The notes under the pieces are model-generated. The model was not told where the DNA came from. It did not search any database and saw only the letters and a program-made list of their open reading frames with translations. Below are positions 1 through 26,874 of a stretch of DNA of 26,874 nucleotides, piece by piece. This DNA is from a virus. The position numbers and the translations under genes are program-made. How positions within the stretch are numbered: position 1 is the stretch's first letter; each line of letters opens with the position of its first letter. Location of the stretch: positions 1-26,874 of the IMG/VR virus record IMGVR_UViG_3300046453_000093; one strand, 5' to 3'.

Positions 1-16
1 TTCTGCCATGCATACC

Positions 17-93
17 CTACCCCCTATACCCTATACACTACCCCCTATTTCAAATGATACCCCCTACCCTATACCCTATACCCTACCCCCTAT
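17..93. repeat. C-run direct repeats, possible iterons
   Basis: The 9-mer TACCCCCTA occurs at 18-26, 39-47, 58-66 and 84-92, three of them inside CTACCCCCTAT, separated by variants of CCCTATA. The inverse form, CTATGGGGGGGTAG, lies at 158-171. Starts are 21, 19 and 26 bp apart, so spacing is only roughly helical. Similar C/G-run sites recur in and near the two replication-type genes, so binding sites for a plasmid initiator are a reasonable inference. They could also be simple-sequence expansion, because the unit is low in complexity. Confidence 0.5.
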
Positions 94-171
94 GGTATGC
101 CTTTTTATCTCCTAAAATTTACCAATTACATCATAACCCCTCTTATGGGGTTAACACTATGGGGGGGTAGT

Positions 172-619
172 TTACAAATCAATCCGCTTTCTTCTCAGGG
201 CAAAAGGGGTGCAACACATCTAATTCGACAGGTCATTATTGTTTCTTCCATTTTATTCCAACTGACCCACCTTCCCTATCTCCACACCCATTATTCTCTC
301 ATTCTCCCACCTTACCAATCTATATGACTCCTCATTTCACCTGCCACTCTCCTCTCTTATTCACTAATTATTCCTATCTAATATTCCATCATTATCCAAT
401 TATACCAATATATCCCAATATCACCCTTCTATTCTAGGCATTCTTGCCTTCGTATTTCTATCGCTATTCTAATGTTAAATATAACCAATTTACTTTTATT
501 TTTTACCTCCCTTTCTACCTATCTCTCACTCTCATTTCCTTCTTATATCCTACGAATACAGCACTCTACGACAATATCTGTCTTTTATTCTATCACTCGA
601 CATTTTTTTCGAATCCATA
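172..619. other. G-poor non-coding tract
   Basis: I see no credible gene here: possible reading frames lack ribosome binding sites and have unnatural composition. The plus strand is almost devoid of G; between 242 and 436 I count three (264, 326, 343) in 195 bases, while C is common. Such extreme strand skew is not seen elsewhere in the window. It may relate to a replication origin or to an R-loop-forming leader, but the sequence does not show which. Confidence 0.6.
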
Positions 620-648
620 TTGACCGTTTTTCCCATCAAGTGTATAAT
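620..648 (+). promoter_or_regulatory. Sigma-A-type promoter of the left replication operon
   Basis: TTGACC (620-625), a 17-bp spacer and TATAAT (643-648) give an almost perfect vegetative promoter. Transcription would start near 655 and read the small gene at 728 and the winged-helix gene at 943. Confidence 0.75.
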
Positions 649-727
649 ATAATTAAAAGTGGAAAAAAGTTTACCTTTTTAGATTTTCAAAGAACGATAG
701 ATTGGAACGATTAGAGAGAAGGGAAGA

Positions 728-931
728 TTGAAAATGACAAAACTATACCCATATGAACTATACTGCCTTATACAAGCCTACCGTATCATTGATAAGACAA
801 CAGATGAAATGAATTCAGACGATAGATACAATGAAGCTTTAGGTGAAACATGGTCTATTCTCCATGATGAAATTATCAAACAAACAGGTCAAGAAGATGT
901 ATATGCCTACATACGAACCTTGAATCTATAG
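728..931 (+). CDS. Small hypothetical protein, first gene of replication operon
   Basis: A 67-residue protein I do not recognise. It is mostly helical in appearance, with an N-terminal segment rich in Tyr and Leu followed by an acidic middle, and has no signal peptide or membrane segment. Two starts are possible behind the purine-rich site GAGAAGGGAAG (about 716-726): TTG at 728 with short spacing, or ATG at 734 with about 8-10 bases, giving 65 residues. The ATG is equally likely. It lies about 75 bases after the predicted transcription start and 11 bases ahead of the winged-helix gene, so the two are probably co-transcribed and it may modulate replication, which is inference only. Confidence 0.6.
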   Translation: MKMTKLYPYELYCLIQAYRIIDKTTDEMNSDDRYNEALGETWSILHDEIIKQTGQEDVYAYIRTLNL

Positions 932-942
932 GATGTGATATA

Positions 943-1695
943 TTGGCAACTGAACATATTTATCTACCAAACGAGGTCTTTACCGACCTGAAACTACATA
1001 TTCCTAATGGAAGTCAGACAGCCTTTGCTTACTCCTATTTGTACTATATTACTTATCTTTATCGGTACTGTAAGTACATAAGTGACAATGGCGATAAAGT
1101 CACTCAGGAAGCCATAAAGGAAGTCTTGGGATACTCCCCCAAAAATAAGAAGGTAGATTACATCATAAAGAAGGGGGGGGTACTTGACAACCTAATGTAC
1201 TCAGAGACTACTACAGACTACCCTATCCAGTATTTTTATGATGATGATGACCTACTTACTTTTGAAACTATCAGCAACTATAAAGGGATAATCAAGAATC
1301 TTAATGACCGTAATTTCAAGATTAAAAAACCACTTAGAGCCTTCCACCGTAGCCTAAAAGCCATTGAAGACAAAGAATTATCAGGCACATTCTATGAAGT
1401 GGAAAACACCCATCGGATTGATTTTCGTGTGTTCCTTACGATTATTATGAATGGTGATTTAGGTACAGCAGGGTTTTACCTGTACGGATACCTGAAGCAT
1501 AAAAACGACATCTTCAAGTCAGGTTATCAACGCTCATATGAAAAACTTGGGTTTGATACTGGATTCTCAGAAAAAACAGTTCGGAAATACGTCAATCTTC
1601 TTGAGTTCAACAATCTTATCAGCGTAGAAAGGAAATTGTTCGACATAAAACTTTCACAAGAAGATTATGAAGCAAACATATATAATGTAGTATAG
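943..1695 (+). CDS. Putative replication initiator-like winged-helix protein
   Basis: A 250-residue protein with two segments that look like winged-helix DNA-binding modules, about residues 20-110 and 150-235. The second contains the recognisable helix-turn-helix run GFSEKTVRKYVNLLEFNNLI. The layout recalls two-domain plasmid and phage initiators, and the position beside C-run repeats fits, but no family signature is decisive. The start is TTG at 943 behind a weak AGGATGTG site, so translation is probably inefficient or coupled to the preceding gene. The coding sequence contains a run of eight G followed by TAC near 1176-1186, similar to the repeats at 17-93; an origin inside an initiator gene is known from other theta plasmids. 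A transcription regulator is the main alternative. Confidence 0.6.
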   Translation: MATEHIYLPNEVFTDLKLHIPNGSQTAFAYSYLYYITYLYRYCKYISDNGDKVTQEAIKEVLGYSPKNKKVDYIIKKGGVLDNLMYSETTTDYPIQYFYDDDDLLTFETISNYKGIIKNLNDRNFKIKKPLRAFHRSLKAIEDKELSGTFYEVENTHRIDFRVFLTIIMNGDLGTAGFYLYGYLKHKNDIFKSGYQRSYEKLGFDTGFSEKTVRKYVNLLEFNNLISVERKLFDIKLSQEDYEANIYNVV

Positions 1696-1724
1696 GTCGC
1701 ACCCATTGAGAGGATTGACATTTA

Positions 1725-1877
1725 ATGCTAACAATTGACAAAAACAATATTTATAAGCAATTCGCAAAAGTCGAATTACTACTTCAGTTAAAAAGAGTAG
1801 AAGAACAATTTAACTTAACACATAAAGAAATTGTCAACATATTGGAAGAACTTCTTTCAAACATTAAGGAAAAATAG
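1725..1877 (+). CDS. 50-residue hypothetical protein
   Basis: A short ORF, ATG at 1725 to TAG at 1875-1877, with GAGAGG (1708-1713) about 11 bases upstream. The predicted product (MLTIDKNNIYKQFAKVELLL and onward, ending NIKEK) is helical and charged with heptad-like leucines and could dimerise. It follows the winged-helix gene by 29 bases and stops two bases before the end of the convergent minus-strand gene. Reality as a gene is plausible but rests only on the start site and composition. Confidence 0.4.
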   Translation: MLTIDKNNIYKQFAKVELLLQLKRVEEQFNLTHKEIVNILEELLSNIKEK

Positions 1878-1879
1878 TT

Positions 1880-2746
1880 TTATGATTCCATCCAGTTATA
1901 GAAAGGTACAGGGGGGTAGTAAACATCCTCAGAATCTTGTACCCCCTCTATTTTGGGCAACAATAAAGCTACCCCATTGGCAAAGAATGTTGGTGGATAG
2001 ATTACTTTTTTCACTTTTTCATTATGCTCTAACATGTTTCGATAGGCAACAGCTAAATCTATCAACTTGAACTTAGTTATCCCTTTTGTAACAAATTGTT
2101 TCGCAGTTTCTTTAATCATATGTTTAGAGAATCCTTTTTCCTGTAAAAAATTATCCAATATACACATATTTCTTTTAATCATCACATCTTCAACATTACT
2201 ACTCTCAGACTTTATCTGTTTAAGAGAAGAAGATTTATTAGGTTTTAATATTTTATTATGGTTTTTATCTTGGGTTTTTATAACTGCCTTTTTATATATA
2301 GGGAATTTCCCTTTGGGCAAAACTAGTTTTCTCTTTTGGGCATTTCTTGAATTTTCTTTTGGATTATCTGTTTTTGCCTTTGTGACTTTCTTAGAGAATC
2401 GTTCAATCAGAGATTTAACATTATCTATTAATATCTGAAAATACCGAATGTTCCCTCTCTTGTTCGTTGCTTTAATCAATCCTTTTTCCTCTAATATTTT
2501 AATCGCAGTTGCTTGTGCCTTATATTTCAATGTGGTTAATTCTTCTAATTTTTCAGTAGTACAATAGAAAGAACCATCTTTGTCTAGTTCCTTCTTACTA
2601 GCGTGATAGTTAAATCTACTTAGTAATTCCGACAATACAATAGTAGGATTTACCCCTAGTTCCCTCATTACTCCCCTATTCAACAGGACGAATTCACAAG
2701 ATTGATAGGATTTGGTTAGTTCTTTTACAGTTTCTAAAAAAGACAT
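1880..2746 (-). CDS. DnaD-like winged-helix replication protein
   Basis: 288 residues. The N-terminal ~110 residues form a winged-helix module of the kind found at the start of phage and plasmid replication proteins: GSFYCTTEKLEELTTLKYKA, then AIKILEEKGLI, then a basic wing. A Lys/Ser-rich linker (about 120-195) joins a helical C-terminal domain ending in YPPTFFANG and VPFYNWMES, a layout typical of DnaD-like primosomal or initiator proteins in Firmicutes plasmids. The start ATG at 2746 has GGAGG about 10 bases upstream. Its 3' coding end carries G-run and C-run sites (1908-1918, 1938-1946) resembling the repeats at 17-93. Role inferred: helicase loading or origin binding. Having two replication-type genes of different families within 3 kb is noteworthy. 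Confidence 0.65.
   Translation of the reverse strand: MSFLETVKELTKSYQSCEFVLLNRGVMRELGVNPTIVLSELLSRFNYHASKKELDKDGSFYCTTEKLEELTTLKYKAQATAIKILEEKGLIKATNKRGNIRYFQILIDNVKSLIERFSKKVTKAKTDNPKENSRNAQKRKLVLPKGKFPIYKKAVIKTQDKNHNKILKPNKSSSLKQIKSESSNVEDVMIKRNMCILDNFLQEKGFSKHMIKETAKQFVTKGITKFKLIDLAVAYRNMLEHNEKVKKVIYPPTFFANGVALLLPKIEGVQDSEDVYYPPVPFYNWMES
1908..1946. repeat. G-run/C-run inverted sites inside the minus-strand rep gene
   Basis: A run of six G followed by TAGTAAAC (about 1911-1924) faces GTACCCCCT (about 1937-1945). The first closely matches the G-run plus TAGTTTAC at 161-176. Together with 17-93 they suggest shared binding sites near both ends of this segment. Coding constraint or chance cannot be excluded. 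Confidence 0.35.
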
Positions 2747-2812
2747 AATAAAAAACCTCCATTTCCCCCATGAAAAACTTAAAAAAGTCAGTAGGAAATT
2801 AAAGGTTTGTAC

Positions 2813-2841
2813 TTCACATTTTTGAAATTACATGCTATACT
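2813..2841 (+). promoter_or_regulatory. Promoter for candidate small RNA
   Basis: TTCACA (2813-2818), 17 bp and TATACT (2836-2841) on the plus strand. No protein gene lies downstream, only the terminator-like structure ending near 2951. Confidence 0.45.
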
Positions 2842-2856
2842 TAACACATAAATCAA
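2827..2856 (-). promoter_or_regulatory. Candidate promoter of the minus-strand rep gene
   Basis: On the minus strand TTGATT (plus 2851-2856), an 18-bp spacer and TGTAAT (plus 2827-2832). It overlaps the plus-strand promoter at 2813-2841 face to face, so the two would compete for polymerase. The -10 is imperfect. Confidence 0.35.
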
Positions 2857-2951
2857 ATAGATGAATACAAACCCCCTACTTTTAGGTTAATAATATTCGT
2901 GGTCGCCAAACTTTGAAATATTATTAACTCGTCTATGGGGTTTCTTTTTTT
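2848..2951 (+). ncRNA. Candidate ~100-nt small RNA upstream of rep
   Basis: From the promoter at 2813-2841 the transcript would run to a long hairpin. Outer arms AAACCCC (2869-2875) and GGGGTTT (2937-2943) and inner arms TTAATAATATT (2887-2897) and AATATTATTAA (2917-2927) pair perfectly, followed by a T run (2945-2951). It contains no credible ORF. It could regulate rep by promoter competition, or by pairing with transcripts that read in from the gene at 2973. The same arms could also be a protein operator. Confidence 0.4.
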
Positions 2952-2972
2952 GTTATTTTTTGGTTAATAGTT

Positions 2973-3281
2973 TTATTTTTTATTTTCTGTTTGCCAGTAC
3001 CCTTTTGGGTTATATGGACTATGGTAATCTTTTTGCAGTTCTATTTTTTCTGCATCTTTATATTTCTCTAATAACTCCACAGCTTTCAATAATGCTATGT
3101 TAAAATCTTGATTTCTATATTCTATATCGCAGACACCTAAATGTCCCCTCTCAGTAACATGGACACGATAAAAGCCAATCATTTTTTCTATGTATGCTAC
3201 TACATTACCTTCGCAACGCTGATAGTATTTCCACCTATCTGTATAGAACCATCCCTCTATTTGGTTATGTCCCCAAATCAT
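2973..3281 (-). CDS. Hypothetical protein of 102 residues
   Basis: I do not recognise it. I chose the ATG at 3281 (MIWGHNQIEGWFYTD) because GAGGGTG lies six to seven bases upstream; the longer frame to 3356 adds 25 residues without a ribosome binding site. The protein is rich in aromatic residues (Trp, Tyr), has no membrane segment, and ends with a charged tail. It is transcribed toward the DnaD-like replication gene, and the hairpin at 2869-2943 lies between them. It may be a small plasmid maintenance or control protein, which is a guess from position. Confidence 0.55.
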   Translation of the reverse strand: MIWGHNQIEGWFYTDRWKYYQRCEGNVVAYIEKMIGFYRVHVTERGHLGVCDIEYRNQDFNIALLKAVELLEKYKDAEKIELQKDYHSPYNPKGYWQTENKK

Positions 3282-3628
3282 CTTATTCACCCTCTTCATT
3301 ATTTTTGGGTAACACAAAAACACCCAAGTATAACTTGCGTGTGCATAAGATGGCACAGCAAAAAATACAAATAAACCTATTTATGACACTGCTACAAAGG
3401 TGGCAATCCTACAAAAAGTTAATACAAAGGTAAAGTTATCAACATGTGGATAACTTTGGTTTTTCTACGCAAATAAATCATAACATATTTCGATATATTT
3501 TGTAAACAATAAAAAAAGATGTTGCATGTTATTGTCGATTGTTGTATTATAACTATAGAACTTAATATTTGCCAAAGCAAAAAACAAAAACCTATAATCT
3601 ACAAAAGAAGTACACTACGCTGAAACAG
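3282..3628. other. Candidate plasmid origin region with paired DnaA boxes
   Basis: This gene-free stretch carries a 26-bp near-perfect palindrome at 3432-3457. Its right half contains TGTGGATAA, an exact inverted DnaA box (TTATCCACA), and its left half TTATCAACA, one base off. TACAAAGGT is repeated at 3393-3401 and 3423-3431. A very AT-rich tract follows (3470-3560), fitting a melting region. DnaA boxes next to AT-rich DNA are established parts of many theta origins; that this one is used here is inference. Confidence 0.5.
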
Positions 3629-3658
3629 CCCCTTACCAATTTTGGTAGGGGGTTTTTT
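3629..3658 (+). terminator. Rho-independent terminator, plus strand
   Basis: CCCCTTACCAA pairs with TTGGTAGGGG around a short loop, followed by six T (3653-3658). No plus-strand protein gene lies upstream, so it may end a small RNA starting near 3550-3570 (weak TTGCAT, 17 bp, TATTAT upstream) or stop antisense transcription into parR. Confidence 0.7.
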
Positions 3659-3680
3659 CATTCTATTATTTAATTCTCTA

Positions 3681-3720
3681 CAATAAAAAGCCCTCACCAT
3701 AAGGTAAAGGCTTTTTATTG
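3681..3720. terminator. Bidirectional terminator after parR
   Basis: CAATAAAAAGCC (3681-3692) and GGCTTTTTATTG (3709-3720) form a perfect 12-bp inverted repeat with A/T runs on both sides. It directly follows the parR stop and would end the parMR transcript. Confidence 0.8.
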
Positions 3721-3721
3721 T

Positions 3722-4006
3722 TCACAGCTTGTCAAACTTGCTTGCTACATGCCTTATTAATTCTTCTTGATTAATAATTGACGGTTCAAGCTTCTTAACG
3801 ACAGATTCTGATAGTTTTACCATTGGCTTGGGAAGTATAACTTTATTTTGTTTAGGCGCTAGTCCTCTATATTTTAGTCCATCCCTCATGAGTTCCTTGC
3901 AATATCCTGCAAAGTTATAATTCACTTCTTGAAGAATTGCAATTAGGTCAGCATCACCGATTTCACTAAAACTGATAGAAGCCCTATTGTTCTTGTCTAA
4001 GCCCAT
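3722..4006 (-). CDS. parR: ParR-like centromere-binding adaptor
   Basis: 94 residues, immediately downstream of the actin-like gene with a three-base gap; its AAGGAAGGG ribosome binding site lies inside the end of parM, so translation is coupled. The N-terminal half (RASISFSEIG, then DADLIAILQ, then NFAGYCKELMRDGLKYRG) fits a ribbon-helix-helix DNA-binding fold, and the C-terminal half, rich in Lys, Val and Pro, would contact the filament. In type II segregation systems this protein wraps the centromere and caps ParM filaments. Family assignment rests on gene order, size and fold pattern, since these adaptors diverge quickly. It probably also represses its own promoter, which lies next to the repeat array. 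Confidence 0.75.
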   Translation of the reverse strand: MGLDKNNRASISFSEIGDADLIAILQEVNYNFAGYCKELMRDGLKYRGLAPKQNKVILPKPMVKLSESVVKKLEPSIINQEELIRHVASKFDKL

Positions 4007-4009
4007 GTT

Positions 4010-5113
4010 TTACCCTTCCTTTGCTACTAACCCTTCTTTGCTTTCAGTGATTTTATACGAGCCACCTGAAGTCCTTACAACCTGTTTGCCATTCTTCTTA
4101 GCATGACGAACACCATATTTGCGTAAACCTCTTGCTGTATTATGAACACCAAGAAAGATTTTTTCGAATTCGTATTCTTCAAGGTATCTCTCCAAATACT
4201 CTTTTAAAACCACTGTTCCACCACCAGTGAAAATTACAGCGTCTAGGTACGGAATAGAGTTTCTAAATAAGGTTTCCCATTCGGAAATCAATTCACCCGC
4301 ATGTAATTCAAATACTTCGTCTACAATTGGTTGGATATTAGTCCCGCCTGAAATATACCCTTGCTTGATTAGTTTTGGCAATACCCCCTGTGGATATTTT
4401 TTGCCAAAAGTTTCTTCAATACGTCTACCAATCTCAACATAAGCTGAGTACATCCCATTATTATTATGTTTTGTCAGGTCTGTAATTGGGTCTAAATCAT
4501 TTAAAGTAAGAAAGTTGACTGTTCCTGCACCAATATCCACTACAGAGACAAATTTGGTTGCTAATTCAGGGTTTGAAATTTCACCATCATCACTTAAGAT
4601 AAGGTCACAAAATGTTCCGAAAGGCTGTGACACCACAAGTACTTCTTTGATATCAACAGTTTTTTCAAAATCAGAACCATCAGCTAAAGTCAGCTTAATA
4701 ACGTGCTTTTTTTTGAAGATTTTTTGTAAATCACTTATTCTACTCTCGTTTTCAGAATGTTCCACAGGTAAGCCTAATACAATTGGGTCAACTTTAACAA
4801 CGTCATGGTCTTCAGCTAACATTGCCAATCCTGCTTTTGCAAGTGCGGGGAACATCGGATGTTTGTGTTTGTTGTTCCCACCAATCCAAGTGGTCTGCAT
4901 GTCTTGGTCTACTGCACCCTGACCAACTAAGAATTTCTTATTGTCATACTCTACTACAATATGAGATAAAGGGTCTTTTTCCTTACTGCTTAATACTGTG
5001 TCGTGTTTCTCCTTATATGTAGTTACATTGGATGGATAGTAAACTTGTTGTTTTCCGTTAAAGCCTTTTCCTTCACCGTATCCATCATCATAGCCCCATA
5101 CTTCTATTGTCAT
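4010..5113 (-). CDS. parM: ParM-like actin family segregation ATPase
   Basis: 367 residues with the landmarks of plasmid actins: phosphate-1 loop GYDDGYGEGKG (residues 7-17), phosphate-2 loop VVDIGAGTVNF (191-201) and the adenosine-binding FTGGGTVVLKEYL (295-307). The protein should polymerise into ATP-driven filaments that push or pull plasmid copies apart, bound through ParR to parC. The start ATG has GGGGAGG about 10 bases upstream. The gene sits between a periodic centromere-like array and parR, which is the classical parC-parM-parR order. The C-terminal tail is Lys/Gly-rich. Bacillus plasmids and phages carry several ParM/Alp subtypes; I cannot say which without alignment. The gene is intact. 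Confidence 0.92.
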   Translation of the reverse strand: MTIEVWGYDDGYGEGKGFNGKQQVYYPSNVTTYKEKHDTVLSSKEKDPLSHIVVEYDNKKFLVGQGAVDQDMQTTWIGGNNKHKHPMFPALAKAGLAMLAEDHDVVKVDPIVLGLPVEHSENESRISDLQKIFKKKHVIKLTLADGSDFEKTVDIKEVLVVSQPFGTFCDLILSDDGEISNPELATKFVSVVDIGAGTVNFLTLNDLDPITDLTKHNNNGMYSAYVEIGRRIEETFGKKYPQGVLPKLIKQGYISGGTNIQPIVDEVFELHAGELISEWETLFRNSIPYLDAVIFTGGGTVVLKEYLERYLEEYEFEKIFLGVHNTARGLRKYGVRHAKKNGKQVVRTSGGSYKITESKEGLVAKEG

Positions 5114-5149
5114 AGTTAAATATTCCTCCCCTATTGTGATAATACTACA

Positions 5150-5177
5150 TTATTAGAATATCATTAATAGAGGTCAA
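5150..5177 (-). promoter_or_regulatory. Candidate parMR promoter
   Basis: On the minus strand TTGACC (plus 5172-5177), 16 bp and TAATAA (plus 5150-5155), directly downstream of the repeat array. Repression by ParR bound to the array would be expected from known par systems. Confidence 0.45.
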
Positions 5178-5190
5178 AATCAACAAAATT

Positions 5191-5370
5191 ATGCCATTTT
5201 CTCTTACATTTTCCTACAAAATCCGACTTTATCCTATAATATCTTAAAATATCGGAGAAAATCTTATAATATCGCAGAAAATCTTATAATATCATACAAT
5301 ATCAGATAAAATCTCATAAAATAAGATAATATCGGAGAAAATCTTACTTTATCCTACTTTTCCAGTTATT
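5191..5370. repeat. parC: parC centromere: 10-bp tandem array
   Basis: From 5221 to 5360 fourteen units follow each other at exactly 10 bp; twelve begin ATC and then continue as NNANAAW (for example ATCTTATAAT at 5261 and 5281, ATCGGAGAAA at 5251 and 5331). Degenerate units extend it to about 5191-5370. One unit (5321-5330) has ATA in place of ATC. A period of one helical turn places all sites on one face of the DNA, as needed for a ParR superhelix. Lying just upstream of parM, it is almost certainly the centromere, and possibly the operator of the operon. Confidence 0.85.
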
Positions 5371-5389
5371 TACAAATAAAATCCAACCA

Positions 5390-6451
5390 TTATAGTTGGA
5401 TTTTCTTCAAATTATTCATTAATTCAATTTGAACATTTCTACTCGATTGTTGCACAAGTTTCATCAATTGTTCTTGAGTCAAGTTTTCCAATGATGATAT
5501 GTCAACCTTCTGACCAATTTTCAATCCAACCATTTCACTAAATTTTTTCTTCTTTTTCATGTAGTGTTTCATGGTTGTACCAAATGATTTATGGTCGCCT
5601 TGTTCTGCCACTGCCATAATGTCCCCGCCACTGATTTCATACGCTTCATTGATTCCGCATTTCTTTAAACTGTGAAATGTAATGTCATCATCTAATTTTA
5701 ATTTCCCTCTTAAACGTTGCATCATTACAACAACTGTCTTTTTCTCTAATGGAAAAATACGTCTATCTTTATGCTTCTTTTTTAATCCCATTAGTCTGTC
5801 ATGAAGTTCATCAGTTATTGGTTTTTTGCTGATTTGTTTTCCTTTACCGATAGCTTCCTCTTCAGCACAAAGTACCCAAACTCCATCAATATTTTCAATA
5901 TTATCCCAAGTCAGGTTGAGTAGTGAGTTTTGTCTAAAACAAGTAATAACAGCAGTTTCCATCAAAGATGCTTTTATATCGCCTTTCTTTTCATCTTTTA
6001 CCAACTCAATCATATCCAATACTTCTTCCCAAGATAATACTCCATAAGATTCGGATTCGCCTTTAATCTTGTCAACATTAAACCAAGCTTCTTTTACTGG
6101 CAGGTCTTTTGCTTCAAGTCTACTGTATAATTTTTTGACTGAACTAATTTTTCTAGCAATTGAACTAGGGGCATAAGGCTTTCCGTCATTGTAAGCAATG
6201 TCATTATTTTTTGCTAATTGTAATTGATATGCTTCAACATCATCAACAGTAATGATTAAATCTTCAATTGTTAACATTTCAAGTGCCTTGTATCGAACTG
6301 CTCTAAAAAATTGTTTAATATCAGCTTCATAACTGGATGCAGTATTGGTACTGTTTAATGCCTTGGTTTCTAAAAAACATGAGATATAAGAATAAGCGTT
6401 CTTTTTCAGTTTGGATACATTGTTATCATATTTGGGTTGTTTCTTTGCCAT
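5390..6451 (-). CDS. Tyrosine recombinase (integrase/resolvase family)
   Basis: 353 residues from the ATG at 6451. An ATG nine bases further upstream abuts the AGGAG site and cannot be used. The N-terminal SAM-like core-binding domain covers about 15-120, the catalytic domain 135-300. Catalytic candidates are Arg173 (CFRQNSLLNLTW), Lys205 or 209, His260, His287 and Tyr297 (MKHYMK). The usual HxxR is HSLK here, so the second arginine is replaced by lysine. On a plasmid-like element the enzyme most likely resolves multimers or circularises the genome, perhaps acting at the inverted repeat at 6483-6506; chromosomal integration is the alternative. A helical C-terminal extension follows the tyrosine by about 55 residues. 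Confidence 0.88.
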   Translation of the reverse strand: MAKKQPKYDNNVSKLKKNAYSYISCFLETKALNSTNTASSYEADIKQFFRAVRYKALEMLTIEDLIITVDDVEAYQLQLAKNNDIAYNDGKPYAPSSIARKISSVKKLYSRLEAKDLPVKEAWFNVDKIKGESESYGVLSWEEVLDMIELVKDEKKGDIKASLMETAVITCFRQNSLLNLTWDNIENIDGVWVLCAEEEAIGKGKQISKKPITDELHDRLMGLKKKHKDRRIFPLEKKTVVVMMQRLRGKLKLDDDITFHSLKKCGINEAYEISGGDIMAVAEQGDHKSFGTTMKHYMKKKKKFSEMVGLKIGQKVDISSLENLTQEQLMKLVQQSSRNVQIELMNNLKKIQL

Positions 6452-6482
6452 AATTACCATCTCCTAGAATTATTTTCTAAAT

Positions 6483-6506
6483 ACATCATAACACCGTTTA
6501 TGATGT
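6483..6506. other. 9-6-9 inverted repeat: candidate recombination core site or operator
   Basis: ACATCATAA (6483-6491) and TTATGATGT (6498-6506) are perfect inverted arms around the asymmetric six-base spacer CACCGT. This is the layout of tyrosine recombinase core sites, and it lies 32 bases upstream of the recombinase start. An autoregulatory operator is equally compatible. Confidence 0.5.
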
Positions 6507-6635
6507 CCGTCAATGATAAATGGAATAATTTTCTGTATATTTTTTAAGAGGTCGGGGCATACCTATTCTGAAGTCACAAAATGACTCGTACAGCATTGTA
6601 ATCGCTCCATGACTAAACCCTTTGACTTCCATTTG

Positions 6636-6666
6636 AAAGCCCTGTAGAAGACCACGCAGGGCTTTT
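6636..6666. terminator. Terminator-like hairpin
   Basis: AAAGCCCTG (6636-6644) pairs with CAGGGCTTT (6657-6665), with a short T run on the plus strand. There is no plus-strand gene before it; it may stop antisense transcription or end a small RNA. The rest of 6461-7046 holds no protein gene that I can see. Confidence 0.45.
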
Positions 6667-6729
6667 GGTGACGAATTATGGGATTTGGTTTTCTTGTTTT
6701 TATTAGAAATCTATCTGTCAGTAAAATAC

Positions 6730-6805
6730 GTTAACTTTTTACCAATGTGTTTAATATAGGTTATATTTATCATTAATATTAAAAAGGTAAACTATTTACC
6801 AATGT
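6730..6805. repeat. Two 19-bp direct repeats, one inside a palindrome
   Basis: GTTAACTTTTTACCAATGT (6730-6748) and GTAAACTATTTACCAATGT (6787-6805) match at 17 of 19 positions and are 57 bp apart. The second is part of the perfect inverted repeat GGTAAA-CTA-TTTACC (6786-6800). They look like protein-binding sites, possibly for TubR, for the ribbon-helix-helix protein or for the recombinase. Confidence 0.5.
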
Positions 6806-6821
6806 AAAAATATAGACTAAT

Positions 6822-6853
6822 ATACTCTACTACTTTAATACTCTACTACTTTA
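6822..6853. repeat. Perfect 16-bp tandem duplication
   Basis: ATACTCTACTACTTTA occurs twice back to back (6822-6837 and 6838-6853), in AT-rich non-coding DNA downstream of tubZ. The repeat may be an iteron pair or a recent slippage event. The surrounding 6860-6980 is AT-rich and shows no gene. Confidence 0.6.
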
Positions 6854-6982
6854 GTATACTAAAATAAAGTGATTATATTATTATTAAATAAGAGAGAATA
6901 AGAGGATTATTAGTCTGTATTATATTACCGTAAAAAAGATAACCTATTTCCAAAAAAGTTGTGTTTACAAGGATTATTAACT

Positions 6983-7018
6983 AAAAACCCATCTATCCCT
7001 GTCGGTAGATGGGTTTTT
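6983..7018. terminator. Bidirectional terminator after tubZ
   Basis: AAAAACCCATCTA (6983-6995) and TAGATGGGTTTTT (7006-7018) form a perfect 13-bp inverted repeat with A and T runs at its ends, placed 28 bases beyond the tubZ stop. Confidence 0.85.
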
Positions 7019-7046
7019 GAGTATGCATTTCTCCTGTCTTCTATCT

Positions 7047-8159
7047 TTATCTCTTATATCTACTGAGGATGTCTGTTACCGATTTCTTAGACTGTTTTGG
7101 CTTTGTTCTTAATCTTGCAGAAAAATCTTGGTTGACCGTTACTTTATAATTTTGGTTTTCTTCATCATCAAACATTTGTTCCATTCTTGTTTCCTGTTCT
7201 TTAATGATTTGAGAAATATCATTCAACCTTGTATTAATCCATGAAAGACCAGTTAGGATAGATAAAACAGTACCTCTCTTTTCATGATAATTTCCCTCAA
7301 ATAAATCAATAGGCATTCCTTTGTCAAATGCTCCAAAGATGGATTTATAATTTAAGAATTGCATAAGTGATTCTTCAGCATCCAGTACAATACCTGATTT
7401 CATAACTCTATTATATTCAATAGGGGAGAACACTGATTCTTCCCAAGACATCCGAATTTTATCAGTAACAGTCTCAACACTGAATTTTATATCCTCACTG
7501 AATTTAGATATATCTGTTTCTGCAATTAGACCAATTCCTTTTGTGTTCAAGATGGATAGCAAATCTTTCCTGTCAAGGTTTCCATTCTTAGATGTCTTGG
7601 TTGTGTAGGAATACAATTCGTCTAAGAGATTAACAGTGGTTTCGTTTATTGTCTTGTATAGTTGATTTTTTGCATTAACATTAATTCTGACTTTTTCATT
7701 ATCAATTGGCATAATGCAAATATCTAATTTAGATAATTCTTCAAAGGTTTGCAAACAATTCATTTGATTGCTGACAACCTCTGTTTTGTCAGGGATGATT
7801 GGCATAGCTACAAAAGTTTTTTCAGGCATTTCATTCGCCAAAATTTCTAGAAGGATAGGGGCTATTCCACTACCACTACCACCACCTGTAGAAAAAGTCA
7901 CAATGATAATTTCAGGATTGATAAATGTCTGTTTGACAAAATTTAAAGCTGATTCCCAATTGTTTGCCATTAGTCTGATAGCTTCATCACGATTATGACC
8001 TACACCTTCAGAACCAACTAGCTTAAGTGTGTTCTCAACATGTTCCAAAGAATCTAAATCAGACTTAGAAAAGTTAATTGCCCCTGTTAGAAAATTATGC
8101 TTACTGGATTCGTCTGCAATATTGCCACCCGCACCACCAACACCTAATATTCCTATCAT
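7047..8159 (-). CDS. tubZ: TubZ-like tubulin/FtsZ family segregation GTPase
   Basis: 370 residues. The N-terminus has the nucleotide-binding loop GVGGAGGN (6-13), and the tubulin signature is GGGSGSG (92-98) in the form typical of TubZ/RepX. The T7 loop NLDRKD (194-199) carries the catalytic aspartate of the NxDxxD pattern. The C-terminal tail is very basic (KPKQSKKSVTDILSRYKR), as expected for the part that contacts TubR bound to its centromere. The protein should form treadmilling GTP filaments that drag plasmid DNA. The start overlaps the tubR stop in ATGA, so the two are translationally coupled. In some Bacillus plasmids the homologue was first described as a replication factor (RepX); here the TubR partner favours segregation. 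Confidence 0.92.
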   Translation of the reverse strand: MIGILGVGGAGGNIADESSKHNFLTGAINFSKSDLDSLEHVENTLKLVGSEGVGHNRDEAIRLMANNWESALNFVKQTFINPEIIIVTFSTGGGSGSGIAPILLEILANEMPEKTFVAMPIIPDKTEVVSNQMNCLQTFEELSKLDICIMPIDNEKVRINVNAKNQLYKTINETTVNLLDELYSYTTKTSKNGNLDRKDLLSILNTKGIGLIAETDISKFSEDIKFSVETVTDKIRMSWEESVFSPIEYNRVMKSGIVLDAEESLMQFLNYKSIFGAFDKGMPIDLFEGNYHEKRGTVLSILTGLSWINTRLNDISQIIKEQETRMEQMFDDEENQNYKVTVNQDFSARLRTKPKQSKKSVTDILSRYKR

Positions 8160-8452
8160 TCTTCCATCTCTCCCTCTAATGATTTTTCAATTGCCAACAC
8201 GCCTAAATCTGTAACATAGAGCTTATGTTCCCTAATGCCTGTCACAGTTTCAACAAAGTTTGCTACATCTAGTCTGTAAATGGTTTTTCTTAGATTGGCT
8301 TCAGATATATCAGCTACTTCAGATAACTCCTTTTTCTTCATTGCTTTAAATGGTGCAGTTGCTTTATTGTCAATCAAAACGCCTAAGACAGAAATATCAT
8401 CAATAGTTAGACGATTAACAATATGAAGAAAGTAGTTTTCACTATCAATCAC
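8156..8452 (-). CDS. tubR: TubR-like winged-helix centromere-binding protein
   Basis: 98 residues, close to the size of known TubR proteins. The pattern LTIDDISVLGVLIDNKATAP, then FKAMKKKELSEVADISEANL and then RKTIYRLDVANFVE, with a final wing and YVTDLGVLAI, fits a dimeric winged helix. It starts with GTG at 8452 behind AAAGGGG with about 10 bases spacing. As DNA-binding adaptor and repressor it would link plasmid DNA to TubZ filaments. Position directly before tubZ with a four-base overlap is the conserved operon order. Confidence 0.85.
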   Translation of the reverse strand: MIDSENYFLHIVNRLTIDDISVLGVLIDNKATAPFKAMKKKELSEVADISEANLRKTIYRLDVANFVETVTGIREHKLYVTDLGVLAIEKSLEGEMEE

Positions 8453-8536
8453 TAAAAATCAACCCCTTTCAATCGTGATATTAAAATATATTGATTGATA
8501 CTACTATATTAAAAAACATCTAAAAATATACCTTTT
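8453..8536. promoter_or_regulatory. tubR upstream region, possible tubC/operator
   Basis: An 84-bp AT-rich gap with CAATC (8480-8484) inverted against GATTG (8502-8506) and two copies of ATATTAAAA. Centromeres of tubRZ operons usually lie just upstream of tubR. The repeats here are too few to be certain, and 6730-6853 is a competing location. Confidence 0.3.
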
Positions 8537-9142
8537 TTATACATTTTTTCTTAACCCTAAAATACTCCACTCTCTCGCTTCATCAATCAGCATTTCTACA
8601 ATTTCAATAAAAGTTATCTGTTCTTTAAAGGGATTGTTCTTATATAGATACTTTAAAGTATCTCTTAGCAATTTTTTTTGTAGTTCGCTTAAATTTGTCG
8701 TATATAAACGGATTAATCTGTCTATAATGTCAATATCACGTATAGCACACTCAAGTAGAAGTCTTGTAGCTGATGATACAGACGTTAAACCCAATGAGAA
8801 TGCTAATACTTCCATACTCTCATTAAATTCCTTGTTGAAGCGTGTAGAGACTCTTTTAGATGGTACGTTCTTAACAATGTATCGGCTATGGGCTAAATTC
8901 GGATTTCCTCTATATATAGTGTTTTCGTGTTGGTAATCTCTTCGGAAATATTGAGAAATAAAATCAAGAACTTTCCTTGAACGCAAGCCATCCATACAGA
9001 TAAATTCAACTACATTTTTAATGGGTTGACCTGTGATGTCTGCAAGGTTGGCAATGCAATTGTAGAGATGAATTGGAACTGTCGGCTTAACATCCACCTT
9101 CTTATCACTTCTTTCCTTCCTATTACTTACCTTCTCCCTCAT
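8537..9142 (-). CDS. Putative regulator with two ribbon-helix-helix-like domains
   Basis: 201 residues. After a basic, disordered N-terminus, residues 17-55 (VDVKPTVPIHLYNCIANLAD, then a second helix) and 96-135 (KRVSTRFNKEFNESMEVLAF, then LGLTSVSSATRLLLECAI) each have the short strand plus two helices of a ribbon-helix-helix unit; the second is the clearer. A helical C-terminus follows. The ATG has GAGGTGAT seven bases upstream. It is divergent from the helicase operon across a region with three inverted repeats, so it is a good candidate for the switch regulator of the element, and it reads into tubRZ. An additional centromere-binding factor is the alternative. I know no named homologue. 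Confidence 0.6.
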   Translation of the reverse strand: MREKVSNRKERSDKKVDVKPTVPIHLYNCIANLADITGQPIKNVVEFICMDGLRSRKVLDFISQYFRRDYQHENTIYRGNPNLAHSRYIVKNVPSKRVSTRFNKEFNESMEVLAFSLGLTSVSSATRLLLECAIRDIDIIDRLIRLYTTNLSELQKKLLRDTLKYLYKNNPFKEQITFIEIVEMLIDEAREWSILGLRKNV

Positions 9143-9193
9143 TGATTATCACCTCAAAATTGATAGATTTTCCCTAGAACACTGTACATCTGT

Positions 9194-9270
9194 CCCTGCT
9201 TTAATAAAGTATATGGCAGGGGAGGGAGGAGTATGATAGTATCATATAAATATATCTTAAAAATATATTT
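9194..9270. promoter_or_regulatory. Three inverted repeats between divergent operons
   Basis: CCCTGC and GCAGGG (9194-9199 and 9216-9221), the palindrome ATGATA-G-TATCAT (9233-9245), and AAATATAT with ATATATTT (9248-9255 and 9263-9270) lie between the regulator start and the helicase promoter. Dimeric repressors bind sites of this kind; the divergent regulator is the obvious candidate. Confidence 0.5.
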
Positions 9271-9279
9271 AAAATATTC

Positions 9280-9308
9280 TAGACAAGTGATAAATATAAT
9301 GATAGAAT
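9280..9308 (+). promoter_or_regulatory. Helicase operon promoter (conserved-spacer type, copy 1)
   Basis: TAGACA (9280-9285), 17 bp and TAGAAT (9303-9308). The spacer AGTGATAAATATAATGA is nearly the same as in the promoters at 11534 and 14591. Both hexamers are weaker than consensus, so activity may need a factor or be low. Confidence 0.55.
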
Positions 9309-9340
9309 AAGATTATGATAAATTGAGAGGAATGAAGTGC

Positions 9341-11551
9341 ATGATTGAAATTGAGGTGAAAATTGATAGATTGGTATGGTCAAGCACAAGCAATGATTTT
9401 AAGATTTATGGTGCTTTGCCTACAAACGAAGATGATATTAACCTACATGATTTGAAATTCAACCAATATAACAATCTTTCAATAAGTGGCGTAATGCCAA
9501 AATTAGAAGTGGGTTCTGTATATAATGTTAAAATGGTAGAAAAGAATAATCCCAAATATGGAATAGGATATGAAGTGCAAAATGTGTTTCAGAACCTACC
9601 AACATCAGTTGATGAACAAAAAGCATACTTATCTACATTATTAACAGAATTGCAAGTTCAAAATATCTATGAAGTATACAATGATGGGGAAGACATTATT
9701 GAACTAATGAAGACCAATAAGTTTGATTACCGTAAAATTAAAGGTATGGGAGAAACAACTTATAATGTTGTTAGAACAAAAGTTGTAGCTAACTTAGAAC
9801 TCCAAGAAGCTTTGATTGCATTGTCAAAATATGGATTAACATACAACATTGTCAGTAAACTTGTTAAAAAATATGGGTCTGCTAAACTAGTGGTTGATAA
9901 AATCACTGAGAATCCATATACACTTACAGAAGTGGATGGAATAGGATTTGCAAAATGTGATACATATGCTTTGAGCATGGGTGTTGAACCAACATCAAAC
10001 TACAGGATTGAAGCCTGTATTAAATACGTGCTAGACGATGTAGGGAATAACTCAGGTCATTCATGGTTGTCTATAACTGGACTAGTAAAGAAATGTACAG
10101 AGATGATGAAAATTGACCAAAAATATTCTGAGGAATATTTAAACAAATATAGTGGTAAGACTTTATACATAAGTGATGATAGAGTGGCTAGGATTAATCT
10201 TTACAATTATGAGAAGTGGATTTCTGAATCCGTCAAGCGACTTCTTTCAACAAAACCAAAACCAGTTGAAAACTTAGATGAAAAAATCAATAAAGCTGAA
10301 GAAAAACAGGGTTTTAATTTTACTGATGAACAAAGAGATGCTATCAAAATGGCTGTTGAAAATAACTTTGTTGTCATAACAGGTAAGGCAGGAACAGGTA
10401 AAACAACCATATTAAAAGGAATTGTAGAAGTATTAAAATCAGATGATGAATTTAAAGATTATTATGCATGTGCGCTGAGTGGAAAAGCGGCTCAACGTAT
10501 TGCTGAAAGTACAGGTCTAAATTCATCAACTATACATAGATTACTAGGTTGGAATGCTGAATCAAATGGTTTCCTTCATGATTATAATAATACATTGCCT
10601 AAAGGCGCAGGTGTACTTGATGAAGCTTCAATGGTAAATAGTTATATTTGCAATGCTTTATTTGGAGCAATGCCAACATGTGGAAAACTTATCGTATTAG
10701 GAGATGTCGAACAACTTGAACCAATTGGGGCAGGAAATGTATTTAAAGACCTAGTTGATAGTAAGTTTGTACCAAAGGTATATCTTACACAAGTTCACAG
10801 ACAGGCAATGAAAAGTGGAATTTTAAGTACTGCCAACAACATAAGAGAAGGTATTCAGTTTAATACGAAAGATAACTATGAAGAAAGAGTTATCGGAGAA
10901 TTAAAAGACCTTCACTTTAAACCATACAGAAAAGTAGAGACAGTTAAAAAGGCGATTATTAAAGCATGTAAACAATATTTGAATGCACCAAACTTTGATT
11001 TGATGAACTTTCAAGTAATTGTGCCACTAAAAAATCGTGGAGAGATTTGCACAAAAAAATTGAATATAGAGTTACAAGAAATATTTAACCCTGAAATGAA
11101 ACCTGTAATTAATAGAAATGGATACGATTTCAAAGAAGGGGACAAAGTAATACAGCAAGGAAACAATTATGATATTAATTGTTGGAATGGAACTCTAGGT
11201 ATTGTCAAGGAAGTGGACACTATCTTAAAGGAAATAACCATCGACTTTGTTGGAGTCGGCAGTGTTAAATATAATCAAGAAGATATGGGACAAATTGATA
11301 TGGCATACGCACTGACTGTACATCGAGTACAGGGAAGTCAGTTTGACAATGTTGTAATAGGATTAGACTATTCTTCATATGTTTTATTGTCAAGACAACT
11401 TGTTTATACTGCACTAACAAGAGCAAGTAAATTGGCAATCCTTATTTGTGAGAACGAAGCTTTGATACATGCCATTCGAACTGATAACGCTTCAAAAAGA
11501 AATACCTTCCTCAAGGACATGTTAGCAGAAAATTTGACAAATGATAAATAA
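9341..11551 (+). CDS. RecD2-like 5'-3' DNA helicase
   Basis: 736 residues from the ATG at 9341, chosen because GAGAGGA lies about nine bases upstream; an in-frame TTG at 9323 would precede that site. The N-terminus has an OB-like segment and a helix-hairpin-helix region (about 85-215). The motor carries Walker A TGKAGTGKTT (near 350), Walker B LDEAS (near 427), GDVEQLEPIGAG, HRQAMKSGI, the motif VHRVQGSQ (near 660) and YTALTRAS (near 690). This order defines the RecD2/TraA superfamily 1B. In phages such enzymes act in genome replication or recombination. First gene of the rightward early block. Confidence 0.9.
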   Translation: MIEIEVKIDRLVWSSTSNDFKIYGALPTNEDDINLHDLKFNQYNNLSISGVMPKLEVGSVYNVKMVEKNNPKYGIGYEVQNVFQNLPTSVDEQKAYLSTLLTELQVQNIYEVYNDGEDIIELMKTNKFDYRKIKGMGETTYNVVRTKVVANLELQEALIALSKYGLTYNIVSKLVKKYGSAKLVVDKITENPYTLTEVDGIGFAKCDTYALSMGVEPTSNYRIEACIKYVLDDVGNNSGHSWLSITGLVKKCTEMMKIDQKYSEEYLNKYSGKTLYISDDRVARINLYNYEKWISESVKRLLSTKPKPVENLDEKINKAEEKQGFNFTDEQRDAIKMAVENNFVVITGKAGTGKTTILKGIVEVLKSDDEFKDYYACALSGKAAQRIAESTGLNSSTIHRLLGWNAESNGFLHDYNNTLPKGAGVLDEASMVNSYICNALFGAMPTCGKLIVLGDVEQLEPIGAGNVFKDLVDSKFVPKVYLTQVHRQAMKSGILSTANNIREGIQFNTKDNYEERVIGELKDLHFKPYRKVETVKKAIIKACKQYLNAPNFDLMNFQVIVPLKNRGEICTKKLNIELQEIFNPEMKPVINRNGYDFKEGDKVIQQGNNYDINCWNGTLGIVKEVDTILKEITIDFVGVGSVKYNQEDMGQIDMAYALTVHRVQGSQFDNVVIGLDYSSYVLLSRQLVYTALTRASKLAILICENEALIHAIRTDNASKRNTFLKDMLAENLTNDK

Positions 11552-11562
11552 AATGATATTAT
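11534..11562 (+). promoter_or_regulatory. Conserved-spacer promoter, copy 2
   Basis: TTGACA (11534-11539), 17 bp and TATTAT (11557-11562). It overlaps the last codons of the helicase gene, yet keeps the spacer AATGATAAATAAAATGA shared with copies 1 and 3. Confidence 0.7.
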
Positions 11563-11584
11563 ATTACTATAGAAGAAACAAGTA

Positions 11585-12148
11585 ATGCACCAAAGAGGGA
11601 AGTGGCAAGTAGTAATGGGAGTTGTGAAAATAGATATACATAAAAGCGAGAGAAACTTCAAAAATCTAAGTCTATCAGACACAAATGTTGTGAAGTGGCT
11701 AATCCTCTATAGGGATAAGATAGATTTATATTATGGAGAAAAAACAGATAATTTTTATAACCATGCAGGAAACGTAAAAGAGTTAAATGCAGAATTAGTT
11801 AATCTTTTCGTTTGCTTGGATGATTTAATAGATAAATGTAAATTCAAAGAAGAACAGTTGGCACTTTTAAAATTGTTGTTTATGGGTTACACATTTAAAG
11901 ATATTGAAGATGCCACACAAAAAGCCACCTCTCGTACAATAAAAAGAAGATTTGAGAGTATTTGTAGGACAATTACAGAAATGAATGAAAGACTTTGGAA
12001 AATCCAAATACATAAGAATTACTTAAGTACTGAATTTAGAAAATGTTCAAAGTGCGAATCAGAATTACCACTGACAGATTACTTCTTCTATAAGGACAAA
12101 AAAGGCAAAGATGGATATAGGAGTAATTGCAAAAAATGTACAGCATAA
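11585..12148 (+). CDS. HTH protein with C-terminal zinc module, putative transcription regulator
   Basis: 187 residues from ATG 11585. A second in-frame ATG at 11615 has GAGGG 15 bases upstream; neither start is ideal. The middle (LALLKLLFMGYTFKDIEDAT, then SRTIKRRFESICRTI) resembles a sigma region 4 or response-regulator type helix-turn-helix. The C-terminus holds CSKC and NCKKC 24 residues apart with a DG between them, a likely single zinc site. The same zinc pattern occurs in the protein encoded at 19071. It has its own promoter and follows the helicase. A late-gene activator or a terminase-related DNA-binding protein are both possible. Confidence 0.6.
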   Translation: MHQRGKWQVVMGVVKIDIHKSERNFKNLSLSDTNVVKWLILYRDKIDLYYGEKTDNFYNHAGNVKELNAELVNLFVCLDDLIDKCKFKEEQLALLKLLFMGYTFKDIEDATQKATSRTIKRRFESICRTITEMNERLWKIQIHKNYLSTEFRKCSKCESELPLTDYFFYKDKKGKDGYRSNCKKCTA

Positions 12149-12215
12149 AACATTTCGCAATGTATGTGGTAAATTCATATTTAACAAATTACATTATTAA
12201 TGAGGGGATAATTAC

Positions 12216-12566
12216 ATGAAGTTGAAATTACCTAATGGTGACAGTATAAAATTAGATACTAGCCTACCCCTTGAAGAACGAAAGGAAGTAGTTGATAGGA
12301 TTCTAAAGGAATGGAATTCGTATTTTGAAAGTTCATGGGAACTAATTAATACAAAAGTTTGTTTAGATGTATTATCAAATTATCTTTGTTTAGTTAAAGA
12401 TGGGAATAAGAAGAATAAAGAAGATAAATACATAATGTCAGTAACAAAAATTAAACATATGCAAAGAGGAAATGCAAAATCATCAAACTTTTCCTGTTTG
12501 CCACAAGACCAAAGACAATTACTAGGACTTGTAGACCACAATAACGATGAAAGCAGTGATTACTGA
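12216..12566 (+). CDS. Hypothetical phage protein
   Basis: 116 residues, not recognised. The start ATG has GAGGGG about eight bases upstream. The N-terminus (MKLKLPNGDSIKLDTSLPLE) looks like a small beta element, followed by an amphipathic helix with a WNSYFESSWE segment, and the C-terminus is polar and probably disordered. Its stop shares a base with the start of the next gene, so the two are translationally coupled and probably act together. Confidence 0.65.
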   Translation: MKLKLPNGDSIKLDTSLPLEERKEVVDRILKEWNSYFESSWELINTKVCLDVLSNYLCLVKDGNKKNKEDKYIMSVTKIKHMQRGNAKSSNFSCLPQDQRQLLGLVDHNNDESSDY

Positions 12567-12814
12567 TGAAAACGATAATTGAAAGACCAGTTGACATAAC
12601 TAATGAATTCTGTTATAATAAAGTAAATTATAGAATTTCACCAAATCTTAAACAATATGAAGTTGTTGATTATCCTGTTGTTACAAATGATAAATATAAT
12701 GATTGGACAAATGATAGTCAAATGGATAGTGTGATAGTGGTGGATGTTGATGGAGAAATAAAATTTTTAGACCAAAGTGGAACAAATATTACGGTTTTTG
12801 TAGAGCAAGTGTAA
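12566..12814 (+). CDS. Small hypothetical protein, coupled to preceding gene
   Basis: 82 residues beginning at the ATG in the TGATG overlap. Predicted as mostly beta strands with a conserved-looking VIVVDVDGEIKFLDQSG segment. No family recognised. The coding sequence includes ACAAATGATAAATATAATG (12683-12701), almost identical to the spacer of the conserved promoters, but the -10 position does not fit, so a promoter there is doubtful. Confidence 0.6.
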   Translation: MKTIIERPVDITNEFCYNKVNYRISPNLKQYEVVDYPVVTNDKYNDWTNDSQMDSVIVVDVDGEIKFLDQSGTNITVFVEQV

Positions 12815-12891
12815 AATATAATCACTAGCTTTATTACATAAATAAAATAAAAAATACAATAATTTTAATGGGAAAAAGGAGATTGATTATT

Positions 12892-13221
12892 ATGGCAAAG
12901 GTACAAACAGAAAAGGTTTCAATGAAAGAATTTCGTCAAGCAATTAAAGAGGAATTAGAAGCTTTACATGCAGGTGTAGAATCTAAGAAAAAAGTAACTA
13001 ATCGTGACGCTGACTTTACAGCTAAAGCAGTAGCAAATGTAGTTTATGGATTCTTAGTTGAAGGTAAGAATGTAGGTCTAAGTGGTCTAGGAACTTGGGA
13101 ATTGCGTGAGCGTGGTTCACGTATGGGTCGTAATCCACAGACAGGTGAAGAAATTGAAATTGAAGCACGACAAGCTGTGGGCTTTGTTCCAAGTGATTCA
13201 CTGAAAAAAGCAGTTAAGTAA
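12892..13221 (+). CDS. HU/IHF-family DNA-binding protein
   Basis: 109 residues from the ATG at 12892, ten bases after GGAG; an upstream ATG at 12868 precedes this site. The C-terminal half has the HU hallmarks: VGLSGLGTWELRERGSRMGR, NPQTGEEIEIEARQAVGF and PSDSLKKAVK, corresponding to the DNA-clasping beta arms and the last helix. The N-terminus is about 15 residues longer than in cellular HU and contains a charged segment (ALHAGVESKKKVTNRDADF). Phage-borne HU proteins bend or compact DNA in replication and packaging. A strong terminator follows, so it is probably highly transcribed and insulated from the next gene. Confidence 0.9.
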   Translation: MAKVQTEKVSMKEFRQAIKEELEALHAGVESKKKVTNRDADFTAKAVANVVYGFLVEGKNVGLSGLGTWELRERGSRMGRNPQTGEEIEIEARQAVGFVPSDSLKKAVK

Positions 13222-13243
13222 TTTATAAGTAAGCCAATCAAGG

Positions 13244-13283
13244 GAGAGGTAAGACTGAAAAATGTCGTACTTCTCTTTTTTTT
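13244..13283 (+). terminator. Terminator after the HU-like gene
   Basis: GAGAGGTAAGAC (13244-13255) pairs with GTCGTACTTCTC (13264-13275) with one mismatch and a wobble, followed by eight T. Confidence 0.8.
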
Positions 13284-13306
13284 ATAAGAAGGGTGGCTAA
13301 TAATAA

Positions 13307-14551
13307 ATGAATGATTCAAAACTCTATGCGCCTGATACAAATATATTACTAGGTGATATTGGAAATTTAAGCCAATATAGACTAGTACTATTATCGCATA
13401 CTTTAAGGGAACTAGATAAGCACAAATCATCAAGTGATGAAGATTTGGCTTATAGGGCAAGAAAAGCTGTACGCTTTATTAAAAGGAATAGAAAAAATTT
13501 CTCATTTGACCTAAAGAATTATGATGGTTCTGAATTGGGTAGAGATTTTTCTTCATCGTATCAAGATGATAACATATTGAAGGCTTGTGTGGATAACCAA
13601 TATGGCATTATCACAAAAGATGTTCTTTTACAATTGAAAGCAGAAGGATTTGGTATTGAAGTAGTAGATTTAGAAGATGTAAGAATTGAGTCTGCACAAG
13701 AATATACAGGTATCCATAAGGTCTATCTATCAGAGTCAGAATCAGACCAAGAAGAACTTGCAAAAATTTATCAGAATCCCTCTAGTAATAATTATGGTTT
13801 ACTAACAAATCAATACTTAATAGTTTACAACAAGGATAAACCAATAAAAAATAAAGATGGGTCAATTACATATGAAGTTATTGATAAATTTAGATTTAAT
13901 GGCAAGATTTTAGTCAAGCTTAAAATACCTGATAAGAAGATTGTGAAGGCAAAGAATGAGGAACAGGAATGTGCTTTAGACATGTTGTATAATAAAGAGA
14001 TTCCTATCAAAATAATTGCGGGTACATATGGTAGCGGAAAGACATATTTAGCTGTTAAAATGGCAATTTATCACGTTCTTGAAAAGGGTAATCATGGTAA
14101 AATTATGGTTCTTAGGAATCCAATTGGTAGTGGTGAAGCAATTGGATGGCTTAAAGGCGATAAGGAAGATAAGACCAAAGACTTCTTTAAACCATTTGTT
14201 CAGCATCTTGAAGGTGGAGAACAAGAAGCAGAATTACTTGAAACAAGGGGTCAGCTAGTCAAAGAAATACCTTATTATATCAAAGGTCTTTCAATTGAGG
14301 ATACTTTTGTAGTGGTTGATGAAGCTGAGGACTTAACTTCTAAATTATTAAAATTGATTGGTACTAGGTTAGCAGAGAACTCAGAGATTGTCTTTGCGGG
14401 CGATTTCAAACAAGCAGAAGATAAATATATGGCAAGTAATGGTTTGCTACACGCTATTGATTCGTTAAAAGGGAATCCTCTTGTTGGGATTGTAATTTTA
14501 GAGGAAGATGTACGGTCTGAAGCAAGTAAAGTATTTGCCGAAATGATATAA
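13307..14551 (+). CDS. PIN-PhoH (PhoH2-type) RNase/ATPase
   Basis: 414 residues. The N-terminal PIN nuclease domain (1-125) shows the acidic residues in APDTNILLGD (8-17), LRELDKHK (34-41) and the later DDNILKACV and ITKDVLL segments. The PhoH ATPase follows with Walker A IAGTYGSGKTY (near 236-246), VLRNPIGSGE, and Walker B VVVDEAEDLT (near 335), then FAGDFKQAEDKY. Cellular PhoH2 proteins couple RNA unwinding to cleavage; many phages carry PhoH proteins of unsettled role. The ATG has AAGGGTGG 11 bases upstream. In this position it may process transcripts of the structured RNA region that follows, which is speculation from adjacency. Confidence 0.88.
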   Translation: MNDSKLYAPDTNILLGDIGNLSQYRLVLLSHTLRELDKHKSSSDEDLAYRARKAVRFIKRNRKNFSFDLKNYDGSELGRDFSSSYQDDNILKACVDNQYGIITKDVLLQLKAEGFGIEVVDLEDVRIESAQEYTGIHKVYLSESESDQEELAKIYQNPSSNNYGLLTNQYLIVYNKDKPIKNKDGSITYEVIDKFRFNGKILVKLKIPDKKIVKAKNEEQECALDMLYNKEIPIKIIAGTYGSGKTYLAVKMAIYHVLEKGNHGKIMVLRNPIGSGEAIGWLKGDKEDKTKDFFKPFVQHLEGGEQEAELLETRGQLVKEIPYYIKGLSIEDTFVVVDEAEDLTSKLLKLIGTRLAENSEIVFAGDFKQAEDKYMASNGLLHAIDSLKGNPLVGIVILEEDVRSEASKVFAEMI

Positions 14552-14590
14552 TGAATAATTTGATAATTAAAACATCATTTAGTCGGATAG

Positions 14591-14619
14591 TTGACAAGTG
14601 ATAAATAAAATGCTATAAT
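14591..14619 (+). promoter_or_regulatory. Consensus promoter of the RNA island (conserved-spacer type, copy 3)
   Basis: TTGACA (14591-14596), exactly 17 bp and TATAAT (14614-14619): both hexamers are perfect. The spacer AGTGATAAATAAAATGC matches copies 1 and 2. Start of transcription would be near 14626. No protein begins within the next 390 bases. Confidence 0.88.
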
Positions 14620-14696
14620 GTTTATAGATAGAGAATATCTACTAAACAACTTAACTCTCTTTTTACCAAGTTATGAGACTAAAATATAAACTTGTG

Positions 14697-14793
14697 TTCT
14701 AAATTAAGTGTGCAACTGGCGAGAGCCATACAAAGAAGGGTCACTCTCCAAGAAAGTGTGATTACTAGAACTCGTTGCACACTTAATTTAGAA
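14697..14793 (+). ncRNA. Structured RNA element A
   Basis: The ends are perfect 20-bp complements (TTCTAAATTAAGTGTGCAAC at 14697-14716, its partner at 14774-14793). Directly inside the stem is UGGC-GAGA-GCCA (14717-14728), a stem capped by a GNRA tetraloop, and further weaker helices are possible (TCACT with AGTGTGA). It lies about 70 nt after a perfect promoter and has no ORF. A leader hairpin CAAGTT/AACTTG (14667-14694) precedes it. I know no family of this shape; a DNA-level inverted repeat such as a tiny mobile element is the alternative. Confidence 0.65.
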
Positions 14794-14798
14794 AACTA

Positions 14799-14970
14799 TT
14801 TGTTAAATTGAGTGTTTGAGTGTGTGAATAGGCTATATGCCGAAATTCTTGGTGTTTCGCTACCATTAAATGCGAGCCTTAAAAGGTTTAGTTCTATGAC
14901 AATTGAATATTAAAAAGTTGAACGTTGTACTGTTGTGCAATGTATTAATTCACACACTCAATTTAGCAAA
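14799..14970 (+). ncRNA. Structured RNA element B, paralogue of A
   Basis: Five bases after A. Arms TTTGTTAAATTGAGTGT (14799-14815) and ACACTCAATTTAGCAAA (14954-14970) pair over 17 positions with one U-G wobble. The core TAAATT-R-AGTGT and ACACT-Y-AATTTA is shared with A, with an A-U pair in A and G-C in B at the variable position. Inside are CGAAA/TTTCG, a CCTT/AAGG helix and TTGTAC/GTGCAA with a wobble. The 5' arm has TTGAGTGT duplicated in tandem (14808-14823), giving two alternative pairing registers. Function unknown. Confidence 0.6.
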
Positions 14971-15017
14971 TACAAATCATAAATATAATTAAATGGGAAT
15001 AAGGGAGATTGATAAAA

Positions 15018-15650
15018 ATGACAGTTGAAGTAATGTCAATTCAAAGAGGACTTTCGGAATTAAAACTACTTGACAAACGTATTAATAATGCAATGTCAGG
15101 GGCTAAGTTAATTAGTGTTAGAGTGGGCGAAAAACCTGTCATTGGTTACAAGGATGATGAAGATTTTTCCGTTCAAGCAAACGCTAAAATTGATTCGATT
15201 ACTGACCTTATCAAACGTAGGGATGCAATTAAAGGTGCAATTGTCGTAGCAAATGCAACAACACCTGTAAAGGTTGGAGATGAAACAATGACTATTGCAA
15301 CTGCAATAGAGAGAAAAGATTCTATTGTTCATCTAAAAAACCTTCATAATTTATTGCGTAATCAATATGTCACAGCTTTAAATGAGTATCAACGTAAGGA
15401 TGATAGCTTTAAAGCTAATCTTGACAAACACCTTGAAACACTTTACGGAAAAGAGGGTAAAGCTAAAGGTTTGGAAAATAGGGATGCATTAAAACCATTC
15501 CTTGATATGAACGAACCACATTTAGTTGACCCACTCCAATTAAAACAGGTAATGGATAAACTTCAAGAGCAAATTGATGTTTTTGAAAGCGAGTGCGATT
15601 TATCACTCAGCGAGGTAAATGTTAAGACTGACATCACAGTTGAGTATTAG
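15018..15650 (+). CDS. Hypothetical coiled-coil phage protein
   Basis: 210 residues from the ATG at 15018, about ten bases after GGGAG; the in-frame TTG at 15009 is too close to that site. The sequence is nearly all helical with heptad-like spacing (LSELKLLDKRINNAM, IDSITDLIKRRDAIKGAI, AIERKDSIVHLKNLHNLLR, LKQVMDKLQEQIDVFESE), and a short beta-like VGDETMTI insert. No enzyme motif, signal or membrane segment. The middle recalls two-helix proteins that wrap or tether, but I do not recognise a family. It is embedded between structured RNA elements and reads from the same strong promoter, so it may be an RNA-binding or RNA-packaging partner; that is inference from context only. Confidence 0.7.
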   Translation: MTVEVMSIQRGLSELKLLDKRINNAMSGAKLISVRVGEKPVIGYKDDEDFSVQANAKIDSITDLIKRRDAIKGAIVVANATTPVKVGDETMTIATAIERKDSIVHLKNLHNLLRNQYVTALNEYQRKDDSFKANLDKHLETLYGKEGKAKGLENRDALKPFLDMNEPHLVDPLQLKQVMDKLQEQIDVFESECDLSLSEVNVKTDITVEY

Positions 15651-15658
15651 AATCTAAA

Positions 15659-15677
15659 AGGGTGGGACAACCACCCT
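15659..15677 (+). terminator. Hairpin after the coiled-coil gene, weak terminator
   Basis: AGGGTGG-GACAA-CCACCCT is a perfect stem eight bases after the stop codon. It lacks a T run, so it may be a processing or stability element more than a terminator. Confidence 0.45.
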
Positions 15678-15689
15678 ATATATCAAATA

Positions 15690-16121
15690 ATTATTACCAA
15701 TTTGTCGAAAACCACGAACTTCAATACGCCTTTATACAAGCGATATTGTATTTATATTTTTGATACTCAGTATCAAGACTAAAGAATTTAGGATGATACC
15801 TAAAATATAACTCATTAAGAGTTGCTATATTACAGGGTATGTCATATAGACGTACATTACATATGCGGAGAAATTCCAATCCTAAAAGTTCAAAGTTGAG
15901 AAATCAAGTATCAGAGTTCAAGATTCAAAACTCTTTTACCGCAATGGGCGGTTCAAAGTTTAGGTCTTAAAGGTGAAAGTTATTCAAAAAACTTGGATTT
16001 AAAGGTTATACCTAGTGCTTATTGATAGACTAAGTGGTTATCCTCCAAGCTGACAAGTTGGTAATAGTTACAAAACTGCCACAGACAATTGGGAGAGTTA
16101 TATCTGTGGTAGTTTTGTAAC
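15690..16121 (+). ncRNA. Hairpin-rich non-coding stretch C, candidate large structured RNA
   Basis: No credible ORF in over 400 nt, but many perfect local stems: TTGATAC/GTATCAA (15760-15776), TTTAGG/CCTAAA (15787-15804), AACTC/GAGTT (15809-15823), GAGTT/AACTC (15914-15933), ACCGC/GCGGT (15938-15952), and a closing 19-bp stem GTTACAAAACTGCCACAGA (16067-16085) with its partner at 16103-16121, containing one G-U wobble. The density of stems and the site next to tRNA genes in a phage recall large ornate phage RNAs such as GOLLD or ROOL; I cannot show homology. Confidence 0.5.
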
Positions 16122-16158
16122 TTAATAGTTATAAATAAGGGATGAAGGGGATTGAAAA

Positions 16159-16341
16159 ATGAGAAATAAAAAGTATTATGCTATCTTGCAAGAAAAGTTT
16201 AAAAATGCTCAAGGCGAAACAATCATTAAGGAATACGTTCACGATGTTGAAGGCTTTGCCCCTATGATTGCTAGAAGTGAAGCAGAAGCATATGCAAAAG
16301 AAAGTGGAATGACAGTTTCATTATTCTGTGCATACAAATAA
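16159..16341 (+). CDS. Small hypothetical protein inside RNA island
   Basis: 60 residues with AAGGGG about nine bases before the ATG. It begins MRNKKYYAILQEKFKNAQGE and ends SLFCAYK, and has the composition of a small alpha-beta protein; the ARSEAEAYAKESG segment suggests an amphipathic helix. No family recognised. It sits 37 bases after the 19-bp stem of element C and is flanked on both sides by hairpin-rich non-coding DNA. Confidence 0.6.
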   Translation: MRNKKYYAILQEKFKNAQGETIIKEYVHDVEGFAPMIARSEAEAYAKESGMTVSLFCAYK

Positions 16342-16350
16342 AGTGATTAT

Positions 16351-16530
16351 TTCGCAATTAGCGAATTAAATTAGTTCTTCGCTGTGGAGGAATTGAAAAA
16401 AAGCACAGAATATTGATGGTCTTTACGACCAAGCCTTAATAGGCATAAGTTTTTCACCCAAAGGTCTTGTTAGAGCGAAGGCACTTGTCCTTGCAAGATG
16501 AAAACTAGTTTTAGGTTGTGGTAGTAATTA
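16351..16530 (+). ncRNA. Hairpin-rich stretch D upstream of the tRNAs
   Basis: TTCGC-AATTA-GCGAA (16351-16365) is a perfect stem nine bases after the preceding stop. CTTCGCT (16378-16384) can close against AGCGAAG (16474-16480), enclosing GGTC-TTTAC-GACC (16418-16430) and GCCT-TAAT-AGGC (16433-16444). AAAACTAGTTTT (16501-16512) is palindromic. No ORF with a ribosome binding site is present. Either a separate structured RNA or a leader of the tRNA transcript. Confidence 0.4.
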
Positions 16531-16536
16531 ATCATG

Positions 16537-16565
16537 TTGACAAGTGGACATGATTTTCCTAAAAC
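16537..16565 (+). promoter_or_regulatory. Candidate tRNA promoter
   Basis: TTGACA (16537-16542), 17 bp and TAAAAC (16560-16565). The stem GCACATA/TATGTGC (16570-16597) lies between it and the tRNA. CATGT and ACATG also form an inverted repeat over the -35. Confidence 0.5.
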
Positions 16566-16606
16566 ATTGGCACATAAGTAGTGTGGGTTATATGTGCTGT
16601 TTACAC

Positions 16607-16680
16607 GACTCCTTAGCTCAGTTGGTTAGAGCGTCAGCCTGTTAAGCTGAATGTCGTAAGTTCAAGTCTTACAGGAGTCT
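16607..16680 (+). tRNA. tRNA-Asn (GUU)
   Basis: A complete cloverleaf: acceptor GACTCCT pairs with AGGAGTC, D stem GCTC/GAGC, anticodon stem TCAGC/GCTGA around loop CTGTTAA (anticodon GTT), T stem GTAAG/CTTAC around TTCAAGT. The discriminator is T and no CCA is encoded. Probably compensates host codon supply during lytic growth. Confidence 0.93.
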
Positions 16681-16787
16681 TAGTTCATTCAAATCCTCCT
16701 CGTCAGTTGATAAAATGAACTTGGTTTGCTGTTGTACCACAAACAACGGTGTTACAAGTTACAATTGTGGGGTAATTCCCACACCAA
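16681..16787 (+). other. Hairpin-rich spacer between tRNAs
   Basis: AGTTCATT/AATGAACT (16682-16721) and TGTGGG/CCCACA (16766-16783) are perfect stems; GTTTG/CAAAC lies between them. They may guide tRNA processing. No ORF is supported here. Confidence 0.45.
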
Positions 16788-16859
16788 TGGGGTGTAATTC
16801 AGTGGTAGAAGGCAACATTTGGGATGTTGAGGTCGCAGGTTCGAATCCTGTCACTCCAA
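16788..16859 (+). tRNA. tRNA-Pro (UGG)
   Basis: Acceptor TGGGGTG pairs with CACTCCA (one G-U), a weak D stem TTC/GAA, anticodon stem CAACA/TGTTG around loop TTTGGGA (anticodon TGG), T stem GCAGG/CCTGT around TTCGAAT. No encoded CCA. The T-arm closely resembles bacterial tRNA-Pro. Confidence 0.9.
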
Positions 16860-16889
16860 TAAACAACAATAGGAAAGAAGGTAGAACGA

Positions 16890-17102
16890 ATGTACGGAAT
16901 CAGAAAAGTAAAAACGTTTCATGGTGTCAAATATGCTGTAGTAAATTTAAAGACAAAAAATGTTTTAGGTAAAGATGGGAAAACAACAAAGTTTTTCTCA
17001 AAAGAAATTGACGTGGTTGAGACTAAAGATAAAGTTTTAGTATTCGATTTCACCTTAGAAGGTTTACAACAGGCTAGAGAATGGAAAGCCCAATTAAAAT
17101 AA
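16890..17102 (+). CDS. Small hypothetical protein
   Basis: 70 residues; GAAAGAAGG precedes the ATG by about nine bases. Beginning MYGIRKVKTFHGVKYAVVNL, it looks like a beta-rich fold with many Lys, and a C-terminal amphipathic helix (LEGLQQAREWKAQL). It could be a small nucleic-acid-binding protein, but no family is recognised. The next gene follows at once, so they form a pair ended by the terminator at 17344. Confidence 0.6.
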   Translation: MYGIRKVKTFHGVKYAVVNLKTKNVLGKDGKTTKFFSKEIDVVETKDKVLVFDFTLEGLQQAREWKAQLK

Positions 17103-17119
17103 TCAGAGGTGATATTCAA

Positions 17120-17320
17120 GTGGCAACCGTAACAAAAGCATTGCAAAATAATAATAAAACAATCGGTCTTGTATGGGAAACAAATGGGAAAGAAGTTATT
17201 GTTTTAGATAGAGATGTTGAAATTGATATAAATTGTGGGATTTCAATTATTGATGCAATTACAAATAAAGAAACATATTTAGATATTATAGATTTGATAG
17301 CAGAAGCACTAGACAAATGA
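17120..17320 (+). CDS. Small hypothetical protein
   Basis: 66 residues from GTG at 17120, chosen because GAGGTGA ends eight bases upstream; the longer frame from 17081 would overlap the preceding gene without a ribosome binding site. The product has a beta hairpin-like KTIGLVWETNGKEVIVLD and an acidic, Ile-rich C-terminus. Not recognised. Confidence 0.6.
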   Translation: MATVTKALQNNNKTIGLVWETNGKEVIVLDRDVEIDINCGISIIDAITNKETYLDIIDLIAEALDK

Positions 17321-17343
17321 GATAAAAACAGTATTTTAATTGG

Positions 17344-17368
17344 TCACACCTTTCAGGTGTGATTTTTT
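17344..17368 (+). terminator. Strong rho-independent terminator
   Basis: TCACACCT-TTC-AGGTGTGA (17344-17362) is a perfect 8-bp stem followed by six T. It separates the tRNA/small-gene unit from the packaging genes. Confidence 0.9.
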
Positions 17369-17395
17369 GTTTTTTAGGAAAAAGGGGGAATAGGG

Positions 17396-18670
17396 TTGAG
17401 AAGTTTCACGAACAGAGAAGGTATGACCATAACAGTTGATGAAGAACATTTGGAAAAGGCAGTGGAAGTAAAATTAGCGCTCCAAGAGAAATCCCCATCT
17501 AGAAGAATTTCTTGGTCAGAGCATAAAAAAGTTATGGAAGAAGAAGGTGTATTTAATTCTGACACTTCAGAGAGTTATAGATGCCTTGTAAAAGATTATC
17601 AAAAAATTACAGGCAAGTTAAATAATTTACCAAAACATGCTGACTTAATCTTTACTTCAAAATTGGATGCCATGAAACGTATTGTTGGTGATTTTCGTTT
17701 TGAAAAACAAATCAATCAAGATATTTTAAGGGAAATAAATAAAAATATCAGAGAAATGTCACGTACAGCAGTGATGGTAGATGAATTTAGAAATATTATC
17801 TTGGACGACATAGACTTTAGTGTTCCTCATTATATTTACGAACAACCAAAGCCAAGCAGTGGTACAAAGGGAATATTAATTGTAACTGATTGGCATATCG
17901 GTGTTAAAGTTGACAATTGTCTAGGGAATTATTACAATCTTGAAATCGCTCAAAAAAGATTAGAAGAATTAAAGCGAATTACATTGGATAAATGTAATAC
18001 ACACAACATTTCTGACTTATACATTATTGGATTGGGAGATTGGGTTGAACACATGTATATGAGAGACAACCAATCACAAGATTGTGAATTTGGTGTAAAT
18101 ATGCAGATAGCTAAAGCAGGTAAATTGTTATTTGATTTAATCATCTCTCTTGCTGAATATGCGAATATTAACTTTGCTAGTATAGGTGGAAATCACGATA
18201 GAGCAAATGGTGACAAAAAGAAAAATCATGATGGAGATAATGCAAATGTTGTAATATCAGAAAATATCAAAGATTTAATAGAGGTTCTTAAATCAAATAG
18301 TACCAAAAAGTTGAGAAGAATTAATATGTTGGATGTACAGCCTGATTCAACAGAAATAAAATTAAAGATTAATAACAAGAATTTTAAATTTTTACATGGC
18401 GATAAAGACAGAGGTGACATGAAGAAAAGATTGAAGGCACATATTTCTATGGATAATGAATTTATTGATTATCTAATTCATGGTCATCTGCATCACTATT
18501 ACTGTATTGATGATGATAATGGCAGAATGGTAATTGGTGTTGGTTGCCTAATGGGTAAAAATAATTATAGCAAGGACATTGGTGCAACAACTGACGCAAG
18601 CCAAGCTTTTATCGTTGTAGAAGAAAATGGAGATATAATACCTATTAGAATTGGATTACAAATAATCTAA
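17396..18670 (+). CDS. Metallophosphoesterase, phage SbcD/Mre11-like fold
   Basis: 424 residues, TTG start behind GGGGG with seven bases. An N-terminal region of about 150 residues is helical (KKVMEEEGV, and a segment rich in Arg and Asn), possibly for DNA or protein contacts. The calcineurin-like core has DWHIG (near 165), GLGDWVEH (near 212), GGNHDR (near 264), FLHGDKDRGD (near 331) and HGHLHH (near 361), which supply the two-metal site. Phosphatase or nuclease action on DNA ends is the usual inference; genes of this type often sit next to the terminase in Firmicutes phages. Substrate unknown. Confidence 0.85.
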   Translation: MRSFTNREGMTITVDEEHLEKAVEVKLALQEKSPSRRISWSEHKKVMEEEGVFNSDTSESYRCLVKDYQKITGKLNNLPKHADLIFTSKLDAMKRIVGDFRFEKQINQDILREINKNIREMSRTAVMVDEFRNIILDDIDFSVPHYIYEQPKPSSGTKGILIVTDWHIGVKVDNCLGNYYNLEIAQKRLEELKRITLDKCNTHNISDLYIIGLGDWVEHMYMRDNQSQDCEFGVNMQIAKAGKLLFDLIISLAEYANINFASIGGNHDRANGDKKKNHDGDNANVVISENIKDLIEVLKSNSTKKLRRINMLDVQPDSTEIKLKINNKNFKFLHGDKDRGDMKKRLKAHISMDNEFIDYLIHGHLHHYYCIDDDNGRMVIGVGCLMGKNNYSKDIGATTDASQAFIVVEENGDIIPIRIGLQII

Positions 18671-18684
18671 AAGTTGGTGTAAGT

Positions 18685-19053
18685 ATGGGAATGTTCGATA
18701 AGAATTCAAGTGATAAATATAATAATTATAATAAGTGCAATTGTCCGCATTGTAGAGGTGGACATGGAATAAATAACAATTTAGGTTTAGATTTTAATAA
18801 TGGTTCACAATATGATGTCGAAGAAGAAATTAGTGCTATTGACGTTGATAGAATTGACCCTGAAGACTTGATAGAACAATATATCGAAGCAGTTTTAGAA
18901 TGTGAATGCCCTGAAGAAGTGGAGGAAGTTATGTACGAATTCTTCGATGAAGTTTTCGTTCATGCAATGCAAGAAACTTACATATCAGACATTGAAGGAA
19001 AAATTATGGCATTAAACATACTCAAAGATGGCTTTATAAGTGAGGATGAATAA
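18685..19053 (+). CDS. Acidic protein with N-terminal Cys cluster
   Basis: 122 residues. CNCPHCRGGHG near residue 18 may hold a metal ion together with a neighbouring His. The rest is strongly acidic and helical (EEEISAIDVDRIDPEDLIEQ, then CECPEEVEEVMYEFFDE). Not recognised. It lies 14 bases after the metallophosphoesterase and 17 bases before the zinc-module protein, all co-transcribed toward the terminase. DNA mimicry is conceivable but unsupported. Confidence 0.65.
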   Translation: MGMFDKNSSDKYNNYNKCNCPHCRGGHGINNNLGLDFNNGSQYDVEEEISAIDVDRIDPEDLIEQYIEAVLECECPEEVEEVMYEFFDEVFVHAMQETYISDIEGKIMALNILKDGFISEDE

Positions 19054-19070
19054 AAAGGAGAATTCCTCGA

Positions 19071-20156
19071 ATGTCCTTAACTAAGGATTTCTTCTTATTC
19101 AAGGGGAAGGATGACTTAAAAATGAGTAATAATAAAAAGAAGAGATGTGTAACATGTGAGGATGATAGAGTCCTTACAGCGTTCTATAACACTACTAGTA
19201 AGATGTTTCCTGATGGGAAAGTTCCCATATGTAAGAAGTGTATATTAGAACAAATTGATGAAAATGATATTGCTTCCGTAAAAAGAATATTGAGACAAAT
19301 TGATAAGCCTTATATTCACACTTTATGGGAAAGTTCGTTACATTCAAAGAATGACACCTTTGGTGCATATATGAAAAATATTAACTCACTACCTCAGTAT
19401 AAAGGGTTAACTTATGATGACAGCATTGAAGAAAAGCAGTCTGAAAAAGTTGATTCAAATGAAAGAGAGGGTAAAAAATCATATTCAAATAGTGATTTTA
19501 AGATTACTGAAAAAATCATTGATAAGTGGGGCTTTGGTTACGAACCTGAAGAATATCAGCAATTCGAAAGAAAATATAATAAATTAATTCATAATTACGG
19601 TGAAAAGACAGCTTTACATACAGAGGGTCTAATCTCATACATTCGCTTTCGTGTGAAAGAAGAACTGGCAACAGCTAGTGGCAATGTAAAGGAAGCTAAA
19701 GAGTGGGGTGCTTTGGCATCAGGTTCAGCTAAAGACGCAAAACTAAATGTTTCACAATTAAGTAAAAGTGATATTAGTGGTGGGGTAGATGTAGTCTCCC
19801 AATTGTTTGAAGCAGTTGAGACTGAAGTAAGTATTATACCATTGTTACCTAAAATTCTTGAGCAACCTATGGACGATGTTGACATGGTTATTTGGGCAAC
19901 TGTTAATTATAACAGAAGGCTTGAGGATAAAGAAAAAGTTTCGTATAGAGAAATATGGAATTTTTATGATGAAATGCTTGATGAATTCTTTCAGTCTAAA
20001 GGGTACAACTCTGAAGAAAAGGAAAGATTTAAGGCAAGTAGAAATAATGTATTTAGAGATTTGAATGAAGTTTATATAGAGCCACTTTATGATGACGATG
20101 ATGAAATGGTCGAGGGTGGTGAAGAAGATGGCGAGTTACAAGAATTTTCAGAGTGA
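19071..20156 (+). CDS. Zinc-module protein preceding terminase, putative small-terminase-like
   Basis: 361 residues. The N-terminal zinc module CVTC (26-29) and CKKC (54-57), with PDG before the second pair, resembles the one in the 11585 protein. The remainder is helical and acidic, ending in a very acidic tail that is read through the first codons of the terminase. GGAG stands about ten bases before the ATG; an internal ATG (residue 18, at 19122) behind GGGGAAGGATG is also possible. Its place just before the large terminase with a 29-base overlap suggests a small-subunit role, but it is longer than most small terminases and lacks an obvious HTH, so this is tentative. Confidence 0.6.
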   Translation: MSLTKDFFLFKGKDDLKMSNNKKKRCVTCEDDRVLTAFYNTTSKMFPDGKVPICKKCILEQIDENDIASVKRILRQIDKPYIHTLWESSLHSKNDTFGAYMKNINSLPQYKGLTYDDSIEEKQSEKVDSNEREGKKSYSNSDFKITEKIIDKWGFGYEPEEYQQFERKYNKLIHNYGEKTALHTEGLISYIRFRVKEELATASGNVKEAKEWGALASGSAKDAKLNVSQLSKSDISGGVDVVSQLFEAVETEVSIIPLLPKILEQPMDDVDMVIWATVNYNRRLEDKEKVSYREIWNFYDEMLDEFFQSKGYNSEEKERFKASRNNVFRDLNEVYIEPLYDDDDEMVEGGEEDGELQEFSE

Positions 20157-21891
20157 CAATAAAAAGCACACTAATGATAGAAGTGATATATATAATCCTT
20201 CTTTTAGTTCTCCTGTAAAGCCAACTGACAGCTCTAACGGAATCAAAAAACATTTGCATAAATGGCTTGAATTTTGTTCATATCTTAGATGGTATCCTGA
20301 TATTTATTATGACATGATAAAACCTGAAGTTGGTGGAATTAAGATAGACCTATATCAAAGAGTCATGATGCGAGTATTAAGCAGATTTCAAGAAAATTAC
20401 TTCTGTATCCCAAGGGGAGGAAGTAAGACACTTGTACAAATAATGGTTGCATATCACACTGCTGTAACACATCCAAATATTACTCTAGCAATTACAGCTT
20501 CTACAAAAGAGTCTGCGGTTAAGATTTGGAAGGAAAAACATGATGAAATATTGAGATTTTATCCTGCAATGGCTGATGAAATAAAAAGTGCCAATTTTTC
20601 TAAAGATACAGGTAGAGTTGAATTTCAAAATGGTGCAGTTATTGATAATTTAGCAAATGCTCAATCATCAAAAGGACTTCGTAGACGTAGAGGTAGTCTT
20701 GAAGAATCAGCTTTGATAGATAAAGATTTATATGAAGATGCTATTGAACCCATTTTCAATATACCACGAACAACTGTTCGGGGTGATATTGACCCTACAG
20801 AATTAAATGGTCAAATAAACCGTTTTTCTACATCAGGTTATAAAAATAGTGACGAATACGAGAAAATCCTTAAAATGGTTCATGATATGACTGATTTAAA
20901 AGGTACATTTGTATTCGGTTCTGATTGGCGAATACCTGTTCACTTTGGAAGACAGAAAATTTCTATTATAAATAAGGCTAGACAGGGTAATGTTACAAGA
21001 TTCCGACAAAATTATCTGTGCGATTGGATTGGCGCAAGTAGTGGGGCTTTGATTAATGTAAGTAAATTAATGAAGGCAAGAACTATAGCAACAATTGAAT
21101 TAGAATGTCCGAAAGATAAAAGAGGGAATCTTGAATTGAATGAATACGTACTTTCAGTTGACGTTGCACGTTCTGAATTAGATGCAAATAATAAATCAGC
21201 AATAGCAGTTTTAAAAATTATTAGAAACGCACAAGGAGTCATCAGACAAGTTCATGTTGTCAATATTATTACTCCACCAAACGGACTAAATTACAAAGAG
21301 CAAGCAGTAGTGGTTAAAAAATTATTTTATAAATATGGTGGAAACCTAGACATTAATAAATCTAGAGTTAAAGCCATTATTGTGGACGCTAATGCTATTG
21401 GTCAAGGATTGGTTGAACAACTCTTAGAAGATTCAACTGACAATGAAACTAATGAAGAATTAGGTTGTTTTGCAACTATTAATACTAATGATAGACCTGC
21501 TGTACCTGACTCTCCACCATTTGTTTATTCCTTGAAGTCTCAGGGGATTAATGGTGAAATTATTCGTACTTTTATCGACTATGTTGAATCTAATAAATTA
21601 AAACTTGTCAAATCATTTGATGACATTAAAGATAATTTACCAAATAATATTGATGATTTAGACGCTGAAGTTGTATCTTCACAGATGCAGTATTTGATTG
21701 ATGAAGTTTCAAATTTAAAGTTAAAAGAGACACAAAACAAATCTGTAACAGTGGAAAGAGTGGTTAAAAGAATAGATAAAGATAGATATTCGGCTTTAGC
21801 CTATGGTTTATATTATATCAGTCTATTTCTTGAAAAAGAAGAAGATGAAGATGATATGGAGGATTTACTATTCTTCATGCACTCACTTTAG
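20128..21891 (+). CDS. terL: Terminase large subunit
   Basis: 587 residues from ATG 20128, which has GAGGGTGG eight bases upstream and overlaps the preceding gene by 29 bases. The ATPase has Walker A PRGGSKT (near 95-101), an adenine-side motif TASTKESAV, and Walker B-type LEESALID (near 190). The nuclease domain shows SVDVARSELDANN (near 341) and AIIVDANAIGQG (near 420), which provide acidic metal ligands. The enzyme cuts concatemers and pumps DNA into proheads through the portal. The C-terminus is acidic (EKEEDEDDMEDLL). Well supported. Confidence 0.93.
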   Translation: MASYKNFQSDNKKHTNDRSDIYNPSFSSPVKPTDSSNGIKKHLHKWLEFCSYLRWYPDIYYDMIKPEVGGIKIDLYQRVMMRVLSRFQENYFCIPRGGSKTLVQIMVAYHTAVTHPNITLAITASTKESAVKIWKEKHDEILRFYPAMADEIKSANFSKDTGRVEFQNGAVIDNLANAQSSKGLRRRRGSLEESALIDKDLYEDAIEPIFNIPRTTVRGDIDPTELNGQINRFSTSGYKNSDEYEKILKMVHDMTDLKGTFVFGSDWRIPVHFGRQKISIINKARQGNVTRFRQNYLCDWIGASSGALINVSKLMKARTIATIELECPKDKRGNLELNEYVLSVDVARSELDANNKSAIAVLKIIRNAQGVIRQVHVVNIITPPNGLNYKEQAVVVKKLFYKYGGNLDINKSRVKAIIVDANAIGQGLVEQLLEDSTDNETNEELGCFATINTNDRPAVPDSPPFVYSLKSQGINGEIIRTFIDYVESNKLKLVKSFDDIKDNLPNNIDDLDAEVVSSQMQYLIDEVSNLKLKETQNKSVTVERVVKRIDKDRYSALAYGLYYISLFLEKEEDEDDMEDLLFFMHSL

Positions 21892-21912
21892 AATGTAAGG
21901 AGGTGGAATTAG

Positions 21913-23460
21913 TTGTCGGAAAATAATACAGAAACACAAAATGAACCCATTGACTATCTATTGGAGTTAAGTAGTGTACAGGACTTTATTTCCCAATATG
22001 GTTCAGGCGCAGGGCTTAAAGACGTTTCCTTAAAGGAAATCTACGATATGTTGAGAAATCCATATAAAAATATTACTAGAATTCAAAATACTTCTAGATA
22101 TTTTAGTAATAGATTTGGGATTGTTAAGGATGTCAATGAAGCATTTAAGACTTTGCCAAGCTTGAACTATCATCTAGTTTGGTCAAATTTTGAAAATCCA
22201 ACCAAGATTGCAAAATTTGAAAAGAAGATTTATGAATTGCTAGAAACAATCAATATTAAAAAGGTTGTACGTGATGGATTATCAGAGCAAGCAGAAGTAG
22301 GAACAGTTGTTGCTGTTAATAGAAAAAACAAATTCGTTCAATTCCTTGATTTAGATAAGACAAGAATAAATTCAATGATTAATGGTAAGTGGATTGTGGA
22401 AGTTGATTTGTCAACTATTTCAGGCTCAGTAAAAGACATTAAGGCTCAAATAGACTCATTACCTGAAGAAGTAACAATTGGTAAATATAATCAATATCGT
22501 GCTAAGGGTCAAGAACATCGTTTTGTACCTATTAAAAATGCACAGGTGTTAAATATTCGTGGTACAAGAAATCAGCCATTTGGTTTACCTTTGACTTTAT
22601 CTGCATGGGGAACTTTATTGCATAAGGCATTGATTGAACAGGTTGAAAAATCTATAGCTGATAGAAAAATAAAATCATTATTAGTTATGTATGTTAAAAG
22701 TATCTTACAGAATTCAGAGCCATATAAGCCACCTAAGAAAGATATTATTGATGATTATTTTAGGAATCTTACCAAGCTTATAAAGAAGAAAGATGAATCC
22801 AATAGGTCTGCAACAGATAATGTTGGCACAGGTGTCATGGTTTTGCCAAGCTTCTTCGACTTAAAAGAGGTTGAATTGGATACAGAGATGTTTTCCAAAG
22901 AGTTGTATGACAAGTTAGATAATGATTTGTTTGCAAACCTTGGAATCTCAAGTGCATTAGTCTATGGCGCAGGAAAAAATAGTAACTATGGTGTATCTCA
23001 AATGAATAGTGAAAAATTCTATCGCTATATATTTACTGCTTTAGAAGATTGGGAATATTTTTTCAATGACTTAATAAAACAATTCTTACCTAGCGGTTTA
23101 GATTGTAAGATATTCTTTGATAGAACAGCTATTGGTGATAGAGAAAGTGATATTACAGCCAAAAAAGATTTCTACATGCAGACAGGTATATTTGTACCGT
23201 ATGCTGAAACCCTTTTAGGTGTTCCTTACAGATACGCTCTTGGTCTTAAAGAATATCAAGATAAAGTACTAAAATTAAATGAGTTAATCTATCCACCAAT
23301 AAATCCTTACACCCAAACCACAGATGGTAGTGGTAATAGTGGTGGAAGTGGTGAAAGTGGCAAGAATGGAAGACCTGCAAATAAGAAAAAAGATGATTCT
23401 GAAAACAATATAAAGGCGAAAGGCAATAAGAGTAATAGTATTCCTTCCCCTTCGGATTGA
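21913..23460 (+). CDS. Portal protein
   Basis: 515 residues. Start TTG at 21913 behind a perfect AAGGAGGTGG. Position directly after terL, length and sequence features (IRGTRNQPFGLPLTLSAWGT, later SALVYGAGKNSNYGVSQMNSE, a helical clip and stem) fit phage portals. The last 50 residues are a low-complexity Gly/Ser then Lys/Asn tail (DGSGNSGGSGESG), probably disordered. It would form the twelve-fold channel at one capsid vertex. Family-level name not assigned. Confidence 0.88.
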   Translation: MSENNTETQNEPIDYLLELSSVQDFISQYGSGAGLKDVSLKEIYDMLRNPYKNITRIQNTSRYFSNRFGIVKDVNEAFKTLPSLNYHLVWSNFENPTKIAKFEKKIYELLETINIKKVVRDGLSEQAEVGTVVAVNRKNKFVQFLDLDKTRINSMINGKWIVEVDLSTISGSVKDIKAQIDSLPEEVTIGKYNQYRAKGQEHRFVPIKNAQVLNIRGTRNQPFGLPLTLSAWGTLLHKALIEQVEKSIADRKIKSLLVMYVKSILQNSEPYKPPKKDIIDDYFRNLTKLIKKKDESNRSATDNVGTGVMVLPSFFDLKEVELDTEMFSKELYDKLDNDLFANLGISSALVYGAGKNSNYGVSQMNSEKFYRYIFTALEDWEYFFNDLIKQFLPSGLDCKIFFDRTAIGDRESDITAKKDFYMQTGIFVPYAETLLGVPYRYALGLKEYQDKVLKLNELIYPPINPYTQTTDGSGNSGGSGESGKNGRPANKKKDDSENNIKAKGNKSNSIPSPSD

Positions 23461-23519
23461 TAATATTGTTTAAAAAATGTATAAAAGTAGAGTTTGTATT
23501 TGAAAGGTGGTGAGACAAA

Positions 23520-25103
23520 TTGTTAAAAGATATTGTTAAATTAACTCCGACAATATACGAATTAGAATCATCATCTAATAATATATTTATGACTTTAAAG
23601 ATGGTTATCTTAACTACAAATACAAATTTAAATGGCACTAGATTTAAAGAAGACTTTATTGATGGTATTGTTGAAAATCAGAATAACTATCTAGGAATTG
23701 CCTTAGTGGTAGAAAAAGATAAGTTAGAAGCAGAACAATACGACTCTCTTACTCACAATTTTGATGGAAAAACGCTTGGAACTGATATGATTGGTTCTTT
23801 TATTTCTTTTGAAAAAGGTGAAACTGAAGATGGCGCAGTAAGTCTTATTGGTGAAGCTAGGGTTATGAAAAGATTTGGTAAAACTTGTAGTGCGATAGTG
23901 GATTTATTTCAAGCTGATAGATTACGGTTTTCCTGTGAAGTACTTATAAAAAAGTATGATAATGTTGAAGAAAATTATAGAGAAGTAAGTTATCATGGTG
24001 GAATTAATAGTCTAATAGGAAATACAGTTGTCAGTGAACCCGCTGAAGTTGATGCAAAGCCAACATTATTGGTTGCTTCGCTTAACTACGATTTAAAGAC
24101 AGAAATTTCAAATGGAGGTGCAAATATGGGTTTATCCGTTGCAGAAAAAAGAAAAATGATGAATGAATTTGCTTCTAAATTAGCTAAAAAAATTATGGCT
24201 AAAGTTAGAGCAGACGCAATGTTAGACATGGCTGAATTGGCTGAAATTAATATGGATTTAGTCGATGGTGTTATTGGTTTAATGGGTGAAGATTTCAACG
24301 CAAATTCTTATTGCGGTTTTTGGGTTGGAGAAGAATTAGTGTTTGATGAATATTTTGTGGCACAAGATTATTACAATGGCGACTTGTATATGTTTGATTA
24401 TTCAGTGAGTGAAGAAGGTGCATTATCTGTATCTAGCCCACGAAAAGCAAAATTCGAACTAGTCGAAATTGCAGAGCAAGTATTAGCTTCTATTAGCAAA
24501 AGAGCGTCAGAAATTAAAGCAGAATTGGAAGCTAAAGAAGTAGAAATCTCTTCTTTACAAACTGCTAAAGGTGATGTTGAGCTAGAATTAGAGGTTAAGA
24601 AAACTGAAATTGCTAATCTTCAGACAGAGAAAGAGAAAGTTGATAATGAATTGGCAACAGTGAAAGACGAAGTTCAATCTAAGGATGAAGCTTTATCACT
24701 TTCTGAATCACAAGCTAATGAGAGAATCATTGCGCTTGGTCAGGTTGTTGATGGCTTGAAAGATAAGCTACAGGAAGTTGAACCAATTGTAGAACAATAC
24801 AAGCAAGTTCAACAAGAATTAGCTGAGAAAGCTAAATCTGACAAGCAAAAAGAACTTGTTGAATATGCTCTTAATTCTAAAATGATTGACCAAAAAGAGA
24901 TTGAAGAAGACGAAGAAATTAAGTTAGCAATCACTGAATTGAATGAATTAAAGATTAAGGGTATTGTTGCTGACCGTATTGTTAAAAGCAATATTGAGTT
25001 AAGCAATCTTCAAGTTGAAGAAAAAAATGAAGATGTTGTAATCAATGTTAACAATACTAAAGATTATATTGCTCCTTCGTTAGAAGAGAAGTATGGTCTT
25101 TAA
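23520..25103 (+). CDS. Prohead protease fused to scaffold
   Basis: 527 residues, TTG start behind AAGGTGGTGAG. The first ~200 residues look like a capsid maturation protease: THNFDGKTLGTDMIG (with a possible catalytic His near 79) and LRFSCEVLI (with a possible catalytic Ser near 140), followed by EPAEVDAKP. Then comes a segment with MGLSVAEKRKMM at an internal start, an alpha-beta insert, and a long coiled coil (about 320-450, Glu/Lys rich) typical of scaffolds. The protein sits between portal and decoration/capsid genes, as expected. The catalytic residues are inferred from pattern, not alignment. Confidence 0.8.
   Translation: MLKDIVKLTPTIYELESSSNNIFMTLKMVILTTNTNLNGTRFKEDFIDGIVENQNNYLGIALVVEKDKLEAEQYDSLTHNFDGKTLGTDMIGSFISFEKGETEDGAVSLIGEARVMKRFGKTCSAIVDLFQADRLRFSCEVLIKKYDNVEENYREVSYHGGINSLIGNTVVSEPAEVDAKPTLLVASLNYDLKTEISNGGANMGLSVAEKRKMMNEFASKLAKKIMAKVRADAMLDMAELAEINMDLVDGVIGLMGEDFNANSYCGFWVGEELVFDEYFVAQDYYNGDLYMFDYSVSEEGALSVSSPRKAKFELVEIAEQVLASISKRASEIKAELEAKEVEISSLQTAKGDVELELEVKKTEIANLQTEKEKVDNELATVKDEVQSKDEALSLSESQANERIIALGQVVDGLKDKLQEVEPIVEQYKQVQQELAEKAKSDKQKELVEYALNSKMIDQKEIEEDEEIKLAITELNELKIKGIVADRIVKSNIELSNLQVEEKNEDVVINVNNTKDYIAPSLEEKYGL
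24126..25103 (+). CDS. Nested scaffold protein from internal in-frame start
   Basis: ATG at 24126 is in frame with the protease gene (codon 203) and is preceded by GGAGGTG with five bases spacing, one of the better ribosome binding sites in the window. Initiation here would give a 325-residue protein with the coiled-coil scaffold but no protease domain, the arrangement of lambda C/Nu3. The start lies close to the expected domain boundary. Confidence 0.6.
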   Translation: MGLSVAEKRKMMNEFASKLAKKIMAKVRADAMLDMAELAEINMDLVDGVIGLMGEDFNANSYCGFWVGEELVFDEYFVAQDYYNGDLYMFDYSVSEEGALSVSSPRKAKFELVEIAEQVLASISKRASEIKAELEAKEVEISSLQTAKGDVELELEVKKTEIANLQTEKEKVDNELATVKDEVQSKDEALSLSESQANERIIALGQVVDGLKDKLQEVEPIVEQYKQVQQELAEKAKSDKQKELVEYALNSKMIDQKEIEEDEEIKLAITELNELKIKGIVADRIVKSNIELSNLQVEEKNEDVVINVNNTKDYIAPSLEEKYGL

Positions 25104-25147
25104 TATTAAATAAAAAATATAATTAAAATCAAGGAGGAAATAAATAA

Positions 25148-25630
25148 ATGGCAATCGAAAAATTTGGTACTCATGCAGTTGGTAATTTAAATTCACGTCA
25201 TGTTGTAACTATCCCTGAAGTAATGGCGAAAGAAGCACTTGAAAATTATTCATTAGTCGAATTCGTTTATGAAGGCGGTGTTCGTAAGGCACAACCACTT
25301 TCAGATGCAACTAAGAAAGGTTTCTTAGCTTGTGCAGTTGAAATTCTTTATGGTAACGAACCAATGAAGGAATTCTATATTGGTGCGGGTGAATATTTCC
25401 GTACAATTCACGCTGAAACAGGTGTTCGTTTTGAAACATCAGGATTTGTTCAAATCACTGCTGTTGCTCCTGCTGTTGGTCAGTATGCTTCATGGGATGC
25501 TACAGCTAAAAAATTCCAGTTAGAAGCAGTTGCTAGTGCAACATCAGCACAAGTATTTCAAGTCGTAGATGTATTAAATGGCGAATATGGCTTTGGTTTA
25601 CCAATGGTGCGTTTAGAAACAGTAAAGTAA
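25148..25630 (+). CDS. Putative head decoration/stabilisation protein
   Basis: 160 residues with a strong AAGGAGG ribosome binding site. Beta-rich, Ala/Val-rich sequence with no enzyme motif: repeated short strands such as GVRFETSGFVQITAVAPAVG and ending YGFGLPMVRLETVK. Size and position between scaffold and major capsid protein match small capsid decoration proteins. Codons in this gene and the next are more GC-rich at synonymous positions than in the earlier genes, which fits high expression. Confidence 0.65.
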   Translation: MAIEKFGTHAVGNLNSRHVVTIPEVMAKEALENYSLVEFVYEGGVRKAQPLSDATKKGFLACAVEILYGNEPMKEFYIGAGEYFRTIHAETGVRFETSGFVQITAVAPAVGQYASWDATAKKFQLEAVASATSAQVFQVVDVLNGEYGFGLPMVRLETVK

Positions 25631-25671
25631 TTCAAATAAAAAATGATTAATTTTTAAGGAGGAAATAATAA

Positions 25672-26637
25672 ATGGCAAATCAAGCATTTTTCGAACTTTG
25701 TTCAAAAGTAGTTAATGATAAAGCAACAGTGGAAGAATTGGCTGAATTCAGTCAAGCAATGAGCGTAATTAAATCTAAGGGTGCATCTCCGCAAGCAATT
25801 TGGGAGTTAAACGAAATTATCGTTAAGCAAGCACAAGAAATCTTAAAGCCTAAAATGGACTTCTTAAACTATGTTGCTGAGACTTCTCATGTTGCACATG
25901 GTCAAAAGATTGAATGGAGAAAGCCAAAAGGCAAAATCAAAATGAAATGGTCTGCTCGTGGTACTACTGTAGACTACACTCGGATTGGTTTCCAAGAGAA
26001 ATTTACTGCTGAACCAGTAAAAATTCAAGGTGGCGCATATTATGAGTATGACCAATTATTGTCAGGTTCTTCAGAAGGTTTCAAAGGTGTAGTTGAAATG
26101 TTAGTTCAAGATATGGAAGACCAAATTGTTGCTAAAGCAATTGCTGTCCTACATACTGCAATGTCTTCTGCTCCATCACCAAATCGTTGGGCAGGTGCGG
26201 GAATCGCTCTTAACAACTTCAACGCTGTTACTTCTGTGGTTCAACGTTACAATCGTAAAGCTTCTGCTTTATGTGATATTGATTTCGCTAAGAAGTTGGT
26301 AGGTCTAGTTGGTGCAGATAAAATGTCTGATGGCATGAAAGATACATTAAATCAGAATGGTTTATTCTCTGTAATTAATGGAGTTGATATTGTAGTTTAT
26401 ACTAACCCATTTGCTGATGAAACAAATTCTAAGACAGTTGCACCTAGAGAGTTTGCTTACATCTTACCTGCGGGTGTAGATAAACCAATTAAAATTGGTT
26501 TTGAAGGTGAACTTTATCAGTTATCTGATACTGACATTGATTCAGAACGTGTGTTCTTAAAGGTTGGTCAAAAAGTTTCTGTTGACGTATTTGATACTGT
26601 CAATATCGGTGAACTTAACGACACTACTTTAGCATAA
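25672..26637 (+). CDS. Major capsid protein
   Basis: 321 residues, perfect AAGGAGG nine bases before the ATG, followed by a strong terminator. The N-terminal ~60 residues are a charged helix (possible delta-like or N-arm segment); the rest has the alternating strand/helix pattern of HK97-like shells, with WSARGTTVDYTRIGFQEKFT, AKAIAVLHTAMSSAPS, and a late VINGVDIVVYTNPFADE segment like the A domain. Position after protease/scaffold and decoration genes makes the assignment firm even without a named homologue. Confidence 0.85.
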   Translation: MANQAFFELCSKVVNDKATVEELAEFSQAMSVIKSKGASPQAIWELNEIIVKQAQEILKPKMDFLNYVAETSHVAHGQKIEWRKPKGKIKMKWSARGTTVDYTRIGFQEKFTAEPVKIQGGAYYEYDQLLSGSSEGFKGVVEMLVQDMEDQIVAKAIAVLHTAMSSAPSPNRWAGAGIALNNFNAVTSVVQRYNRKASALCDIDFAKKLVGLVGADKMSDGMKDTLNQNGLFSVINGVDIVVYTNPFADETNSKTVAPREFAYILPAGVDKPIKIGFEGELYQLSDTDIDSERVFLKVGQKVSVDVFDTVNIGELNDTTLA

Positions 26638-26665
26638 TAATAAATATAATTAGTTTTTAAAATTA

Positions 26666-26698
26666 GGGAGAAGTTAAATACTTCTCCCTTTTATTTTT
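26666..26698 (+). terminator. Terminator after the capsid gene
   Basis: GGGAGAAGT-TAAAT-ACTTCTCCC, a perfect 9-bp stem, followed by TTTTATTTTTT. It would let capsid and decoration messages exceed the genes beyond. Confidence 0.92.
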
Positions 26699-26748
26699 TA
26701 ATTTTTTTCAAAATAAAATATTTTGATGGATGAAGGGAAGTTTTATAA

Positions 26749-26874
26749 ATGGCATTAGATAGCAAAACATTAATTCCAGTATTAAATAAAAGAAGCACTG
26801 TATATACCGCATCACTTAGAAATGGTGAATATTTTGAATGGCTACCTGCCACTGAAAGTTATGAAGACACTATC
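26749..26874 (+). CDS. Partial structural gene (5' end only)
   Basis: ATG at 26749 with GAAGGGAAG about nine bases upstream, open for 42 codons to the window edge: MALDSKTLIPVLNKRSTVYT, then ASLRNGEYFEWLPA. By position it is probably a head completion or connector protein. The rest is outside the window. Confidence 0.65.
   Translation, partial: MALDSKTLIPVLNKRSTVYTASLRNGEYFEWLPATESYEDTI

What the first reader, a model, noticed from the sequence alone, without database searches (positions are those of the whole stretch)
5191..5370. Centromere-like array with strict 10-bp period
At least fourteen units of ATCNNANAAW run without a single phase shift from 5221 to 5360, just upstream of parM. A whole-turn repeat of this length and regularity puts all sites on one DNA face. 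Known parC sites have repeats of other lengths, so this may be a distinct ParR binding mode.
Basis: partly seen in the sequence, partly recalled or inferred. Interest (0 to 1): 0.72.

Follow-up and report, generated by a model that had tools for sequence, protein, structure and literature searches.

The report
Phage parC centromere, 10-base repeats
This phage carries a standard actin-type DNA segregation module whose docking site is a row of about seventeen 10-base repeats, a layout already known from plasmids, so the finding is real but ordinary.

Summary
The array is real. Window 5190-5359 holds about 17 head-to-tail 10-bp units with no phase shift; the strong core is 14 units at 5220-5359. 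Core periodicity is 9.5 bits, against 1.6±0.41 in 2000 dinucleotide shuffles. Next to it lie a promoter-like site, parM (4010-5113, -) and a small gene in the parR position (3722-4006, -). It is best read as the parC centromere of a type II ParMRC partition module on a 90.9-kb phage record.

The novelty argument fails. A paper read here states that pB171 ParR binds 10-bp repeats, R1 ParR 11-bp and pSK41 ParR 20-bp (PMC9426499). A review states one ParR dimer per iteron and refers to 10-bp repeats (PMC5016525). Relatives also have 10-bp arrays of other sequence: P. larvae pPLP3, P. peoriae pPlas1 (about 28 units) and a pSK41-type locus. Others have 11-bp arrays. An exact 10.0-bp step also does not keep sites on one face: at 10.5 bp/turn they drift about 274° over 16 steps.

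ParR binding is untested, and its ribbon-helix-helix fold is not shown. More unusual is a TubZ-like gene (7047-8159) in the same phage.

The parts
5190..5359 (-). parC-like centromere: about 17 direct 10-bp units, consensus WATCNNANWW on + (WWNTNNGATW on the parM strand); strong core 5220-5359 (14 units), weaker units at 5190-5219
   Evidence: only one such array in the 90.9-kb record
5149..5177 (-). promoter-like site TTGACC-17-AATAAT between the array and parM, about 12 bp from the edge of the array
   Evidence: consensus scan, 10 of 12 matches (5 sites found against 3.4±1.9 in shuffles, so weak alone); position read from the sequence
5125..5131 (-). GGGGAGG, ribosome-binding-like sequence ahead of parM
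   Evidence: read directly from the sequence
4010..5113 (-). parM: actin-like segregation ATPase, 367 aa
   Evidence: Pfam ALP_N 4.8e-21 and MreB-like_C 8.5e-14; PHROG 691 partition protein 4e-63; ParM structure 3js6 1.7e-12; conserved DDGYG / DIGAGT / TGGG segments in the alignment with 5 relatives
3722..4006 (-). parR candidate: 94-aa adaptor, starts 3 bp after parM; N-terminal strand-helix-helix-like segment and conserved C-terminal tail
   Evidence: position; PHROG 3536 1.6e-05; alignment with 21 ParR-position proteins; AlphaFold helices 19-26, 32-47, 80-92, pLDDT 69

Best explanation
The array is parC, the centromere of a type II (actin-based) ParMRC partition module carried by a temperate, probably plasmid-forming, Bacillales-type phage. 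Inferred mechanism: ParR dimers bind successive 10-bp units, one dimer per unit. Because 10.0 bp is slightly under a helical turn, the bound dimers follow a gentle superhelix, so about 17 units form a little more than one 12-dimer turn of the ring or solenoid described for known ParR. The ParR C-terminal tails face inward and capture the end of a ParM filament; ATP-driven filament growth pushes sister molecules apart. Binding beside the promoter probably also represses parMR. Shown here: the array, its phase, the gene order, ParM homology, and 10-bp and 11-bp arrays at the same position in relatives. Inferred: ParR binding, segrosome geometry, autoregulation and segregation.
For: Array statistics. 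ParM assignment. ParR-position gene 3 bp downstream, with a tail ending in [LF][DN]x[FLI] in 20 of 22 aligned rows (tally read by eye). Of 48 parM-upstream regions tested, 12 had a periodic segment at empirical p <= 0.01: period 10 in 8 (one a near-copy of another), 11 in 3, 6 in 1. Long 10-bp arrays with unrelated unit sequence in L002 and L003. A pSK41-type locus whose ParM matches 3js6 at 6.7e-183 also shows period 10. Published geometry and repeat lengths (PMC9426499 passages; PMC5016525 passages). Phage B83 has iterons in the 165 bp before its parM (PMC6669507 passages).
Against: The ribbon-helix-helix fold of the 94-aa protein was not confirmed: model pLDDT 69 with no strand assigned, no Foldseek match, no Pfam match for it and no RHH family in any of 22 members, and no meaningful profile match to the pSK41-type ParR (probability 0.7%). 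In 36 of the 48 upstream regions no period was significant at 0.01, mostly in Herelleviridae-like phage loci, so a long array is not universal in this ParM clade. No binding data exist.
Confidence: 0.9

Rival explanations
1. The array is an attachment-region element: binding sites of an excisionase (recombination directionality factor) or arm sites of the tyrosine recombinase encoded next to it (5390-6460, -).
For: The recombinase gene lies 30 bp away; excisionase sites can be direct repeats one helix turn apart (abstract start of PMC7498355 as shown in the search listing).
Against: About 17 contiguous units is far more than an excisionase site needs (recalled). Relatives have 10-bp arrays ahead of parM with no recombinase gene annotated next to the array (L002, L003).
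Confidence: 0.04
2. The array is a set of replication iterons bound by the phage's initiator-like protein (1880-2746, -).
For: A replication-initiation-like gene is present in the window (PHROG 9773, 2.2e-09); iterons are tandem direct repeats near origins (recalled).
Against: Plasmid iterons are usually longer and fewer (recalled). The array sits beside parM, 2.4 kb from the initiator gene, and the position matches parC in relatives.
Confidence: 0.03
3. The array is only phased A-tract DNA, a bend without a specific binder, or a regulatory site that has no centromere role.
For: AAAAT tracts recur at unit junctions (5246, 5258, 5278, 5308, 5318, 5338) and an array next to the promoter could act as operator alone.
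Against: The C of ATC is kept in 16 of 18 and the A at position 7 in 17 of 18 in-register units tested, which bending alone does not need; centromere and operator roles coexist in R1 parC (PMC5016525).
Confidence: 0.03

Closest known systems
pB171 parMRC (E. coli)
   Different: Its DNA was not fetched or compared here, because it is a virulence plasmid (recalled); unit sequence and unit number were therefore not compared
pSK41 parMRC (Staphylococcus)
   Same: Closest solved ParM is 3js6, which is the pSK41 ParM (recalled); continuous array (PMC5016525); a pSK41-type locus shows period 10 by the same measure
   Different: Published as 20-bp repeats (PMC9426499); AT-alternating units; ParR not recognisably similar in sequence
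R1 parMRC (E. coli)
   Same: Direct repeats plus parM and parR
   Different: 11-bp repeats (PMC9426499), split in two blocks around the promoter (PMC5016525)
ParMR loci of Paenibacillus plasmids pPLP3 and pPlas1
   Same: ParM 40% and 35% identical over the alignment and long strict 10-bp arrays at the same position
   Different: Other unit sequences; pPlas1 has about 28 units and an extra gene between array and parM
ParM loci of Bacillus Herelleviridae phages and phage B83
   Same: Phage-borne parM with a small downstream gene; B83 has iterons before parM (PMC6669507)
   Different: Herelleviridae-like arrays are short, mostly not significant one by one; B83 DNA was not compared (one search found no record)

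Membership tests
Type II partition system (ParMRC) | Actin-like ParM motor | tested here: met
Type II partition system (ParMRC) | Small parR gene directly downstream of parM | tested here: met
   3722-4006, 3 bp after parM, same strand; counterpart ORFs by position in 38 of 39 viral loci, one of them (L044) an artefact from a broken parM frame
Type II partition system (ParMRC) | ParR has an N-terminal ribbon-helix-helix DNA-binding domain | tested here: inconclusive
   helices in the right order but pLDDT 69, no structural or family match
Type II partition system (ParMRC) | Conserved ParR C-terminal tail | tested here: met
   [LF][DN]x[FLI] at or next to the C-terminus in 20 of 22 rows (read by eye); binding of the tail to ParM not tested
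Type II partition system (ParMRC) | parC of tandem direct repeats in one locus upstream of the operon | tested here: met
Type II partition system (ParMRC) | ParR binds the repeats; ParM filaments segregate DNA | not testable with these tools
   needs DNA-binding and stability assays
   10-bp repeats are in print for pB171 (PMC9426499) and found here in relatives

The most novel reading that the evidence does not exclude
One temperate phage runs two cytomotive segregation machines side by side: this actin-type ParMRC with its 10-bp centromere, and a tubulin-type TubZ/TubR pair 2 kb away (7047-8452). They would share the work, for example plasmid-prophage partition by ParMRC and DNA positioning in lytic growth by TubZ.
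Probability: 0.25. Interest if true: 0.55.

Novelty: new member of a known kind. Interest (0 to 1): 0.2.

Why it matters
It gives a clean, long, uninterrupted 10-bp phage parC with a divergent ParR, useful for testing how many dimers a segrosome needs and why arrays in one ParM clade use 10 or 11 bp while unit sequence changes freely. It does not change the known picture of ParMRC. The neighbouring TubZ-like gene is the more unusual feature.

Tried and rejected
A close-relative scan with the single ParM found nothing, and a genome-contig scan with the ParM alignment found no relative; the viral scan with the alignment gave 39 loci. AlphaFold on ParR with 22 rows (21 relatives chosen from the 35 distinct ORFs, plus the window) gave a low-confidence model, and Foldseek and the second aligner found no match. 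Profile search of the PDB with the ParR alignment gave only chance hits, and a single-sequence search gave one chance hit. Comparison with the pSK41-type ParR was uninformative. A distinct binding mode was rejected on literature and comparison. 'All sites on one face' was rejected on arithmetic. One search used mononucleotide shuffles with a floor of p = 0.005 and 48 non-independent regions, so its counts are a survey, not a strict test; three further Herelleviridae loci (L004-L006) were looked at only, where L004 leaned to period 10 (z 4.9) and L005 and L006 showed nothing clear. A first version of that survey stopped on a missing file and was redone.

Full report
The observation. Reading 5140-5400 in register shows units TATCCTATAA, TATCTTAAAA, TATCGGAGAA, AATCTTATAA and so on at 5220, 5230 ... 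5350, with weaker in-phase units at 5190, 5200 and 5210. Tandem Repeats Finder gives periods 10, 20 and 30 with scores 68, 101 and 115. The column information of 5220-5359 at period 10 is 9.54 bits, against 1.60±0.41 in 2000 dinucleotide shuffles (maximum 3.46); no 140-bp stretch of the window away from the array exceeds 3.55. Phase coherence peaks at exactly 10.0 bp. In the 90.9-kb record this array is the only one of its kind; outside it only isolated pair matches occur.

The surroundings. On the minus strand the order is recombinase gene, array, promoter-like TTGACC-17-AATAAT, GGGGAGG, parM (367 aa) and, after 3 bp, a 94-aa gene. ParM matches actin-like families (Pfam ALP_N 4.8e-21; PHROG 691 'partition protein' 4e-63), and its nearest solved relative is 3js6, a ParM (1.7e-12). 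L047's ParM, annotated as parM, matches 3js6 at 6.7e-183, and its ParR matches 2q2k. That 3js6 and 2q2k are the pSK41 proteins is recalled, not from a call. The 94-aa protein has no Pfam match but weakly matches PHROG 3536 and aligns with 21 ParR-position proteins that mostly share an N-terminal arginine followed by an alternating hydrophobic stretch, a helix with a conserved D, a second helix with an L..DG.K.R core, and a C-terminal [LF][DN]x[FLI] tail.

Relatives. All tblastn relatives of ParM are below 60% identity in both phages (102 records) and plasmids (175 records). The viral scan with a 6-row alignment gave 39 loci. I tested the 350 bp before parM (in L003 before the gene ahead of parM) in 48 regions: the window, 8 plasmid loci and the 39 viral loci. 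Twelve had a periodic segment at empirical p <= 0.01: period 10 in eight (window, L002, L003, L009, L020, L042, L047, L050; L009 repeats the array of L002), period 11 in three (L007, L008, L045) and period 6 in one (L051). Of the other 36, 17 had period 10 as their best. The unit sequence differs between arrays: window nTanGATatT, P. larvae tTtTAaTAca, P. peoriae anntnnTatG over about 28 units. So the period, not the sequence, is what persists.

Mechanism. PMC5016525 (passages read) states that parC is a tandem array upstream of the operon, continuous in pSK41 and split in R1; that each ParR dimer binds one iteron; that 12 dimers make one turn of a superhelix with DNA on the outside and tails inside; and it refers to contacts at the 5' ends of 10-bp repeats. 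PMC9426499 (passages) gives 11 bp for R1, 10 bp for pB171, 20 bp for pSK41 and 17 bp for pCW3. A continuous array of about 17 units of 10 bp fits that geometry: a little more than one turn. With 10.5 bp per turn of free DNA, consecutive sites rotate -17 degrees, so sites drift rather than stay on one face. Steps from ParR binding onward are inferred.

Verdict on novelty. A 10-bp parC is already described, phage-borne ParM modules with iterons are described (B83, PMC6669507 passages; plasmid prophages, PMC8026635 passages), and relatives have the same layout. This is a new member of a known kind.

A side observation is stronger than the finding. The same phage has a tubulin-family gene at 7047-8159 (Pfam Tubulin 1.1e-14; best solved match labelled TubZ, 4xcq, 1.8e-17), preceded by an overlapping gene for a 98-aa protein with a weak winged-helix-type match (Rrf2 0.0041, below cut-off). 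Among 21 of the 39 ParM-bearing viral records, none has a tubulin-family match, while the control genomes ring in 13 of 14 (several records are fragments). Only phage G (two records) matches it in the phage collection. Two paper searches (listings only) showed no title or abstract start describing both systems in one phage, which does not prove absence.

Noticed in passing
7047-8159 (-) and 8156-8452 (-): TubZ-like tubulin GTPase gene with an overlapping upstream 98-aa, weakly winged-helix-like (TubR-like) gene: a second, type III-like segregation module 2 kb from the ParMRC module. No tubulin in 21 other ParM-bearing viral records searched.
   Followed up: partly
8453-8540 and 6540-7040: Non-coding stretches flanking the TubZ/TubR pair with few repeats: an 18-nt direct repeat at 8452 and 8520, and a 25-nt repeat ending TTTACCAATGT at 6724 and 6781 plus a 16-bp tandem at 6822. 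Candidates for a tubC or an origin; no strong array.
   Followed up: partly
5378-5404: Perfect 10-bp inverted repeat AAAATCCAAC / GTTGGATTTT overlapping the recombinase stop codon, perhaps its terminator, read directly from the sequence; the terminator scan did not list it.
   Followed up: no
L003 about 3075-3354: P. peoriae pPlas1 carries about 28 strict 10-bp units, longer than the window's array, with an additional gene between the array and parM.
   Followed up: partly
L007, L008, L045 upstream of parM: Relatives with an 11-bp instead of a 10-bp period: the period changes within one group of related ParM proteins.
   Followed up: partly
21913-23460 (+): Portal protein is 50% identical to Geobacillus virus E3, next best about 23%: the phage lies near GVE3 in its structural module.
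   Followed up: no

What the first reader, a model, noticed from the sequence alone, without database searches (positions are those of the whole stretch)
14591..16860. RNA island: 2.3 kb of densely structured RNA with one perfect promoter, two small genes and two tRNAs
Seen: a perfect -35/-10 promoter is followed by almost 400 bases with no gene, then structured stretches alternate with two small ORFs up to two tRNAs. At least a dozen perfect stems occur in non-coding parts, several with G-U wobbles, as expected for RNA. Known: some phages carry very large non-coding RNAs near tRNAs (GOLLD, ROOL). Inference: this may be an undescribed set of phage RNAs, perhaps made in large amounts.
Basis: partly seen in the sequence, partly recalled or inferred. 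Interest (0 to 1): 0.82.

Follow-up and report, generated by a model that had tools for sequence, protein, structure and literature searches.

The report
Phage RNA–protein module with heptad-repeat RNA
Just behind a small, mis-named protein gene in this phage lies a large folded RNA that no RNA database lists; the same gene-plus-RNA pair occurs in hundreds of phages, including the classic phage T5, and in some bacteria, and it carries a run of about twelve 7-letter repeats, probably where a protein binds.

Summary
A perfect sigma-70-type promoter (14591-14619) is followed by strongly structured, largely non-coding stretches (fold z -8.7, -8.0, -3.3), two ORFs and two tRNAs. Rfam 15 finds only the tRNAs, so these are not GOLLD, ROOL, OLE or raiA.

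Comparison picks out one element. The '213-aa ORF' (15018-15650) is phrog_1491, the T5.085 family, mislabelled 'tail fiber' and distantly related to DIP1984 coiled-coil proteins. Right behind it (15688-16070) lies an RNA found behind essentially every relative sampled: 72 of 75 directly, 2 more within 1.5 kb, 1 weak. Its parts are a closing helix P1, a CGAA motif, usually an H-type pseudoknot, variable arms (sometimes a tRNA, decayed tRNA or permuted tRNA), a tandem array of about 11-12 heptads AAAGNUY (~91 nt), a covarying helix P2, GGCUG and P1'. Searching by RNA pattern alone, 15 of 15 array-bearing genome hits carry the gene and 0 of 102 others do. T5 itself has the module (T5.085 plus ~43504-43140, unannotated).

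Best reading: a new RNP family whose partner protein, or another oligomer, coats the array at 7 nt per protomer. The RNA and its gene linkage are well supported; protein binding and role are inferred.

The parts
14591..14619 (+). sigma-70-type promoter, 12/12, extended -10; probable start of the whole unit
   Evidence: near copies at 11534 and 74765(-) of the record
14694..14796 (+). RNA-1: ~100-nt hairpin closed by a ~21-23-bp helix; orphan
   Evidence: fold z=-8.7 for 14628-15008; self inverted repeat 14694-14716/14774-14796; no relatives
14797..14974 (+). RNA-2: ~175-nt element closed by a ~19-25-bp helix; core TGGTGTTTCGCTACCATTAAATGCGA (~14849-14875) shared with phage loci L096, L049, L018
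   Evidence: fold; short matches
15018..15650 (+). phrog_1491 / T5.085-family protein (210 aa from ATG 15018; 213 aa from TTG 15009); coiled-coil protein, distant DIP1984 relative
   Evidence: phrog_1491 E=1.2e-63; AF2 pLDDT 95.2; 3kdq by profile E=0.0012 and fold E=4.8e-3, prob 1.00
15688..16070 (+). RNA-3: the conserved heptad-array RNA (whole element)
15688..15705 (+). P1 5' strand (pairs with 16053-16070, 18 bp including G-U)
   Evidence: cognate vs non-cognate test p=3e-34
15706..15712 (+). conserved CGAAAAC motif next to P1
15727..15751 (+). H-type pseudoknot: S1 CGC 15727-15729/GCG 15740-15742; S2 ATACAA 15734-15739/TTGTAT 15746-15751
   Evidence: position and form as in relatives; the window's own copy is short (3+6 bp) and below the >=12 score cut-off
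15752..15884 (+). variable arms (in some relatives replaced by a tRNA or tRNA-like domain)
15885..15933 (+). heptad array, first block: 7 units AAAGTTC AAAGTTG AGAAATC AAGTATC AGAGTTC AAGATTC AAAACTC
   Evidence: lag-7 autocorrelation z=+26.7 over 68 sequences (window alone z=+3.6)
15938..15952 (+). hairpin inserted between the two array blocks (ACCGCAATGGGCGGT); most relatives have a ~9-nt spacer here
15955..15982 (+). heptad array, second block: AAAGTTT AGGTCTT AAAGGTG AAAGTTA
15992..15996 (+). P2 5' strand CTTGG (pairs with 16045-16049 CCAAG)
16045..16052 (+). P2 3' strand plus CTG (GGCUG motif of relatives)
16053..16070 (+). P1 3' strand
16067..16121 (+). long near-perfect hairpin without U-run directly behind the RNA
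16159..16341 (+). 60-aa ORF, no family
16342..16606 (+). RNA-4: moderately structured leader of the tRNAs; orphan
   Evidence: z=-3.3; no relatives
16607..16680 (+). tRNA-Asn (GUU)
16788..16859 (+). tRNA-Pro (UGG)
17342..17364 (+). the only intrinsic-terminator-like site on this strand in 14400-17400; probable end of the unit

Best explanation
RNA-3 (15688-16070) and the phrog_1491 protein (15018-15650) form a two-gene RNA-protein module. SHOWN (computationally): the RNA is real, conserved and linked to the gene. It is closed by P1, usually carries a pseudoknot near P1, holds a tandem array of about 11-12 heptads AAAGNUY with nearly constant length, and ends in the covarying P2/GGCUG/P1' block. 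INFERRED: gene and RNA are co-transcribed from the 14591 promoter and the RNA is released by processing around P1. The phrog_1491 coiled-coil protein (or another oligomer) binds the array at one protomer per 7 nt, giving an RNP whose size is set by the array. In phages and in cyanobacterial tRNA clusters the RNP acts in tRNA-island biology, for instance by carrying, protecting or mimicking tRNAs during infection. The last step is the weakest.
For: Linkage: array score >=22 directly behind the gene in 72/75 non-redundant loci; two of the other three have it 1.1-1.5 kb behind and one is weak (18.3); gene bodies 0/75, dinucleotide shuffles 0/75. RNA-first search with the two middle P2 pairs left free: 117 genome hits, 15 with array (score >=17), 15/15 with the gene 118-277 nt upstream and 0/102 of the others with it; viral hits 22/22 with complementary P2 and most with the gene within ~0.5 kb, the rest mostly cut off. 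Full-length phrog_1491 in random cyanobacterial and Bacillota genomes: 7/7 have the array; true DUF6847 genes 0/14. Structure: P1 cognate 12.2 vs non-cognate 7.3 bp, p=3e-34; pseudoknot p=4e-21; P2 99.3% of cells paired, whole-structure covariation score 0.618 vs 0.201 shuffled and <=0.211 slid. Heptads: lag 7/14/21 z=26.7/20.4/13.2; 597 of 737 steps exactly 7 nt; median start-to-P2 distance 92.5 nt. Ends: terminator within 70 nt of P1' in 24/67 and a tRNA within 350 nt in 20/67. tRNA link: 42/67 loci have tRNAs within 3 kb; tRNA, decayed or permuted tRNA inside the RNA in several members.
Against: No transcript, binding or phenotype data. A conserved 7-nt repeat could serve something other than this protein. 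The closest TerL relatives (L007, L052) lack the whole module, so it is dispensable in this phage group. tRNA content of the variable arm is inconsistent, and 25 of 67 loci have no tRNA within 3 kb, so the tRNA role may be secondary. The window's own pseudoknot is weak and its P2 lacks the usual AAAUCC. The reverse strand of the RNA region also scores in 7/75 cases, probably because the motif is partly self-complementary.
Confidence: 0.62

Rival explanations
1. RNA-only complex: the RNA self-assembles into a cage or scaffold, as GOLLD and ROOL do, and the phrog_1491 protein is a hitch-hiker, cargo or maturation factor.
For: Large ornate phage RNA near tRNA islands, with tRNAs sometimes in the variable part, as reported for the GOLLD linker (PMC12286853).
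Against: GOLLD and ROOL have no known protein partner, whereas here gene and RNA almost never part. The array is A-rich and lacks obvious helices.
Confidence: 0.12
2. Toxin-antitoxin-like pair of type III kind: a repeat RNA neutralises a linked protein.
For: Linked small protein and repeat RNA on phages, plasmids and chromosomes.
Against: RNA lies behind, not before, the gene; heptads are far shorter than pseudoknot repeats of ToxI (own knowledge); no toxin family match, fold is coiled coil.
Confidence: 0.06
3. Cis-acting 3'-UTR element (autoregulation or stability of the phrog_1491 mRNA, or control of the following gene), not a separate RNA.
For: Fixed place behind the gene on the same strand; no strong promoter seen between them in the window (one search lists only weak matches).
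Against: Size (~260-450 nt), closed P1, downstream genes differ from phage to phage, terminators or tRNAs right behind P1' define a 3' end; in two loci array and gene are 1.1-1.5 kb apart.
Confidence: 0.1
4. The array binds a host or phage ring protein other than phrog_1491, for example a 12-fold portal/neck ring, and acts as assembly ruler or packaging RNA.
For: About 12 units of 7 nt and near-constant length; the module lies just upstream of portal genes in BM15 and CM1.
Against: Also present on bacterial chromosomes without evident head genes nearby (Calothrix, Hyella, Domibacillus, Bacillus badius); unit count is mostly 11-13, not strictly 12.
Confidence: 0.08

Closest known systems
GOLLD RNA (phage/prophage large ornate RNA)
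   Same: large structured non-coding RNA of phages near tRNA islands; tRNAs can sit in a variable region (PMC12286853)
   Different: no Rfam match; 260-450 nt rather than >800; linked protein gene; heptad array; different helices
ROOL RNA
   Same: phage RNA near tRNA islands, pseudoknots
   Different: no Rfam match; ROOL has no known protein partner and forms RNA octamers (PMC12286853); no heptad array in the description read here
DIP1984 / DUF6847 proteins (PDB 3kdq)
   Same: weak profile similarity and best PDB fold match for phrog_1491
   Different: scores far below family cut-offs; longer protein; no array beside 14 DUF6847 loci examined
skipping-rope RNA (RF02924)
   Same: lies next to this module in phage Jenst and in the same tRNA region of phage AM8
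   Different: separate ~80-nt family; does not match the RNA described here
T5 RNAX (misc_RNA 40848-41566 in AY543070)
   Same: annotated stable T5 RNA of unknown function in the tRNA region
   Different: other place; no heptad array (score 7.5 vs 44.3)
TRAP-type ring binding of repeated RNA motifs; nucleoproteins binding 7 nt per protomer (own knowledge)
   Same: regular short repeats, likely one protomer per repeat
   Different: analogy of mechanism only; no sequence relation tested or claimed

Membership tests
GOLLD / ROOL / OLE / raiA and all other Rfam 15 families | covariance-model match at or above gathering score | tested here: not met
   window (E<=10: only tRNAs plus chance hits); 22 relative loci; five loci E<=1; T5 region
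GOLLD / ROOL | encoded in phages near tRNA islands | tested here: met
   42/67 loci have tRNAs within 3 kb
GOLLD / ROOL | RNA-only multimer | not testable with these tools
   needs purification and cryo-EM
phrog_1491 | PHROG profile match over full length | tested here: met
   E=1.2e-63, residues 8-212 on profile 4-210/211
tail fiber protein | tail-fibre fold or place in a tail gene cluster | tested here: not met
   compact coiled coil without tail-fibre matches; neighbours are mostly tRNAs and accessory genes; virion proteomics not tested
DIP1984 / DUF6847 (PF20935, NF038048) | score above curated cut-off | tested here: not met
   14.0 vs 27 bits and 13.3 vs 70 bits; distant relation only: 3kdq E=0.0012 and fold prob 1.00
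new heptad-array RNA family | P1, CGAA, heptad array, P2 with GGCUG, gene upstream | tested here: met
   window: P1 18 bp, CGAAAAC, 7+4 heptads, P2 CTTGG/CCAAG with CTG; AAAUCC before P2 is altered to AAAAAA
type III toxin-antitoxin | ToxN-like protein behind a repeat RNA | tested here: not met
   no such protein family match; RNA is behind the gene

The most novel reading that the evidence does not exclude
A widespread, undescribed RNP in which about twelve subunits of one protein wind along, or ring-bind, an RNA ruler of about twelve 7-nt repeats closed by P1/P2, carried by large tailed phages (T5 included) and some bacteria, and able to display a tRNA or tRNA-like arm. It would be a new kind of RNA-scaffolded protein assembly.
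Probability: 0.3. Interest if true: 0.93.

Novelty: categorically new. Interest (0 to 1): 0.87.

Why it matters
A large RNA with an almost inseparable protein partner appears to have been overlooked in a textbook phage (T5) and in hundreds of sequenced relatives, hidden by a 'tail fiber' label and an empty-looking intergenic gap. It has a repeat architecture that I found in no described RNA, it often marks tRNA islands in phages and cyanobacteria, and it can be tested at once in E. coli K-12 with T5, BF23 or BASEL phages. It could answer what some of the unexplained RNA near phage tRNA clusters does.

Tried and rejected
Known Rfam families, strict and permissive: none. Synteny with the closest TerL relatives: their PhoH-exonuclease interval holds HNH-like and other genes instead of the island. 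Direct DNA relatives of the island by blastn: only tRNAs. Exact-peptide scans with the window's own phrog_1491 and PhoH proteins found nothing; the profile alignment did. 60-aa ORF: no relatives. RNA-1 and RNA-2: no relatives in phages; only a short RNA-2 core match in three loci, plasmid search chance-level. Strong leaders upstream of the gene are not general (window z=-9.4, others mostly above -4, L121 -7.1). Cellular DIP1984 genes as carriers of the same RNA: 0/14. T5 RNAX as the same RNA: no. Paper searches for T5.085, DIP1984 function, heptanucleotide-repeat phage RNA and permuted tRNA in phages gave no prior description. The library lacks most subscription papers and all preprints beyond PMC.
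Full report
WHAT IS THERE. The window is the first 26,874 bases of a 90,874-bp IMG/VR virus record. Between a PhoH-like gene and an exonuclease gene, a 12/12 sigma-70-type promoter at 14591-14619 opens a unit. It runs through two long-stem RNAs (RNA-1 14694-14796, RNA-2 14797-14974), a 210/213-aa gene, a third structured RNA (RNA-3, 15688-16070), a 60-aa ORF, a moderately structured leader (RNA-4), tRNA-Asn, tRNA-Pro and two small genes. The only terminator-like site on that strand is at 17342-17364. Against dinucleotide shuffles the three non-coding stretches fold with z = -8.7, -8.0 and -3.3. Near copies of the promoter element at 11534 and 74765(-) suggest a real promoter family of this phage. 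Rfam 15 recognises only the two tRNAs, even at E<=10.

THE KEY IS THE GENE. The 213-aa ORF is phrog_1491 (E=1.2e-63), labelled 'tail fiber'; tblastn finds relatives in 701 phage records and 13 plasmids. In nearly every relative first inspected the gene lies among accessory genes, often beside tRNAs, and is followed by a gene-free stretch of roughly 360-550 nt or more. AlphaFold gives a confident long-helix coiled coil (pLDDT 95.2). The only solved relative is the DIP1984 protein 3kdq (profile E=0.0012; fold probability 1.00), but the family cut-offs of DUF6847/DIP1984 are missed by far. The tail-fibre label has no support here.

THE RNA. Reading the gaps side by side shows one architecture: P1 5' strand; (A)CGAA(A); an H-type pseudoknot; variable arms; a tandem array of heptads; (GAU)AAAAUCC with P2; GGCUG; P1 3' strand. 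Tests: (i) P1. The longest helix between the 5' end and the segment behind GGCUG is 12.2 bp for cognate and 7.3 bp for swapped pairs (p=3e-34, n=67). (ii) P2. 30 different arm pairs; on the 58-sequence alignment 99.3% of P2 cells pair, and for the whole tested structure (P2 plus a 3-bp inner helix, 65.5% paired) the covariation score is 0.618 against 0.201 in shuffles and at most 0.211 when slid. P2 arms were picked partly by pairing, so the independent check matters: in a pattern search with the middle two pairs left free, 22/22 viral hits of the first pattern and all 8 array-bearing genome hits scored are complementary there, while only 13 of the 72 array-less genome hits of that call are. 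(iii) Pseudoknot: mean score 14.5 against 8.7 in shuffles, p=4e-21. (iv) Heptads: base identity at lags 7, 14, 21 is z=+26.7, +20.4, +13.2; the gene control shows no peak. Segmentation gives the unit A(.96)A(.77)A(.61)G(.56)N U(.85)Y(.82), 597 of 737 steps exactly 7 nt, 11-12 units in most, typically 7 units, a ~9-nt spacer or a hairpin insertion, then 4 units, with 89-93 nt from array start to the P2 anchor in many sequences (median 92.5). (v) No longer open frame than shuffles (46 vs 50 aa).

GENE AND RNA BELONG TOGETHER. Behind the gene, 72 of 75 non-redundant loci score >=22 for the array; KLEB27-3 and L163 have it 1.5 and 1.1 kb further on; the Proteus phage is weak; gene bodies and shuffles 0/75. 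Searching by RNA pattern alone in 85,000 species genomes gave 117 hits: 15 have an array and all 15 have the gene just upstream; none of the 102 without an array has it. Drawing genomes by gene instead, 7/7 full-length phrog_1491 genes in cyanobacteria and Bacillota have the array, and so does a gene remnant (L322); true DUF6847 genes never do (0/14). About 1% of the sampled cyanobacterial and Bacillota genomes carry the gene. So the module is not phage-only: it sits on chromosomes of Calothrix, Hyella, Domibacillus, Bacillus badius, Paenibacillus and others, although some of these may lie in prophages that I did not delimit.

T5. Phage T5 carries it: T5.085 at 43505-44143(-), followed by an unannotated gap in which the array (score 44.3, 12 units), P2 (CCUAG/CUAGG) and P1 are plain. 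T5's annotated RNAX is a different RNA without the array. 447 phage records match this stretch at DNA level, 434 over at least 80% of it; nearly all are T5-like.

tRNA CONNECTION. 42 of 67 loci have tRNAs within 3 kb (mean 3.1), 20 have one within 350 nt behind the RNA, and 24 have a terminator within 70 nt of P1'. In some members the variable arm itself is a tRNA (L317 tRNA-Gly; L152), a decayed tRNA (Hyella, Xenococcaceae), only an anticodon arm (Calothrix), only a T-arm (XD2, L138, L150), or a circularly permuted tRNA (Erwinia phage Deimos-Minion; L133: 3' half, acceptor loop, 5' half; ARAGORN calls the sequences I re-joined by hand, not the originals). GOLLD is reported to hold tRNAs in its linker too (PMC12286853), a parallel but not a homology.

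HOW IT MOST LIKELY WORKS. Shown by sequence: a conserved RNA of constant plan, tied to one protein gene. Inferred: co-transcription from 14591 and release of the RNA around P1; binding of the coiled-coil protein, or another oligomer, at one protomer per heptad, which explains the strict 7-nt step, the near-constant array length, and why insertions are hairpins between blocks; P1, pseudoknot and P2 brace the ends; the variable arm is a display site, sometimes for a tRNA. The biological task, perhaps support or protection of translation in tRNA-rich large phages, is a guess with modest weight.

LIMITS. No expression or binding data. The loci come from similarity searches and are not a random sample. 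The window's copy is one of the more diverged (AAAUCC altered, short pseudoknot). RNA-1, RNA-2 and RNA-4 have no families; RNA-2 shares a short core with three other phage loci. My literature access was limited, so an existing description elsewhere cannot be excluded.

Noticed in passing
L079 ~4225-4310; L133 ~3710-3800: Circularly permuted tRNA (3' half, closed acceptor loop, 5' half) embedded in the variable arm of the RNA; called as tRNA by ARAGORN only after re-joining the halves.
   Followed up: partly
L317 2174-2245; L271, L288, L315, L280: Intact, decayed or anticodon-arm-only tRNA inside the cyanobacterial RNA, within tRNA gene clusters (Calothrix locus L315 has more than 12 tRNAs).
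   Followed up: partly
window 14849-14875; L096 5369-5394; L049 5456; L018 5737: RNA-2 core TGGTGTTTCGCTACCATTAAATGCGA, pseudoknot-like, shared by otherwise unlike phage loci; a possible second RNA family.
   Followed up: partly
L042, L043, L044, L046, L047, L059 at the TerL gene: Terminase large-subunit gene split by about 1.3 kb after residue ~109 in several relatives, probably an intron or intein-like insertion.
   Followed up: no
L064 5625-5702; L080 49-397 and 715-793: Skipping-rope RNA between gene and heptad-array RNA in phage Jenst; tmRNA and skipping-rope RNA in the same region of Lactococcus phage AM8.
   Followed up: no
G000: 11534, 14591, 74765(-): Family of near-identical promoter elements TTGACAAgTGATAAATAAAATGcTATAATg.
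   Followed up: partly
BFVD A0A5B8IDQ8, A0A5K0U6K5 (fold search): 560-aa proteins of Mimiviridae/Yasminevirus resemble the phrog_1491 fold (TMq 0.62-0.67, weak E-values).
   Followed up: no
window 16067-16121: Long near-perfect hairpin without U-run directly behind the RNA; perhaps an RNase III site separating it from the 60-aa ORF.
   Followed up: no
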